Positions 1 through 64,000 of a stretch of 64,000 nucleotides of DNA are shown here, piece by piece; the first letter of the stretch is position 1; each line of letters opens with the position of its first letter. Source of the DNA: Streptomyces misionensis (lineage in GTDB: Bacteria > Actinomycetota > Actinomycetes > Streptomycetales > Streptomycetaceae); NCBI RefSeq assembly GCF_900104815.1, contig NZ_FNTD01000004.1, positions 4,418,501-4,482,500 on the forward strand, in the 5' to 3' direction. The notes beneath the pieces were generated by a model that saw only the letters and a list, made by a program, of their open reading frames with translations, ran no database searches and was not told where the DNA came from. The position numbers and the translations under genes were made by a program.

Positions 1-2
1 AC

Positions 3-1316
3 CAGGCCTACCGGGCCGCCGCGCGCGCCCAGAAGGCCTGGGGCGAGACCAGCCCGTACGTCCGGCGCGCGGTGTTCGAGCGGGTGCTGCGGCTGCTGGA
101 GGACCGCGAGCAGGAGATATCCGACCTGATCATCGCGGAGCTCGGCGGCACCCGGGTGAAGGCCGGCTTCGAGCTGCACCTCGCCAAGGAGTTCCTGCGC
201 GAGGCCGTCCACCTGGCGCTGGCCCCCGAGGGCCGGATCCTGCCGTCCCCGGGCGAGGGCAAGGAGAACCGCGTCTACCGGGTGCCGGTGGGCGTCGTGG
301 GCGTGATCAGCCCCTTCAACTTCCCCTTCCTGCTGTCGCTGAAGTCCGTCGCCCCGGCCCTCGCGCTCGGCAACGGCGTGGTCCTCAAGCCGCACCAGAA
401 CACCCCGATCGCCGGCGGCACCCTGATCGCCAAGCTGTTCGAGGAGGCCGGGCTGCCCGGCGGCCTGCTGAACGTGGTCGTCACCGACATCGCCGAGATC
501 GGCGACGCGTTCATCGAGCACCCGATCCCGAAGGTCATCTCCTTCACCGGTTCCGACCAGGTGGGCCGGCACGTCGCCACCGTCTGCGCCGCCAACTTCA
601 AGCGCTCGGTGCTCGAACTGGGCGGCAACAGCGCCCTGGTGGTGCTGGACGACGCGGACCTCGACTACGCGGTGGACGCGGCGGTCTTCAGCCGGTTCGT
701 CCACCAGGGCCAGGTCTGCATGGCCGCCAACCGGGTCCTCGTGGACCGGTCGGTCGCCGACGAGTTCACCGAGAAGTTCGTCGCCAAGGTCCGCACCCTC
801 AAGGTCGGCGACCCGCGCGACCCGGAGACCGTCATCGGCCCGGTGATCAACTCCGCGCAGGCGAACGCCCTTTCCGGCGTGGTCGAGCAGGCGCTGGCCG
901 AGGGCGCCACCGCCCTGGTGCACGGCACCACCACCAACAACCTGGTCGAGCCCTCGGTGCTCACCGGTGTGCCCGCCGACTCGTCGCTGCTCCAGCAGGA
1001 GGTGTTCGGTCCGGTCGTCTTCCTCGTCCCGTTCGACGGCGAGGAGGAGGCGGTCAGGATCGTCAACGACACCCCGTACGGCCTCAGCGGCGCCGTCCAC
1101 ACCGGGAACGTCGAGCGGGGCGTCGCCTTCGCCAAGCGCATCGACAGCGGCATGTTCCACGTGAACGACGGCACCGTGCACGACGAGCCGATCGTGCCCT
1201 TCGGCGGTGAGAAGAACTCCGGTGTCGGCCGCCTCAACGGCGAGACGACCCTGGAGGCCTTCACCTCGGTCAAGTGGATCTCGGTCCAGCACGGCCGCAG
1301 CGGCTTCCCGTTCTGA
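3..1316 (+). CDS. aldehyde dehydrogenase family protein (5' end cut off by window)
   Basis: NAD(P)-dependent aldehyde oxidation is the expected reaction. The reading frame is open from base 3, and the residues before the internal GTG at 72 (reading QAYRAAARAQKAWGE) are typical ALDH N-terminal sequence, so the gene starts outside the window and 72 is not its start. Family signatures are present: the LELGGNSALVVLDDAD motif with the catalytic-relay Glu, the HQGQVCMAANR motif with the nucleophilic Cys, EVFGPV near the C-terminus, and FGGEKNSGVGR. The overall sequence resembles the benzaldehyde/salicylaldehyde dehydrogenase branch, but the substrate cannot be read from sequence. It ends in TGA just before an inverted repeat that looks like its terminator. 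Confidence 0.93.
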   Translation, partial: QAYRAAARAQKAWGETSPYVRRAVFERVLRLLEDREQEISDLIIAELGGTRVKAGFELHLAKEFLREAVHLALAPEGRILPSPGEGKENRVYRVPVGVVGVISPFNFPFLLSLKSVAPALALGNGVVLKPHQNTPIAGGTLIAKLFEEAGLPGGLLNVVVTDIAEIGDAFIEHPIPKVISFTGSDQVGRHVATVCAANFKRSVLELGGNSALVVLDDADLDYAVDAAVFSRFVHQGQVCMAANRVLVDRSVADEFTEKFVAKVRTLKVGDPRDPETVIGPVINSAQANALSGVVEQALAEGATALVHGTTTNNLVEPSVLTGVPADSSLLQQEVFGPVVFLVPFDGEEEAVRIVNDTPYGLSGAVHTGNVERGVAFAKRIDSGMFHVNDGTVHDEPIVPFGGEKNSGVGRLNGETTLEAFTSVKWISVQHGRSGFPF

Positions 1317-1332
1317 ACCGCTCCGGCTCCCG

Positions 1333-1369
1333 CGGGCCCTTTAGGTCAGGATCCGACCTAGAGGGCCCG
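1333..1369 (+). terminator. inverted repeat after aldehyde dehydrogenase, probable terminator
   Basis: Two 15-base arms (CGGGCCCTTTAGGTC and GACCTAGAGGGCCCG) pair with one mismatch around a 7-base loop. They are followed by a short T-rich stretch (agctttt). The repeat lies 16 bases after the dehydrogenase stop and 57 bases before the next gene, which fits an intrinsic terminator. An operator for the downstream gene is a less likely alternative. Confidence 0.6.
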
Positions 1370-1425
1370 TAGCTTTTCCGGTGTCGGGGCGACCGCCCCG
1401 GTGAACCGAGGAGAGGCGGCCGGTC

Positions 1426-1968
1426 ATGGTCACGCACGTGGCTGCGGAGGCACGGGGCGACGAGCGGGGAGCGCTGCTGGCGTTCCTGGAGGAGCAGCGC
1501 GGCGGCATCCGCCGGGCCGTGCTCGGGCTGAGCGAGGAGCAGGCCCGCACCCGTCCGAGCGCGAGCGAGCTGTCCCTGGGCGGGCTGCTCAAGCACGTCG
1601 CCGAGGTCGAGCAGGCGTGGCTCGCCCGCGCGAAGCAGGAGCCGCCGGCGGTGCGGCGGGACCAGTCGAACTGGGACGAGAGCTTCCGGCTGGTCGGCGA
1701 GGAGACGGTGGCCTCCCAGCTGGCGTACTGGGAGCAGGTCGCGGCCGAGACGGAGAAGTACATCCGCTCCGCGCCCAGCCTGGACGACACCTTCCCGCTG
1801 CCGCCCGACCCCTGGTTCCCGCCGGAGGGCCGCGTCTCGCTGCGCTGGCTGTGCCTCCACCTGATCCGCGAGACCGCCCGGCACGCCGGTCACGCCGACA
1901 TCCTGCGCGAGTCCCTCGACGGGAAGACCGCCTTCGAACTGGTCGCCCTGGAGCGGCAGGAGCCGTAA
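1426..1968 (+). CDS. DinB family (DUF664-type) protein
   Basis: A 180-aa soluble protein of the DinB/DUF664 four-helix-bundle family. Many members are metal-binding, thiol-dependent enzymes (mycothiol or bacillithiol S-transferases), but the reaction of this one is unknown. The His residues expected to bind metal are visible: one in LLKHVAEVE near residue 55 and the pair in ARHAGHADILRES near residue 150. The ATG at 1426 lies a few bases after GAGGCGG and gives the usual family length. It stands alone, convergent with the broken glutamate decarboxylase gene. Confidence 0.85.
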   Translation: MVTHVAAEARGDERGALLAFLEEQRGGIRRAVLGLSEEQARTRPSASELSLGGLLKHVAEVEQAWLARAKQEPPAVRRDQSNWDESFRLVGEETVASQLAYWEQVAAETEKYIRSAPSLDDTFPLPPDPWFPPEGRVSLRWLCLHLIRETARHAGHADILRESLDGKTAFELVALERQEP

Positions 1969-1986
1969 CCGGACGGCCCCGCAGGG

Positions 1987-2015
1987 CCCCGGCCGCGCGC
2001 CCGCCGCGGCCGGGG
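1987..2015. terminator. GC-rich hairpin between convergent genes
   Basis: Perfect 11-base arms (CCCCGGCCGCG / CGCGGCCGGGG) flank a 7-base loop. The hairpin sits in the 55-base gap between the DinB-type gene (+) and the glutamate decarboxylase gene (-), so it could end transcription from either side. There is no T-run. Confidence 0.5.
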
Positions 2016-2023
2016 GAGAGGCC

Positions 2024-3429
2024 CTAGTGGTGGAAGCTCGTCGCCGCCTCCTTGTCCCGGGTCAGCGGGTGGGGCTGGCGGCGCAGCTCGGGCAGGAGCC
2101 GGGTGAGGTCGGCCAGGAAGAGGTCGGCCAGGTCGTGGGAGAAGCCGTTGCGGCAGACGATGCGCAGGACCGAGAGGTCCTCGCGGTTGGCCGGGAAGGT
2201 GTACGCCGGGACCAGCCAGCCGCTCTCCCGGATGCGGCGGGAGACGTCGAAGACGTCGTACGCCGTGACGTGCTCGGCCGTGGTGAAGGCGAACACGGGG
2301 AGCTGGTCGCCGCGGGTGAGCAGCCGGAAGTCGCCGAGGCCCTCGATCCGGTCGGCCAGTGAGCGGGCCACGTCCCGCGTCGACTGCTGGACCGCCCGGT
2401 AGCCCTCGCGGCCCAGCCGCAGAAAGTTGTAGTACTGCGCCACGACCTGGGCGCCGGGGCGGGAGAAGTTGAGCGCGAAGGTCGGCATGTCGCCGCCCAG
2501 GTAGTTGACCCGGAAGACCAGGTCCTCGGGCAGCGCCTCGGTGTCCCGCCACAGCGCCCAGCCGACGCCCGGGTACACCAGCCCGTACTTGTGCCCCGAG
2601 GTGTTGATGGAGGCCACGCGCGGCAGCCGGAAGTCCCAGACCAGGTCCTCGTCCAGGAACGGCGCCACCATCGCGCCGGAGGCTCCGTCGACGTGCACCG
2701 GGATGTCCAGGCCGGTGCGCTCCTGGAGCGCGTCCAGGGCCGCGCACAGGTCCGCGATGGGCTCGTAGGAGCCGTCGAAGGTCGAGCCGAGGATGCCGAC
2801 GACCCCGATGGTGTTCTCGTCGCACAACTCGGCCGCCGCCTGCGGGTCCAGGTGGAAGCGCTCGCCCTCCATGGGCACCAGCCGGGCCTCCACCTCCCAG
2901 AAGTTGCAGAACTTCTCCCAGCACACCTGGACGTTGACGCCCATCACGAGATTGGGGCGGGCGCCCGGGTACCGGTCGGCGTTGCGCTGCGCCCAGCGCC
3001 GCTTGAGCGCCATCCCGGCGAGCATGCACGCCTCGCTGGACCCGGTGGTCGAACAGCCCACGGCCGCCGAGGGATCAGGCGCGTTCCACAGATCGGCGAG
3101 CATCGCCACGCAGCGCCGCTCCAGCTCGGCGGTGCGCGGGTACTCGTCCTTGTCGATCATGTTCTTGTCCCGGCACTCCGCCATCAGCACCCCGGCCTGC
3201 GGCTCCATCCAGGTGCTCACGAAGGTGGCCAGGTTCAGCCGGGAGTTGCCGTCCAGCATCAGCTCGTCGTGGACCAGCTGGTAGGCGGTGGCCGGGGGAT
3301 CGGGGCGTCCGGAAGCCGGTGGGTGGGCGGGGCCTCGGTCATGCCGCCGACCGGGTTGGCCTCCCCGAAGAACGGGTTGACGGACATCACCTGTTCCTGG
3401 TGCTTCTGCGGACCTTTGTGCAGGGCCAT
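2024..3429 (-). pseudogene. gad: glutamate decarboxylase with apparent one-base frameshift
   Basis: A PLP-dependent decarboxylase of the GadA/GadB type (L-glutamate to GABA). The PLP lysine is in TSGHKYGLVYPG, and the family start-region sequence LNLATFVSTWMEPQAG is intact. The coding sequence is split between two frames. ATG at 3429, with GAGGAGG seven bases upstream, encodes the expected N-terminus (MALHKGPQ...HRLPDAPIP). The main body (VHDELMLDGNSRLNL and onward) lies in another frame with no proper start. Adding one C to the five-C run (coding strand; five G at 3294-3298 on +) restores DAPIPPATAYQLVHDEL, the family-like junction, and a protein of about 469 aa. The explanation is a true recent mutation or a sequencing error. 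A product starting at the internal ATG at 3259 (411 aa) would lack the N-terminal segment. Confidence 0.85.
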
Positions 3430-3538
3430 GGGCAGCCTCCTCGCGATCACCCTACGCAATACCGCACCACCCGACATCCGGGACGACCCCGACGCCTACC
3501 CTGAGCCACCCGCCCCGGCCCCGGGGGACGGGACGGAC

Positions 3539-3569
3539 TTGCACCTCACGTGACGTGAGGCCGCAGGGT
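3539..3569 (+). promoter_or_regulatory. tipA-type promoter with palindromic operator
   Basis: TTGCAC (-35, 3539-3544) and CAGGGT (-10, 3564-3569) are separated by 19 bases, the long spacer typical of MerR-family promoters. The spacer holds a perfect palindrome, CCTCACGT-G-ACGTGAGG (3544-3560). MerR activators bind such dyads and untwist the DNA. The arrangement closely resembles the known thiostrepton-inducible tipA promoter, so the gene just downstream probably activates itself. Confidence 0.85.
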
Positions 3570-3608
3570 GGACCGCGTACCGACGAAAGAGCGAAGGAGA
3601 GCGGAGAG

Positions 3609-4370
3609 TTGGGCTACTCCGTGGGACAGGTCGCGGGATTCGCCGGCGTCACGGTGCGCACCCTGCACCACTACGACGAGATCGGCCTGCTGGTGCCCGG
3701 CGAGCGCACGTACGCGGGCCACCGGCGCTACACCGACGCCGATCTCGACCGGCTCCAACAGGTCCTGTTCTACCGGGAACTCGGCTTCCCGCTCGACGAG
3801 GTCGCGGCCCTGCTGGACGACCCGGACGCGGACCCCGGCGCGCACCTGCGCCGGCAGCACGCGCTGCTGACCGACCGGATCGAGCGGCTCCAGAGGATGG
3901 CCGCGGCCGTGGAGCACGCCATGGAGGCACGCACGATGGGCATCAACCTCACCCCGGAAGAGCGGTTCGAGGTGTTCGGGGACAAGGACCCCGAGCAGTA
4001 CCGCGAGGAGGCGCGGGCGCGCTGGGGCGACACGGAGGTGTACGCCGAGTCGCAGCGCCGCGCCGCCACCTACACCAAGGAGGACTGGAAGCGGATCAAG
4101 GCCGAGGTCGACGACTGGCAGGAGCGGTACGCCGCCCTGGTGGCGGCCGGCGTGCGGCCCGCCGACGAGGCGGCCATGGACCTCGCCGAGGAACACCGCC
4201 GGCACGTCGGCACGTACTACTTCGACGTCCCGTACGAGATGCACCGGTGCTTCGCGCAGATGTACGTCTCCGACGAGCGCTTCAAGGCGTACTACGACGC
4301 GGTGCACCCGGGACTCGCCGAACACCTGCGCGACGCGATCCTGGCCAACGCCGACCGCCACGCCTCCTGA
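3609..4370 (+). CDS. tipA: MerR-family thiopeptide-responsive regulator TipA
   Basis: A 253-aa autogenous activator: an N-terminal MerR helix-turn-helix (YSVGQVAGFAGVTVRTLHHYDEIGLL), a dimerising coiled coil to about residue 105, and a C-terminal TipAS drug-binding domain. The start chosen is TTG 3609, nine bases after AAGGAG. The earlier in-frame GTG at 3555 lies inside the operator. With this start the thiopeptide-binding cysteine in MHRCFAQMYVSD falls at residue 214, the position reported for TipAL. An internal ATG at 3936 (residue 110, MGINLTPEE), with GGAGG eight bases upstream, should produce the separate drug-binding protein TipAS. Family knowledge: thiostrepton-like antibiotics attach covalently to the cysteine and switch on the promoter. 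Confidence 0.95.
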   Translation: MGYSVGQVAGFAGVTVRTLHHYDEIGLLVPGERTYAGHRRYTDADLDRLQQVLFYRELGFPLDEVAALLDDPDADPGAHLRRQHALLTDRIERLQRMAAAVEHAMEARTMGINLTPEERFEVFGDKDPEQYREEARARWGDTEVYAESQRRAATYTKEDWKRIKAEVDDWQERYAALVAAGVRPADEAAMDLAEEHRRHVGTYYFDVPYEMHRCFAQMYVSDERFKAYYDAVHPGLAEHLRDAILANADRHAS

Positions 4371-4407
4371 GGGGCGGCCGGGCGCGGTGACCGGTCCTGG
4401 CCCGGGG

Positions 4408-4773
4408 TCACTCCCGGGTCAGGACCACGGCCGTGCCGTAGGCGCACACCTCGGTGCCGACGTCCGCGGCCTCCGTCACGTCGAACCGGAAGGCGAGCAC
4501 CCCGTTGGCGCCCCGCGCGCGGGCCTGCTCCACCAGGCGCTCCATGGCCTGGTTGCGGGTCTGCACCAACGTCTTGGTCAGCCCCTTCAGCTCGCCGCCG
4601 ATCATCGACTTCAGCCCGGCGCCGATCTGGCTGCCCAGGTGCCGCGAGCGTACGGTGAGCCCGAAGACCTCACCGATCACCTGCTCCACCCGGTAGCCCG
4701 GCACGTCGTTCGTCGTCACGACCAGTACGTCCGACTGGGGCCCCTGCCCGCCGCCGAAGTCCTCGAGTCCCAT
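4408..4773 (-). CDS. YbjQ/UPF0145 family protein
   Basis: A 121-aa cytoplasmic protein of the YbjQ family (UPF0145/DUF74), of unknown function. Typical features are the VVTTNDVPGYRV start region, the conserved RNQAMERLVEQARARGANGVLA segment and a C-terminal GTAVVL strand. Members are thought to form ring-shaped oligomers, but no reaction is established. It is convergent with tipA and divergent from the DedA gene. Confidence 0.88.
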   Translation of the reverse strand: MGLEDFGGGQGPQSDVLVVTTNDVPGYRVEQVIGEVFGLTVRSRHLGSQIGAGLKSMIGGELKGLTKTLVQTRNQAMERLVEQARARGANGVLAFRFDVTEAADVGTEVCAYGTAVVLTRE

Positions 4774-4906
4774 GGAACACCGCTTTCTGCCCGTCGTCCC
4801 GCGGCCACCTGGGGGAACCCGGGGCGGTCACCTCACGTTGATAGCTTTGTGCGGCCGTACCGAGACACCGTAGCCGCCACCCTTCCCCCATCAGGAGCCC
4901 GGACCC

Positions 4907-5929
4907 GTGATGACACTCGCCCTCGGCCCGAGCTGGCTGGACCCCAACTACCTGCTCGACACCTACAGCATCTGGGGTCTGCTGCTCATAGTCTTCGCCG
5001 AGTCCGGCCTGCTCATCGGCTTCTTCCTGCCCGGCGACTCGCTGCTGTTCACCTGCGGTCTGCTGATCACCTCGCACCAGCTGGACTTCCCGCTGTGGGG
5101 CGCGATCGCGCTGATCTGCGTGGCCGCGATCCTCGGTGACCAGGCGGGCTACATGTTCGGCAAGAAGGTGGGCCCGTCCCTGTTCAACCGGCCCGACTCC
5201 CGCCTGTTCAAGCAGGAGAACGTCACCAAGGCGCACGAGTTCTTCGAGAAGTACGGCCCCAAGTCGCTGATCCTGGCCCGCTTCGTGCCGGTGGTGCGCA
5301 CCTTCACGCCGATCATCGCGGGCGTGAGCGGCATGCGGTACCGGTCCTTCCTGACCTTCAACGTCATCGGCGGCACCCTGTGGGGCGCGGGCGTCACCCT
5401 GCTCGGTTCCTGGCTCGGCAACATCGGCTTCGTGAAGAACAACATCGAGGCGATCCTCATCCTGATCGTCCTCGTCTCGGTGGTCCCGATCGGCATCGAG
5501 TACCTGCGGGCCCGCGGCAAGGAGAAGAAGGGCGCCCGGGACCAGGCGCAGGAGCGGCCGCGGCCGGCCCGGGCCGAGGCACCCCGCCCGCAGTACCAGC
5601 CCCCGATGACGGACGACGCCACGACCCGGCTGCGCCGCATCGAACCGGACGAGCCGCGGCCGTACCGGCAGCAGCAGTACGGCGGCGGGCAGTACGGCGA
5701 CCAGGGCTACGACGGCCGGCAGTACGGCCACCAGCAGCCCCAGCCGCACCAGCAGCCTCAGCCGCAGTACCAGCAGCCGCAGTACCAGCAGCCCCGGCAG
5801 CAGGACTGGGACCAGCGGCAGCCGTACTACGACCCGCGCCAGTACCCGCAGCAGGGCCAGGCCCCCCAGGGCCAGTACCCGCCCCACCAGGACCAGGACG
5901 GGTACCCGTACGACCAGCGCGACCGGTAG
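4907..5929 (+). CDS. DedA family membrane protein with Q/Y/P-rich tail
   Basis: A DedA/SNARE-associated (VTT domain) integral membrane protein. Family members are proposed lipid transporters or flippases that support membrane homeostasis. Residues 1-205 are the conserved core: several hydrophobic segments, ESGLLIGFFLPGDSLLF, and the amphipathic re-entrant region ending in ARFVPVVRTFTPIIAGVSGM. Residues 205-340 form a hydrophilic, low-complexity tail dominated by Gln, Tyr, Pro and Gly (repeats such as QYQQPQYQQP). DedA proteins are usually about 200-220 aa, so the tail is an addition. GTG 4907 follows AGGAG; ATG 4910 is an equally possible start one codon later. Confidence 0.9.
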   Translation: MMTLALGPSWLDPNYLLDTYSIWGLLLIVFAESGLLIGFFLPGDSLLFTCGLLITSHQLDFPLWGAIALICVAAILGDQAGYMFGKKVGPSLFNRPDSRLFKQENVTKAHEFFEKYGPKSLILARFVPVVRTFTPIIAGVSGMRYRSFLTFNVIGGTLWGAGVTLLGSWLGNIGFVKNNIEAILILIVLVSVVPIGIEYLRARGKEKKGARDQAQERPRPARAEAPRPQYQPPMTDDATTRLRRIEPDEPRPYRQQQYGGGQYGDQGYDGRQYGHQQPQPHQQPQPQYQQPQYQQPRQQDWDQRQPYYDPRQYPQQGQAPQGQYPPHQDQDGYPYDQRDR

Positions 5930-5934
5930 GCCGC

Positions 5935-7590
5935 TCAGAACCCCCTGGTCCGCTTGGCCGCCCTGCGCTTGCCGGGGGAGCCCACGCGCAGGAACAGCCG
6001 GAAGACCTCGGACCCGAGATTGACCCCGATCGCGATCGCCATGGCCAGCGACGCCGCGTTGGCCAGCGACACCAGCCCCTTGTCCACGTGGTTCTGGGCC
6101 ATGTTCAACAGCCCGAAGTAGGTCGCGGAACCGGGTAGCAGCGGCCCGATCGCCGCCGTCGTGTACGGCAGCGCGGAGGCGAACCGGTAGCGGGACAGCA
6201 GCTGCCCGAACAGCCCGACCAGGCCCGCGGCCACCGCCGTGGACGCCACCGGCGAGATGTCGGCGACGTAGCGCATCGCGCCGTACACGCTCCAGGCGAC
6301 CCCGCCGTTGAGGGTCACCCAGAGCACGGTGGACCGTTCCTGCTGGAGCAGCACCGCGAAGGTCAGCGACAGCAGCATGGAGGCCGCGATCTGGATCAGC
6401 GGCCGCTGGGAGGTGTGCAGCGCCACGTCCGGGTTGAGCTTGCCGCCCACCTTCACGCCGAAGTACAGGACGACCAGCACGCCGGTGACGATGCCCACGA
6501 AGAAGTACAGGACCTCCAGGAGGCGGGCCGAGGCGGTGATGTAGAAGCCCGTCAGGCCGTCCTGGACGCCGGCCACCAGCGCCCGTCCGGGCAGCAGCGC
6601 GAACAGCCCACCGGTGATCACCGCGGACGCCTTCACGTCCACGTGGGCCAGCGCGAACGCCACCCCGATCGCCGCGGGCGGCATCGCGGCCACCGTGAAC
6701 TGGTAGAACTCCGGCAGTCCGCGGCCCGCGCACAGCCACGCCAGCCGGTCGCCGAGCATCGCACCGACCGCCGCCGCGAAGAAGACGACCAGATCACCGC
6801 CGACCAGCATCGAGGCCGCGCCCGCCAGCAGCCCGCTGGCCAGGCTCAGCGCCCAGCCGGGGTAGGGGTGCCGGTTGCGCCGTATCTCGGCCAGGCGCCG
6901 GTAGGCCTCCTCCAGGGACACATGGGTCTCGGGGTCGGTCAGGTCGTCCACCAGCCGGAAGACGGCCGCGAGGCGGGTGTAGTCGGTGCCGCGCCGCCGT
7001 ACCGTCCGGGAGGCCGTCACCGGGTCCTCCACCAGCGACGGCTGGTGCGAGATCGACAGCAGGGTGAACGTGACGTTGGGCTCGCAGCGGTCCAGGCCGT
7101 AGGACCGGCACACCGCGAACATCGCGGCCTCCACGTCCTCCGCGCCCTCGCCGCCCGCCAGCAGCAGCTCCCCGATACGCAGGGTCAGGTCCAGCACGCG
7201 CGGGACCGCCGGGCCGCTCTCCTCCTCGTGCTGCACCGGCTCCGGCGCGGGCCGCTCCGTCACCGGCATGCGCAGCATCGTGCGCATCCGGTCCTGCCAC
7301 GGGGCGTCCTTGATCAGGCTGACCAGCGGCACCCCGGTGGCCGGCGTGAACGCGGCCGGCCCGCCCTGCGCGCTGTACGTGCGCGGCGTGCTGAACGCCG
7401 ATCCCTCCGGTTCCGCGCCCGGCGGCTGCGGCGCGAGGAGCCCTTCGGGCACCGCGAACTCGGAGGTCGTCTCCGGTTCGGCCACCGTCTTCGGGACGTC
7501 GAGCCCCTTGGGGATGGCGAACTCCGAAGTGATCTCCGGGTCGTACCGCGCCTCGTCAGACCGGGGCTTGCGGTCCTCCGCCTCCGTCAC
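5935..7590 (-). CDS. threonine/serine exporter family protein (ThrE-like)
   Basis: An inner-membrane exporter of the ThrE family, which in Corynebacterium exports L-threonine and L-serine. The protein carries both halves fused: a DUF1212-type domain (residues roughly 110-400, with LRIGELLLAGGEGAEDVEAAM as its conserved start) and a DUF3815-type C-terminal domain, with about ten hydrophobic segments in all. The first 100 residues are a hydrophilic cytoplasmic extension in which a short motif recurs (TSEFAIPKGLDVP, TSEFAVPEGLLAP). GTG 7590 (VTEAEDRK) is chosen; an in-frame ATG at 7638 lacks a ribosome-binding site. It is convergent with the DedA gene, only five bases away. Confidence 0.87.
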   Translation of the reverse strand: MTEAEDRKPRSDEARYDPEITSEFAIPKGLDVPKTVAEPETTSEFAVPEGLLAPQPPGAEPEGSAFSTPRTYSAQGGPAAFTPATGVPLVSLIKDAPWQDRMRTMLRMPVTERPAPEPVQHEEESGPAVPRVLDLTLRIGELLLAGGEGAEDVEAAMFAVCRSYGLDRCEPNVTFTLLSISHQPSLVEDPVTASRTVRRRGTDYTRLAAVFRLVDDLTDPETHVSLEEAYRRLAEIRRNRHPYPGWALSLASGLLAGAASMLVGGDLVVFFAAAVGAMLGDRLAWLCAGRGLPEFYQFTVAAMPPAAIGVAFALAHVDVKASAVITGGLFALLPGRALVAGVQDGLTGFYITASARLLEVLYFFVGIVTGVLVVLYFGVKVGGKLNPDVALHTSQRPLIQIAASMLLSLTFAVLLQQERSTVLWVTLNGGVAWSVYGAMRYVADISPVASTAVAAGLVGLFGQLLSRYRFASALPYTTAAIGPLLPGSATYFGLLNMAQNHVDKGLVSLANAASLAMAIAIGVNLGSEVFRLFLRVGSPGKRRAAKRTRGF

Positions 7591-7659
7591 CTCGCACCGT
7601 CCCTGAACGACACCTTCCGCTGGCCTCAGTATGCGCATGCGCGCTCAGCGGACATGCAA

Positions 7660-7689
7660 ACGGGCCGCACACGGGTGTGTGCGGCCCGT
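7660..7689 (-). terminator. terminator hairpin downstream of ppa
   Basis: A perfect 13-base stem (ACGGGCCGCACAC / GTGTGCGGCCCGT) with a 4-base loop lies 14 bases past the ppa stop. It is followed on the minus strand by TTTGCAT. Confidence 0.75.
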
Positions 7690-7703
7690 CCCACGAGCGG
7701 GGG

Positions 7704-8195
7704 TCAGTGACCGCCCTGCTCCTTGAAGCGCTTGTAGGACCGCTCGATCTCCTGCTCGGCGTCCGCACGGCCCACCCAGTTGGCGCCCTCGACCGACTTG
7801 CCGGGCTCCAGGTCCTTGTACACCTCGAAGAAGTGCTGGATCTCCAGGCGGTCGAACTCCGACACGTGGTGGATGTCGCGCAGGTGCTCGACCCGCGGGT
7901 CGGTGGCCGGCACGCACAGCAGCTTGTCGTCGCCGCCCGCCTCGTCCGTCATCCGGAACATGCCGATGGCGCGGCACTTGATCAGGCACCCCGGGAAGGT
8001 CGGCTCGTCCAGGATGACCAGCGCGTCCAGCGGGTCGCCGTCCTCGCCGAGGGTGTTCTCGACGAAGCCGTAGTCGGTCGGGTAGGCGGTCGAGGTGAAG
8101 AGGCGACGGTCCAGGCGGATCCGACCGGTCTCGTGGTCCACCTCGTACTTGTTGCGCGAACCCTTCGGGATCTCGATCGTGACGTCGAACTCCAC
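7704..8195 (-). CDS. ppa: inorganic pyrophosphatase (family I)
   Basis: A cytoplasmic Mg-dependent enzyme that hydrolyses pyrophosphate to phosphate and pulls biosynthetic reactions forward. The 163-aa length fits the family. Catalytic and metal-binding sequences are present: [11 protein letters not shown], the [23 protein letters not shown] signature with its Asp cluster, and [19 protein letters not shown] 8195 is chosen because GGAGGAG lies six bases upstream; the in-frame ATGs upstream (8219, 8210) overlap that ribosome-binding site. It is divergent from dacB. Confidence 0.96.
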
Positions 8196-8274
8196 CGGTG
8201 GCTCCTCCATGATCAGCACATAGTTCTGGTGGTTAAGTGTCCCTCACGCAGGTGTGTGATCGCGAAAGGGGCTG

Positions 8275-9876
8275 GTGGTCGTGCCGGAGCTCAGGCCTTG
8301 GCGGGCCGCAAGGCCGCGGGTGAAGCGGTTCGCGAACGCCGTACGACCGCGCCTCACGCTTGCCCTCGGGACGGCGAAACCGCAGGTCGCGCGGCTTGTG
8401 TCCACGGTACGACCGCTGCTCGCCGACCTCCCCCGTCCGCGTACCCCCAGCACCTTGCAGTACACCGCGGGCGCCGCCACCGCCGGCCTGGTGCTCGCCG
8501 CCGGCGTGGTGACCCTGGCCGGGCCGTGGGACGCCACCGGTCAGCGTACGGCCGAGCGGGACCGGGCGGTCGCCCTGGAGCACGCGGGTGGCGCAGATCA
8601 CGGCGCCGCCGGTGCGGCGGGCGAGCCCCGCCCGGCGCCGAGCGCGCCGCCCGTCCTGACGGGCCTGGGCCCCGCCACCGGCCCCGCGGACACCAGGCAG
8701 GCCCCGGCGAAGGGCGCGACCCCCCTCGCGGACGTCCTGGACCCCCTGCTGGCCTCCACCGCCCTCGGCGACACCCGCACGGCGGTGGTCGTGGACGCGG
8801 CCACCGGCAGACGGCTGTACGGCACCGGCGCCGACAAGGGACTCACGCCCGCCTCCACCACCAAGCTCGCCACCGCCGTCGCCGCGCTGAACGCGCTCGG
8901 CCCCGACCACCGCTTCACCACCCGCACCGCCTTCACGGCGGCCGGCGGCGAACTCGTGCTCGTCGGCGGCGGCGACCCCACGCTCACCGCGCGCGCCGAC
9001 GCGGGCGGCTGGGCGAGCCTGCGCACCCTGGCGACGAAGACCGCCGCCGCCCTGCGGCAGCGCGGCGTCCACAAGGTCACGCTGGCCTACGACACCTCGC
9101 TCTACACCGGTCCCGCGCTGCACTCCATCGGCGTCAACGACAACCTCGCCCAGGTCGTCGCCCTCACCGCCGACGAGGGCCGTACCGACGGCTCCGCCAG
9201 CGGGCCCGTGGCCCGGGTCGCCGACCCGGCGAAGGACGCGGCGCAGAAGTTCGCCGGCTTCCTCGAGGCCGCCGGGATCACCACGACCGCGCCCGCCCCG
9301 GCCAAGGCCACCGGCCACCCCGAGACCCTCGCCACCGTCGCCTCGCCGCCGCTGTCCGCCCTGGTCGAGCGCATGCTGACCAACAGCGACAACGACATCG
9401 CCGAGGCCCTCGCCCGCCAGACCGCGCTGGCGAGCGGGCAGCCCGCGAGCTTCGGCGGCGGCGCGAAGGCGATCGCCGCGCAGCTGAAGCGGCTGGGCCT
9501 GCCGCTGGCCGGGACCTCCTTCCACGACGGCAGCGGCCTCGACCGCACCGACCGGCTCACGGCCGACCTCCTCACCGCGATCCTGGTCAAGGCCGGCACC
9601 CCCGACCACCCCGGCCTGCGGCCCCTGCTCACCGGCCTGCCCATCGCCCACTTCACCGGCACCCTCAGTGCCCGCTACGCCGACGGCGCCGCCGGCCTCG
9701 TGCACGCCAAGACCGGCACCCTGACCGGCGTCAACACCCTGGCCGGCACGGTCGTCGACCGCTCCGGCCGGCTCCTGACCTTCGCCTTCCTGGCCTCGGG
9801 CACGAAGGACCCGATGGCGGCCCAGTCCGCCCTGGACAAGACCGCCACCGCACTGGCCACCTGCGCCTGTGGCTGA
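8275..9876 (+). CDS. dacB: D-alanyl-D-alanine carboxypeptidase/endopeptidase (PBP4, S13 family)
   Basis: A low-molecular-weight penicillin-binding protein that trims or cleaves peptidoglycan cross-links outside the membrane. The three serine-enzyme motifs are visible: SxxK at S194 (ASTTKLAT), SxN at S371 (NSDNDIAEAL) and KTG at K479 (HAKTGTL). A cytoplasmic Arg/Lys-rich N-terminus precedes one hydrophobic segment (about residues 66-83), which acts as signal or anchor. A Pro/Ala-rich linker follows before the catalytic domain. GTG 8275 follows AAGGGG. Ppa is divergent and the DUF2342 gene follows in the same direction. Confidence 0.93.
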   Translation: MVVPELRPWRAARPRVKRFANAVRPRLTLALGTAKPQVARLVSTVRPLLADLPRPRTPSTLQYTAGAATAGLVLAAGVVTLAGPWDATGQRTAERDRAVALEHAGGADHGAAGAAGEPRPAPSAPPVLTGLGPATGPADTRQAPAKGATPLADVLDPLLASTALGDTRTAVVVDAATGRRLYGTGADKGLTPASTTKLATAVAALNALGPDHRFTTRTAFTAAGGELVLVGGGDPTLTARADAGGWASLRTLATKTAAALRQRGVHKVTLAYDTSLYTGPALHSIGVNDNLAQVVALTADEGRTDGSASGPVARVADPAKDAAQKFAGFLEAAGITTTAPAPAKATGHPETLATVASPPLSALVERMLTNSDNDIAEALARQTALASGQPASFGGGAKAIAAQLKRLGLPLAGTSFHDGSGLDRTDRLTADLLTAILVKAGTPDHPGLRPLLTGLPIAHFTGTLSARYADGAAGLVHAKTGTLTGVNTLAGTVVDRSGRLLTFAFLASGTKDPMAAQSALDKTATALATCACG

Positions 9877-10005
9877 GCGGCTCCGGGCCGCCCGGCGCAC
9901 CGTCCGGCCGGCTCCCGCCCCCGCCGACGCAAAACCTTGTCCGTACGGCCCCCGGCCGACCCCCACGGCCTGCCCCAAGCGGTGGCGCTCACGTACCGTT
10001 GACGC

Positions 10006-11139
10006 ATGACAGGCTTCGGAGGCACCGCATCCCCCGGGATGGTCGACTGGAACCTCGCGGTGGCGACCGCGACACGGCTCGCACGCCCCGGCCCCGACGT
10101 CACCCGCGACGAGGCCCGTGCCGTCGTCGCGGAGCTGCGCCGGCACGCGAAGGCCTCGGAGGAACACGTCCGGGGCTTCACTCGTCTGGAGACCGAGCAG
10201 AGCCACGACACACCCGTCCTCGTGGTGGACCGGCCCGGCTGGGTCCGGGCCAACGTCGCCGGTTTCCGCGAGATCCTCAAACCGCTCCTGGACAAGATGC
10301 AGGAACGGCGCGGCGGCCACCCCGGCAGCGCCGTTCTCGGCGCCGTCGGCGGCAAGGTCACCGGCGTGGAACTCGGCATGCTGCTGTCGTTCCTCTCCTC
10401 CCGCGTCCTCGGCCAGTACGAGACCTTCGCCCCCGCCACCCGCGACCTGCCGGCCGGCGGGAACGGCGGCGGACGCCTCCTCCTCGTCGCCCCCAACATC
10501 GTCCACGTCGAGCGCGAACTCGACGTGCAGCCGCACGACTTCCGCCTGTGGGTGTGCCTGCACGAGGAGACCCACCGCACCCAGTTCACGGCCGTGCCCT
10601 GGCTGCGCGACCACCTGGAGGGCGAGATCCAGTCGTTCCTGGCGGAGACGGACGTCGACCCCATGACCTTCCTGGAGCGCATCCGCGAGGCCGCCCAGTC
10701 GCTGGCCGGCGGCCGGCCCGAGGGCGAGCAGGACGACGGCGGCCGCTCCTTCGTGGAACTGGTGCAGACGCCCGCGCAGCGCGAGATCCTCGGCCGGCTC
10801 ACCGCCGTGATGTCCCTGCTGGAGGGCCACGCCGACTACGTGATGGACGGGGTCGGCCCCAGCGTCGTACCGACCGTCGCCGAGATCCGCGAGAAGTTCC
10901 AGCAGCGCCGCGCCAAGGGCGCCTCCCGGCTCGACCAGGCCCTGCGCAAACTGCTGGGCCTGGACGCCAAGCTCAAGCAGTACCGGGACGGCGAGCGCTT
11001 CGTCCGGGCCGTCGTCGACCAGGTCGGCGTCGACGGCTTCAACCGCGTGTGGACCTCGCCCAACACCCTGCCCACCAAGGCGGAGATCGCCAAACCGGCG
11101 GACTGGGTCGCGCGGGTGCACCGCAAGGCGGAGTCGTGA
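10006..11139 (+). CDS. zinc-dependent metalloprotease, DUF2342 family
   Basis: A 377-aa actinobacterial protein of the DUF2342 family (also labelled F420 biosynthesis-associated or zinc-dependent metalloprotease). The zincin motif HExxH is at residues 186-190 (CLHEETHRTQF), and a downstream LEGHADYVMDGVG segment probably gives further metal ligands. No signal peptide is seen. The gene sits just upstream of tilS, as in many actinobacteria. No substrate is known, so a peptidase role is family inference. Confidence 0.88.
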   Translation: MTGFGGTASPGMVDWNLAVATATRLARPGPDVTRDEARAVVAELRRHAKASEEHVRGFTRLETEQSHDTPVLVVDRPGWVRANVAGFREILKPLLDKMQERRGGHPGSAVLGAVGGKVTGVELGMLLSFLSSRVLGQYETFAPATRDLPAGGNGGGRLLLVAPNIVHVERELDVQPHDFRLWVCLHEETHRTQFTAVPWLRDHLEGEIQSFLAETDVDPMTFLERIREAAQSLAGGRPEGEQDDGGRSFVELVQTPAQREILGRLTAVMSLLEGHADYVMDGVGPSVVPTVAEIREKFQQRRAKGASRLDQALRKLLGLDAKLKQYRDGERFVRAVVDQVGVDGFNRVWTSPNTLPTKAEIAKPADWVARVHRKAES

Positions 11140-11330
11140 AACACACGCCTGGGTCGTGAACCGAATCCGGCCGACGGCAGACGAACGCCCCTCCAATCAC
11201 CCGTCCGAGGGACCGTGAGCCATGCGTAGGCGTGCAATGCTCGGGGAACGGCCCGCTTCTGTCACCATCTACACACTCTGAGTGACCGAATCGGGCTCAC
11301 CCCCCGGATACTTCATGAAGGGAACCGGAC

Positions 11331-12428
11331 ATGGGTCCCCATCCTGCGGTCGCGGCGATACGCCTGGCGGTCCGCCGCGTCCTCCACGACATCCTGAACG
11401 ACCTCCCGGCACCCGGCGACGGCCACCCGGCCACCGTGGGACACCCGGGCCGGACGGCCGAGCGGCCCCCCTCCCCGCTCGTCCCCTCGCCCGCGGCCTC
11501 CAGCGCCCCGCCCGCGCCCCCGCTCGTGCTCGTCGCGTGTTCCGGCGGCGCCGACTCCATGGCCCTCGCCTCCGCGCTCGCCTTCGAGGCGCCCAAGCTC
11601 GGCCTGCGCGCCGGCGGCATCACCGTCGACCACGGTCTCCAGCCCGGCTCCGACCTCCGCGCCGACGAGGTCGCCCTGCGGATGCGCGGTCTCGGCCTCG
11701 ACCCCGTCGAAGCCGTCGCCGTCGACGTCGGCCGCGACGGCGGCCCCGAGGCCGCCGCCCGCGACGCCCGCTACGCCGCCCTGGACGCCGCGCTCGAACG
11801 GCACGGCGCCGCCGCGATCCTGCTCGGCCACACCCGCGACGACCAGGCCGAAACCGTCCTGCTGGGCCTCGCCCGGGGCTCCGGCATCCGCTCCCTGTCC
11901 GGAATGGCCGCGGTCTCGGGGGCCGGCGGCCGTTACCGGCGCCCCTTCCTCCACCTCGACCGGCAGACCGCCCGCAAGGCCTGCATGGTCCAGTCCCTGC
12001 CCGTCTGGGACGACCCCCACAACACCGACCCCGCCTACACCCGCTCCCGGCTGCGGCACGAGGGCCTGCCCGCCCTGGAGAAGGCCCTCGGCAAGGGCGT
12101 CGTGGAAGCGCTCGCCCGCACCGCCCAGCTGTCCCGCGACGACGCCGACGCCCTCGACGCCTGGGCCAGCCAGGCCGAGGCCTCGGTGCGCGACGCCGCG
12201 GGCCGGCTGGAGTGCGCCAAGCTCTACGCGCTGCCGCCCGCCGTGCGCCGCCGGATCCTGCGCCGCGCCGCCATCGAGGCGGGCGCCCCGGCCGGTTCCC
12301 TGTTCGCCCGCCACATCGAGGAAGTCGACCGGCTGATCACCGGCTGGCGGGGCCAGGGAGCCATCAATCTCCCGGGCCGCGTCGTCGCCCAGCGTCAGGG
12401 TGGCAGACTGGTGATTCGGCAAGGCTGA
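11331..12428 (+). CDS. tilS: tRNA(Ile)-lysidine synthetase
   Basis: TilS attaches lysine to C34 of the tRNA-Ile with CAU anticodon so that it reads AUA. The ATP-binding PP-loop SGGADS is at residues 71-76, followed by [15 protein letters not shown] and [22 protein letters not shown], all diagnostic. At 365 aa it is the short actinobacterial form. AAGGGAA lies a few bases before ATG 11331. It forms the conserved tilS-hpt-ftsH cluster. Confidence 0.95.
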
Positions 12429-12517
12429 GTCCCGACGGCCCGGAGCGACCCTCCGGCGGCCGACCGGGCCGGCCGGAGGCCGTTTTCACGGCCGTAAGTG
12501 CGGGACGACCGAAAGTG

Positions 12518-13078
12518 ATGCGGGTGGACGCGAAAGACATGGGTGCCGACCTCGAGAAGGTGCTCATCACCAAGGAAGAGATCGACGCCAAGCTGGCCGA
12601 GCTGGCCGCGAAGATCGACGCGGAGTACGAGGGCAAGGACCTGCTGATCGTCGGCGTCCTCAAGGGCGCGGTGATGGTCATGGCCGACCTCGCCCGGGCG
12701 CTGTCCACCCCGGTCACCATGGACTGGATGGCCGTGTCCTCCTACGGTGCGGGCACCCAGTCCTCCGGTGTCGTGCGGATCCTCAAGGACCTCGACACCG
12801 ACATCAAGGGCCGCGACGTCCTGATCGTCGAGGACATCATCGACTCCGGCCTGACCCTGTCCTGGCTGATCAACAACCTCGGCTCCCGCGAGCCGGCCTC
12901 CCTCAAGGTGTGCACGCTGCTGCGCAAGCCGGACGCCGCCAAGGTCGCCATCGAAGTGGAATGGGTCGGCTTCGACATTCCGAACGAGTTCGTCGTCGGC
13001 TACGGCCTCGACTACGCCGAGAAGTACCGCAACCTCCCGTTCGTCGGTACGCTCGCGCCGCACGTCTACGGCGGCTGA
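12518..13078 (+). CDS. hpt: hypoxanthine phosphoribosyltransferase
   Basis: A purine-salvage enzyme that makes IMP or GMP from hypoxanthine or guanine and PRPP. The PRPP-binding motif [15 protein letters not shown] lies near residues 105-117, and the flexible loop [14 protein letters not shown] is present. The protein is 186 aa, normal for the family. ATG 12518 ([11 protein letters not shown]) is preceded directly by an in-frame GTG at 12515, which could also serve; the ribosome-binding site is weak. It lies 89 bases after tilS. Confidence 0.96.
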
Positions 13079-13091
13079 ACCGGAACCGGGC

Positions 13092-13120
13092 CCGGGCTGA
13101 GCCAGTCGGCCCAAGCCCGG
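13092..13120 (+). terminator. possible weak hairpin between hpt and ftsH
   Basis: Seven-base arms (CCGGGCT / AGCCCGG) flank a 15-base loop 14 bases after hpt, with no T-run. It may attenuate read-through into ftsH. The rest of the 217-base hpt-ftsH gap should hold an ftsH promoter, but I cannot point to one with confidence. Confidence 0.3.
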
Positions 13121-13295
13121 CGAGGTGATCGGGAACCCCGGCGGGTCCCGTGCCGTTGAAGCTTGCAGAGACGGGTTTCCCAGCCGTCGAAACGGCTCCG
13201 CGCGGCTTCGGGCACCATTGCTGGGGTACCGTCAGAAGAACTGTCTTATCAAACTCACTATGGCAGGAGGGACGGGGCGGCACCGCTCCGTATGG

Positions 13296-15335
<2,040 letters not shown>

Positions 15336-15375
15336 CCCACCGGCCGCTTTCCGGCCGAGGCGGCCCGGAATGAAC

Positions 15376-15417
15376 GCCGCGCCCCCCAGGTTCTAGCCTG
15401 GGGGGCGCGGCATTTTT
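15376..15417 (+). terminator. strong intrinsic terminator after ftsH
   Basis: A perfect 15-base stem (GCCGCGCCCCCCAGG / CCTGGGGGGCGCGGC) with a 6-base loop is followed by ATTTTTC. It separates the hpt-ftsH region from folE. Confidence 0.92.
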
Positions 15418-15456
15418 CGTATGCACGCACGTGGGACGACAGGAACGAGGCACCAG

Positions 15457-16062
15457 ATGACCGACCCGGTGACGCTGGACAGCGAGCGCCCCGTCGGCGA
15501 GTTCGACGAGAAGCGCGCCGAGAATGCCGTACGCGAGCTGCTGATCGCGGTCGGTGAGGACCCCGACCGCGAGGGGCTGCGCGAGACGCCGGCTCGGGTG
15601 GCGCGGGCGTACAAGGAGATCTTCGCCGGGCTGTGGCAGCAGCCCGAGGACGTGCTCACCACCACGTTCGACCTGGGGCACGACGAGATGGTCCTGGTGA
15701 AGGACATCGAGGTGTACTCGACCTGTGAGCACCACCTGGTGCCGTTCCGGGGCGTGGCGCACGTGGGCTACATCCCGTCGGTCTCCGGGAAGATCACCGG
15801 TCTGTCGAAGCTGGCGCGTCTGGTGGACGTCTACGCCCGCCGGCCGCAGGTGCAGGAACGACTCACCACGCAGATCGCGGACTCCCTGATGGAGATCCTG
15901 GAGCCGCGCGGCGTCATCGTGGTCGTCGAGTGCGAGCACATGTGCATGTCGATGCGCGGCATCCGCAAGCCGGGCGCCAAGACCATAACGTCGGCGGTGC
16001 GCGGTCAGCTGCGCGACGCGGCGACCCGCAACGAGGCCATGAGCCTGATCATGGCGCGCTGA
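15457..16062 (+). CDS. folE: GTP cyclohydrolase I
   Basis: The first enzyme of the folate (tetrahydropterin) pathway, turning GTP into dihydroneopterin triphosphate. The 201-aa protein has the zinc and active-site sequences [10 protein letters not shown] and [12 protein letters not shown], plus [21 protein letters not shown] 15457 follows AGGAACGAGG; the earlier ATG at 15421 lies against the ftsH terminator and lacks a ribosome-binding site. The remaining folate genes lie on the opposite strand and face it. Confidence 0.97.
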
Positions 16063-16086
16063 GCCGGAGACCGGGGGAGCCGGCGG

Positions 16087-16575
16087 TCACGCCGCCGGTT
16101 CCGCGCCCGGGTGGTCCTGGTCGTCGTCCTCGGGGAGCTTGCAGACGCGTTCGAGGAAGAGGGCGGCCGCTATCACGGCGATGCCCGCGAGGACCGAGAA
16201 GCCCGCGTAGAAGGCCTGGTCGCGGCGGGTGGGGATGTCCAGGAGCTCCAGCAGGAAGACGCCCGTGCCGCCGTACATGCCGGCGACGAGGGCGGCGACC
16301 AGGGCGCTGGCCTGGCCGAAGACGACCGCGCGGGCGGCCATCAGCGGGTCGACGCCCTTCGCGCCGGGGCGGCGCTCGCGCTGGGCCTTGAGGCGGGAGC
16401 GGATCGAGAGCGCCGTGGACAGCAGGACCACGGCGATCAGGGCGAGGACGATGGGGGCGGCCAGGGGGACGCCGGGCAGGGTCCCGATCGAGTTCCAGAG
16501 GCGGGCGCCCGCCCAGGACAGGATGCCCGCCACGACGAACACGCCGATCAGCACCCTGATGCGCAGCTCTCTCAC
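16087..16575 (-). CDS. DUF3180 domain membrane protein
   Basis: A 162-aa actinobacterial membrane protein with four hydrophobic segments (around residues 8-26, 38-58, 83-103 and 122-142) and an acidic C-terminal tail. It belongs to the DUF3180 family, whose function is unknown but which is very often found directly after folK, as here. It is the last gene of the minus-strand folate group and converges with folE. Confidence 0.88.
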   Translation of the reverse strand: MRELRIRVLIGVFVVAGILSWAGARLWNSIGTLPGVPLAAPIVLALIAVVLLSTALSIRSRLKAQRERRPGAKGVDPLMAARAVVFGQASALVAALVAGMYGGTGVFLLELLDIPTRRDQAFYAGFSVLAGIAVIAAALFLERVCKLPEDDDQDHPGAEPAA

Positions 16576-16633
16576 GGTGTCCCTTCAGTTCCCCCGGACC
16601 GGGTCCCGGTGGTGGTCGTCTTGACCTTAACGA

Positions 16634-17245
16634 CTACTCGGGCAGTCGGAGTTCCAGGTCTGTGCGCGGTTCGACGCCTTCCCGGGTGACGGCCGCGAGC
16701 AGCTCGGCCACGGTGCCGCGGCCGGGCAGCTGGGCCGCCGGGTCCACGTCGTGCCAGGGCGCGAGGACGAACGCGCGCTCGTGGGCGCGCGGGTGGGGCA
16801 GGGTCAGCTGCGGGTCGTCGGAGGTGACGTCGGCGTAGGCGACGATGTCCACGTCCAGGGTGCGCGCGCCCCAGCGCTCGTCGCGGACGCGGTGGAATGC
16901 CTCCTCGACGGCGTGCGCGCGCTCCAGCAGGGAGGAGGGCGGCAGGGTGGTCTTCAGGGCCACCACCGCGTTGAAGTACGACGGCTGGCTGCCGGGTTCG
17001 ACGCCCCAGGGCTCGGTCTCGTAGACGGGCGAGACGGCCTTGACGCGGACGCCGGGGGTGTCCTCCAGCGCGTCCACGGCGCCCTGGAGGGTCTCCAGGC
17101 GGTTGCCGAGGTTGGACCCGATGGAGATCACGGCCCACTTGGGGTTCTGCAGGGTGGTGTCGGCCGCGTCGACCTTCTCGACGACCGAGGCGGGCACCGG
17201 CTGGACGGTCGGGTCACTGTGACCCTGGACGAAAGGTCGGGTCAT
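16634..17245 (-). CDS. folK: 2-amino-4-hydroxy-6-hydroxymethyldihydropteridine diphosphokinase
   Basis: Transfers pyrophosphate from ATP to 6-hydroxymethyl-dihydropterin in folate synthesis. Motifs include SIGSNLGNRLETLQGAVDAL, PVYETEPWGV, and RWGARTLDVDIVAYAD with the two magnesium-binding Asp residues. ATG 17245 overlaps the folB stop by four bases (ATGA), which implies translational coupling, and GGAG lies upstream within folB. A 40-residue N-terminal extension precedes the catalytic domain. The protein is 203 aa. Confidence 0.95.
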   Translation of the reverse strand: MTRPFVQGHSDPTVQPVPASVVEKVDAADTTLQNPKWAVISIGSNLGNRLETLQGAVDALEDTPGVRVKAVSPVYETEPWGVEPGSQPSYFNAVVALKTTLPPSSLLERAHAVEEAFHRVRDERWGARTLDVDIVAYADVTSDDPQLTLPHPRAHERAFVLAPWHDVDPAAQLPGRGTVAELLAAVTREGVEPRTDLELRLPE

Positions 17246-17601
17246 ACTCGGCTCCGGGTGATGGTGACGGTCACGTCGTCGAAGGGGACGGTGATCGGGG
17301 CGTCGGGCTTGTGCACGCACACCTCGACCTCCTGGACCCCTTCGTGTTTCAGGCAGGTCTGGGCGATCCGCTCGGCCAGCGTCTCGATGAGGTTCACCGG
17401 CTCGCCCTCGACCACGGCCACGACCTCCTCGGCCACGATGCCGTAGTGCACGGTCTTCGTCAGGTCGTCGTCGGCCGCGGCCGGCCGGATGTCCAGGCCC
17501 AGGACGATGTCCACGAGGAAGGTCTGGCCCTCCTCGCGCTCCTTGGGGAACACACCGTGGTGCCCGCGGGCCTTCAGGCCGCGCAGCGCGACACGATCCA
17601 C
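17242..17601 (-). CDS. folB: dihydroneopterin aldolase
   Basis: Cleaves 7,8-dihydroneopterin to the hydroxymethyl pterin used by FolK. It is 119 aa, the normal size. The family pattern is present: LRGLKARGHHGVFPKEREEGQTF at the start, YGIVAEEVVAVVEGEPVNLIETLAERIA, and VHKPDAPI near the end. GTG 17601 has AGGAG about nine bases upstream. The gene overlaps folK by four bases. The 258 bases before it (to the NTF2-type gene) hold no other gene that I can see. Confidence 0.95.
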   Translation of the reverse strand: MDRVALRGLKARGHHGVFPKEREEGQTFLVDIVLGLDIRPAAADDDLTKTVHYGIVAEEVVAVVEGEPVNLIETLAERIAQTCLKHEGVQEVEVCVHKPDAPITVPFDDVTVTITRSRV

Positions 17602-17859
17602 GCGAATCACTCCTGCAATCGTCGGGAACGACCGGCCCGTACCGCGTGCGGGCGACACACCGGTCACAGACGAATCTACCTGCGGGCGCCGACAGGCCCG
17701 GGTCCCAGGGGCCCGGGCCCGGCCGGGACAGGGAGGGTTTCCCCGCTCGTTCCCCCCGGGGAACCCCGCCGCGTCATGGGCTGGTAGCCGGTCATACCCC
17801 GGGGTAGGTGATTCCAACCACTTCTCGGTCCGGTGCGCCGTCGTCGGTTCCCTACCCGC

Positions 17860-18396
17860 TCAGGCGAGGGGGTCGTCGTCCGGATTCACGCCATTCGCGC
17901 CGCCCTCGCCTTCCTCGGTGTCGTCGCCGTCGGCGAGCACGGGTGAGGCGTGGTGGGACCAGAGTTTCCAGCCGAGCGGTGTGCGCCGGAACACATTGGT
18001 GGCGACGACGAGCTGGCCGACCAGGGGCCCGAGTTCGTCGCCCTCCGCGGGGGCGGGGCCGCCGCTGAGGATGTTCTCGGTGCAGGTCACGAGCGCGGTG
18101 TCGCCGGTGACGGAGACGTGCACATCGGTCAGGAAGAACTGGATGTAGTCGGTGTTGGCCATGATCAGGGCGTACGACCTGAGGACCTCGCCGCGGCCGG
18201 TGAGCACCGGCCAGCCGGGGTGCACGCAGGAGATCACGCCGCTGTCGGCGGGGTCGTGGTACTCCTCGTCCACGCCCAGGTCGGCGGGGGTGAGCCAGAG
18301 GTCGGAGACCTCCTCGAAGTCACCGCGTTCGAGGGCCTCGTAGAAGGCGGTGTTGGCGGCCTCGACCTGTTCGACGTCGGTGTGGGGGGCGCTCAC
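17860..18396 (-). CDS. nuclear transport factor 2 (SnoaL-like) family protein
   Basis: A 178-aa protein with an NTF2/SnoaL-like cone fold: N-terminal helix VEAANTAFYEALERGDFEEVSDLW, then strands ending in NVFRRTPLGWKLWSHHASP. Such folds act as ligand-binding domains or small enzymes, and none is assigned here. The GTG start at 18396 overlaps the folP stop by four bases (GTGA), so it is coupled to folP. Its place inside the folate operon suggests a role in that pathway, but this is inference. The C-terminus is acidic and low in complexity. Confidence 0.87.
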   Translation of the reverse strand: MSAPHTDVEQVEAANTAFYEALERGDFEEVSDLWLTPADLGVDEEYHDPADSGVISCVHPGWPVLTGRGEVLRSYALIMANTDYIQFFLTDVHVSVTGDTALVTCTENILSGGPAPAEGDELGPLVGQLVVATNVFRRTPLGWKLWSHHASPVLADGDDTEEGEGGANGVNPDDDPLA

Positions 18397-19361
18397 CGGG
18401 CTCCGTCCGCGGTGTGTCCGCCGGCGGCGCCGGGGGCGTGGCCGGTTTCGTGCGCCGCGTCGGCCGCCGGGTCCGCCGGGACGGGCGCCGTACCCGCCGT
18501 GGCGCGTGCCCCTTCGACCGCGCGCGCGACCCGTACGGCGTCCGCCGTGGCGCGCACCTCGTGGACGCGCACGGCCCAGGCGCCGGCGTGCGCCGCGAGG
18601 GCGGAGACGGCGGCGGTGGCGGCGTCGCGTTCCCGCGCGGGCGGGGGAGCGCCCTCGGGTCCGGCGAGCACCCGGCCGAGGAACCGCTTGCGGGAGGCGG
18701 CCACCAGCAGCGGGTGGCCGAGGGCGCGCAGCCGGTCGAGGTGGGCCAGGAGGGCGAGGTCGTGCTCGGCCTCCTTGGAGAAGCCGAGACCGGGGTCGAC
18801 GACGATCCGGTCGGGGGCGATGCCGCCGGCCAGGACGGCGTCGATCCGGGCGCGCAGTTCGTCCACGACCTCGCCGACGACGTCCTCGTACACGCCGTGG
18901 ATGCCGCCGCCCGCCAGGAAGCCGCGCCAGTGCATGACGACGAAGGGGGCGCCGGCGGCGGCGACGACCGGGATCATCTCGGGGTCCGCGAGGCCGCCGC
19001 TGACGTCGTTGACGAGGGCGGCGCCGGCCTCCAGGGACCGGGCCGCGACGGAGGCGCGCATGGTGTCGACGGAGACGACGACGCCTTCGGCGGCGAGGCC
19101 CCGCACGACCGGGATGACCCGCCGCAGCTCCTCGTCCTCGTCCACCCGGGTGGCGCCCGGGCGGGTGGACTCGCCGCCGACGTCGATCAGGTCGGCGCCC
19201 GCGGCGACGAGGTCGAGGCCGTGCTTGACGGCGGCCGTCGTGTCGAACCAGCGGCCGCCGTCGGAGAAGGAATCGGGGGTGACGTTCACGACCCCCATGA
19301 CCGCGCACCGGTCCCATGCCGGAAGGCCCGCCACTCGGCCGCGCCCGCTGAGCTTGTTCAT
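18393..19361 (-). CDS. folP: dihydropteroate synthase
   Basis: Joins p-aminobenzoate to the hydroxymethyl-pterin pyrophosphate; it is the sulfonamide target. Signatures: MGVVNVTPDSFSDGGRW, GADLIDVGGESTRPGA, VNDVSGG, DPGLGFSKEAEHDLALL and a C-terminal VRVHEV. ATG 19361 (MNKLSGRGR) is chosen; the ribosome-binding site is weak and the frame stays open upstream. The last 45 residues are an Ala/Pro-rich extension not needed for the TIM barrel. It heads the minus-strand group folP-NTF2-folB-folK-DUF3180. Confidence 0.96.
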   Translation of the reverse strand: MNKLSGRGRVAGLPAWDRCAVMGVVNVTPDSFSDGGRWFDTTAAVKHGLDLVAAGADLIDVGGESTRPGATRVDEDEELRRVIPVVRGLAAEGVVVSVDTMRASVAARSLEAGAALVNDVSGGLADPEMIPVVAAAGAPFVVMHWRGFLAGGGIHGVYEDVVGEVVDELRARIDAVLAGGIAPDRIVVDPGLGFSKEAEHDLALLAHLDRLRALGHPLLVAASRKRFLGRVLAGPEGAPPPARERDAATAAVSALAAHAGAWAVRVHEVRATADAVRVARAVEGARATAGTAPVPADPAADAAHETGHAPGAAGGHTADGAR

Positions 19362-19429
19362 ACGTTCAGCGTAGGCCCCGGGCGGCGCCGCGACGGCCCG
19401 TAGGGCCGGGGCGGCGCCGGACGGACGGA

Positions 19430-21268
19430 TCATGCCGCGCGGGCGTCGCGTTCGGTCACGGTGTGCGCGCACGTGCGTTCGGCGGCCGGACGGCGGCGCC
19501 GCAGGAAGCGGGGCATGGGCAGGGCCAGGTTGACGAAGCCCTCGGCCTGCATGGTGGCGAAGCCGATGCGGGGCAGGTCGGTGGTCGCGCGGTAGACGAT
19601 GAAGCGCGGCTCCCAGCGCGGCTGGAACTTGGCGTTGAACTTGTACAGCGACTCGATCTGGAACCAGCGCGAGAGGAAGACCAGCAGCCCGCGCCAGGCG
19701 CGCAGCACCGGCCCGGCGCCGATCTTCTCGCCGCGGGCGAGGGCGGAGCGGAACATGGCGAAGTTCAGCGAGACGCGGGTGATGCCGAACCTGGGCGCGG
19801 CCTGGAGGGCGGCGACGATCAGCAGCTCGTTCATGCCCGGGTCGGCGCTGCGGTCGCGCCGCATCAGGTCGAGCGAGGCGCCGTCCTCGCCCCAGGGCAC
19901 GAAGTGCAGGATCGCCTTCAGGTCGCCGTACTCGCCCGGTGCGTCGTCGGCCTTGTGGGCGGTGGCTATGAGGCAGTCGCCGTCGGCCGGGTCGCCGATC
20001 CGGCCGAGGGCCATGGAGAAGCCGCGCTCGGTGTCGGTGCCGCGCCAGTCCTCCGCGGCCCGCCGGATGCGGTCCAGCTCGGCCTCGCCGAGGTCATGGA
20101 TGCGCCGTACCCGGGTTTCGTAACCGGCCCGTTCGATGCGCTTGACCATCTGCCGGACGTTGCGCATGGCGCGCCCGGCGAGCGAGAAATCCGCGACGTC
20201 CACCACCGCCTCGTCGCCGAGTTCCAGGGCGTCCAGCCCGGTTTCGCGGGTCCACACCTCGCCGCCGGTCTCCGAGCAGCCCACGACCGCGGGCGTCCAG
20301 GAGTGCGCCCTGGCCTCGTCCATGAAGCGTTCGATGGCGCCCGGCCAGGCCTCGACGTCCCCGATGGGGTCGCCGCTGGCGAGCATCACGCCGGAGATGA
20401 CGCGGTAGGTGACGGCGGCCTTGCCGCTGGGCGAGAAGACGACCGCCTTGTCGCGGCGCAGCGCGAAGTGGCCGAGGGAGTCGCGGCGGCCGTGCCTGGC
20501 CAGCAGCGCCCGCAGCTTCGCCTCGTCGTCCTCGGTGAGGTGGGCGGCCGGGTGCTCGGGGCGGAAGGCCAGGTAGATGGTGGTGACGGCGGTGAGCCAG
20601 CCGAGCGCGCCGAGGGAGAAGGCGACGGTCCAGGAGGTGTTGCCCTGGTAGTCGACCGGGCCCTCGAAACCGAACAGGCCGTAGACGACGTGGGTGAGGC
20701 GGTCGGCCAGGCTCGGGTCGCCGATCGTGCGGTGCGGGTGGACGCTGACGATGACCAGCCCGAGCACGAGCGAACCGGCGCTCATCAGCACGAAGTTGGC
20801 GAGTGCGCGCCAGCGGCTGCGCGGGTCCGGCAGGGCCGCGAACTCCCGGCGGTGCCAGATCAGCGGCACCAGCAGGACGACCGCGAACAGCACGCCGGCC
20901 AGCGAGTGGCGGTAGGCGAACTGGCTCACCGCGCCGGCCGGCAGCAGCGCGACCGCGGCGCGCCACGCACGGCGCTTGCGCCGCCTGAGTCCATGCGCGA
21001 GCAGCAGCAACAGCACGCCGACGCTGAGCGAGAGGGCCGCGGCGAACGGTCCGAAGGAACCGGGGAGCACCTCGGCCAGGGCGTGCATACGGCTGTGACG
21101 GAAGCGCGGGAAGACTCCTGCGGCGATGTCCAGGAGGCCGACGAGCGCGACCGCCCTGCCGACCAGGCCGGGGACGGCCTCGGGGCGCGGGCCGCGCGGT
21201 ATGCGCAGCGCCCGGTTCGATCGGCCCGGAACCCCGCCCGACATTTCCCCATCTATCCTGACAGACAT
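19430..21268 (-). CDS. phosphatidylglycerol lysyltransferase-like membrane protein (DUF2156)
   Basis: A membrane protein of about 612 aa. Residues 40-290 contain several hydrophobic segments, and residues 300-590 form a DUF2156 (LPG synthase C-terminal, GNAT-like) catalytic domain, seen in SGDPIGDVEAWPGAIERFMDEA, GRAMRNVRQMVKRIERAG and GMNELLIVAALQAAPRFGITRVSLNFAMFRS-type sequence. Family knowledge: such enzymes move lysine or another amino acid from tRNA to phosphatidylglycerol and change membrane charge. No lysyl-tRNA synthetase domain is fused. ATG 21268 is used; ATG 21244, which has GGGGAA just upstream, is an alternative start. It is divergent from the esterase gene. Confidence 0.88.
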   Translation of the reverse strand: MSVRIDGEMSGGVPGRSNRALRIPRGPRPEAVPGLVGRAVALVGLLDIAAGVFPRFRHSRMHALAEVLPGSFGPFAAALSLSVGVLLLLLAHGLRRRKRRAWRAAVALLPAGAVSQFAYRHSLAGVLFAVVLLVPLIWHRREFAALPDPRSRWRALANFVLMSAGSLVLGLVIVSVHPHRTIGDPSLADRLTHVVYGLFGFEGPVDYQGNTSWTVAFSLGALGWLTAVTTIYLAFRPEHPAAHLTEDDEAKLRALLARHGRRDSLGHFALRRDKAVVFSPSGKAAVTYRVISGVMLASGDPIGDVEAWPGAIERFMDEARAHSWTPAVVGCSETGGEVWTRETGLDALELGDEAVVDVADFSLAGRAMRNVRQMVKRIERAGYETRVRRIHDLGEAELDRIRRAAEDWRGTDTERGFSMALGRIGDPADGDCLIATAHKADDAPGEYGDLKAILHFVPWGEDGASLDLMRRDRSADPGMNELLIVAALQAAPRFGITRVSLNFAMFRSALARGEKIGAGPVLRAWRGLLVFLSRWFQIESLYKFNAKFQPRWEPRFIVYRATTDLPRIGFATMQAEGFVNLALPMPRFLRRRRPAAERTCAHTVTERDARAA

Positions 21269-21471
21269 CGCATCCCGTAGTTCTGCGAGAGACCTTGGAC
21301 CCGGGCCCGATCGGGCATCCGGTGACATTGCGCCCTCTAGGACGGTGTCTCGGGGAGAGAGGTTCACTCCCCTCCGGAAAGTCGGGTCAAAGGCCGAGGA
21401 AAGCCCCGGGCAAACCCACGCGACGGCGCGTGGGCGCGGCACGGGCCGAGAGCGCAGGCAGGGAAACAGCC

Positions 21472-22596
21472 ATGGGTCTGACGAGCAACAAGGTGCTGGT
21501 GCTGGCGGTCGTGTTCGCCGTGGTGCTGTTCGCGGGCACGGTGTGGCTGTGGCCGCGGCTCGCCCGGCACAGCTGGCGGGCCGTCGGCGGACGGATCGGG
21601 ATGCTGCTCGTCACCCAGCTCGCGCTGTTCGCCTCGGTGGGGCTCGCCGCCAACCAGGCGTTCGGCTTCTACGCCAGCTGGGCGGACCTGTTCGGCCAGG
21701 AGAACGGCCAGGGCGTGGTCGTCGACCACATAGCGGACGGTGCCCGCAGCCCGATCCAGGTGGTCTCCACCTCCCGGGTGACCGGGGTGAGCAGCGGGGC
21801 GCCGCAGGTGGCCGGGCAGATCCAGAAGGTCGACATCCTCGGCCGGACGACCCGCATCGGGGCGCCGGCGTTCGTGTACCTGCCGCCGGAGTACTTCCAG
21901 CCGCGCAACCGCGACCGCAAGTTCCCGGTCTCCGTCGTCCTGACGGGCTACCCGGGCACCGCGCAGGCGCTGGTGGACAAGCTGCGCTACCCGAGCACGG
22001 CGCAACAGCTCGCCAAGAGCGGCCGGATGCAGCCGATGATCCTGGTGATGATGCGCCCGGCGGTGGCCCCGCCGCGGGACACCGAGTGCGTGGACGTGCC
22101 CGGGGGCCCGAAGACGGAGACGTTCTTCGCCAAGGACCTGCGCGACTCGGTGATGGCTCGTTACCGGGTGGACAAGACGCCCGCGAGCTGGGGCATCATC
22201 GGCGACTCGACCGGCGGTTACTGCGCGCTGAAGATCGCCATGCACCACCCGAAGTCGTACGCCGCCGCCGTCGGCCTGTCGCCGTACTACAACGCGCCGA
22301 TCGACCCCACCACCGGCGACCTCTTCCACGGTGACGCGAACCTGCGCGATCGTGCCAACCTCTTCTGGGTGCTCAAGCACCAGGCGGCCCCGGAAACGTC
22401 ACTGCTCGTCACCAGCAGCAAAATCGGTGAGCACAACTACAAGGACACGCTCAAATTCATCAAGAGCGTGCAGAACACGAACGTGACCAGGATTTCCTCG
22501 ATCATCCTTCCGAGCGGTGGGCACAACTTCAACACCTGGCGGCGGGAGATCCCCGAGGCGTTGCAGTGGCTCGGCAGCCGGCTGGTCTCGCACTGA
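21472..22596 (+). CDS. alpha/beta-hydrolase, putative esterase (esterase D/antigen 85-like)
   Basis: A 374-aa membrane-anchored hydrolase. Two hydrophobic N-terminal segments (residues 7-27 and 42-62) place the catalytic part outside the cell. The nucleophile elbow is GDSTGGYCALKIA and the likely catalytic His is in LPSGGHNFNTWR. The fold resembles the putative esterase family that includes mycolyltransferase-type enzymes, but Streptomyces make no mycolic acids, so the substrate is unknown. ATG 21472 follows GCAGGGAAACA. Confidence 0.87.
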   Translation: MGLTSNKVLVLAVVFAVVLFAGTVWLWPRLARHSWRAVGGRIGMLLVTQLALFASVGLAANQAFGFYASWADLFGQENGQGVVVDHIADGARSPIQVVSTSRVTGVSSGAPQVAGQIQKVDILGRTTRIGAPAFVYLPPEYFQPRNRDRKFPVSVVLTGYPGTAQALVDKLRYPSTAQQLAKSGRMQPMILVMMRPAVAPPRDTECVDVPGGPKTETFFAKDLRDSVMARYRVDKTPASWGIIGDSTGGYCALKIAMHHPKSYAAAVGLSPYYNAPIDPTTGDLFHGDANLRDRANLFWVLKHQAAPETSLLVTSSKIGEHNYKDTLKFIKSVQNTNVTRISSIILPSGGHNFNTWRREIPEALQWLGSRLVSH

Positions 22597-22624
22597 ACCA
22601 CCGGATCCTGACGCCCCGTGAAGC

Positions 22625-22645
22625 ACACGGCGTGGCCGTGTTTTT
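22625..22645 (+). terminator. intrinsic terminator after the esterase gene
   Basis: The ACACGG / CCGTGT stem has a 5-base loop and is followed by TTTT. It lies inside an outer GCCCCG...CGGGGC pairing and separates the esterase from the next gene. Confidence 0.7.
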
Positions 22646-22692
22646 GCGGGGCGGGGACCCATGAATCGCCTACGCGCGGTAAGTTTCTGGCC

Positions 22693-23913
22693 ATGCCACG
22701 TGGACGCCACCGCCATTCCCCGCCTCTGCACCGGCTGTTGCCCCCCTCCGCCATCGCCGGCGTCTCCGTCGCCTGCGCGCTGGGTCCCTGGGTGTTCTCC
22801 GAGGCCGCGGTGCTGCGCGTGCTGGCCGGAGCCGCCGCGGTGACCGCGCTCGCCGGCGCGTTCGTGATGCGCCGCTGGGACATCCACGCGGGCAAGCAGG
22901 TCGCCGACCTCGCCCGCGCCCGGGCCGGCGACGAGTGGCGGTTCGAGGAACGGGTCGCCGAGCTGGAGGCCGACCTGGAGGAATCCCGCGAACTGCGCAC
23001 CAAGCTGGAGCAGCGGCTGCGCGCCAAGCGCGCCGAGCTGGCCGGGCTGCGCAACGAGCACGCGGCCCTGCTGCGCCGCTACGCCACCGCGGAGACCGAG
23101 CGCGCGAGCGCCCTGGAGGGCCGCCGCCTGCTGGAGATCGAGTCCGGGACGCCCGCGCTGCCGTCCGCCGCGCGCTCGTCCGCCACACTGCCGTCGCGCT
23201 CGGCCTCGCCGGCCCTGCCGCCGGCCCGGAGCGCGGAGCCGTCCGCCGCCGTCGCGGAGCCGGAGAAGACGTACGACGTGTTCTCGGCCGAGGGCGCGAA
23301 GCTGTACGGGCAGGCGCTGCGGGCGCTGGCCGCGTTCGGCCGGGAGCGCGGCAGCGGGTCCGGGCCGGAGGGTGAGGGCCCGGCCGCCGCCAAAGGAGAC
23401 GACGACGCCGGGGACATAGCCGCGCCGGACGGTGCGCCCGCGCCGTCCGAGGAGGCCGGACCCGCCGGGGCACGGCCCGCGGCCGCCGCCCCGCAGGCCC
23501 CCGCGGCCTCCGGCACGCAAGACGGGACGCCCGAGCCTGCCGGGACCCCTGAGCCGGTCGAGGCCGCCGGGGCGCCCGCCGACGGGCACTTCACGGTGCC
23601 GACCGCCGTGGCCGTCGTACCGGCACCGCCCGTGCGGCGCCCGACGACCTCGGGCGGATTCGACTTCTTCGGCACGCACAAGGGCGCGGGCCCGCAGAAG
23701 GCCGCGCCGAAGCCCGCGCTGGACGCCGTGCAGAACGAGGACCTGGCCGATGTCGTCGGCCAGGAGGCGCTGGCCGTGCACAAGGCCGAGGCCGAGGCGG
23801 AGTTCAAGCCCGCCGGCGACAAGGCGCACGGCGTGGGACAGGTCATCGACCTGACCGCGCACGACGAGACCGAGCAGATCGACGTCCAGGGGCTGCGCAG
23901 CGCGGCCTCCTGA
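22693..23913 (+). CDS. conserved Streptomyces coiled-coil membrane-associated protein, function unknown
   Basis: I do not recognise a named family. The 406-aa protein begins with a basic segment (MPRGRHRH) and two hydrophobic stretches (about residues 17-55). A heptad-rich coiled coil follows at about 65-145 ([24 protein letters not shown] and onward), then a long Ala/Pro/Glu-rich disordered region (150-310), and a more ordered C-terminus containing FDFFGTHK and [15 protein letters not shown]. The layout suggests a membrane-tethered scaffold protein, which is inference only. ATG 22693 is the first reasonable start after the upstream terminator. Confidence 0.75.
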
Positions 23914-23933
23914 CGACGGCACGCCGCACACCG

Positions 23934-23963
23934 GGCCCGGCCTCCCCACGGGGAAGCCGGGCC
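23934..23963. terminator. hairpin between the coiled-coil gene and nuoD2
   Basis: Fourteen-base arms (GGCCCGGCCTCCCC / GGGGAAGCCGGGCC) pair with one mismatch across a tight loop, followed by TT. It lies 21 bases after the upstream stop and 34 bases before nuoD2. Confidence 0.6.
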
Positions 23964-23996
23964 TTCGCGCGTCCGGGCATGGGGGAAACTGGAGCC

Positions 23997-25148
23997 ATGA
24001 CTCCTACGACGGAGACCACGGTCGGGATCGGCGGTGCCGCGGAAAGCACCGACATGGTGCTCAACATCGGGCCCCAGCACCCCTCCACGCACGGCGTGCT
24101 GCGGCTCAGGCTGGTGCTGGACGGCGAGCGCATCGTGCACGCCGAGCCGGTGATCGGCTATATGCACCGGGGCGCGGAGAAGCTCTTCGAGGCGCGCGAC
24201 TACCGGCAGATCATCATGCTCGCCAACCGTCACGACTGGCTGTCGGCGTTCTCCAACGAGCTGGGTGTGGTCCTCGCCGTGGAGCGGATGCTCGGCATGG
24301 AGGTGCCCGAGCGCGCGGTGTGGACGCGCACGCTGCTCGCCGAGCTGAACCGGGTGCTCAACCATCTGATGTTCCTCGGCTCCTACCCGCTGGAACTGGG
24401 CGGGATCACCCCCGTGTTCTACGCGTTCCGCGAGCGCGAGGTGCTCCAGAACGTCATGGAGGAGGTCTCCGGCGGGCGCATGCACTACATGTTCAACCGC
24501 GTCGGCGGCCTCAAGGAGGACCTGCCGGCCGGCTGGGCGGGCCGCGCGCGGGCCGCCGTCGCCGCCGTGCGCTCGCGGATGGACGTCTTCGACGACCTGG
24601 TGCTCGGCAACGAGATCTTCCGGGGGCGCACGCGCGGGGTGGGGGCGCTCGCCCCCGAGGCGGTGCACGCCTACGGCGTGAGCGGGCCCATCGCGCGCGG
24701 CTCGGGCGTCGACTTCGACCTGCGCCGGGACGAGCCCTACCTGGCGTACGGCGAACTGCGGGACACGCTGAAGGTCGTCACCCGCAGCGAGGGCGACTGC
24801 CTGGCCCGCTTCGAGGTGCTGCTCGAACAGACGCACAACGCGCTGGACCTCGCGGACGCCTGCCTGGACAGGCTCGCCGAGCTGCCGCCCGGGCCCGTCA
24901 ACCAGCGCCTGCCGAAGGTCCTGAAGGCGCCCGAGGGACACACCTACGCGTGGACCGAGAACCCGCTCGGGATCAATGGGTACTACCTGGTCAGCAAGGG
25001 TGAGAAGACGCCGTACCGGCTCAAGTTGCGCTCGGCGTCGTACAACAACATCCAGGCGCTGACCGAGCTGCTGCCCGGGACGCTGGTGGCGGACATGGTG
25101 GCGATCCTCGGCTCGATGTTCTTCGTGGTCGGCGACATCGACAAGTAG
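23997..25148 (+). CDS. nuoD2: NADH-quinone oxidoreductase subunit D-like protein (orphan NuoD2)
   Basis: Homologous to the 49-kDa/NuoD subunit of complex I, which forms the quinone-binding pocket with NuoB. It has the family start [58 protein letters not shown] and the C-terminal [14 protein letters not shown]. At 383 aa it is slightly shorter than operon-encoded NuoD, and no other nuo gene is nearby. Streptomyces carry a separate 14-gene nuo operon, so this is a second copy, possibly for a reduced complex. ATG 23997 is used. The next gene converges 20 bases away and encodes a MidA-type methyltransferase. Confidence 0.92.
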
Positions 25149-25167
25149 TCCACGCGCCCGGCGCGGG

Positions 25168-26190
25168 TCAGCCGAGCGGGTCCGGGATGCAGGCCGGCCG
25201 CAGCAGCCAGCCGAAGTCACCGAGGCCGCCGCGCGCGGTCAGCTCCGCGGCCTCGCCGGCGCCCGCGAGGGCCCGCACATAGCCGGCGGGGTCCGTGGCG
25301 GCCAGCGTGAGCGGGGGGCGTGCGCCGGTGATGCCGAGGGCGTGCAGGGCGTCGCGCTGGGTGAGCAGCCGTGCGGGGGCCGGGAGCGCCGCCGCGCAGG
25401 CGTCCAGGGCGACATGGGCGGTGATGTCACAGCTGCCGTCCGGCACCGGCGTCGTCTCGCGGCCCTCGCGGAAGCCGGTGAGGGTGCCGAACGGGGGGCG
25501 TGCGCCGGCGGTGTGCGCGTAGTCGACGGCCACCGCGAGCCCCCGTACCACCCGTCCGGCGACCGCCGCCCACGCCTCGTCGCGGGGCCGCCCCAGCTCC
25601 GCGCGCAGTCCCGCCTTTGCCGGCAGCGGCCACCAGCGCGCCAGCCAGTCCGCGTCCGCGCCGGTCACCGGCTCGCCGGGCCGCTCGGCACCGTCGTCGC
25701 CGACCAGCACGTACCGGGGCACGCCCGCGGGGTCCGTCTCGGCCACGTCCACGGGCACGTTGTCCAGCCACTCGTTGGCGAACAGCAGCCCGGTGACCGA
25801 CGCGGGCGGCTCGTCGCACCAGGTGACGCGTCCGTCCAGGCCGGCGGGCCGGCCGGCGATCTCGACGGCGTACGGCCGCACCCGCGCGGCCACCTCCTTT
25901 GGCAGCGCGCGGAGCACCCCGGTCACCAGTTCGCCGCGCCCGGCCCCCATGTCCACGAAGTCCAGCGCCGCGGGCCGCCCCAGTGCCGCGTCGACCCGGC
26001 ACAACAGCTCCGCCACGGCCGCCGCGAACAGCGCCGACGCGTGCACCGACGTGCGGAAGTGCCCGGCGGGCCCCTCCGGCCGCCGGTAGAAGCCGTCCGG
26101 GCCGTACAGGGCGGCCTCGGTCGCGGCCCGCCAGCCGCGCGGGCCCGCGCCCGGCGCGCACCGCCGCTCACCCGTCCTGCCGTCCGTCAC
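25168..26190 (-). CDS. class I SAM-dependent methyltransferase, MidA/NDUFAF7 family
   Basis: A 340-aa methyltransferase of the COG1565 family. YGPDGFYRR near the N-terminus and the SAM-binding glycine motif [15 protein letters not shown] are visible, with [15 protein letters not shown] as the post-motif characteristic of MidA proteins. Family knowledge: the eukaryotic member NDUFAF7/MidA dimethylates an arginine in NDUFS2, the mitochondrial counterpart of NuoD. Here the gene lies tail-to-tail with nuoD2. That makes NuoD2 an attractive but unproven substrate. Confidence 0.85.
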
Positions 26191-26308
26191 CGGACCAGGG
26201 TAGGCGCACAGTTGATCACCTCCTCCACCTTGGGGAGTACGTGCGCGCGGCCCGGATCGGCCCTCCGGTTGACCCGGTCGGGCATTCCGTTTCCCTACTC
26301 TGGGTTAC

Positions 26309-27514
26309 GTGCAGCGCCTCTACGACTTCCTCCGCCGTCACCCGACCGGGGTCGACTCCTTCTGGGCCGTCGTCCTGTTCGGGCTGTCGGTGCTGAGCGA
26401 GGCCAATCTCCAGGGGACGCCGGCGCACCGGGCACCGCTGGCCGCGGCGGTCGCCGTCTCCGCCGTCCTGTGCCTCGTCGTCGCGCTGCGCCGCCGGTTC
26501 CCGGAGCCGATGCTGCTGGTCGCGCTCGCCACCGGCCTCGCCCAGCTGGTGCTGGACGTGGAGACGTCCGTCGCCGACTTCGCCATGCTGGCGATCGCCT
26601 ACACGGTCGCCACCATGGGCGCGCGCTGGGCGTCCCGGCTCGCCCTGGTCGCCGGCTTCTGCGCCGCGCCCATGGCGCAGCTGCGCTGGCCGGCGGAGCA
26701 TTCCAGCTTCCTCGGCCGCCTGGCCATCGTGGTCTTCCAGATCGTGCCCTTCGCGCTCGCCTGGGTGCTCGGCGACTCCATGCGCACCCGGCGCGCCTAC
26801 TTCGCCCAGCTGGAGGAGCGCGCGACCAGGCTGGAGCAGGAGCGCGAGGCGCAGTCCAAGGTCGCCGTCGCCGCCGAGCGCGCCCGGATCGCCCGCGAGC
26901 TGCACGACGTGGTCGCGCACAACGTGTCCGTGATGGTGGTGCAGGCCGACGGCGCCGCCTACGTCATGGACACTGCCCCCGACCAGGCCAGGACGGCCCT
27001 GGAGACGATCTCCTCGACCGGCCGGCAGGCCCTCGCCGAGATGCGCCGCCTGCTGGGCGTGCTGCGCACCGGGGAGCACCAGGAGGGCGGCGAGTACGTC
27101 CCGCAGCCCGACGTCGAGCAGATCGACGAGCTGATCGAGCAGTGCCGCGGCTCCGGGCTGCCCGTCGACTTCAAGGTGGAGGGCACGCCGCGCCCGCTGC
27201 CCAGCGGGGTGGAGCTGACCGCGTACCGGATCGTGCAGGAGGCGCTCACCAACACCCGCAAGCACGGTGGGCCCAACGCGGGCGCCAGCGTCCGGCTGGT
27301 CTACTTCGACGACGGCCTCGGCCTGCTCGTGGAGGACGACGGCAAGGGCGCCCCCCAGGAGCTGTACGAGGAGGGCGGCGCCGACGGCCGCGGGCACGGC
27401 CTGATCGGCATGCGCGAGCGCGTCGGCATGGTCGGCGGCACGCTGGACGCCGGGCCGCGGCCGGGCGGAGGATTCCGGATCAGCGCCCTGCTGCCGCTCA
27501 AGCCGGCGCACTGA
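26309..27514 (+). CDS. two-component sensor histidine kinase (NarL-type, HisKA_3)
   Basis: A 401-aa membrane sensor kinase. Four or five hydrophobic segments span residues 15-160, then a short coiled coil, then the HisKA_3 dimerisation domain with the phospho-accepting H199 in ARIARELHDVVAHNVSVMV, and an HATPase_c domain (ALTNTRKHGG, GLLVEDDGKG, GHGLIGMRERV). There is no large extracytoplasmic domain, so it may sense membrane-level signals. GTG 26309 is the start. It precedes its response regulator by 27 bases. The signal is unknown. Confidence 0.92.
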   Translation: MQRLYDFLRRHPTGVDSFWAVVLFGLSVLSEANLQGTPAHRAPLAAAVAVSAVLCLVVALRRRFPEPMLLVALATGLAQLVLDVETSVADFAMLAIAYTVATMGARWASRLALVAGFCAAPMAQLRWPAEHSSFLGRLAIVVFQIVPFALAWVLGDSMRTRRAYFAQLEERATRLEQEREAQSKVAVAAERARIARELHDVVAHNVSVMVVQADGAAYVMDTAPDQARTALETISSTGRQALAEMRRLLGVLRTGEHQEGGEYVPQPDVEQIDELIEQCRGSGLPVDFKVEGTPRPLPSGVELTAYRIVQEALTNTRKHGGPNAGASVRLVYFDDGLGLLVEDDGKGAPQELYEEGGADGRGHGLIGMRERVGMVGGTLDAGPRPGGGFRISALLPLKPAH

Positions 27515-27541
27515 CGAACGAGGACAGGGAAGAGGGACCGG

Positions 27542-28213
27542 ATGACGATCCGCGTGATGCTCGTCGACGACCAGGTGCTGCTGCGCACCGGGTTCGGGAT
27601 GGTGCTCGCCGCCCAACCGGACATGGAGGTCGTCGCCGAGGCGGGCGACGGTGTCGAGGCCCTGGAGAAGCTGCGCGCCACCGCGGTGGACGTGGTGCTG
27701 ATGGACGTCCGCATGCCGAAGCTCGACGGGGTGGAGGCCACCCGGCGGATCTGCGCGCAGCCGGACCCGCCCAAGGTGCTGATCCTGACCACGTTCGACC
27801 TGGACGAGTACGCCTTCTCCGGGCTGAAGGCGGGCGCCTCCGGCTTCATGCTCAAGGACGTGCCGCCCGGCGAGCTGCTGGCCGCCATCCGGTCCGTGCA
27901 CAGCGGTGACGCCGTGGTCGCGCCCTCCACCACCCGGCGGCTGTTGGACCGCTTCGCGCCGATGCTGCCGTCCGGCGGCGGGGACCCCCGGCAGAAGGAG
28001 CTGGCCCGGCTCACCGAGCGGGAGCGCGAGGTGATGGTGCTGGTCGCGCAGGGCCTGTCCAACGGGGAGATCGCGGCGCGCCTGGTGCTGTCCGAGGCGA
28101 CCGTGAAGACCCATGTCGGACGCATCCTGACCAAGCTGGGGCTGCGCGACCGGGTGCAGGTGGTGGTGCTGGCGTACGAGACCGGCCTGGTGCGCGCGGG
28201 CGGCCTCGGCTGA
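27542..28213 (+). CDS. NarL/LuxR-family response regulator
   Basis: A 223-aa DNA-binding response regulator, partner of the kinase just upstream. The receiver domain has LVDDQ at the start and the phosphorylated D55 in VLMDVRMPK; the conserved Thr and Lys are in LTTFDLDEYAF and MLKDVPP. The C-terminal LuxR-type HTH (LTEREREVMVLVAQGLSNGEIAARL, VKTHVGRILTKL) binds DNA. GGGAAGAGGG lies a few bases upstream of ATG 27542. An imperfect 32-base tandem duplication begins within the last codons. Confidence 0.94.
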   Translation: MTIRVMLVDDQVLLRTGFGMVLAAQPDMEVVAEAGDGVEALEKLRATAVDVVLMDVRMPKLDGVEATRRICAQPDPPKVLILTTFDLDEYAFSGLKAGASGFMLKDVPPGELLAAIRSVHSGDAVVAPSTTRRLLDRFAPMLPSGGGDPRQKELARLTEREREVMVLVAQGLSNGEIAARLVLSEATVKTHVGRILTKLGLRDRVQVVVLAYETGLVRAGGLG

Positions 28214-28296
28214 GCCGCACACCGCGACCGGGCGGCCTCGGCTGACCCGTACCTCGCCCGGTCGGTCTCGCCCGGGCCGCGGCCCGGCCGGGCGGT

Positions 28297-29430
28297 TCAG
28301 CGCAGCAGGCCCTCGATGAAGTCGCTGCCCAGCCGGGCCACCGCCGAGAGGTCCAGCTGGTGCTGCACGTACCGGCCGCGGCGGCACTGGGTGATCAGGC
28401 CCGCCTTCTTCAGCACCGCCAGGTGCCGGGATATCTCGGGCGCCGACATGCCGTACGCGTCGGCCAGTTCGCCCGTGGTGTGCGGGGCGCGCGCCAGATA
28501 GCGGCACAGCCGCATCCGCACCGGGTGGGCCAGCGCCTCCAGACGCCGGGTGAGCTCGGCGACGGACGGGGCCTGCGGGCGGGGTCCGCTGAGCGGGTAG
28601 CTGATCACGGGCTGCCAGCCGTACCGGTGCAGGACCAGGACGTGGGGGCGGCCGAGGCTGGTCGGCACCAGCACCAGGCCGCCGTCCCCGGTGGCGGTGC
28701 GTACCACCGGCAGCTTGTCGACGGTGATCAGCGCGGCCTCCTCGTCCACCGAGAACGCCCCGGACAGCGAGCAGAGGGCCTCGGTCAGGCCCCTGCGGCG
28801 CAGCAGTTCGGTGCGGTGCCGGGCCTCGGCGGCGAGCTGGGGCCGCACCCGGGCCCAGGTGTCCGCGAAGAAGGCCTCCTCGCAGTCGAGCAGCAGGTGT
28901 CGCAGCCAGGCCCGGATGGCCGGCGGGTCCTCCAGCAGCCGACGGGTGAACCGCTCCTGCATCGGGCCGCGCGCGGCGGCCATGTCCAGGGCGCGCCGGC
29001 GCAGCACCGGGTCGTCCAGCGTGCCGGGCCGGGGGGTGTCGCCGCGCAGGCCGCAGGTGAACTCCAGGGCGGCCTGCACGAACTGTTCGTCCGTCAGTTT
29101 GTCGAGCAGCTCCAGGTCCTCGGCCAGCGTGGCCCCGGGGAGCACCCGGCCGCCGGGGACGCCGGCGAAGGCCCAGAAGACGTCCGAGAACGTCGTACGC
29201 CACAGGAAGTCCGCCTCGCACAGCCGGTCGGCGAGATGGGGGTTCAGCCGGGAGGAGACGGCGGCGGTCCAGCCCCCCAGCTCCGGGTGGTGGCCCGGTT
29301 CGCTGAGCACGTGCAGCGCCATCCCGAGCTCGGCCAGCGGCGAGGGCACGACGGAGATCCTCGCCCACCTGTCGGCCTCGGGGGCACTCCCGTCGGCGGC
29401 CAGGCCGGTGATGTCGATGGTCACGCTCAT
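28297..29430 (-). CDS. DUF5937-type ArsR-family transcriptional regulator
   Basis: A 377-aa regulator with a long N-terminal ligand-sensing part (DUF5937-like, residues 1-290) and an ArsR-type winged helix at about 300-365 (LEALAHPVRMRLCRYLARAPHTTGELADAYGMSAPEISRHL). No metal-binding cysteine pair is seen in the HTH, so it is not a classical metal sensor. ATG 29430 follows GGGGG. A dyad lies 38-60 bases upstream, between it and a divergent 45-aa gene. Relatives in Streptomyces are often divergent from an efflux pump, but none is present here. Confidence 0.85.
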   Translation of the reverse strand: MSVTIDITGLAADGSAPEADRWARISVVPSPLAELGMALHVLSEPGHHPELGGWTAAVSSRLNPHLADRLCEADFLWRTTFSDVFWAFAGVPGGRVLPGATLAEDLELLDKLTDEQFVQAALEFTCGLRGDTPRPGTLDDPVLRRRALDMAAARGPMQERFTRRLLEDPPAIRAWLRHLLLDCEEAFFADTWARVRPQLAAEARHRTELLRRRGLTEALCSLSGAFSVDEEAALITVDKLPVVRTATGDGGLVLVPTSLGRPHVLVLHRYGWQPVISYPLSGPRPQAPSVAELTRRLEALAHPVRMRLCRYLARAPHTTGELADAYGMSAPEISRHLAVLKKAGLITQCRRGRYVQHQLDLSAVARLGSDFIEGLLR

Positions 29431-29467
29431 GCCCCCATCGTGCACCGGACCACCGACAACGCCTCGT

Positions 29468-29490
29468 GGATTGACGGCGGCGGTCAATCC
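29468..29490. promoter_or_regulatory. dyad operator between ArsR-type regulator and small gene
   Basis: The perfect 8-base arms GGATTGAC and GTCAATCC are separated by seven bases. TTGACG within the left arm could be the -35 of the divergent small gene, and its mirror image could serve the regulator. The site is probably the regulator's own operator. Confidence 0.55.
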
Positions 29491-29553
29491 GCGGGACATC
29501 GGCGCGGGGCGCGCGCAGCCTGAGGGCATCCACGTTCCCGGAAGGCGACCGCC

Positions 29554-29691
29554 ATGAGCATCACCCAGCAGTACCTCCTCGACCTGCACCGCACCCGGGC
29601 CCACGGCACGCCCCACCCGCCCGCGCCCGGCCGGCACGACCTCGCCGTGCTGCGCGCCCTCGTGCGCCGGCTGCGCCGCCCGGCGTCATAG
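29554..29691 (+). CDS. 45-aa small basic protein
   Basis: ATG 29554 with GGAAGG eight bases upstream encodes 45 residues beginning MSITQQYLLDLHRTRAHG and ending in an Arg-rich segment (RALVRRLRRPAS). The MSxTQQYLLD start and the Pro-rich centre resemble short proteins that I recall beside regulators of this type in other Streptomyces. No function is known. It is divergent from the ArsR-type regulator across the dyad operator, so it is probably under its control. Confidence 0.6.
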   Translation: MSITQQYLLDLHRTRAHGTPHPPAPGRHDLAVLRALVRRLRRPAS

Positions 29692-29756
29692 CGACGTCAT
29701 GGCGAGCCCGCGTACGCCGGAGGGCTCACCGCCGGTTCCTGGCGAACGCCCCCGCG

Positions 29757-30962
29757 CTACGGCAGCCGTAGCGCGAAATCCCTCACCGCCGCCCGTACCT
29801 CGTCCGCCGTCCACTCCAGGCCCGCGGCCCGGACGCTGACCTCCGTGCGGGCCAGCCCGGGGGCGGCGTCGCCGGACCAGCCGTCCGCGAAGAGCGCCAC
29901 CGAGGTCTCCTCCGCCTGGCGCAGCGCGGCCTCGGCGACCACCTCGGGTTCGTACGGCAGCCACACCTGGAACTCATGGGTGTGCGGCACCTCGGGGTGC
30001 ACCCGCGCCCACGGCAGTCCGGCCTCGGCGAAACCCTCTCGCAGCGCGGCGGCGACCACGCGCGCCTGGCGTACGTAGGCGGGCAGCCTCGGCAGTTCCC
30101 GCTCCAGGCCGATGAGGGCGGACAGCGCGGTCGGGAACTGCTGGAAGATCATGCCGCCGTACCGGTGCCGCCAGGTCCGCGCCTCCTCGACCAGCGTGGC
30201 CGGCCCGGCGAGCGCGGCGCCGCCGAGGCCGTCGAGGGACTTGTAGAACGACACGTAGACGCTGTCGGCCAGCCCCGCGATCTCCGTCAGGGGGCGCCCG
30301 AAGTGCTCGGTGCACTCCCACAGGCGCGCGCCGTCGAAGTGCACCACCGCCTCGCGCTCCCGGGCCACCTCCACCGCCTCGGTCAGCTCCTCCCAGGTGG
30401 GCAGCACGAAACCGGCGTCCCTGAGCGGCAGTTCGAGCATCAGCGCGCCGAAGGGCTCCGCGACGTCGCGTATCTCCGCCGCCGTCGGCTGCCGCCGCCC
30501 GCCGCCCACCCGGACCGGACGCAACCCGCTGACCTGGCTGAAGGCCTGCCGTTCGTGCATCTCCGGATGGGCCAGCGGGTGCAGGGCCACGGCGGTGTCG
30601 CCGGTGCGGCCCGCCCAGCAGCGCAGCGCCACCTGCTGGGCCATGGTGCCGGTGGGGAAGAAGACGGCGGCCTCCATGCCGAGCAGGGCGGCGGTCCGCT
30701 CCTCCAGGGCGGCCACGATCCGGTTGCCGTACACGTCGGCCGGTTCGTCGAGGTCGTACACCCCGGCGCCCGCCCCGGCCAGGTCCGCCAGGCGCTCGCG
30801 GATCGTGCCGCCCCAGCGGGCGCCGCCCAGCCTGCGCGCGCCCCGCCGCCGTACGGCCGCCCACCGCTCCCGCCTGCGGTCCTGGTCCGAAAGCTCCGCA
30901 GTCTCCGATTGTCCCGTCGGCTCTTGTGCCGGGTGCGCGCCGGCCGCGTCGGTGTCAGTCAT
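29757..30962 (-). CDS. low-specificity L-threonine aldolase family protein
   Basis: A PLP-dependent fold-type I enzyme of the beta-eliminating lyase/threonine aldolase family, expected to split L-threonine or related beta-hydroxy amino acids to glycine and an aldehyde. The PLP lysine is in YVSFYKSLDGLGG; other family sequence includes DVYGNRIVAALEERTAALLGMEAAVFFPTGTMAQQVAL and VHFDGARLWE. It is 401 aa, about 50 longer than the usual enzyme because of a hydrophilic N-terminal extension. ATG 30962 is chosen. It is divergent from the pan/nad operon. Confidence 0.88.
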   Translation of the reverse strand: MTDTDAAGAHPAQEPTGQSETAELSDQDRRRERWAAVRRRGARRLGGARWGGTIRERLADLAGAGAGVYDLDEPADVYGNRIVAALEERTAALLGMEAAVFFPTGTMAQQVALRCWAGRTGDTAVALHPLAHPEMHERQAFSQVSGLRPVRVGGGRRQPTAAEIRDVAEPFGALMLELPLRDAGFVLPTWEELTEAVEVAREREAVVHFDGARLWECTEHFGRPLTEIAGLADSVYVSFYKSLDGLGGAALAGPATLVEEARTWRHRYGGMIFQQFPTALSALIGLERELPRLPAYVRQARVVAAALREGFAEAGLPWARVHPEVPHTHEFQVWLPYEPEVVAEAALRQAEETSVALFADGWSGDAAPGLARTEVSVRAAGLEWTADEVRAAVRDFALRLP

Positions 30963-31042
30963 GCGGGGATCATGCCGCGCCGGGCGCCCGCGGGGCAGCT
31001 GGATATCCGGGGCCGGGGCCGGCCGGGACCGCGTGGGGAAAC

Positions 31043-31059
31043 CCACAGCCTGTGGACAA
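31043..31059. promoter_or_regulatory. palindrome overlapping a perfect DnaA-box-like 9-mer
   Basis: CCACAG-C-CTGTGG (31043-31055) is a perfect palindrome. TGTGGACAA (31051-31059) is the exact complement of TTGTCCACA, the preferred Streptomyces DnaA box. It lies in the 196-base divergent region between the aldolase gene and the pan/nad operon. A single 9-mer may be chance. Confidence 0.4.
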
Positions 31060-31090
31060 CCGGTCGGCGGCGGACCGAGATAGCGTTAAC

Positions 31091-31162
31091 ATGACGAGAA
31101 ATCGTCCGGTACATCGTCCGGTACCCGAAGCGGACTGGAACGGGAAGGCCGCCGTCGCGTGA
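31091..31162 (+). CDS. possible 23-aa leader peptide upstream of the pan/nad operon
   Basis: An ATG at 31091 opens a 23-codon frame ([16 protein letters not shown] and onward) that ends in TGA overlapping the GTG start of the next gene (GTGA). The frame contains a perfect tandem 12-base repeat (ATCGTCCGGTAC twice, 31101-31124). There is no ribosome-binding site, but TAGCGT lies just upstream, so a leaderless transcript is possible. The overlap suggests coupling. It could also be chance. Confidence 0.25.
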
Positions 31163-32136
31163 GTACAGTCCACCAGCAAGACCTCAAGGACCGCCCCGCG
31201 CGGCTCACCGTCGGCGTCGTGGGCGCCGGCCGCGTGGGCCCCGCGCTGGCCGCGTCCCTCCAGCTCGCCGGGCACCGCCCGGTCGCCGTCTCGGGTGTCT
31301 CCGACGCCTCCCGCAGACGTGCCGAGACCCTGCTCCCGGGCGTGCCGCTGGTGCCGCCCGCCGAGGTCCTGGAGCGCGCCGACCTGGTGCTGCTCACCGT
31401 CCCCGACGACGTGCTGCCCGCACTGGTCGCCGGCCTCGCGGAGACCGGCGCGGTGCGCCCCGGCCAGCTGCTGGTGCACACCTCCGGCCGGTACGGCGCC
31501 AAGGTCCTCGACCCCGCGCTGCGCGCCGGCGCGCTCCCGCTCGCCCTGCACCCGGCGATGACCTTCACCGGCACCCCGGTGGACGTACAGCGCCTCGCGG
31601 GCTGCTCCTTCGGCGTCACCGCGCCCGAGGAGCTGCGGCTGGCCGCCCAGGCGCTGGTCATCGAGATGGGCGGCGAACCGGAGTGGATCAGCGAGGAGAA
31701 CCGCCCGCTCTACCACGCGGCCCTCGCACTCGGCGCCAACCACCTGGTGACCCTGGTCGCCCAGTCCATGGAGCTGCTGCGCACGGCCGGCGTCGAGGCC
31801 CCCGACCGGATGCTCGGCCCGCTGCTCGGCGCCGCCCTGGACAACGCCCTGCGCTCCGGGGACGCGGCCCTGACCGGACCGGTCGCGCGCGGCGACGCGG
31901 GCACCGTCGCCGCGCACATCACCGAGCTGGGCAGGCACGCCCCGGGCACGGTCGCCGGCTACCTGGCGATGGCCCGCGCCACCGCCGACCGCGCCCTGGC
32001 GTCCGGGCTGCTCAAGCCGGAACTCGCCGAGGACCTGCTCGGCGTGCTGGCCGACGGCGGCGACGGCACCGGCAGCGGCCGCGCGGACGGCGACGGCACC
32101 GACGGCACGAACGGCACCGAGGGGAACGACCGATGA
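31159..32136 (+). CDS. Rossmann-fold/DUF2520 family oxidoreductase-like protein
   Basis: A 325-aa protein with an NAD(P)-binding Rossmann start ([22 protein letters not shown]) and a C-terminal helical DUF2520 domain ([24 protein letters not shown]). The fold is like that of ketopantoate and pyrroline-carboxylate reductases. In actinobacteria this family lies beside panC, and here the panC ATG overlaps its stop (ATGA). A ketopantoate reductase-like step in pantothenate synthesis is tempting but unproven. The C-terminal 25 residues are a Gly/Asp/Thr-rich tail. GTG 31159 is the start. Confidence 0.88.
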
Positions 32137-33134
32137 CCACCGCCCTGCTCAGCACCGCCCAGGAGCTGCACGCCCGCGCCCGCGAGGGCCGCCGTGCCGT
32201 CGTGATGACCATGGGCGCCCTGCACGAGGGCCACGCGAGCCTCATCCGCGCCGCGCGCCGGATCGCGGGCCCGGACGGCGAGGTCGTCGTCACCGTCTTC
32301 GTCAACCCGCTCCAGTTCGGCGCGGGCGAGGACCTGGACCGCTACCCGCGCACCCTGGAAGCCGACCTGAAGGTCGCCGCACAGGCCGGCGCCGACGCCG
32401 TGTTCGCCCCCTCCGTGGAGGAGGTGTACCCCGGCGGCGACCCCCAGGTCCGCGTCACCGCGGGCCCCATGGGCGAACGCCTGGAGGGCGCCTCCCGTCC
32501 CGGCCACTTCGACGGCATGCTCACCGTCGTCGCCAAGCTGCTCCACCTCACCCGCCCCGACGTCGCCCTGTACGGCCAGAAGGACGCCCAGCAGCTGGCC
32601 CTGATCCGGCGCATGGTGCGGGACCTGAACTTCGGCATCGAGATCGTCGCCGTGCCGACCGCGCGCGAGGAGGACGGGCTCGCCCTCTCCAGCCGCAACC
32701 GCTTCCTGTCGCCCGACGAGCGCCGCACCGCGCTCGCGCTGTCCCGCGCCCTGTTCGCGGGTCGCGACCGGCACGCCGCGCAGGAGGCGCTGCGCGCCCG
32801 CGCCCGCGAGGTGCCCGCCACCCAGGCGCGGGCCGAGGCGCTGAGCGCGATAGGGGAGTCCCGCGCGGCGGCCGACGCGCACGCGGTGGCCACGGCCTCC
32901 CCCGGCGGCCCGGCGGCCGTCCGCGCCGCCGCCCGCCAGGTGCTGGACGACGCCGCCCACTACGACCCGCCGCTGGAACTGGACTACCTCGCCCTGGTCG
33001 ACCCGTCCGACTTCACCGAGATCGGCGACGACCACACCGGCGAGGCGGTGCTCGCGGTGGCGGCCCGGGTCGGCGCCACCCGGCTGATCGACAACATCCC
33101 GCTCACCTTCGGATCCCTCGGAGCCGCTTCGTGA
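32133..33134 (+). CDS. panC: pantothenate synthetase
   Basis: Condenses pantoate and beta-alanine with ATP to give pantothenate. Signatures: [20 protein letters not shown] (ATP-binding HxGH), [40 protein letters not shown] and [12 protein letters not shown]. At 333 aa it is longer than the usual 280 aa because of an Ala-rich insert at about residues 210-265. Four-base overlaps with the genes before (ATGA) and after (GTGA) show a tightly coupled operon. Confidence 0.96.
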
Positions 33135-34828
33135 CCAGCACAGGCATACGACTGCACGCGCCCGCCCCCGGCTGGGCCATCGAGGCGGACGTGGTCGTCG
33201 TCGGCTCCGGCGTGGCCGGTCTGACCGCGGCCCTGCGCTGCGAGGCCGCCGGGCTGACCACGGTGGTCGTCACCAAGGCCCGTCTGGACGACGGCTCCAC
33301 CCGCTGGGCGCAGGGCGGCATCGCGGCCGCCCTCGGCGAGGGCGACACCCCCGAGCAGCACCTGGACGACACCCTGGTGGCGGGCGCGGGCCTGTGCGAC
33401 GAGGAGGCGGTACGACTCCTGGTCACCGAGGGCCCGGACGCGGTACGGCGGCTCATCGCCACCGGCGCGCACTTCGACGAGTCCGCCGAGGGCGCCCTCG
33501 AACTCACCCGCGAGGGCGGCCACCACCGCCGCCGGATCGTGCACGCGGGCGGCGACGCGACCGGCGCGGAGATCTCCCGCGCCCTGGTCGAGGCGGTCCG
33601 CGCGCGCGGCCTGCGCACCATCGAGAACGCCCTGGTCCTGGACCTGCTCACGGACGCCGAGGGCCGCACCGCCGGGGTCACCCTGCATGTGATGGGCGAG
33701 GGCCAGCACGACGGCGTGGGCGCGGTGCACGCCCCCGCGGTGGTGCTCGCCACCGGCGGCATGGGCCAGGTGTTCTCCGCGACCACCAACCCGTCCGTGT
33801 CCACCGGCGACGGCGTGGCCCTGGCGCTGCGCGCGGGCGCCGAGGTCAGCGACCTGGAGTTCGTCCAGTTCCACCCGACCGTGCTCTTCCTCGGCCCGGA
33901 CGCGGAGGGCCAGCAGCCGCTGGTCTCCGAGGCGGTGCGCGGCGAGGGCGCCCACCTGGTCGACGGCGACGGCGTGCGCTTCATGGCGGGACAGCACGAA
34001 CTGGCCGAACTGGCGCCGCGGGACATCGTGGCCAAGGCCATCACGCGGCGGATGCTGGAGCAGGACGCCGAGCACATGTTCCTGGACGCCCGGCACTTCG
34101 GCGCCGAGATGTGGGAGCACCGCTTCCCGACCATCCTGGCCGCCTGCCGCGCCAACGGCATCGACCCGGTCACCGAGCCCATCCCGATCGCCCCGGCCGC
34201 CCACCACGCCTCCGGCGGCGTGCGCACCGACGCCCACGGCCGCACCACCGTGCCCGGCCTGTACGCGTGCGGCGAGTGCGCCTGCACCGGCGTGCACGGC
34301 GCCAACCGGCTCGCCTCCAACTCCCTCCTGGAGGGTCTGGTCTACGCCGAGCGGATCGCCGCGGACATCGCCGCCGAGCGCGCCGCGCACGGCCCGCGCA
34401 CCCGCGTCCCCGCGCCCGTCCCGCACCCCGAGCAGCCGGCGCACCCGCTGCTCGCCCCCGAGACCCGGTTCGCCATCCAGCGGATCATGTCCGAGGGCGC
34501 GGGCGTGCTGCGCTCGGCCGCGTCCCTGTCCCGGGCCGCGGACCAGCTCCAGCGGCTGCACACCGAGGCCCGCGAGGCGCTCACCGAGCAGGGCAAGACC
34601 GCCGAGCCGGGCGTGGACACGTGGGAGGCCACCAACCTCCTGTGCGTGGCCCGCGTGCTGGTGGCCGCCGCCCGGCTGCGCGAGGAGACCCGCGGCTGCC
34701 ACTGGCGCGAGGACCACGCCGAGCGCGACGACGCGAACTGGCGGCGCCACATCGTCGTACGGCTCGATCCGGACCGTTCGCTGGCGGTGCGCCCCACCGA
34801 CACCGCAGACTTCCCCCCTACCCGGTAA
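33131..34828 (+). CDS. nadB: L-aspartate oxidase
   Basis: An FAD enzyme that oxidises L-aspartate to iminoaspartate, the first step of de novo NAD synthesis. The FAD-binding motif [33 protein letters not shown], the catalytic segment [15 protein letters not shown], and [25 protein letters not shown] are all present. It is 565 aa. GTG 33131 overlaps panC. Its usual partner NadA (quinolinate synthase) is not in this window. Confidence 0.96.
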
Positions 34829-34856
34829 CACCAGCGCCTCAGGAGCAGTGACAGAC

Positions 34857-35834
34857 GTGAGCACCGACGACCTTCCCCTCGTGACGACCGGCGGCTGCGG
34901 CGACGGCTGTGCCTGCGGCGCGGAGGACCACGAGGAGTACCTGGAGTGCGGGCTCGACCCCGCGCTCGCCGAACTGCTGGCGGCCGCCGGGCTCGACCCG
35001 ATCGAGGTCGAGGACGTCGCCAACGTGGCCATCCAGGAGGACCTGGCCGGCGGCGTGGACGTGACCACGGTCGCCACCATCCCCGAGGAGGCCGTGGCCA
35101 CCGGCGACTTCACCGCGCGCGAGGCGGGCGTCGTGGCCGGTCTGCGGGTCGCCGAGGCCGTGCTCTCCGTGGTCTGCACGGACGAGTTCGAGGTCGAGCG
35201 GCACGTCGAGGACGGCGACCGGGTCGAGGCCGGGCAGAAGCTGCTGTCGGTCACCACCCGCACCCGCGACCTGCTGACCGCCGAGCGCAGCGCGCTGAAC
35301 CTGCTGTGCCGGCTGTCCGGCATCGCGACCGCGACGCGCGCCTGGGCGGACGCCCTGGAGGGCACCGGCACCAAGGTCCGCGACACCCGCAAGACCACCC
35401 CCGGGCTGCGCGCCCTGGAGAAGTTCGCGGTGCGCGCGGGCGGCGGCGTCAACCACCGCATGTCCCTCTCGGACGCGGCCCTGGTGAAGGACAACCACGT
35501 GGTCGCGGCCGGCGGCGTCGCCCAGGCATTCAAGGCCGTACGGGAGTCCTTCCCGGACGTGCCGATCGAGGTCGAGGTCGACACCCTGCACCAGCTGCGC
35601 GAGGTGGTGGACGCGGGCGCCGACCTGATCCTGCTGGACAACTTCACGCCCGGCGAGTGCGCGGAGGCCGTCGGCATCGTCGCCGGCCGGGCCCAGCTGG
35701 AGGCCTCCGGCCGGCTGACGCTCGCCAACGCGCGGTCGTACGCCGAAACCGGTGTGGACTTCCTGGCGGTCGGCGCCCTGACCCACTCCTCGCCGATCCT
35801 GGACATCGGCCTGGACCTGCGCGAGGCGGAGTAA
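34857..35834 (+). CDS. nadC: nicotinate-nucleotide diphosphorylase (carboxylating)
   Basis: Quinolinate phosphoribosyltransferase, turning quinolinate and PRPP into nicotinate mononucleotide. Motifs: EDLAGGVDVTT, TTRTRDLLTAERSALNLLCRLSGIAT, RDTRKTTPGLRALEKFAVRAGGG and KDNHVVAAGG. GTG 34857 is chosen because AGGAG (34841-34845) is 11 bases upstream; GTG 34848 would be only two bases from it. A short Cys/Gly-rich N-terminal segment (GGCGDGCACGAED), unusual for the family, precedes the catalytic domain. Confidence 0.95.
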   Translation: MSTDDLPLVTTGGCGDGCACGAEDHEEYLECGLDPALAELLAAAGLDPIEVEDVANVAIQEDLAGGVDVTTVATIPEEAVATGDFTAREAGVVAGLRVAEAVLSVVCTDEFEVERHVEDGDRVEAGQKLLSVTTRTRDLLTAERSALNLLCRLSGIATATRAWADALEGTGTKVRDTRKTTPGLRALEKFAVRAGGGVNHRMSLSDAALVKDNHVVAAGGVAQAFKAVRESFPDVPIEVEVDTLHQLREVVDAGADLILLDNFTPGECAEAVGIVAGRAQLEASGRLTLANARSYAETGVDFLAVGALTHSSPILDIGLDLREAE

Positions 35835-35839
35835 CGGCC

Positions 35840-36637
35840 ATGCTGCTCACGATCGACGTCGGCAACACGCACACCGTCCTCGGCCTGTTCGACGGCGAGG
35901 ACATCGTGGAGCACTGGCGCATCTCCACCGACGCCCGCCGCACCGCCGACGAGCTGGCGGTGCTGCTCCAGGGCCTGATGGGCATGCACCCGCTGCTCGG
36001 CGAGGAGCTGGGCGACGGCATCGACGGCATCGCGATCTGCGCCACCGTCCCGTCGGTCCTGCACGAGCTGCGCGAGGTCACCCGGCGCTACTACGGCGAC
36101 GTCCCGGCCGTCCTGGTCGAACCGGGCGTCAAGACGGGCGTGCCGATCCTCACCGACAACCCCAAGGAGGTCGGCGCCGACCGCATCATCAACTCGGTCG
36201 CGGCGGTCGAGCTGTACGGCGGTCCGGCGATCGTCGTCGACTTCGGCACGGCGACCACGTTCGACGCGGTCTCCGCGCGCGGGGAGTACGTCGGCGGGGT
36301 GATCGCGCCCGGCATCGAGATCTCCGTGGAGGCCCTGGGCGTCAAGGGCGCCCAGCTCCGCAAGATCGAGGTGGCCCGGCCGCGCAGCGTGATCGGCAAG
36401 AACACGGTCGAGGCCATGCAGGCGGGCATCGTCTACGGCTTCGCCGGCCAGGTCGACGGCGTCGTCGGCCGCATGGCCCGCGAGCTGGCCGACGACCCCG
36501 ACGACGTCACGGTGATCGCCACCGGCGGCCTCGCGCCGATGGTCCTCGGCGAGTCCTCGGTCATCGACGAACACCAGCCGTGGCTGACCCTGATCGGCCT
36601 GCGCCTGGTGTACGAGCGGAACGTGGCGCGCCTCTAG
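35840..36637 (+). CDS. coaX: type III pantothenate kinase
   Basis: Phosphorylates pantothenate as the first step to CoA. The ASKHA-fold motifs are DVGNTHTVLGLFDG, KEVGADRIINSVAA, VDFGTATTFDAV and ATGGLAPMV. It is 265 aa. It starts five bases after nadC, so panC, nadB, nadC and coaX look like one transcript joining vitamin B5/CoA and NAD supply. The gene is followed by a terminator-like hairpin. Confidence 0.96.
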   Translation: MLLTIDVGNTHTVLGLFDGEDIVEHWRISTDARRTADELAVLLQGLMGMHPLLGEELGDGIDGIAICATVPSVLHELREVTRRYYGDVPAVLVEPGVKTGVPILTDNPKEVGADRIINSVAAVELYGGPAIVVDFGTATTFDAVSARGEYVGGVIAPGIEISVEALGVKGAQLRKIEVARPRSVIGKNTVEAMQAGIVYGFAGQVDGVVGRMARELADDPDDVTVIATGGLAPMVLGESSVIDEHQPWLTLIGLRLVYERNVARL

Positions 36638-36649
36638 CCGTCGCCGCCA

Positions 36650-36686
36650 CCGCCGGCCGGGCCGCCGAAGCGCGGCCGGCCGGCGG
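36650..36686 (+). terminator. terminator-like hairpin after coaX
   Basis: Arms of about 15 bases (CCGCCGGCCGGGCCGC / GCGGCCGGCCGGCGG, one bulged G) lie 12 bases after the coaX stop. There is no T-run. Confidence 0.6.
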
Positions 36687-36804
36687 CACCCGCGTGGGCG
36701 GTTGTGCGGCGACCGGGTGGGAAAGCGGCCCCGGTCGGGGGAAACCCACGGCGACACATCATCCCGTTGTGTCACTTTTGTCCGATTAGCGGTAGCGTCG
36801 CCGC

Positions 36805-37446
36805 ATGCCCACGCCATACGGATCCCGCGGCGGCATGGCGTTCGGCGCGGAGGAGCTGCGTGTGCTCCGCCGCGCCCTCGCCCTCGCCCTTCACCCCGGC
36901 CACGCGTCCGCCCAGGACGCCCAGGACTGCCTCCGGCTCGCCGAGTCGCTCGACGAGGCGATCCGCGAGGGGGCCAGACTGCGCGCCTTCCTGGTGGCCG
37001 ACCTCGGCCGCTACCGGGCCGCGCTCCCGGGCACCGCGGCCGGCTATCTCGCCCTCCTGGAGGAGACGCTGGGCATCGGGTACCTGCCGGTGCCGGACGA
37101 CCTCGCGGCGCTGCGGGCACTGCGGGGCAACCCGAGGGCGGCCGACCTGCTGGAGCGCTGCCGGCTGCTGGCCGAGCAGGACGTACGGGCCCGCTTCGCG
37201 CAGGGCACGGTCAGGATTCCGGCCCCGGCCGCACCGCCCGCGCGGGCGCGGCTGCTGGCCCTCTCCGGCGGCGCGGCGCGGCAGGCCGAGGGCGACGGCA
37301 AGCGGCCGTCCGAGCCCGCCCCGAAGCCGGCGCCGGCCGAGCGCCCCGCCCCCGACCCGGCGGCCCCCAAGCGCCCCATCCCCACCCCCGGCGAGGTCTT
37401 CCCCCCTCGCAAGCCCGCGGCCCCGCCCCGTCAGCTGGTCGGCTGA
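36805..37446 (+). CDS. conserved Streptomyces protein of unknown function
   Basis: I do not recognise a named domain. It is 213 aa. Residues 1-140 are mainly helical and Leu/Ala/Arg-rich ([51 protein letters not shown]); residues 145-213 are a Pro/Ala/Lys-rich disordered tail ending PPRQLVG. No signal peptide or membrane segment is seen, so it is probably cytoplasmic. TAGCGT seven bases before the start codon resembles a -10 box, so the message may be leaderless or nearly so. Confidence 0.78.
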   Translation: MPTPYGSRGGMAFGAEELRVLRRALALALHPGHASAQDAQDCLRLAESLDEAIREGARLRAFLVADLGRYRAALPGTAAGYLALLEETLGIGYLPVPDDLAALRALRGNPRAADLLERCRLLAEQDVRARFAQGTVRIPAPAAPPARARLLALSGGAARQAEGDGKRPSEPAPKPAPAERPAPDPAAPKRPIPTPGEVFPPRKPAAPPRQLVG

Positions 37447-37458
37447 CCGGTCCGCGCC

Positions 37459-37497
37459 GAGCCGCCCGCGCCCACCTCTCCGGGGCGCGGGCGGCTC
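37459..37497 (+). terminator. intrinsic terminator
   Basis: A perfect 15-base stem (GAGCCGCCCGCGCCC / GGGCGCGGGCGGCTC) with a 9-base loop, 13 bases after the preceding gene and followed by CTTGT. Confidence 0.82.
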
Positions 37498-37635
37498 CTT
37501 GTCCGGACGGGCACCGCGCCCCCCGGACCCGCGTTCCGCGCGGTGCCCCGAAGGGTCCCGCCCGCCCCCGGAGGGCCTGGCGGCGTTTGCGCCCCCCGCA
37601 CCATTCGCCCGTTCCGCCGTGGCTACCCTGGTGTC

Positions 37636-37815
37636 ATGGACTACGTCTCCGCGCTTGTTCCGCCGGTCGTGATGGCCGCGTTCTTCATCGGTTTGGTCCG
37701 GGTGATCGTGAAGACCCAGGGCGGGGCCGCCAAGGCCAAGGAGGACGCGGCCGTGGACGCCGCCCTCGCCCGTGCGGAGGGGGCGCGCAACGCGCCCGCC
37801 GCCGGCGACGCCTGA
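37636..37815 (+). CDS. 59-aa small membrane protein
   Basis: The N-terminal 25 residues (MDYVSALVPPVVMAAFFIGLVRVIV) form one membrane segment. A basic stretch and an Ala/Asp/Glu-rich cytoplasmic tail follow. ATG 37636 lies 139 bases after the terminator. The family is conserved in Streptomyces as I recall it, but its function is unknown. Confidence 0.75.
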   Translation: MDYVSALVPPVVMAAFFIGLVRVIVKTQGGAAKAKEDAAVDAALARAEGARNAPAAGDA

Positions 37816-37944
37816 GCACTCCCCGGAGATCGCCACGAGCCGGGAAAGAGGCACGCGTCCCGGCTCGCACCCTTTTGCCCGCATTCGTGGACTTCGCGCA
37901 CGTCCGGCACGCCATTGTCCGGATCTCCCACTATTGTCTGAGTT

Positions 37945-38424
37945 GTGCCTCGCCCCTTGGGAGAACTCGAAGACGCGGTCATGACGCGGGTGTGGAAGTG
38001 GAACCGCCCGGTGACCGTTCGAGAAGTCCTGGAAGACCTCCAGCAGGAACGCTCCATCGCGTACACCACCGTGATGACGGTTTTGGACAATCTCCATCAG
38101 AAGGGCTGGGTGCGCCGCGAGGCGGAAGGCCGTGCCTATCGATATGAGGCCGTCTCCACCCGTGCCGCCTACGCCGCCGCACTCATGAACGACGCCTGGT
38201 CGCAGAGCGACAACCCGGCCGCCGCGCTCGTCGCCTTCTTCGGGATGATGAGCCAGGAACAGCGCCAGGCCCTCGCGGACGCCGTACGCATCGTCCAGGG
38301 GCCGCAATCCACGGAAGCACCCGAAGCGCGCCGGGCGCGGCCCCCCGAAGGCGGAGAACCGGAAGCCGCGCGAGCGCGGCAAGAGGAGAACCCCGGCTCG
38401 GCAGAGGGCGCCGACGAGCGATAG
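37945..38424 (+). CDS. BlaI/MecI/CopY family transcriptional regulator
   Basis: A 159-aa winged-helix repressor. The family core is at residues 1-85: LGELEDAVMTRVWKWNRPVTVREVLEDL, then SIAYTTVMTVLDNLHQKGWVRRE. The expected protease-cleavage region follows, then a 40-residue charged tail that ordinary BlaI lacks. No BlaR-type sensor protease is adjacent. GTG 37945 lies seven bases after a TATTGT -10-like box (37932-37937), so translation from a leaderless mRNA is plausible. ATTGTC occurs twice upstream (37914 and 37933), a possible operator. Confidence 0.9.
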   Translation: MPRPLGELEDAVMTRVWKWNRPVTVREVLEDLQQERSIAYTTVMTVLDNLHQKGWVRREAEGRAYRYEAVSTRAAYAAALMNDAWSQSDNPAAALVAFFGMMSQEQRQALADAVRIVQGPQSTEAPEARRARPPEGGEPEAARARQEENPGSAEGADER

Positions 38425-38433
38425 CGTCCGCTC

Positions 38434-38967
38434 ATGTCAGCAGCACGTCCCGAAGTCTCCGCAAAAGCCATCACGGTCCGTCGTGCCCGCACCAGCGATG
38501 TCCCGGCCGTGCGCCACCTCCTCGACGCCTACGTCCGCGACCGCATCCTGCTCGACAAAGCCACGGTCACGCTTTACGAGGACATCCAGGAGTTCTGGGT
38601 CGCCGAACGGGACGACAACGCCGAGGTGGTCGGCTGCGGCGCACTGCACGTCATGTGGGAGGACCTGGCGGAAGTGCGCACTCTGGCGGTGAAGCCCGGT
38701 CTCAAGGGCGCGGGCGTCGGCCATCAGTTGCTGGAGAAGTTGCTGCACACCGCGCGCTGGCTCGGCGTTCGCCGCGTTTTCTGCCTGACCTTCGAAGTGG
38801 ACTTCTTCGGGAAGCACGGCTTCGTCGAGATCGGCGAGACGCCGGTCGACACCGATGTCTACGCGGAGCTGCTGCGTTCCTATGACGAGGGCGTCGCGGA
38901 GTTCCTCGGACTCGAACGAGTGAAACCGAACACCTTGGGCAACAGCCGGATGCTTCTGCATCTGTGA
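38434..38967 (+). CDS. argA: amino-acid N-acetyltransferase (GNAT family, ArgA-like)
   Basis: A 177-aa stand-alone GNAT enzyme of the type that makes N-acetylglutamate for arginine synthesis in actinobacteria, unlike the fused AAK-GNAT ArgA of enteric bacteria. Family sequence: VRRARTSDVPAVRHLLDAYV, EDIQEFWVAE, VVGCGALHVMWEDLAEVRTLAV, the acetyl-CoA loop KGAGVGHQLLEKLL, and CLTFEVDFFGKHGF. It starts nine bases after the BlaI-type gene, so they may be co-transcribed. Confidence 0.87.
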   Translation: MSAARPEVSAKAITVRRARTSDVPAVRHLLDAYVRDRILLDKATVTLYEDIQEFWVAERDDNAEVVGCGALHVMWEDLAEVRTLAVKPGLKGAGVGHQLLEKLLHTARWLGVRRVFCLTFEVDFFGKHGFVEIGETPVDTDVYAELLRSYDEGVAEFLGLERVKPNTLGNSRMLLHL

Positions 38968-39087
38968 TCGTCATTGCCGCCGTGACTATGCGCGGTGCCC
39001 TATGTCCGAAACGCGCAGCTTTCCGTACCCGGAGTCCCGAGCGATCCTCTCCCAGGGGTTTGTGTTTTTCCGGCAAAAGCGGTTTGC

Positions 39088-39117
39088 TTTCCGACGTACT
39101 GCAGTACTGCATATAAC
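39088..39117 (+). promoter_or_regulatory. AT-rich lsr2 promoter with tandem 8-mer palindrome
   Basis: TTTCCG (39088-39093), an 18-base spacer and TATAAC (39112-39117) form a likely promoter. Between them GTACTGCA is repeated in tandem (39096-39111), which also makes the perfect palindrome GTACTGCAGTAC. The surrounding 39040-39120 stretch is strikingly A/T-rich for this genome and could be bound by Lsr2 itself. Confidence 0.55.
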
Positions 39118-39182
39118 AGGGGCGGCGAAACGGGCGGACGCGCGCACCCTGACCCTCAACGTTATCGATGAAAGGAAATCCG

Positions 39183-39521
39183 GTGGCACAGAAGGTTCAG
39201 GTCCTTCTTGTCGACGACCTCGACGGCGGCGAGGCGGACGAGACGGTGACGTTCGCGCTGGACGGCAAGACGTACGAGATCGATCTCACGACCGCCAATG
39301 CGGACAAGCTGCGCGGCCTTCTCGACCCTTATGTGAAGGGCGGTCGGCGTACCGGGGGCCGTGCCTCCGGCGGCCGTGGAAAGGCCCGTGCCGCCGCCGG
39401 CGGCGGCAACCAGGACACCGCGGCGATCCGCGCCTGGGCCAAGGAGAACGGCCTGGAGGTCAACGACCGCGGCCGCGTTCCCGCGTCCATCCGCGAGGCG
39501 TACGAGAAGGCCAACGGCTGA
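39183..39521 (+). CDS. lsr2: histone-like nucleoid-silencing protein Lsr2
   Basis: A 112-aa DNA-bridging xenogeneic silencer that binds A/T-rich DNA through the minor groove. The N-terminal dimerisation domain (AQKVQVLLVDDLDGGEADETV, TYEIDLTTANADKLRGLL) is joined by a Gly/Arg/Ala linker (GGRASGGRGKARA) to the C-terminal DNA-binding domain, whose AT-hook-like loop NDRGRVPASIREAYEKANG contains the RGR motif. GTG 39183 follows AAAGGAAA. It lies near clpC, as is usual in Streptomyces. Confidence 0.97.
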   Translation: MAQKVQVLLVDDLDGGEADETVTFALDGKTYEIDLTTANADKLRGLLDPYVKGGRRTGGRASGGRGKARAAAGGGNQDTAAIRAWAKENGLEVNDRGRVPASIREAYEKANG

Positions 39522-39552
39522 TCCGTCGGCCGATTACCGGTACCACGACCGA

Positions 39553-40236
39553 TCACCGGTCCGACCGTACGACCCTTCCGGCGGGGCCGGCGGCCCTCCG
39601 CAGCCGGACGCGGTGACAGCATGCAGCCACCGTGTCCACCAGTCGTACGAGATCGGGGGCGTGCCCAGCGCGCCCCATGGCCGGCATCGCGGGCAGCGAG
39701 GCCCCGGCCTCGTGCCCCGGCTCGGGGGGCCGCAGCCACACGGCGGCCCCCTCAAGGCACTCGGAGAGACCCCGCGAGCGAGCCCCCGGAAGACCCCGGG
39801 AAGGCCTCTCGGCGGACGACGGCGGCCATCCGGGCGGCAACGGGGCCTCAAGGGCGTCCCCCGCCCCCAGGGCCCGCAGATCGAGCGTGACGGCACCCCA
39901 CTCCAGCCACTCCAGCAGCCCCGGCAGCTCCTCCGCGCTGCCCGCGGCCACCAGCAGCTCCATCCGGTCGCCCCGCAGTGCCACCGGCGAGCCCGGCGCG
40001 AGATGCCGGAGCGCCCCGGCGCCCGCCTCGGCCGGCACGTCCAGGACGTCGAACCGGACCCCGGTGGGCAGCCGCGGCGGACGCCCGGGAACGGCGGCCC
40101 AGCCCAGCTCGCGCTCGTACCAGCGCCGGACCTCCCGCCACCCCCGTGCCCCGGGCCACGGCGCGGCGGGCGCTCCCGGTTCGACGGGACGGCGCGGAAG
40201 GGGGACCGTGGAGGGCGTGGAGACCGAGCCAGCCAT
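39553..40236 (-). CDS. SCO3374-type conserved Streptomyces protein, function unknown
   Basis: A 227-aa protein found between lsr2 and clpC in Streptomyces, as I recall it. Its central part (RRWYERELGWAAVPGRPPRLPTGVRFDVLDVPAEAG, ELLVAAGSAEELPGLLEWLEWG, VWLRPPEPGHE, PDLVRLVDTVAACCHRVRLRR) resembles the N-terminal half of bifunctional primase/polymerase proteins, but I do not see a convincing set of catalytic acidic residues. It is convergent with lsr2. Primase activity is not claimed. Confidence 0.75.
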   Translation of the reverse strand: MAGSVSTPSTVPLPRRPVEPGAPAAPWPGARGWREVRRWYERELGWAAVPGRPPRLPTGVRFDVLDVPAEAGAGALRHLAPGSPVALRGDRMELLVAAGSAEELPGLLEWLEWGAVTLDLRALGAGDALEAPLPPGWPPSSAERPSRGLPGARSRGLSECLEGAAVWLRPPEPGHEAGASLPAMPAMGRAGHAPDLVRLVDTVAACCHRVRLRRAAGPAGRVVRSDR

Positions 40237-40665
40237 GCCAGTGCAACCGGCGGAACGGACCCGGAGTTACGCTGGGTGCCCCGTCGATCGCGCACTGTGC
40301 TCGAAATAGGGGCGTACGGGGGCGGGGGGAGCCGCAAGGTTGTTCGCCCATAGCGGAGGGATCGGGTGCGCGCGGCATGGAGTGTCAGTCCCAGCGGGTA
40401 AGACATGCCTAGTGGGAGGGGGCGACGTGCGGGCGAGGCGGCCTCCCGTTCGCCATCGGCGTAGTGGCGAGTGGGGTAACTGCCTGGCCTGCGGGAACAT
40501 CGTCTCGCACCATCGGGTTGGAGCAGATGTCGGCGTTCGGGGTCAGGAGGCCAAGGACGGTGTCGGCAGTTGGAATGAGCGGTCCCCGCTTGCGGGACTA
40601 AGCTGCGGAAGGACAGGGAGGGGAAGTTCCCCCCACTGCCTGACCGCTCTGAGGAGCGATTAACG
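40237..40665. other. 429-base divergent intergenic region upstream of clpC
   Basis: No convincing gene lies here. It contains the ClgR-type site at 40342-40355, a perfect small palindrome GGGGAA-G-TTCCCC at 40620-40632 just before the clpC ribosome-binding site, and a GTCCC...GGGAC pairing around 40582-40597. A long clpC leader is likely. The minus-strand gene starts at 40236. Confidence 0.6.
40342..40355 (+). promoter_or_regulatory. ClgR-type operator upstream of clpC
   Basis: GTTCGCCCATAGCG fits the CGC-N5-GCG core (CGCYNANRGCG) known for the actinobacterial Clp regulator ClgR, which activates clpP and clpC genes. The site is about 310 bases before the clpC start. clgR itself is not in this window. 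Confidence 0.65.
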
Positions 40666-43188
<2,523 letters not shown>

Positions 43189-43210
43189 GCCTCCGGCGGT
43201 TCAGCTGAAA

Positions 43211-43244
43211 AAAGGGGCCGGTGCCTTCGGGCACCGGCCCCTTT
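43211..43244. terminator. bidirectional terminator between clpC and the NACHT gene
   Basis: A perfect 15-base stem (AAAGGGGCCGGTGCC / GGCACCGGCCCCTTT) with a TTCG tetraloop; the A-tract on one side and T-tract on the other suit both directions. The last base of the right arm is also the last base of the NACHT gene's stop codon. Confidence 0.93.
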
Positions 43245-46200
43245 CAGTGTTCTTCCACGGTGAGTTCGGCGTTCGGGAAGAGTTCCCGGTACCGGGACGC
43301 GGTGACGGAATGGCCGGGCTGATTCACCAGGACCACCGAGCGCAGGCCCGGTAGCCGGTGCGCCAGGGGCGAGAGGTCTTCGGTGCCGGACATCATGCCG
43401 ACCTGAAGAACCTCGATGCCGGGAAGGACCGGCATCGGGTCGACGGAGTGCGTCAGCACCCTGCCGTTCAGGTCGATGCGGGTCAGCCGGGGCAGTTCCG
43501 CGACTTCACACCAGTCGTCCTCCGTCAGCTCCGTGGCCAGCGATCCGAAACTCAGGGTGCGCAGAGACGCCCACCGACTCAGCCCGCGCAACCCCGTGCT
43601 TTTGATGCTGTGCACGCCGAGGAAAAGGGATTCCAGCGGGGCGTCCACCGGCAGAGCATCGGTGAGGTCGGCCCCCGGCAGTTCCTGGTGTACGGAAAGG
43701 TCGGTGAGGGATCGGAGGGACCGCAGTCCGGTCATGTCGGCGATGCCGCAGGCGAGCGTGGTGAGCGGGAGAACGGAAAGTCGGTCCACTCCGGTGGCCG
43801 GACAGCCGAGCACCCCAAGTCGACGCAAACCACTGAACGGAACAAGAGCGCCCAGATCGGTGAGGTCAGGGTTGTCCAATATGAAAAGCGTTCTCACGGC
43901 CTCGGGGGCCGGCACAGCGGCCAGGATGTCCTCGGCGCTGTGCGGGCCGCCGAAAGACAGCTGGGGCCAGGGACGCATCAAGCCCAGTGCCGCGCGCTGT
44001 TCGGACGAGTCGCAGTTCAGGCGGAGACCTGCCCGGCTCAGATGATCCAGCACCTCCGCCGCATACTCCCCGGCGTCGAACCGCCCCCACGTCCCCACCA
44101 ACTGCCGCCGCACATCCAGATCCGGATGCTCCCGGAACCGCCGCAGCACCCCCAGCGCCCCCTCCGGCTCCGCCTCCCCCAGGAGGGACGCGGTGATCAC
44201 CACGCCCAGTGACTCCGCGGCCGTCAGTCCCTCCGGGCCCGGCAGCAGCTCCAGCACCAGCGGGCCCGCGCCGGCCAGGGACCGCGCGTCCTCCTTCGTC
44301 CGCGGCGGGATCAGCGCCGCCGCCCGCTCCTCGACCTCCGCCCGCACCCCCGCGTCCAGGGCCACCGCGTGTTCCAGGCAGGCGAGGGCCAGCAAGGTCA
44401 GCCGGGGGGTGTCCCGGGCGAGCAGCTGCCGGAGCAGCCAGGCCCGTTCCCGGGGGCGCGCGTGGGCGACGGCCATGCGGATGACGTCCTCCCACTGGGT
44501 GTCGTCGGCGTGGCCGAGCAGCACCTCCAGATGCCCTTCCCCGACCGCGTACCGCGCCCCCAGGTAGTCCTGGAAGGTGCGGTGGACGAAGTCCACGACG
44601 CCCTGTGCCGGCTGCCGCAGCAGGCCGCTGCGCAGCAGCAGCTCCCGCAGGACCGCCGGCGCGTCACCGCCCGCCGAGGCCACCGCCGGAAGGCACCGCT
44701 CCACGATGCCCTCCGCCGTGCCGGCGTCCATCTCCGTGCGGCCGCTGAGCACCAGCGCGTACGCGAGCCGTTGCAGCAGCTCCAGCTGCGCCTCCTCGCC
44801 CAGTTCGACGGCCATGCCCCGCTCCCGGTCCCGGCGCGCGAGCAGCATCGTGAGGGCGGCGTCGTACAACTCCTTGCGGCCGGTGGGGAGATAGCCCCGG
44901 CGTTCGCGGTGCAGGGCGCAGATCAGGCCGCACATCAGGGGGTTGGTGGTCAGCCGGGCCAGATCGCGCTTCGTGCGCAGGGAGTCCAGCAGCGGCGCCT
45001 CGAACTCCGGGGCCCGCGCCGCCTCGTGCCAGCGGCGGACGAAGGTGGCGACCTCCGAGCGGCGCATCGGGGCCAGGGTCAGCTCCCGGAAGCCCTCCTG
45101 GGCCAGCCAGTCGGCGCGGACGGCGGTCGGGCGGGAGGTCAGCAGCCAGCGGTTGCCGGGGTAGGCCGAAAGGAGGGAGCGCAGCCAGTCGCGGGTGCGG
45201 TGGCGGTCGGCGGCCGGTATCTCGTCCAGGCCGTCCACGAGGACCAGGCCCCGGCCCGCCGTGAGCACGCGTTCGGCCCAGCCCTCCGGCGGGGTCAGCG
45301 GGCAGCTCACGGCCTTCAGGAAGCCGTCCGGGGAGGGCAGGGTGCCGGTGCGGATCAGGGTGCGCAGGGGGAGGACGAAGGGGACGCGGCCGCCGTCGCG
45401 GGCCGCGGTGACCGCGAGCCACTGCACCAGGGTGGTCTTGCCGGAACCGGCGTCGCCGCGCAGCAGCACCCGGTCGTCGGCGAGCAGCGCCTCCTCGGCC
45501 CGCAGCCGGCCGGTGACGGCCGGCGGGTGCTCGCCGGTCGCCTGGTCGGGCGGGGCGTCCCCGGCCGTCGTCGCCTCCAGGCTCAGGTAGGCGACTTCCA
45601 GGGGCCAGCGGTCCGGGGAGTCGCGCAGGTCGACGCCGTAGATGGTGATGTGGTTGTGGCGGTCGGCCACGTACGGCAGGTAGCGGCGCTCGAAGGCGGT
45701 GTCGCGCCCGTCGGGGCGCGGGGTGCGGACGATCAACTCGTCCACCTTGGCGATCAGTTCGGCCTGGGCGCGGCTCTGTTCCACGAGGGTGCGGGCCACG
45801 AAGGACGACCGCCGGGTGAAGAACTCCAGGATCTGGAGGCAGGCCCATTCGGTCGCCGAGTCGAGGAAGTGGCGGGCGTCCGTGGAGAGGCCGTCGAAGG
45901 CCCTCGAGCCGTCGCTCAGCCGTCTCGCCAGCTCGCGGTACCCGAGGCGCACCGCCTGTACGTCGTCCATGTCCAGCTCGCCGAGCGTCAGCAGACGTCT
46001 GGCCAGCGCATCGGCCACCGCGCTCCGCTCGTCCGCCGGGAACGGTGCCTCGCCCGGGGACTCCACCGCCCGGTCCACGATCCGCTCGGCGAGCCTGTGG
46101 ACGTCCTTCTCGCCGAGCGTCCGTTTCTCGCCCCGGAAGGTCACCAGCGCGGACAGCCGCACCGGCCTGTCCACCAGGCCCGCCCCGGGGGCGTCCCGCA

Positions 46201-46270
46201 CGATCAGCTTCCGCACCAGCGGGCCGATCGCGGCGGACGCCAGCTTGCCACCCAGTACCGTCGGCTCCAT
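43244..46270 (-). CDS. NACHT-domain STAND NTPase with C-terminal leucine-rich region (NLR-like)
   Basis: A 1008-aa signal-transducing ATPase. Residues 1-190: a helical N-terminal domain of unknown role (AIGPLVRKLIVRDAPGAG, ADALARRLLTLGEL), possibly the effector. NACHT core: Walker A GDAGSGKTT with K278, Walker B-type LVLVDGLDEIP (about 342-352), NRWLLTSRPTAV, then winged-helix/superhelical parts (VDFVHRTFQDYLGARYAV). Residues about 740-1000: repeated leucine-rich units (LRRLGVLGC, LRSLRSLTDLSVHQEL, LRTLSFGSL, LTRIDLNG), the probable sensor. No signal peptide or clear membrane span. The order effector-NACHT-LRR matches animal and plant NLRs and the bacterial bNACHT antiphage proteins. The 3' part of the gene (sensor) has more A/T-ending codons than its neighbours. 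Defence is inference. Confidence 0.85.
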   Translation of the reverse strand: MEPTVLGGKLASAAIGPLVRKLIVRDAPGAGLVDRPVRLSALVTFRGEKRTLGEKDVHRLAERIVDRAVESPGEAPFPADERSAVADALARRLLTLGELDMDDVQAVRLGYRELARRLSDGSRAFDGLSTDARHFLDSATEWACLQILEFFTRRSSFVARTLVEQSRAQAELIAKVDELIVRTPRPDGRDTAFERRYLPYVADRHNHITIYGVDLRDSPDRWPLEVAYLSLEATTAGDAPPDQATGEHPPAVTGRLRAEEALLADDRVLLRGDAGSGKTTLVQWLAVTAARDGGRVPFVLPLRTLIRTGTLPSPDGFLKAVSCPLTPPEGWAERVLTAGRGLVLVDGLDEIPAADRHRTRDWLRSLLSAYPGNRWLLTSRPTAVRADWLAQEGFRELTLAPMRRSEVATFVRRWHEAARAPEFEAPLLDSLRTKRDLARLTTNPLMCGLICALHRERRGYLPTGRKELYDAALTMLLARRDRERGMAVELGEEAQLELLQRLAYALVLSGRTEMDAGTAEGIVERCLPAVASAGGDAPAVLRELLLRSGLLRQPAQGVVDFVHRTFQDYLGARYAVGEGHLEVLLGHADDTQWEDVIRMAVAHARPRERAWLLRQLLARDTPRLTLLALACLEHAVALDAGVRAEVEERAAALIPPRTKEDARSLAGAGPLVLELLPGPEGLTAAESLGVVITASLLGEAEPEGALGVLRRFREHPDLDVRRQLVGTWGRFDAGEYAAEVLDHLSRAGLRLNCDSSEQRAALGLMRPWPQLSFGGPHSAEDILAAVPAPEAVRTLFILDNPDLTDLGALVPFSGLRRLGVLGCPATGVDRLSVLPLTTLACGIADMTGLRSLRSLTDLSVHQELPGADLTDALPVDAPLESLFLGVHSIKSTGLRGLSRWASLRTLSFGSLATELTEDDWCEVAELPRLTRIDLNGRVLTHSVDPMPVLPGIEVLQVGMMSGTEDLSPLAHRLPGLRSVVLVNQPGHSVTASRYRELFPNAELTVEEH

Positions 46271-46326
46271 CCGCCACCCCCGTGGTCGTACGACGTCCCG
46301 AAGACTACGGACGGAGCCTAACCGGG

Positions 46327-46968
46327 TTACGACAACTGGCCGTCGTAGTCGGGCAGTTTGAAGGTGCGGTCGGCGTGGCCGCCGGAGAGGTCGGTGGCGC
46401 TGTTGCCGATGTTGGCGATGATGTCGTAGCCCCTGCTCTCGATGCCGGCGCGCTGGGCCGTCTTGTAGTCGGCGACGTTCTTGAAGAGGTCGACGAGGCC
46501 GCGCACGTAGAGGCCGGAGACCCGGTAGCCGTCGTACTCCAGGTTCCACTTGGTGGGCGCCTCGATGATGCCCGGGCGGGCGGTGACGAAGAAGAGGGAG
46601 ACGCCGTGCTCCTGGGCGTACTCGGCGACGTCCAGGACCGGCCCGTTGGCCGCCTGCGGGACCTGGAAGCCGAGGTCGGTCGCCAGCGCGGTGTTGTCGA
46701 TGTCGAGGACGATGGCCTGCTTCTCGCCCGGTCCGGCGTCGGCGATGCGCTCCTTGATGTAGGGCAGTGCCTGGTCCATCACGGTCCGGCAGTCCTGCTG
46801 CCAGGTGGCGTAGTCGACCTTGCCGGTGGTGGCGCTCGCCGTCGTCGCCGCGGTGGCGGCCTGGGCCGGGCCGGCGTCCGCCGCCCGGGCCGGGGCGGCC
46901 ACGGCGGCCAGGGCGGCCACGGCGACGGCGGTCACGGTGATGCGGCGCGCCAGGGGGCGTGTGGTCAT
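46327..46968 (-). CDS. secreted HAD-family acid phosphatase
   Basis: A 213-aa exported phosphatase of the class B/HAD superfamily. The N-terminal signal peptide (RRITVTAVAVAALAAVAAPARA) has an AxA cleavage site near residue 30. The catalytic motif DIDNTA supplies the nucleophilic Asp (DxDxT), FFVTARPG is motif II, and NIGNSATDLSGG near the end gives the magnesium-binding Asp. Substrate unknown; relatives hydrolyse nucleotides or other phosphomonoesters outside the cell. ATG 46968 has GAGGAA upstream. It lies 56 bases after the NACHT gene start on the same strand. Confidence 0.88.
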   Translation of the reverse strand: MTTRPLARRITVTAVAVAALAAVAAPARAADAGPAQAATAATTASATTGKVDYATWQQDCRTVMDQALPYIKERIADAGPGEKQAIVLDIDNTALATDLGFQVPQAANGPVLDVAEYAQEHGVSLFFVTARPGIIEAPTKWNLEYDGYRVSGLYVRGLVDLFKNVADYKTAQRAGIESRGYDIIANIGNSATDLSGGHADRTFKLPDYDGQLS

Positions 46969-47418
46969 CGGTGGGGGTTCCTCTCGCATCCGTCAGGAGA
47001 TGGCAGGTGCATGATCTGTGGTGCGGGTGGCGTGAGGGGAACCGTAGGGTTACCGGACGGTAGGTGGATAGGGGTCTGCGTCACATTCACGGGCCGCGCG
47101 CATACGCCGGCCCGGTGATAAGGCGCACAGGCGAAATGTCCCTTACTACCCCCGATAGTGGGATGGGCCGACCGGGTAAAGGGTCGGCAAAAGGCGTGCC
47201 GATCCCGGAACCCGGGGTCATAGGAGCACGTCGGGGGCGTAGGTGCCCCGGTGGTCACCGGGCCTGTCAAGGTGATGGCGGGCCGGGGGCCCTCTACTAC
47301 CGCGCGCCGTAGAAGCGTCGCTTTTACCCGGCGGGGCGATCGGTTACCAAGGGATGGCCGCCGCGGTGGACGTCTGTGCGCCGGGTGGCCGATCTGTCCC
47401 CGATTTCACGAGGTCCCG
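46969..47418. other. 450-base divergent region between acid phosphatase and M23 endopeptidase
   Basis: No gene is visible. It must hold both promoters. Toward the M23 gene there are several hairpins: GCCGACC...GGTCGGC (47167-47188), CCCGGTG-GT-CACCGGG (around 47247-47262), plus repeated TACTACC-type sequence. The likely long leader suggests post-transcriptional control. I looked for the conserved c-di-AMP (ydaO) riboswitch sequences that precede many Streptomyces wall-hydrolase genes and did not find them. Confidence 0.5.
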
Positions 47419-47967
47419 ATGATCAAGCGCTTCACGTCCCGTGCTCTCCGTACGTCCTCGCTCCGTACCCGTGCCGCCGTCCTGGCCGCCGGTGTCGCTG
47501 TCCCGGTCGTGCTGGGCGCCGGAGCCGCGAGCGCCGCTCCGTCGGCCGCCTCCTGGGTCGACCCGGTGAAGAAGTACTCGCTGTCGGCGGGCTTCAACCA
47601 GTCCGGCGCCCGCTGGGTCGCCAAGCACAGCGGCCAGGACTTCGCCGTGCCGACCGGCACCGACGTCGTCGCCGTGCACGGCGGCACCGTGGTCAAGGCC
47701 GGTCCCAACGGCGCCGGCGACGGCCCCGCGTACGGCAACGCCGTCGTGATCAAGCACGAGAACGGCGTCTACTCCCAGTACGCGCACCTGTCCCGGGTGG
47801 ACGTGCGCATCGGTCAGACCGTGAAGGCGGGCCAGCACATCGCCCTGTCCGGCTCCACCGGCAACTCCACCGGCCCGCACCTGCACTTCGAGATCCGTAC
47901 GACCCCGAACTACGGCTCCGCCCTCAACCCGCTGTCCTACCTGCGCGGCAAGGGCCTCAAGGTCTGA
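47419..47967 (+). CDS. secreted M23 family metallopeptidase (peptidoglycan endopeptidase)
   Basis: A 182-aa exported LytM-type zinc endopeptidase. The signal peptide ends near residue 41 (GVAVPVVLGAGAASAAP). Zinc ligands are in KHSGQDFAVP (HxxxD) and GPHLHFEIRT (HxH); the sequence GQTVKAGQHIALSGSTGNSTGPH is typical. The mature protein is just one small catalytic domain with no binding modules. ATG 47419 follows ACGAGG. It probably cuts peptide cross-links in the wall during growth or germination. Confidence 0.93.
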   Translation: MIKRFTSRALRTSSLRTRAAVLAAGVAVPVVLGAGAASAAPSAASWVDPVKKYSLSAGFNQSGARWVAKHSGQDFAVPTGTDVVAVHGGTVVKAGPNGAGDGPAYGNAVVIKHENGVYSQYAHLSRVDVRIGQTVKAGQHIALSGSTGNSTGPHLHFEIRTTPNYGSALNPLSYLRGKGLKV

Positions 47968-47974
47968 GCGGACA

Positions 47975-48568
47975 CTACCGGCGCGCGTGCTCGTGCGCCT
48001 GGGTGACCTGGTCCAGGGCGACCTCGAGAACGGCCGCGCGCTTCTTCTCGACGTCGCCCTCCAGGTCCTGGAGCAGGAACATGCCGGCGTGCAGGGTGAA
48101 CAGGGCGCTGACCGAGCGCACCTGGTCGACCAGTTCGGCGTCCGGGTCCAGCAGGATGTCCCGCAGGCAGCGCATCCGGTCCTTGAAGGCGTCGCCGATG
48201 CGCAGCTCCCGCACCGTCGCCTGGTTCTCCTGCATGAAACGGAACAGCGGCTCCGCGTGCGAGAGGGCCTGGCTGTAGCGCCGTACGATCTCCCGCTTCG
48301 TCTCCAGGGTGTGCGGCTGGCCGCGTCCCCACTCGATCAGGTCCTGGATCGGCTGCGTCAGGTCCTCGAAGAGGCTGACGATGATCTCTTCCTTGGTCTT
48401 GAAGTGGTAGTACAGGGCCGCCTTGGTGACGTCGAGACGCTCCGCGATCTCGCGCAGAGAGGTCTTCTCGTAGCCCTGCTCCGCGAAGAGTTCGAGCGCG
48501 ACGTCCTGGATGCGCTGGCGTGTGTTGCCGCGGCGCTGCTGCTTGGTGCCGTCCATGGTGCCGCCCAT
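47975..48568 (-). CDS. TetR family regulator of the adjacent MFS gene
   Basis: A 197-aa repressor. The N-terminal HTH (RQRIQDVALELFAEQGYEKTSLREIAERLDVTKAALYYHFKTKEEI) is canonical, and the C-terminal helical part binds an inducer. ATG 48568 has AAGGAG seven bases upstream; ATG 48556 is a second option. It is divergent from an MFS efflux gene, with a long inverted repeat between them, so it almost surely controls both. Confidence 0.92.
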   Translation of the reverse strand: MGGTMDGTKQQRRGNTRQRIQDVALELFAEQGYEKTSLREIAERLDVTKAALYYHFKTKEEIIVSLFEDLTQPIQDLIEWGRGQPHTLETKREIVRRYSQALSHAEPLFRFMQENQATVRELRIGDAFKDRMRCLRDILLDPDAELVDQVRSVSALFTLHAGMFLLQDLEGDVEKKRAAVLEVALDQVTQAHEHARR

Positions 48569-48596
48569 CCTGGTACTCCTTGCGCTCCCGCGAAAC

Positions 48597-48661
48597 TTAC
48601 TTGACGCCCGGCTAGTTGCCGTCTACCTTGCCAGTGTAGTGACTAGCCGGGCGGCAAGTAA
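48597..48661. promoter_or_regulatory. 20-base inverted repeat, probable TetR operator
   Basis: Arms at 48597-48616 and 48642-48661 (core CGCCCGGCTAGT / ACTAGCCGGGCG) match at 19 of 20 positions around a 25-base spacer. TTGACG and TTGCCG boxes inside the arms could be -35 elements. The repeat fills the regulator-efflux intergenic region. Confidence 0.75.
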
Positions 48662-48692
48662 GTGGAGGCCGGGGGGAGTGGGAAGAAGAAAG

Positions 48693-50264
48693 ATGGCGGA
48701 CACGGTGGAGAGCGCCCCGGCGGGGCGGAAACAGCGGAGCGTGCGCGTCGTACTGCTCGCGCTCATGATCGCGATGATGCTCGCGATGCTCGACAACATG
48801 ATCGTCGGCACGGCGATGCCCACGATCGTCGGTGAACTCGGCGGCCTGGAACACCTCTCGTGGGTGGTGACCGGCTACACCCTGGCCACCGCGGCCTCTA
48901 CCCCGATCTGGGGCAAGCTCGGTGACATGTACGGGCGCAAGGGTGCCTTCCTCAGCTCGATCGTGATCTTCCTGATCGGCTCGGCGCTCAGCGGCATGGC
49001 CCAGAACATGGGCGAGCTGATCGGCTTCCGTGCCGTGCAGGGACTCGGCGCCGGCGGTCTGATGGTCGGCGTCATGGCGATCATCGGCGACCTGGTGCCG
49101 CCGCGGGAGCGGGGCAAGTACCAGGGCATGATGGCCGGCGTCATGGCGCTGGCGATGATCGGCGGCCCGCTGGTCGGCGGCACCATCACCGACAACTGGG
49201 GCTGGCGCTGGTCCTTCTACATCAACCTGCCGCTCGGCGCGGTCGCCCTCGTGCTGGTCACCGCCGTGCTGCACCTGCCGAAGAAGCGGTCCCAGGCGGG
49301 CATCGACTACCTCGGTGTCGTCCTGCTGACCGTCGGCATCACCTCGATCGTGCTGGTCACCACCTGGGGCGGCAGCGAGTACGCCTGGAGCTCCCCGCGC
49401 ATCCTGGAGCTGATCGCGCTCGGCGTGGTCGCGCTGATCGGCTTCGTGTTCTGGCAGACGAAGGCCGCCGAGCCGGTGCTGCCGCTGCACATCTTCCGCA
49501 GCCGCAACTTCACCCTGATGTCCGTCATCGGCTTCATCACCGGCTTCGTGATGTTCGGCGCCACGCTGTTCCTGCCGCTGTACCAGCAGGCGGTGCAGGG
49601 CGCGTCCGCGACCAACTCCGGTCTGCTGCTGCTGCCGATGCTCGGCGCGATGATGGTGACGTCGATGGTCGCCGGACGCGTCACCACCAACAGCGGCCGC
49701 TACAAGATCTTCCCGATCGCCGGCGGTGTGCTGATGATCGCCGGTCTGTACCTGATGTCGCTGATGGACACCGGCACCACCCGCCTCACCTCCGGCCTCT
49801 ACATGGCCGTGCTCGGCCTCGGCATGGGCTGCCTGATGCAGATCACCATGCTGGTGGCGCAGAACAGCGTCGAGATGAAGGACATGGGCGTGGCCTCGTC
49901 GTCCACGACGCTCTTCCGGACGCTCGGCTCCTCGTTCGGTGTCGCCGTGATGGGCGCGCTGTTCAACAACCGGGTCAAGGACGTCATGGCCGAGCGGGCC
50001 GGTGCGCTGGGCAAGAACATCACCGAGCAGTCCGCCCAGCTCGACGCGAAGAGCCTGAAGAAGCTGCCGCCGCTGGCCCGCGAGGCGTACCAGCACGCGG
50101 TCTCCGCGGGCACCCACTCCGCGTTCCTGCTGGGTGCCGTGATCGCCGTCCTGGTCCTGCTGGCGGCCTTCTTCGTCAAGGAGGTCCCCCTGCGGGGCGG
50201 CCCCCAGGCCCCGAAGTCCGACGAGCCGGAAGCGGCGGTGCCCCCGCTGGCCGAGGCGGTCTGA
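48693..50264 (+). CDS. DHA2-family MFS drug-efflux transporter
   Basis: A 523-aa, 14-helix proton-coupled exporter of the EmrB/QacA type. Motifs: LDNMIVGTAMPTIVGELGG in helix 1, GKLGDMYGRKGAF (motif A) after helix 2, RAVQGLGAGGLMVG (motif B) and GPLVGGTITDNWGWRWSFYINLP (motif C, typical of antiporters). ATG 48693 follows GGAAGAAGAAAG. Regulated by the divergent TetR gene; the drug is unknown. A terminator follows. Confidence 0.93.
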   Translation: MADTVESAPAGRKQRSVRVVLLALMIAMMLAMLDNMIVGTAMPTIVGELGGLEHLSWVVTGYTLATAASTPIWGKLGDMYGRKGAFLSSIVIFLIGSALSGMAQNMGELIGFRAVQGLGAGGLMVGVMAIIGDLVPPRERGKYQGMMAGVMALAMIGGPLVGGTITDNWGWRWSFYINLPLGAVALVLVTAVLHLPKKRSQAGIDYLGVVLLTVGITSIVLVTTWGGSEYAWSSPRILELIALGVVALIGFVFWQTKAAEPVLPLHIFRSRNFTLMSVIGFITGFVMFGATLFLPLYQQAVQGASATNSGLLLLPMLGAMMVTSMVAGRVTTNSGRYKIFPIAGGVLMIAGLYLMSLMDTGTTRLTSGLYMAVLGLGMGCLMQITMLVAQNSVEMKDMGVASSSTTLFRTLGSSFGVAVMGALFNNRVKDVMAERAGALGKNITEQSAQLDAKSLKKLPPLAREAYQHAVSAGTHSAFLLGAVIAVLVLLAAFFVKEVPLRGGPQAPKSDEPEAAVPPLAEAV

Positions 50265-50281
50265 CCTCGCCGTCCGCGCAC

Positions 50282-50319
50282 CGAAGGCCCCCGGCGGGTG
50301 TCCGCCCCGGGGGCCTTCG
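50282..50319 (+). terminator. intrinsic terminator after the MFS gene
   Basis: A perfect 13-base stem (CGAAGGCCCCCGG / CCGGGGGCCTTCG) with a 12-base loop, 18 bases after the stop. Confidence 0.82.
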
Positions 50320-50459
50320 CCGTTGAGTGAGTCGGGCGAACGCCTGGGCAGGCTGTACGCGTGGGAACTCGCTGCGCTCGTGAAACTGGTCGGGGCCCTG
50401 CCGGACAGGGCTGAGGAACGAGCCGGGCCCGGCGGGGGTGGTCCGCCCCCGCTCCCTCG

Positions 50460-51221
50460 TCAGCGCTTCGTCGACAGGCTCGCGCCGCCGGACGCCTCCA
50501 GGACGATGCCGGTCACGAAGCCGTTCGCGGCGAGCATGTGCAGGGCGCGGGCGATGTCCTCGGGGTGGCCGACCCGGCCCACCGGGGTGGCGGCGGCGAT
50601 GTCCTCGAACATGGCCTGGCGCTGCTCGGCCGGCTTGTCGTCCCACCAGGGGGTGTCGACGATGCCCGGGGCGACCGCGTTGATCCGCAGCGGGGCCAGC
50701 TCGACGGCGAGCGGCGGGATCAGCGCCTCCAGGGCGCCGTTGATCGCGGCGAGGCCGGCGGTGCCCGGGATGGCGGCGCGGGCGGACGCGGCGGTCACCA
50801 GGGTGACCGAGCCGTCCCGCCGCAGCGCGGGCAGCGCGGCCTGGAGCACCTGGACCTGCGGCCAGAACTTGCCGTCGAAACCGGCCGCCAGGTCCGCGAG
50901 GTCCAGCTCGGCGAAGGGGCCGGCGCCCTTGCCGCCGCTGAGGGCGACGATCAGGTGGTCGACGGTGCCGGACCCGGCGAAGAAGGCGTCCAGCGCGGCC
51001 CGGTCCGAGGCGTCGAGCCGGTGGCCCGAGACCTTCCCGCCCCGGCCGGCGAGCCGCGCCACCGCGGCGTCGAGCCGGTCCTGGCCGCGGCCGGTGATGA
51101 TCACCTCCGCGCCGTCCGCCGCGCAGAACGCGGCGGTCGCCTCGCCGATGCCCGAGCTGCCGCCCATGACGACGACACGCTGTCCGGCGAGGGGGTGCGC
51201 AAGGGTGTGCGGAGTGCTCAT
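50460..51221 (-). CDS. SDR-fold oxidoreductase-like protein lacking the canonical Tyr/Lys
   Basis: A 253-aa short-chain dehydrogenase fold. The cofactor motif VVVMGGSSGIGEATAAFCAADGA and the C-terminal VTGIVLEASGGASLS are normal. At the active site, where most SDRs have YxxxK (YAASK), this protein reads LAAIN, so Tyr becomes Leu and Lys becomes Asn. The Ser strand (VTAASARA) is kept. It may be a divergent SDR subfamily with altered chemistry or a non-catalytic binding protein. ATG 51221 is used. It is divergent from a TetR gene across a duplicated operator, so it is probably that regulator's target. Confidence 0.85.
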   Translation of the reverse strand: MSTPHTLAHPLAGQRVVVMGGSSGIGEATAAFCAADGAEVIITGRGQDRLDAAVARLAGRGGKVSGHRLDASDRAALDAFFAGSGTVDHLIVALSGGKGAGPFAELDLADLAAGFDGKFWPQVQVLQAALPALRRDGSVTLVTAASARAAIPGTAGLAAINGALEALIPPLAVELAPLRINAVAPGIVDTPWWDDKPAEQRQAMFEDIAAATPVGRVGHPEDIARALHMLAANGFVTGIVLEASGGASLSTKR

Positions 51222-51260
51222 GAGTGGCTTCTCTCCCGAGGCGTCACCGGGTTCCGGCCT

Positions 51261-51316
51261 GTTGCCGAGAACGTCGGTCTCGCCAAGCGTTGCCGAGACC
51301 GTTAGTCTCGTCAAGG
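51261..51316. promoter_or_regulatory. tandem 28-base repeat, probable double TetR operator
   Basis: Two adjacent 28-base copies (51261-51288 and 51289-51316) match at 23 positions. Each holds a 17-base dyad CGAGA-N7-TCTCG (51266-51282, 51294-51310). The copies lie between the SDR and TetR genes, so a pair of repressor dimers could bind side by side. Confidence 0.7.
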
Positions 51317-51338
51317 GGGTTTCGAGAGGGAGTGGCAC

Positions 51339-51959
51339 GTGCACGACACCAGGGAACCGCGCCCGCACACCGGGCGGCGCCGCAACGAAGCCGCCCGCCG
51401 GGCGATCCTCGACGCCGCCCTCGGCCTGCTCGCCGACGCGGACGGCGCCCCCGTCACCGTGGAGACCATCGCGCGCGCCGCGGGCGTCGGCAGACAGACC
51501 CTGTACCGCTGGTGGCCGTCCAAGGGCGCCGTCCTGCTGGACGCGCTGCTGGACCGGGCCGCCCAGGACGTACCCGCGCCGGACACCGGCAGCCTCCGGG
51601 ACGACCTGCGGGCCCTGGTGACCGCGACCTTCGACGCGGCGCAGCGGCCCCCCTCCGGCCCGGCCCTGCGCACGCTGGTCCGCGAGGCTGCCGGGGACCC
51701 GCGGCTGGCCGAGCTGCTGCGGACGTTCACCGAGTCGCGCCGGGCCGCGGTGCGCGCGGTCCTGGAGCGGGGCCGCGAACGCGGTGAACTCCCGGCGGGC
51801 CAGGACGTCGACCTGCTGGTCGACCAGTTCTACGGCCTGTTCTGGTACCGCTTCCTGCTCGGCCACGCCCCCCTGGACCGGCCCACCGCCCTGCGGCTCA
51901 CCGATGCGCTGCTCGGCCAGGCCGTTGCCGGGAGGGCCTCCCTTCCCGGGAGGACCTAG
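51339..51959 (+). CDS. TetR/AcrR family regulator
   Basis: A 206-aa repressor with N-terminal HTH RRAILDAALGLLADADGAPVTVETIARAAGVGRQTLYRWWPSKGAV and a C-terminal ligand domain of the TetR_C type (LLVDQFYGLFWYRFLLGHAPL). GTG 51339 follows AGAGGGAG. It probably controls itself and the divergent SDR gene through the duplicated dyad. It converges with cseC, 24 bases away. Confidence 0.9.
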   Translation: MHDTREPRPHTGRRRNEAARRAILDAALGLLADADGAPVTVETIARAAGVGRQTLYRWWPSKGAVLLDALLDRAAQDVPAPDTGSLRDDLRALVTATFDAAQRPPSGPALRTLVREAAGDPRLAELLRTFTESRRAAVRAVLERGRERGELPAGQDVDLLVDQFYGLFWYRFLLGHAPLDRPTALRLTDALLGQAVAGRASLPGRT

Positions 51960-51983
51960 GGTCCGATCCAGACGGAAGACCGT

Positions 51984-53342
51984 TCAGCCGGTGCTCCCCG
52001 ACAGCGGCAGCATCGGATAGCTGCCCGTGTTGGTGGGCGCGTGCTCGGGGAGCCAGAGGACCGCCACCGCGCCCTCGGCGGGCAGGTGGGCGGGGGTGCC
52101 GACCGGGCGGATGTTGCGGAAGGTGAGGCGGGCGCCGAGGACCCGCGCCTGGCCGGCCGCGATGGTCAGGCCCAGGCCGTGCCCCTTGCCCGCGCGGTCC
52201 TTGCTGCCGGTGCGGAACCGGCTCGGACCCTCGGCCAGCAGTTCCTCGGGGAAGCCGGGGCCGTGGTCGCGGACCCGGATCACCCGGCCCTCGACGCTCA
52301 CCTCGATCGGTGGCCGGCCGTGCCGCGCGGCGTTGGCGAGCAGGTTGAACAGCACCCGCTCCAGGCGCCGCGGGTCGGTCGTCACCTCGGACTCGTGGAC
52401 GACCCGCACGACGATCTCCGGGTCCTTGGCGGCCACCCGCCGGGCCACGAACTCGCCGAGCAGGATGTCCTGCAGCTCGGCCCGCTCCGAGGCGCTGTCC
52501 AGGCGGGCCACCTCCAGCACGTCCTCGACCAGCGTGCGCATCGCCTTGGCCCGGTCCAGCACCAGCTCGGTGGGTCGGCCCGGCGGCAGCAGCTCGGCGG
52601 CCGTCAGCAGCCCCGTCACCGGGGTGCGCAGCTCGTGCGCGATGTCCGCGGTGACCCGCCGCTCGGCCTCCAGCCGCTGCCGCAGCGCGTCCGCCATGGC
52701 GTCCACGGCCCGCGCGAGATCGTCGGTCTCGTCCCGTACGACACCGCCGATCGCCTCCCGCACCCGTACGTCGGTCTCGCCCCGGGCGACCTCGTTCGCC
52801 GCGGCCGCCGCCTTGCGCAGCCGCCCGGACAGCTGCCCGCCGATCAGCACACCGAGCGCGCTGCCGCCGAGGACGACCGCGATGGAGCCGATGACCAGGG
52901 CCTGGTCCAGGTCGTTCATCACGCCAAGGGACCGGTCGGGGAAGTGGCTGTGCCAGGAGAGCACATGCCCGTCCTTGGCGGGTACGGCGGCCCAGATGTC
53001 CGGCGGCTTCGAGCCGTGGTCGGAGACGTCGCTGGCCCGCCGCCCGGCCGCGACCTTCTGCCGCAGCGCGCGCGGCAGCGCCGGGTCGTCGATCTTGATG
53101 TCGGGGAAGTTGGTCCGCCCGTACAGCTCGTAGTTGCGCTGGGCCAGCAGGACCCGGTCGTTGGCCAGGTCGCGCGCGTTGTCCAGCATGGAGACCCGGG
53201 CCGCGTTGTGCACGACCAGGCTCAGCGCGACCGCCACGAGCCCGGCCACCAGCGCGATCGCCGCGCTCAGCTTCCATCTGATCCCGGTGTGCAGGCCCAC
53301 GCGCTCCATGCGCCGGACCGGGTGGCGAAGAAACCCCCGCAT
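51984..53342 (-). CDS. cseC: cell-envelope stress sensor histidine kinase CseC
   Basis: A 452-aa sensor kinase. Two membrane segments (about 26-48 and 147-168) bound a 95-residue extracytoplasmic sensor; a HAMP linker, HisKA with H236 (TADIAHELRTPVTG) and HATPase_c (VLFNLLANAARHG, VRDHGPGFPEE, KGHGLGLTIAAGQARVLG) follow. By synteny with sigE-cseA-cseB it is CseC, which in S. coelicolor responds to cell-wall damage and phosphorylates CseB. The ATG start at 53342 lies 13 bases after cseB. Confidence 0.93.
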   Translation of the reverse strand: MRGFLRHPVRRMERVGLHTGIRWKLSAAIALVAGLVAVALSLVVHNAARVSMLDNARDLANDRVLLAQRNYELYGRTNFPDIKIDDPALPRALRQKVAAGRRASDVSDHGSKPPDIWAAVPAKDGHVLSWHSHFPDRSLGVMNDLDQALVIGSIAVVLGGSALGVLIGGQLSGRLRKAAAAANEVARGETDVRVREAIGGVVRDETDDLARAVDAMADALRQRLEAERRVTADIAHELRTPVTGLLTAAELLPPGRPTELVLDRAKAMRTLVEDVLEVARLDSASERAELQDILLGEFVARRVAAKDPEIVVRVVHESEVTTDPRRLERVLFNLLANAARHGRPPIEVSVEGRVIRVRDHGPGFPEELLAEGPSRFRTGSKDRAGKGHGLGLTIAAGQARVLGARLTFRNIRPVGTPAHLPAEGAVAVLWLPEHAPTNTGSYPMLPLSGSTG

Positions 53343-53355
53343 GCCGCAGCTCCGT

Positions 53356-54063
53356 TCAGGCCTTCAGTTTGTAGCCGAAGCCACGGACGGTCTCGATGCG
53401 GTCCTGGCCGATCTTCTGCCGCAGCCGCTGCACATGCACGTCGACCACCCGGGTGTCGCCGCCCCAGCCGTAGTCCCACACCCGCTCCAGGAGCTTGTCG
53501 CGGGAGAGGACCGAGCCCGGCGCGGAGGAGAACTCCAGCAGCAGCCGCATCTCGGTGGGGGTGAGCGCCACCGGCTCACCGGCCCGGCGCACCTCCATGC
53601 CGTCGGTGTCGATCCGCAGATCACCGAAGGTCAGGGTGGAGCCGTCCTGCACCGCGGAACCGGTCTCCTCCGGGTGGTGGGAGCCGCCCGCGTGCCCGAA
53701 GCGGCGCAGCACCGCCCGGATCCGGGCGACCAGCACGGCACCGTCGAACGGCTTGGTCACGTAGTCGTCCGCACCCGCCTCCAGGCCGAGGACGACGTCG
53801 ATGGAGTCGGCGCGCGCCGACAGCATGATCACCGGCACGGTCGACTCGTCCCGGATCCGCCGGCACAGACTGACGCCGTCCAGCCCCGGGACCATGACGT
53901 CGAGCAGGGCGATGTCGGGGCGGTTCGCCCGGAACGCCGCCAGGCCCGACAGGCCGTCGGGCATGGCCGTGACCGCGAAGCCGTCCCGCTCCAGCGCGAG
54001 CTGGGTGGCCTCGCGGATGACGTCGTCGTCCTCGACGAACAGAACGTGGGTCTGGTCTGCCAT
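53356..54063 (-). CDS. cseB: response regulator CseB
   Basis: A 235-aa OmpR-type regulator. The receiver has LFVEDDDVIREAT, D55 in ALLDVMVPGLDGV and KPFDGAVLVARI; the winged helix has LTPTEMRLLLEF, LLERVWDYGWGGDTRVVDVHVQRLRQKI and VRGFGYKLKA. When phosphorylated by CseC it activates the sigE promoter (known in S. coelicolor). It lies between cseA and cseC. Confidence 0.95.
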   Translation of the reverse strand: MADQTHVLFVEDDDVIREATQLALERDGFAVTAMPDGLSGLAAFRANRPDIALLDVMVPGLDGVSLCRRIRDESTVPVIMLSARADSIDVVLGLEAGADDYVTKPFDGAVLVARIRAVLRRFGHAGGSHHPEETGSAVQDGSTLTFGDLRIDTDGMEVRRAGEPVALTPTEMRLLLEFSSAPGSVLSRDKLLERVWDYGWGGDTRVVDVHVQRLRQKIGQDRIETVRGFGYKLKA

Positions 54064-54118
54064 CCCGGGTGCTCTCTGTCCTCGTAACGGTGCTGGTCGT
54101 GATGTGGGGCGCGCCCGG

Positions 54119-54778
54119 TCAGTTGTCCGGCACGGGCGACGGAACCTCGCCGGCCGACTTGCTGTACTCGTTGCGCACGCTCTTGCCGGGCGCGAACCGT
54201 CCCGTCTTCCAGGTGTACGGCGTCACGATCTCACCGGACGGGCTGGAGATGGGATCGCCCTTCTCGTAATACTGCCTCGTCACCGAGAGCCGCCCCTGGT
54301 CGATCTCCGCGTAGACCGGGGACTCCTCGGTCCGGAAGACGTTCTTGAAGACGCCGGACTGCTCCCGGTACACGTACGAGCCGATCCCGACCGCGTCGGC
54401 GCAGGTCAGCACGTTGACCACCACGTCGTCCACCGAGTTGCCGGTCAGATCGCCGTACGAGACGTCCACCGGGTACTCGTCGCCGCTGCACGGCTTCAGC
54501 TCCCGCTTGACCGCGGCCGAGACGGCCGGGTCCTGCTTGAGCAGCCGTACGGCGTCCACCTTCCGGTACTTGTCCGGATCGGACGGCGACGGCGAGGGGG
54601 AGGCGACGGCCCCGGCCACCGCCGAGGCGTGTGCCGGGCCCTCGTCCCGCGCCCCCATGCCGCCCGTGCCGCACGCCGCGGCGAAAAGGGCGAGGGCGGT
54701 GACCGAGGCCACCGCCGCGATCACCGCCAGCAAACTCCCGCGGGCCGGTTCCGGCCCGGGCCCGGTCAGGCCGCGCAA
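54119..54778 (-). CDS. cseA: lipoprotein CseA, negative regulator of the SigE system
   Basis: A 219-aa lipoprotein. The lipobox is LFAAAC with C36 after a hydrophobic signal; a Ser/Pro linker and a folded extracytoplasmic domain follow (KYRKVDAVRLLKQDPAV, YGDLTGNSVDDVVVNV). The start is TTG 54778, inside the end of sigE by 13 bases with GAGGAGCGGGAG just upstream, so it is translationally coupled to sigE. CseA in S. coelicolor damps the CseC signal. Confidence 0.9.
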   Translation of the reverse strand: MRGLTGPGPEPARGSLLAVIAAVASVTALALFAAACGTGGMGARDEGPAHASAVAGAVASPSPSPSDPDKYRKVDAVRLLKQDPAVSAAVKRELKPCSGDEYPVDVSYGDLTGNSVDDVVVNVLTCADAVGIGSYVYREQSGVFKNVFRTEESPVYAEIDQGRLSVTRQYYEKGDPISSPSGEIVTPYTWKTGRFAPGKSVRNEYSKSAGEVPSPVPDN

Positions 54779-55305
54779 CGCTCCCGCTCCTCACGCTCCA
54801 GCGCCCGTGCGTCCAGGTCGCGGGCCTCCAGCTCCTCACGGAGCCGGGCGAGCGCCCGGTGCAGTGTGCTCTTGACCGTACCGGCCGACATGCCGAGGGC
54901 CGCGGCCGTCTCCTCCGTGGACATCTGCTCCCAGTGTCGCAGCACCACGACGCTGCGCTGCTTGGGTGCGAGGACTTTCAGGACGTCCATCAGCAGGGCG
55001 CGGTCGGCGTGCTGCTCGGTGGAGTCGTCCACGCAGGCGTCCGGCAGCTGCTCGGTGGGGACCTCCTCCAGCTTGCGCGCCCGCCACCACTCGGTCCGCG
55101 TGTTGATCATGACCCGGCGCAGATAGGCGTCGGCGAGCCGCTTGTCGGCGATGCCGTCCCAGCGGCCGTACGTCCGTACCAGCGCGGTCTGCAGCAGGTC
55201 CTGGGCGTCGACGGGGTCCGGCACCAGTCGACGCGCACTGCGCAGCAGCGCGTCCTGCCGGGTGCGGACGTACTCCTCGAATTCGAGCACCTCGCCCTGG
55301 GCCAT
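54766..55305 (-). CDS. sigE: ECF RNA polymerase sigma factor SigE
   Basis: A 179-aa ECF sigma factor for cell-envelope homeostasis. Region 2 (FEEYVRTRQDALLRSARRLVPDPVDAQDLLQTALVRTYGRW) and region 4 (LAPKQRSVVVLRHWEQMSTEETAAALGMSAGTVKSTLHRAL) are intact. ATG 55305 has GGAGG nine bases upstream. It heads sigE-cseA-cseB-cseC. There is no anti-sigma gene, in line with the known control at the level of sigE transcription by CseB. The 287 bases before it must hold the CseB-dependent promoter, which I could not pinpoint. Confidence 0.96.
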   Translation of the reverse strand: MAQGEVLEFEEYVRTRQDALLRSARRLVPDPVDAQDLLQTALVRTYGRWDGIADKRLADAYLRRVMINTRTEWWRARKLEEVPTEQLPDACVDDSTEQHADRALLMDVLKVLAPKQRSVVVLRHWEQMSTEETAAALGMSAGTVKSTLHRALARLREELEARDLDARALEREERERCAA

Positions 55306-55592
55306 GTTCAACCGCCTCCGTTCCCCGTGTGCTCCGGCTCCCCGCCGAAGTCCCGCCGTCCTGCTGTCCGTCCCGGTGGTCCGCCGGGCACGAACAAGAA
55401 GGTAGGCAGTTGTTGTCACGAGGCTGTGCGCACCAGCCTGCGGCTAGCAATCGGCTATCCGTCGGTTGTGTAACGGACGTAGGAAGCGGGTAAAGAGGCG
55501 GGTTCTTATGTCCGGTTATGAGGCTTTTGTTGCAGGTTACTTGGCCGCGAGCCTCCGTAACAGAGGTGCCCCCGCTGTGATCTGGCTGGGCG

Positions 55593-56468
55593 TCAGGTCA
55601 GCGGCAGCCGGTACAGGCCGCCCGGCAGCGGCTCCACCAGACCGTCGGTGACGAGCCCGTCGAGCGCGCGGGCCCGCTGCACCGGCTCGTGCCACACCCG
55701 GTCCAGCACCGCCTGCGGCACCGGCGCGTGCGCCTCCCGCAGCACGGCCAGCAGCTTGCCGCGCACCTGCCGGTCGGTGCCGGCGTACGTCTGCCCCCGG
55801 CGCGGCGGCCCCTGGTGCTCCGGCTTGCCGGCCAGCCGCCAGGCGCACTGCGCGGCGATCGGACAGCGCGCGCAGCCCTCGTTCTTCGCCGTGCACACCA
55901 GCGCGCCCAGCTCCATGGAGGCGGCGGCCCAGCGCGCGGCCGTCGACTCCTCCTCGGGCAGCAGCTCGCGGGCGAGGCGCCGCTCGGCCGCCGTGGTCGC
56001 GTTCGGCGGGTACTGCACCCCCGTCACCGCCCGCGCCAGCACCCGTCGCACATTCGTGTCCAGCACGGGATGCCGCTGCCCGTACGCGAACGAGGCCACC
56101 GCGGCGGCCGTGTACTCGCCGATGCCGGGCAGCGCGAGCAGCTGCGCGTGCTCCGTCGGTACGTCCCCGCCGTGCCGCTCCGTTATGGCGACCGCGGCGC
56201 CGTGCAGCCGCAGCGCACGGCGCGGATAGCCGAGCCGGCCCCAGGCCCGCACCGCCTCGCCGGGAGCCTCCTTCGCCAGGTCGGCGGGGCGCGGCCAGCG
56301 GGCGAGCCACTGTTCGTAGACGGGCAGCACCCGGTTCACCGGGGTCTGCTGGAGCATGAACTCGCTGACCATCACCCCCCAGGCGCCCGCCTCCGGGCGG
56401 CGCCAGGGGAGGTCGCGGGCGTGGGTGTCGAACCAGGCGATCACGGGGGCGTGGAGCTTCTCAGTCAT
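55593..56468 (-). CDS. mutY: A/G-specific adenine glycosylase
   Basis: Removes adenine paired with 8-oxoguanine, preventing G-to-T changes. Signatures: LPWRRPEAGAWGVMVSEFMLQQTPV with catalytic Glu, the HhH motif LLALPGIGEYTAAAVASFA, VLDTNVRRVLAR with catalytic Asp, and the 4Fe-4S ligands in CTAKNEGCARCPIAAQC. The C-terminal part is short (291 aa in all) and lacks an obvious full NUDIX-like domain, as in other actinobacterial MutY. ATG 56468 is used. Confidence 0.95.
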   Translation of the reverse strand: MTEKLHAPVIAWFDTHARDLPWRRPEAGAWGVMVSEFMLQQTPVNRVLPVYEQWLARWPRPADLAKEAPGEAVRAWGRLGYPRRALRLHGAAVAITERHGGDVPTEHAQLLALPGIGEYTAAAVASFAYGQRHPVLDTNVRRVLARAVTGVQYPPNATTAAERRLARELLPEEESTAARWAAASMELGALVCTAKNEGCARCPIAAQCAWRLAGKPEHQGPPRRGQTYAGTDRQVRGKLLAVLREAHAPVPQAVLDRVWHEPVQRARALDGLVTDGLVEPLPGGLYRLPLT

Positions 56469-56647
56469 GGCCTTCCGATCCTGCCACGCCGCGCCGGGTG
56501 GCGCGGGTGACGGCGCGGTCACCGAGCGTGCCGGGAAGTGAAGAACCGTGCCTGCCGGGGCAGTTGCCGGGATGATGATCCGGAAAAGTTGCCGCGCGCA
56601 CGGCGGGTGGCGCAAGGCCGCGCGCCGATCTCTCGTAGAGTTTGGGC

Positions 56648-57472
56648 GTGGGATCTCTGCGCAATCCGGTCGGGCCGCTTCCCTCCTCCATCTACTGGCG
56701 TCGGAGGGCCATCCTGCTGTCGGTGGTCGCCGTGGTGGCGCTGCTGATCGCCTGGTTCGTCACCGCCGGGGGCGGGGGCGGCAAGAAGGGCACCAGCGCG
56801 TCCGGCGGCAAGAATCCCGCGAACACCATCACGCCCGGTCCGTCCGGGTCGGGCCCCGCCTACAGCCAACACCCCGGCGGGCGCGACGAGTCGGGGGGCT
56901 CGGACTCCGGTTCGGGGTCGGGTTCCGGTTCCGCTTCCGGTGACGGCGGGGGCTCGGGTTCCGCTTCCGGTTCCGACAACGGCGGTGCGGGCACGGGCGG
57001 TTCGGGTGCCGGCTCGGCCGCCGGCGGCGGGGTCGTCGCGGGCGACGCCCTCCCCGGCTCCTCCCCGCTGCCCGACTGCACGGCCGGGGCGGTGTCGCTG
57101 AGCCTGCGGAGTCTGCGCAACTCCTACTCGCCCGACCAGACGCCGACCTTCGAACTCACCGCGAAGAACGGCTCGTCCGCCGACTGCAAGGTCAACCTCG
57201 GTCCGAAGAACGCGGTGCTGACGATCACCCCCGCGGACACCGACGACGCGTTCTGGTCGTCCGCCGACTGCCCCAAGGGCGCGGGCAACCTGCCGTTCCG
57301 GGTGCCGGCCGGCAAGAGCATCACGTACACCGTGCAGTGGGACCGCCGCCCGAGCGCCGCCCACTGCGCGACGCCGTCCGGCGGCCCGGCGAAGGCGGGC
57401 ACGTACCTGCTGGAGGCCAAGACCCCGGGCTACGGGAAGCTGACGGCGTCGTTCGTGCTGTCGGCGGACTAG
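56648..57472 (+). CDS. membrane-anchored extracytoplasmic protein with Gly/Ser linker
   Basis: A 274-aa protein of unknown function. A short cytoplasmic start (VGSLRNPVGPLPSSIYWRRR) precedes one membrane segment (about residues 20-40), then a long Gly/Ser-rich linker (about 45-130) and a folded C-terminal domain of about 140 residues with four cysteines (LPDCTAGAVSL, SADCKVNLG, SSADCPKG, AAHCATPSG) that could form two disulfides; it looks like a beta-sandwich (VPAGKSITYTVQWDRR). GTG 56648 is chosen over TTG 56642. It is divergent from mutY. Confidence 0.8.
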   Translation: MGSLRNPVGPLPSSIYWRRRAILLSVVAVVALLIAWFVTAGGGGGKKGTSASGGKNPANTITPGPSGSGPAYSQHPGGRDESGGSDSGSGSGSGSASGDGGGSGSASGSDNGGAGTGGSGAGSAAGGGVVAGDALPGSSPLPDCTAGAVSLSLRSLRNSYSPDQTPTFELTAKNGSSADCKVNLGPKNAVLTITPADTDDAFWSSADCPKGAGNLPFRVPAGKSITYTVQWDRRPSAAHCATPSGGPAKAGTYLLEAKTPGYGKLTASFVLSAD

Positions 57473-57562
57473 GACTCGGCGGCCGGGCGGCCGCGTCGGG
57501 CTGGCCCGGCCGCGTCGGGGCCGTGGCGGGCGGGAACCGCGCCGCGCCCGCCGGTCACGGCA

Positions 57563-58687
57563 CTAGACGTACCGCTCCAGGATCGAGGACTCGGCCAGGC
57601 GGGACAGGCCCTCGCGGACGCTCCTCGCCCGCGCCTCGCCCACGCCGTCCACCGTCTGGAGGTCGTCCACGCTCGCGGCCAGCAACTTCTGGAGCCCGCC
57701 GAAGTGTTCGACCAGCCGGTCGATGATCGCGCCGGGCAGCCGCGGCACCTTGGCCAGCAGCCGGAAGCCCCGCGGGGACACCGCGGAGTCGAGCGTCTCG
57801 GGCGAACCGGTGTAGCCCAACGCCCGTGCCACCGTGCCGACTTCGATCAGTTCCGCCTGGGTGAGCGCGTCCAGCTCGGCCAGGGCCTGCTCCACCGTGC
57901 GGGAACGCTTAGCCGTCGGCTCGGGCACGTAGTCCCGCACCACCAGCTCCCGGTCCGGCTCGACCCCCGCGATCAACTCCTCCAGCTGGAGGGCGAGAAG
58001 GCGGCCGTCGGTGCCCAGCTCCACCACGTACTCGGCGATCTCGGTGGCGATCCGCCGGACCATCTCCAGGCGCTGCGCGACGGCGGACACGTCCCGCACC
58101 GTCACCAGGTCCTCGATCTCCAGCGCCGACAGCGTGCCCGCCACCTCGTCCAGGCGCAGCTTGTACCGCTCCAGCGTGGCCAGCGCCTGGTTCGCGCGGG
58201 AGAGGATCGCCGCGGAGTCCTCCAGGACGCGGCGCTGACCGTCGACGTAGAGCGCGATCAGCCGCATCGACTGGGAGACCGAGACCACCGGGAAGCCGAC
58301 CTGCTTGCTCACCCGGTCCGCCGTGCGGTGCCGGGTGCCCGTCTCCTCCGTGGGGATCGTCGGGTCCGGGACCAGCTGGACGCCCGCGCGCAGGATCTTC
58401 GACAGGTCCGACGACAGCACGATGCCGCCGTCCAGCTTGCACAGCTCCCGCAGCCGGGTCGCGGTGAACTCCACGTCCAGCACGAACCCGCCCGTGCACA
58501 TCGCCTCGACGGTCTTGTCGGAGCCGAGCACGATCAGTCCGCCGGTGTTGCCGCGCAGCACGCGCTCCAGGCCGTCCCGCATGGCCGTACCGGGTGCCAC
58601 GGCGCTCAGCGAGGCGCGCATCAGGCCATCGGAACCGGCACTCCCACCGGACTTTCCGGGAGCTGCTGCCCGGTCGTTGGCTGCCAC
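57563..58687 (-). CDS. disA: DNA integrity scanning protein / diadenylate cyclase
   Basis: Makes c-di-AMP and scans DNA for damage. The N-terminal DAC domain has the catalytic [10 protein letters not shown] (DGA-like motif, here DGG) and [12 protein letters not shown] (RHR). A linker and the C-terminal HhH domain ([39 protein letters not shown]) bind branched DNA. It is 374 aa, the usual octamer-forming size. GTG 58687 has GGAGGAG upstream. It follows radA, the classic partner. Confidence 0.97.
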
Positions 58688-58767
58688 TGCACTCCTCCGG
58701 TCGCAGGTTCTGACGCGCTCCCGTACCCGCACGCGGTTCGTACGGACGGGCGAGACCTGGGCAAAGT

Positions 58768-60177
58768 CTACCGGCGGTCCTCCGCCTCCCGTGGGGCCTC
58801 TCGGCGACGGGAGCGGGGCAGGACCCGCAGCGCATCTCCCATGTCGGCGACTTCCAGCACCTTCATCCCCGGCGGGATCTTCCCCGGATCGCCCGGCACC
58901 AGGGCATGCGTGAAGCCCAGCCGGTGCGCCTCGGCGAGTCTGCGCTGCACGCCCGTGACCCGCCTCACCTCGCCCGCCAGTCCCACCTCGCCGATGGCGA
59001 CCAGGTTCTTCGGCAGCGGGGTGTCGCTCGCCGCGGAGGCCAGCGCGAGGGCGATCGCCAGGTCGGCGGCCGGTTCGGACAGCTTCACCCCGCCGACCGT
59101 CGCCGAGTAGATGTCCCGCTTGCCGAGCGCGCTGATCCGGCCGCGCTGTTCGAGCACGGCCAGCATCATCGACACCCGGGAGGTCTCCAGGCCGGACGTC
59201 GTGCGCCGGGGGGAGGGGATCTGGGAGTCGACGGTCAGCGCCTGCACCTCCGCGACCAGCGGGCGGCGGCCCTCCAGGGTCACGGTCAGACAGGTGCCCG
59301 GCACCGGTTCGTCGCGCCGGGTGAGGAAGAGGCCGCTGGGGTCGGCGAGGCCGGTGATGCCCTCGTCGTGCAGTTCGAAGCAGCCGACCTCGTCGGTGGC
59401 GCCGTACCGGTTCTTCACGCCGCGCACCAGGCGCAGCCGGGCGTGCCGGTCGCCCTCGAAGTGCAGCACGACGTCCACCAGGTGCTCCAGGAGGCGGGGG
59501 CCCGCGATGGCGCCGTCCTTGGTGACGTGGCCCACCAGCAGCGTGGACATGCCGCGCTCCTTGGAGGCGCGGATCAGCGCCCCGGCCACCTCGCGCACCT
59601 GGGCCATGCCGCCGGGCGCCCCCTCGATCTCCGGGGAGGCGACGGTCTGCACCGAGTCGAGGACCAGCAGGGACGGCTTGACCTCGTCCAAGTGACCGAG
59701 GACCGCGGACAGGTCGGTCTCCGCGGCCAGGTACAGCTGGTCGTGCAGGGCGCCGATGCGGTCGGCGCGCAGCCGCACCTGGCTCGCCGACTCCTCGCCC
59801 GTGACATAGAGGGTGCGGTGCTCCTCGCTCGCCGCCTTGGCCGCCACGTCCAGCAGCAGGGTGGACTTGCCGACGCCCGGCTCGCCCGCGAGCAGTACCA
59901 CCGCGCCCGGTACCAGTCCGCCGCCGAGCACCCGGTCCAGCTCGGGCACGCCGGTGGAGCGGGCGGTGGCCTGCCGGCCGTCGACCTGGCCGATGGGCAG
60001 CGCGGAGTTCACGACCCGGCCGGGCGCCGTGGTGCGCACGGCGGGCGCGCCGTACTCCTCGACCGTGCCCCACGCCTGGCACTCGGGGCAGCGGCCGAGC
60101 CACTTGGCCGTCTGCCAGCCGCACTCGGTGCAGCGGTAGGACGGGCGGTCCTTGGTGGTCTTGGTACGGGCAGCCAT
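58768..60177 (-). CDS. radA: DNA repair protein RadA
   Basis: A 469-aa RecA-like branch-migration helicase for recombinational repair. It has an N-terminal zinc finger ([18 protein letters not shown]), Walker A GEPGVGKS, the RadA-specific motif KNRYGATDE (usually KNRFG) and a C-terminal Lon-like domain ([19 protein letters not shown]). ATG 60177 is used. It lies 80 bases upstream of disA on the same strand, which fits co-transcription; known RadA proteins also modulate DisA activity. Confidence 0.96.
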
Positions 60178-60375
60178 GCGGAAACCGTAGCCCGCGGCAC
60201 TGACAGCGGGACGGGGGACCGCCATGTGGGTGGACCCGTACCGGTCACCGGCCGTCCCTATTCAGCCGTGTGCCAGAGGGCTCCTGTCCCCTTATGAGGG
60301 ATCGTTTCACCCGTACGGATTAAAACAGCTCAAGGCTCCGGAAGGGACGCTCCGCCGCGGCCTACGGTCGCACGG

Positions 60376-62136
60376 GTGATGAGCAGCAGCCCGGAGACCA
60401 CCACCCGCACCACCGGCGCGTACCGGGCGCACGGCCGGGCGCGAAAGGCGCGCGAGACGCGTGAACCCGGCGACCGTGCGCAGGCGCCCGAGCCGCGCGA
60501 GGCAGACGACGCTCGTGATGCTCACGGGGCGCCCGATGCCCGCAGGGCACGTGAGGCGCGCGACCGGGCCGCCGCGCGCTCCATCGCCCGCCGCGCGTCG
60601 GCAAGCCACGAGCCGTACCTGGACGGCCTGTTCACCTACTGCCTGTCCGTCCTGTGCGACCACGACGCGGCCACCGCCGCCCTGGGCGACGCCCTCGCGC
60701 TGGCCGAGCGGCGCGCGCACCGCGTCCCCGCCGCCGACGACGACCGCAGGGCCTGGCTGTACGCGCTGGCCCGCTGGTCATGCCTGCGCAAGCTGGCCGA
60801 GGCCAAACAGAGGCGGCACGCCGCGCACGCGGCGGGCCGCACCGGCGGGCCGGCCGGACAGGAGCCGTCCGGACCCGCCCTCCCCGCGCCGCTCCAGGAA
60901 CAACGGCGCCGGGATCTGGCCCTGCTCGCCTGGCCGGAGGCGGCCGGCACCACCCCCGAGCAGCGCGAGGCCCTGGAACTCGCCGTCCGCCACCACCTCA
61001 CCGCCCGCGAGGTCGCCGCCGTCCTCGGCATGGCACCGGCCGCCGCCCGCGATCTGCTCGCCGCGGCCGCCTGCGAGGTCGAGCGCACCCGCGCCGCGCT
61101 CGCCGTGGTGGAGACCGGCGGCTGCCCGAGCGTCGCGCACCTCACCGGGGACAACCGGCTGATCCTCTCCACGGCGCTGCGCCGCGAACTGGTCCGGCAC
61201 GTCGACGACTGCCCGCGCTGCCGCCGCACCGCCGAGCGCGCGGCCCCCGGCCGCTGGCCCGGCACCACGGTCACCCCCGCCGAGCTGCCGGTCCTGGAGG
61301 CGCCCCGCGCGGCCCTCGCCGCGCTCTCCCGGTCGCGGGTCGCGGCCGCCCCCCGCTTCGACCGCCGCGGCTTCCCGATGGACCCGAAGGACCGCGCGGC
61401 CCGCCGCGACCGGCTGCGCGCCCGCGCGGTGACGACGACGGTGGTCGCGACGGTGGTGGCGGCACCCGTGCTCGCCCTGTGGGCCGCCTACCGGGGCGCG
61501 CCGGCCGGAGAGGGCGACGGCCACCACGGCACCACCCGCGAGGCCCAGGGCCCCGACACGCTCGGGGGCGGCGGCACGGGCGGCTACGAGAACGCGGGCA
61601 GCGCGCGCGTGAAGCGTCCGGGCGAGGACGGCAAGTCGGACGTCTCGGTGGAGGTGCGCGGCGTCTCCGGAACCGGCGCGGCCGCCGCCGGCGGTCTGAC
61701 GGTGACCGCGGCGAACGACGGCGACACCACCCTGATCACCCTGACGGCCACCGGCTCGTCCGCCCTGCGCTGGTCGGCGACCACGGGAGCGTCCTGGCTC
61801 TATCTGAGCCGGTCCTCGGGCACCCTCGACCCCGGCACCTCCGTGACGGTGAAGGCCTACGTCGACCACCTCCGCGAGCCCTCGGGCCCCTGGCGCGCCC
61901 AGGTGGCCGTCTCCCCGGCCGGCGCGGTGGTCACCATCACCGGCTACGGCACGGCCCCGAGCCGCCACCCCGTACCGCCCTCGCCCACCCCGACCCCGAG
62001 CATCCCCACCGCACCCCCGCCCACCACCCCGGCCTCCCCGCCCACGGAACCCACGCCCCCACCGCCCTCGGACACCCCCACCCCCACGCCCCCGCCGCCG
62101 ACCCCCACCGAGACACCGAGCCCGTCGGACACGTAG
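60376..62136 (+). CDS. sigma-factor-like / anti-sigma-like / BACON-domain membrane fusion protein
   Basis: A 586-aa protein with an unusual order of parts. Residues 1-75: charged, Arg/Ala-rich, disordered. About 79-130: a sigma region 2-like helix pair (HEPYLDGLFTYCLSVLCDHDAATAALGDAL). About 195-245: a region 4-like HTH (EQREALELAVRHHLTAREVAAVLGMAPAAARDLL). H275-C279-C282 (HVDDCPRC) matches the HX3CX2C zinc motif of ZAS anti-sigma factors. About 352-373: one membrane span. About 435-530: a BACON-type beta-sandwich (WLYLSRSSGTLDPGTSVTV). 535-586: a Pro/Thr-rich tail. The extracellular part might sense carbohydrate or wall material. The function is unknown. GTG 60376 or ATG 60379 starts it. Confidence 0.8.
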   Translation: MMSSSPETTTRTTGAYRAHGRARKARETREPGDRAQAPEPREADDARDAHGAPDARRAREARDRAAARSIARRASASHEPYLDGLFTYCLSVLCDHDAATAALGDALALAERRAHRVPAADDDRRAWLYALARWSCLRKLAEAKQRRHAAHAAGRTGGPAGQEPSGPALPAPLQEQRRRDLALLAWPEAAGTTPEQREALELAVRHHLTAREVAAVLGMAPAAARDLLAAAACEVERTRAALAVVETGGCPSVAHLTGDNRLILSTALRRELVRHVDDCPRCRRTAERAAPGRWPGTTVTPAELPVLEAPRAALAALSRSRVAAAPRFDRRGFPMDPKDRAARRDRLRARAVTTTVVATVVAAPVLALWAAYRGAPAGEGDGHHGTTREAQGPDTLGGGGTGGYENAGSARVKRPGEDGKSDVSVEVRGVSGTGAAAAGGLTVTAANDGDTTLITLTATGSSALRWSATTGASWLYLSRSSGTLDPGTSVTVKAYVDHLREPSGPWRAQVAVSPAGAVVTITGYGTAPSRHPVPPSPTPTPSIPTAPPPTTPASPPTEPTPPPPSDTPTPTPPPPTPTETPSPSDT

Positions 62137-62169
62137 GCAGCCACGCCGGCGCGCTCGAAGCCGTGCCGA

Positions 62170-62228
62170 GAAGAGCCCCTCGGCGCCCGCCCGGACCGTG
62201 CGTGGCCGGGGGCGCCGAGGGGCTCTTC
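62170..62228. terminator. long hairpin between convergent genes
   Basis: A perfect 18-base stem (arms 62170-62187 and 62211-62228, core AGAGCCCCTCGGCGCC) with a 23-base loop lies between the BACON gene and the cysteine-rich gene that converges on it. It is suited to ending both transcripts. Confidence 0.82.
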
Positions 62229-62277
62229 GAGCGGGAAGCCGCGGCGCGAAGCGCGGGCGTGAGGCGGCGCCGAGCGG

Positions 62278-63117
62278 CTACGGCGCCGGGTCCGCCGGGT
62301 GCGGGGCCACGACCGGGAGCGCCGACGCCAGGCGCTGCTCGCACAGTTCGACCAGGCGGTCGTACCCCGCCTTGCCCATCAGCTCCGTGAGTTCGGCGCG
62401 GTAGGAGACGTACACCGGCTCGCCCGCCCCGTGCGCCGAGGTCGCCGACGTGCACCACCAGTGCAGGTCGTGGCCGCCGGGGCCCCAGCCCCTGCGGTCG
62501 TACTCCCCGATGGACACCTGGAGCACCCGCGTGTCGTCGGGCCGGTCGATCCACTCGTACGTCCGCCGGATCGGCAGCTGCCAGCACACGTCCGGCTTGG
62601 TCTCCAGCGGCTCCCGCCCCTCCTTCAGCGCCAGGATGTGCAGCGAGCAGCCCGCGCCGCCCGCGAACCCCGGCCGGTTCTGGAAGATGCAGGACCCCTG
62701 GAAGGGCCGCGTCTGCCGGGACCCCTCCTCGTCCTCCGAGACCCAGCCGCCGCGCACGCCCTCGTCGTGGTGCTGCCAGATGTCCGGCGTGAGCCGGGCC
62801 ACGTGCTCGGCGACCCGCTTCTCGTCGTCCTCGTCGGAGAAGTGCGCGCCCAGCGAGCAGCAGCCGTCGTCCGCGCGGCCCGCCTGGATGCCCTGGCAGC
62901 CGCTGCCGAAGATGCAGTTCCAGCGCGAGGTCAGCCAGGTCAGATCGCAGCGGAAGACCTGCTCGTCGTCCGCCGGATCGGGAAACTCCACCCACGCGCG
63001 CGCGAAGTCGAGCCCCTTCTCGTCGCTCACCTTCGACCCCTTGGAAGCTTTGGCGGCCTTGCGCACCTTGTCCGCCTTTTCAGCTTTTGCCGACTTCGCC
63101 TTTTTCGTCTTTGGCAC
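62278..63117 (-). CDS. cysteine-rich protein with lysine-rich N-terminus, function unknown
   Basis: A 279-aa protein that I cannot assign. The first 30 residues are Lys/Ala-rich ([17 protein letters not shown]), histone-tail-like. The rest has ten cysteines, several in a cluster ([73 protein letters not shown]). The spacing suggests a metal or Fe-S site, loosely like YkgJ/DUF3109 proteins. No signal peptide. ATG 63117 is used; a shorter start after the Lys-rich part is possible. It is divergent from ppx. Confidence 0.78.
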
Positions 63118-63188
63118 CCGTCCAGGGTAAGCGCCCCGCCCCCGGACCGGGGGCCGAGGAGCCGCGTTCTGGCAGTAGCGTTCCGTAC

Positions 63189-64000
63189 ATGAGACTCGGT
63201 GTCCTGGACGTGGGTTCGAACACGGTGCATCTGCTGGTGGTGGACGCCCACCCCGGCGCGCGCCCGCTGCCCGCCCATTCGCACAAGGCCGACCTTCGGC
63301 TCGCCCAACTCCTCGACGACGGCGGCGCCATCGGAGACGCCGGCATCGAGAAGCTCGTCGACGTCGTACGCGACGCCCTCCAGGCCGCCGAGGACAAGGG
63401 CGTCGAGGACCTGCTGCCGTTCGCGACCTCCGCCGTCCGCGAGGCGAGCAACGCCGACGAGGTCCTCGCCCGGGTCGCCGACGAGACCGGCGTACGACTC
63501 CAGGTCCTCTCCGGCGCCGAGGAGGCCCGCCTCACCTTCCTCGCGGTGCGCCGCTGGTTCGGCTGGTCCGCCGGGAAGCTGCTGGTCCTGGACATCGGCG
63601 GCGGCTCCCTGGAGATCGCCTTCGGCATCGACGAGGAGCCGGACGCCGCCGCCTCCCTCCCGCTCGGCGCCGGCCGGCTCACCGCCGGCTGGCTGCCCGG
63701 CGACCCGCCCGCCCCGGACGACGTGCGCGCCCTGCGCCGCCACGTCCGCGCGGAGATCGCCCGCACGGTCGGCGAGTTCGCCCGCTTCGGCGCCCCCGAC
63801 CACGTCGTCGCCACCTCCAAGACCTTCAAACAGCTGGCCCGCATCGCCGGCGCCGCCCGCAGCGCCGAGGGCCTCTACGTGCAGCGCGAACTCAAGCGCG
63901 AGTCCCTGGAGGCCTGGGTCCCGCGCCTGTCGGCCATGACCATCGACCAGCGCGCCGAACTGCCCGGCGTCTCCGACGGCAGGGCGGCCCAGCTCCTCGC
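63189..64000 (+). CDS. ppx: Ppx/GppA family exopolyphosphatase (3' end cut off by window)
   Basis: Expected to hydrolyse polyphosphate or pppGpp. The ASKHA-fold motifs are present: [42 protein letters not shown] and [15 protein letters not shown]. The frame is still open at base 64000, with about 270 codons seen, so the C-terminus is missing. ATG 63189 gives the family N-terminus directly. It is divergent from the cysteine-rich gene across 71 bases. Confidence 0.93.

Follow-up and report, generated by a model that had tools for sequence, protein, structure and literature searches.

The window, a 64,000-nucleotide stretch of the genome of the soil bacterium Streptomyces misionensis, encodes a 1008-aa bacterial NLR of an already known kind, in which an NNH1 helical head and a NACHT NTPase domain are followed by about nine leucine-rich repeats (LRRs), an architecture that a preliminary description of this DNA had correctly recognised. 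Two features go beyond that description. The gene lies between clpC and an M23 peptidase gene, in a gap that is a NACHT slot in Streptomyces with gene turnover, and its LRR appears to vary as in the plant "highly variable NLRs", the sensor end differing sharply among close relatives and the remainder staying almost unchanged, much as in plant disease-resistance genes.

Gene and Domain Architecture

The NNH1-NACHT-LRR gene occupies positions 43244..46270 and starts with an ATG at 46270. The frame and its length had been given exactly before, and the strand, which had not been stated, is minus. GC content by codon position (0.76/0.50/0.91) is coding-like, and one long plus-strand ORF that was checked, 44369-46321, mirrors the minus-strand frame and was rejected as its antisense shadow. 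All domains of the protein described below are encoded on the minus strand.

The region ahead of NACHT, residues 8-180 (45731..46249), belongs to the Pfam family NNH1 (PF22733, E 1e-55), scoring 189 bits against a cut-off of 27. Residues 267-417 (45020..45472) form the NACHT domain (PF05729, E 9.2e-31), whose 107.4 bits against a curated cut-off of 26.7 place the protein in the NACHT clade of STAND NTPases. Within it lie the Walker A motif GDAGSGKTT (residues 272-280; 45431..45457), the Walker B region LVLVDGLDEIP (residues 342-352; 45215..45247) and the motif LLTSRP (residues 376-381; 45128..45145), which we take to be sensor-1-like. Across 72 aligned relatives, G272, A274, G275, G277, K278 and T280 of Walker A, D346, G347, D349 and E350 of Walker B, and T378, R380 and P381 of LLTSRP are invariant, and a profile of these relatives matched PDB 5irl over NACHT (7e-6), an entry with an uninformative name that is presumably NOD2.

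The N-terminal domain had been described as devoid of a known effector motif, which stands insofar as no assigned activity was found, although the domain itself is a catalogued Pfam family. No catalytic signature was recognised in NNH1, and the search by sequence for a solved relative gave none (best E 0.82). Because no assigned activity was found for the domain, a new killing mechanism is possible. In the window protein, residues 8, 12 and 16 show a glycine-zipper-like spacing, nearly all 121 long forms have small residues at these places, and the mean hydrophobicity of this first helix is modest. A membrane-active, pore-forming first helix of the HeLo/CC-like kind was rejected as a family-wide mechanism because a further 110 NNH1 proteins that were compared lack this small-residue spacing.

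The putative sensor, residues 792-1000 (43271..43897), is only weakly recognised by Pfam in the window protein alone (LRR_4, E 0.076, under the cut-off). Residues 794-971 match a solved "Rab family protein" at 2.3e-4, which we assume to be a Roco LRR. Six of eight chosen relatives have LRR matches with E<0.01, two of them (P0056 and P0233) over the cut-off, and precomputed LRR domains occur in 18 of 120 relatives among the matches listed. The conservation pattern is phased with the repeat. The segment is LRR-like, as proposed, and did not fall outside the LRR and solenoid families. Judged by its sequence, the protein combines NACHT and LRRs in one ORF and is a bona fide bacterial NLR, as NACHT-LRR proteins are termed in excerpts of the bNACHT literature (PMC12169576).

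The clpC-M23 Slot

The left border of the slot, outside the system itself, is clpC (40666..43188, plus strand), which had rightly been named as the neighbour and is convergent with the NACHT gene. Between the two lies a stem-loop at 43204..43248 (no strand assigned; RNA fold -37.5 kcal/mol, z -6.8) that is probably a bidirectional terminator. Upstream of the NACHT gene, on the same strand and after a gap of 56 bp, is a HAD acid phosphatase gene (46327..46989, minus strand; PF03767, E 3e-34), which in other genomes can flank the NACHT gene on one side or the other, and the right border is formed by the M23 peptidase gene (47251..47967, plus strand; start uncertain).

Among 130 scorable Streptomyces genomes, the clpC-M23 gap contains an intact NACHT ORF in 63, remnants only in 8 and no trace in 59. 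A single slot holds up to three intact ORFs, and both NNH1 and trypsin-like heads occur there. Strict conservation across Streptomyces is not what is seen, as the gene is not fixed and its sensor not invariant; the earlier characterisation of the place as otherwise core genome suits the flanking genes, whereas the content of the slot turns over. LRR-less, short NNH1-NACHT paralogues with very conserved bodies were found at 17 loci, with a long gene alongside in 7; they were counted by the tail behind NACHT, as over-extended starts distort counts by ORF length. One locus (L130) contains two short genes and another (L206) one short and one long gene.

The window's genome has one NNH1 gene. Its surroundings show no evident partner gene and are not a recognised defence island, and the protein has only weak P-loop matches in PADLOC (best E 0.0016). 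A single-gene defence system is a plausible interpretation.

The body is common to other heads, which are trypsin-like at the clpC slot and of the Cro/C1-type HTH kind on Streptomyces plasmids. Relatives are carried by Streptomyces plasmids in 17 of 78 matching plasmid records, where the nearest pair, H3 and H4, are each split in two pieces and look broken; among 50,697 phage records, just two Vibrio phages match, over NACHT alone and with 22.9% identity. The signal of vertical inheritance is weak: Spearman correlations with flank distance over 31 genomes are 0.28 (body), 0.47 (NNH1) and 0.39 (LRR). On a tree built from the flank genes of 93 genomes, of which 39 have the gene and 54 lack it, presence changes state 24 times; 100 shuffles averaged 29.9 changes, and the lowest value among them was 24.

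Hypervariability of the Sensor

In 121 sequences, entropy averages 2.29 bits at predicted exposed strand residues and 0.61 bits at the leucine scaffold, with 1.79 bits at other polar LRR positions and 0.74 bits at polar body positions. The difference between exposed strand and scaffold has a P of 1.4e-9 at the corrected repeat register, but that register was placed by eye on the leucines, which in part builds in a low scaffold entropy, and the comparison of exposed strand with other polar LRR positions (P 0.0026) is the more telling one. The gap between exposed and scaffold positions is 1.68 bits at zero shift and at most 0.53 bits when all repeat starts are shifted by -4 to +5. A register with five of the nine repeats one residue late gave no entropy difference (P 0.19) and was discarded. 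Gaps in the LRR are rare, and pooled dN/dS is 0.86-0.90 at exposed positions, hence below 1, 0.29-0.39 at the scaffold and 0.24-0.25 in NACHT.

The criterion for plant highly variable NLRs, set within one species, is at least 10 alignment positions with at least 1.5 bits. In a 12-member cluster whose bodies share about 92% identity or more, this entropy is reached at 50 LRR positions and at no position of NNH1, linker or NACHT; the window's own four-member cluster has 35 such LRR positions, another of four members has 18, and a cluster of five, with only 3, is not hypervariable. Three of the four clusters, which mix named species, thus exceed the plant threshold.

The same break between body and LRR is found under single species names. 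A comparison covered 20 pairs under 7 names, as the sources give them; in 17 of these the bodies are at least 90% identical, yet 13 of the 17 share less than 75% of the LRR. The break is visible in DNA. Copies from S. tricolor have a nearly identical body and an LRR identity of either 1.00 or 0.57, which indicates allele exchange and not drift. Relative to S. misionensis L009, the DNA of the gene in the window is 91-99% identical for roughly its initial 2.0 kb; identity then falls to 87-89% for 0.3 kb and to 71-77% in the final 0.75 kb, with clpC at 98-100%. LRR segments have apparently been swapped between close relatives. Nine trypsin-NACHT proteins of the slot have the same gradient, with median identities of 0.68 for the head, 0.82 for NACHT and 0.40 for the C-terminus.

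Comparison with Known Systems

Protection against phages is established for known bNACHT proteins; like the window protein they are described, in the available excerpts, as single-gene products with a central NACHT, an N-terminal effector position and a C-terminal sensor (PMC12169576). According to the same excerpts, bNACHT25 and bNACHT32 have a nuclease head and NCH1, and clade-14 proteins end in a SNaCT tail (PMC12169576). The window protein, from Streptomyces, differs in combining an NNH1 head with a hypervariable LRR. The trypsin-NACHT-LRR proteins share the clpC slot, a homologous NACHT-LRR body and an equal variation gradient, but their head is serine-protease-like. Avs (AVAST) proteins likewise combine a STAND ATPase switch with a C-terminal sensor and an N-terminal effector (PMC10907252, in part); their sensor is of TPR type and recognises conserved phage proteins, whereas that of the window protein is an LRR, and PADLOC gave no strong Avs/AVAST match, its best hit being confined to the P-loop region. 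NCBIfam matches to the NACHT antiphage proteins EruA (residues 340-574 only, E 1e-15) and HyoA (residues 390-573 only, E 8e-6) fall far under both family cut-offs.

The variation itself is reminiscent of plant RPP13 and RPP1, which, in the portions of the source consulted, form allelic series with a near-invariant switch domain and with peaks of LRR entropy at strand positions predicted to be exposed (PMC8226289). Plant highly variable NLRs differ in their NB-ARC and CC/TIR heads, and their criterion concerns a single species, whereas close species are spanned here (PMC8226289, in part). The C-type-lectin sensors that diversity-generating retroelements (DGRs) diversify in NACHT/STAND proteins of multicellular bacteria have also been proposed to be hypervariable antigen sensors, as excerpted; there a retroelement diversifies a C-type-lectin fold, whereas the window LRR looks exchanged between strains (PMC10907252).

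Proposed Mechanism and Alternative Explanations

The reading we favour, and consider fairly probable, is that this bacterial NLR is an ATP-switched danger sensor, in which a foreign ligand that changes fast would be bound by the LRR and clustered NNH1 heads would act. The sequence variation suggests that the concave LRR face would bind a fast-changing foreign protein, most likely of a phage or another mobile element, although the LRR alleles and their pattern do not by themselves identify the ligand. By analogy with known NACHT proteins, and given the motifs present here, ligand binding would free an ADP-locked NACHT, which would bind ATP and form a ring. Head swapping suggests that this ring would bring the NNH1 heads together and so set them to act, preferably through a helical assembly triggered by proximity, which would arrest or kill the hyphal compartment under infection; a recruited host protein is a more likely agent than a catalytic site of their own.

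Two alternatives appear unlikely, to a similar degree. In self/non-self or kin recognition, LRR alleles would read variable proteins that belong to other Streptomyces or to conjugative elements, with local death or growth arrest set off by the heads, as in fungal NLR incompatibility. Such fungal logic exists (PMC12222747, in part), allelic polymorphism is strong inside S. tricolor, S. achromogenes, S. murinus and S. eurythermus (as named), and the plasmid-borne relatives noted above would suit it, but 59 of 130 genomes have no copy at the slot, which is odd for a self-marker. The other is an indirect stress or guard sensor, in which the LRR would bind a variable host protein, perhaps tied to ClpC-dependent proteostasis, with phage as one trigger among others. 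Excerpts report that bNACHT25 detects phage via host DnaJ (PMC12169576), and clpC is a constant neighbour. Against this, the clpC place and the right-hand neighbours are unchanged in those 59 genomes, so that the adjacency looks like a permissive 3' slot, and a ClpC-linked function is not our leading idea because these clpC-bearing genomes have no NACHT trace there; moreover, ClpC is 93-100% identical across 149 genomes while the LRR diverges, which makes it a poor direct ligand. Relaxed constraint, with the LRR as the decaying tail of an old gene and its variation as lost function, is disfavoured and very improbable: slot remnants (8/130) and stops in some relatives (G094 and G129, away from the slot, and L055) agree with it, but scaffold leucines are conserved (0.61 bits, dN/dS 0.29-0.39), gaps are rare, the exposed positions are the most variable, and the S. 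tricolor bodies stay nearly identical beside LRRs at 1.00 or 0.57.

Returning to the danger sensor, a broader reading, more tentative and as a whole somewhat doubtful, would see in the clpC slot a plant-like resistance-gene locus of Streptomyces, where NACHT-LRR receptors are gained, lost and tandemly arrayed. Within this joint reading, heads would be swapped between NNH1 and protease, recombined LRR alleles would constitute a population-level repertoire of direct-binding bacterial NLRs, the LRR-less NNH1-NACHT paralogues would act as helpers for the hypervariable sensors, and in NNH1 one would have a death or signalling head of a new kind.

Significance

The STAND sensors that have been tested recognise conserved proteins of phages (PMC10907252, in part), and phage sensing through a host chaperone has also been reported (PMC12169576, in part). 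Among the matches listed from the open-licence PMC literature, as excerpted, none reported the clpC slot or hypervariable LRRs in bacterial NLRs. If true, a hypervariable and exchangeable LRR in a bacterial NLR would mean that allelic diversification in the style of resistance genes arose in bacteria too.

Domain organization and genomic setting of the NACHT protein

The 1008-residue frame placed at 43244-46270 by the preliminary description is confirmed as a minus-strand gene, with a coding-like codon-position GC of 0.76/0.50/0.91 in a window of 72.5% GC. Its helical N-terminal domain is assigned by profile search to Pfam NNH1 (residues 8-180, E 1e-55), and the proposed NACHT core is borne out by a Pfam match over residues 267-417 (E 9.2e-31) and by NTPase motifs invariant across 72 aligned relatives. 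The profile of these relatives matches PDB 5irl, which we take to be NOD2, over NACHT at 7e-6; its top PDB matches, to Midasin (1e-9), cover only the stretch before the P-loop. The leucine-rich repeats (LRR) described at the C-terminus are upheld: residues 794-971 match a PDB 'Rab family protein', presumably a Roco LRR, in a plain sequence search (2.3e-4), and relatives carry LRRs, but LRR_4 falls under the Pfam cut-off in the window protein itself (E 0.076). An LRR domain is precomputed in 18 of 120 relatives (best 120 of 2849). Eight relatives were hand-picked, several for that precomputed domain; six of them match LRR families at E<0.01, P0056 and P0233 doing so over the cut-off, and no LRR family match was obtained in P0122, which is without the LRR, or in the long P0023. 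GC is 0.66 in the LRR coding part (43262-43915, residues 786-1003) and 0.75 in the first 660 codons, for which amino-acid make-up and foreign origin are both possible sources.

As described earlier, the gene adjoins clpC (40666-43188); the two are convergent, with a stem-loop between them (-37.5 kcal/mol, z -6.8). A HAD acid phosphatase gene lies upstream on the same strand, followed by genes for an M23 peptidase, a TetR regulator and an MFS transporter, and no defence-operon partner was evident among these neighbours. The order GNAT-clpC-NACHT-HAD-M23-TetR-MFS is retained in most nearer named relatives (L009-L046), with a neighbour absent or relocated in some. The genome encodes a single NNH1 protein and has eight NACHT matches (four over the cut-off, window protein included), to the others of which the window protein shows no match at E<=0.001. 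Relatives at this threshold occur in 119 of 150 genus genomes, and all named organisms among the best 120 of 2849 relatives are Streptomyces, while Actinacidiphila contributes one of 59 named loci. NNH1 was found in 10 of 296 genomes sampled from the phylum, over the cut-off in seven, six of them Streptomyces.

Variation in the leucine-rich repeats

Across 121 sequences, comprising the window protein and the best 120 of 2849 relatives, mean entropy is 1.47 bits in the LRR as against 0.70 in NNH1 and 0.58 in the linker and NACHT, so the sensor part is not strictly conserved, in keeping with the sensor role initially proposed. With the LRR divided into nine repeats starting at residue 792, predicted exposed strand positions in this set average 2.29 bits, compared with 0.61 for the leucine scaffold (P 1.4e-9), 1.79 for other polar LRR positions (P 0.0026) and 0.74 for polar body positions. 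The pre-NACHT linker (45485-45595, residues 226-262) is likewise variable in the same set, and by eye P0039 and P0042 have identical LRRs and one differing block within this linker.

Simple counting estimates over 276 non-independent pairs from 24 gene sequences give a median dN/dS of 0.63 for the LRR, 0.34 for the pre-LRR stretch and 0.22-0.31 for NNH1, the NACHT core and the helical part. Pooled values from the same simple counting over 26 close pairs and all pairs, respectively, are 0.86 and 0.90 at exposed strand positions, 0.39 and 0.29 at the scaffold, and 0.25 and 0.24 in NACHT; the exposed positions stay below 1, and positive selection is therefore not proven.

Highly variable NLRs of plants are recognized by at least ten positions of 1.5 bits or more within one species (PMC8226289), whereas the clusters compared here mix named species, names being as the sources give them. 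A 12-member cluster whose bodies share an identity of about 92% or higher reaches at least 1.5 bits at 50 LRR positions and at no NNH1, linker or NACHT position. Corresponding counts are 35 LRR and 2 NNH1 positions in the window's own 4-member cluster, 18 LRR, 7 NNH1 and 3 NACHT in a second 4-member cluster, and only 3 LRR and 2 NACHT in a 5-member cluster.

Apparent exchange between close relatives

Between the window and S. misionensis strain 66 (L009), DNA identity is 98-100% in clpC. Within the NACHT gene it is 91-99% for roughly the first 2.0 kb, falling to 87-89% over the next 0.3 kb and 71-77% over the final 0.75 kb. This is one of eight close pairs compared; among the others, identity drops to 62-69% in L010/L012, to 80-81% in part of the LRR of L018/L042 and to 65-87% in three pairs with L021, only slightly in L029/L034 and almost not at all in L030/L059. 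The nearest protein by body differs from the nearest by LRR in 90 of 121 proteins (window plus best 120 of 2849). Twenty same-named protein pairs were compared, 17 having bodies at least 90% identical; in 13 of these 17 the LRR is less than 75% identical, as in S. tricolor P0016/P0039 (body 0.988, LRR 0.569), S. achromogenes P0031/P0035 (0.95, 0.467) and S. murinus P0008/P0012 (0.976, 0.645), and in the remaining four body and LRR agree (for instance S. tricolor P0039/P0042, 0.978 and 1.00).

Nine trypsin-type proteins, those of 22 non-NNH1 proteins with heads closest to that of L175, show the same gradient as the NNH1 long forms, with median identities of 0.68 (head), 0.82 (NACHT) and 0.40 (C-terminal 240 residues). 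This gradient is absent from 38 LRR-less NNH1-NACHT proteins, where conservation is highest in the C-terminal half (0.83-0.93, apart from a short terminal stretch at 0.67) and lowest in the head (0.55-0.58). Diversification thus tracks the LRR and not NACHT proteins generally.

Occupancy of the clpC slot and variety of heads

Of 149 genomes that have clpC, 147 supplied the DNA downstream of it for a tblastn scan (E 1e-4), and 130 slots with a right border (M23, TetR or MFS) were scored; of the 17 excluded, nine contain intact NACHT ORFs. The gene is patchy across Streptomyces: intact ORFs (open frames with a NACHT match, at least 800 residues) occupy 63 of 130 slots, eight hold remnants alone (L100, L108, L110, L112, L117, L122, L127 and L146) and 59 have no NACHT trace. 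The 63 include L157, an open frame with a clear NACHT match whose predicted start runs into the adjacent gene. One intact ORF, that of L203, shows no standard Walker A pattern. Two or three intact ORFs occur in 11 slots, and four at L149, outside the 130. Presence was mapped on a FastTree tree built from the TetR and MFS flanks of 93 genomes, 39 of which have the gene and 54 lack it. It changes state 24 times, against a mean of 29.9 and a minimum of 24 in 100 shuffles, and Spearman correlations with flank distance are 0.28 for the body, 0.47 for NNH1 and 0.39 for the LRR (31 genomes). The slot gene is frequently gained or lost and weakly tied to its surroundings.

NNH1 heads 54 of 75 intact slot ORFs (L157 apart) and is absent from 21. 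Of eight non-NNH1 proteins scanned against Pfam, six (L123, L143, L164, L175, L190 and L200) carry a trypsin-like head over the cut-off, L157 carries one under it, and L186 gave no head match. Compared directly, the L175 head matches 20 of 21 other non-NNH1 proteins, L186 included and L203 excepted; two such heads inspected by eye display serine-protease motifs (His, Asp and Ser). Both head types occur together at L123, L162 and L164. Three plasmid relatives bear a Cro/C1 HTH head, their alignment to the window protein starting at residue 167-192. The body is therefore found under at least three kinds of head, joined to it near residue 190.

The HTH-headed NACHT-LRR-like proteins, on Streptomyces plasmids L246, L247 and L248 with bodies 42-44% identical to the window protein, are possible sensor-transcription regulators. 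Plasmid L249 carries a trypsin-like-NACHT gene (1997-5655; trypsin match narrowly under the Pfam cut-off). Immediately before it lies a gene with a trypco2 family annotation, and trypco2 has been described as partnering trypsin in other conflict systems (PMC7159879). Large linear plasmids L245 and L250 hold near relatives (66-67% identity), each split in two and with annotation absent or incomplete. Both adjoin the same set of DUF6417, lamin-tail and HNH genes and are probably related broken copies.

Slot NNH1 genes fall into two size classes, with 174-193 or 267-390 residues after the NACHT match. The short gene occurs at 17 of 147 loci, and at seven of these (L120, L149, L166, L206, L210, L221 and L224) it shares the clpC island with a long one; short LRR-less and long genes may possibly form helper-sensor pairs.

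Proposed mechanism and relation to known systems

NACHT antiphage proteins combine a C-terminal sensor, a NACHT oligomerization switch and an N-terminal effector, and those with LRRs have been named 'bona fide bacterial NLRs' (PMC12169576). By its sequence, the window protein would bind ligand on the concave face of the LRR, an ATP-dependent NACHT ring would form, and the NNH1 heads would cluster. No catalytic pattern stands out in NNH1, for which we favour a proximity-driven helical assembly that might recruit or disable a host component. Of the positions displayed, the most constant, in the long forms and in the other NNH1 proteins alike, include L22, F45, G47, D103, A106 and L118; a zipper-like first helix was set aside, not being conserved beyond the long forms.

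It has already been proposed that bacterial STAND proteins carry hypervariable sensors, and those described in PMC10907252 are retroelement-diversified C-type-lectin domains, whereas the present type has an LRR and apparent allele exchange. The new part would be a hypervariable LRR version arising through such exchange.
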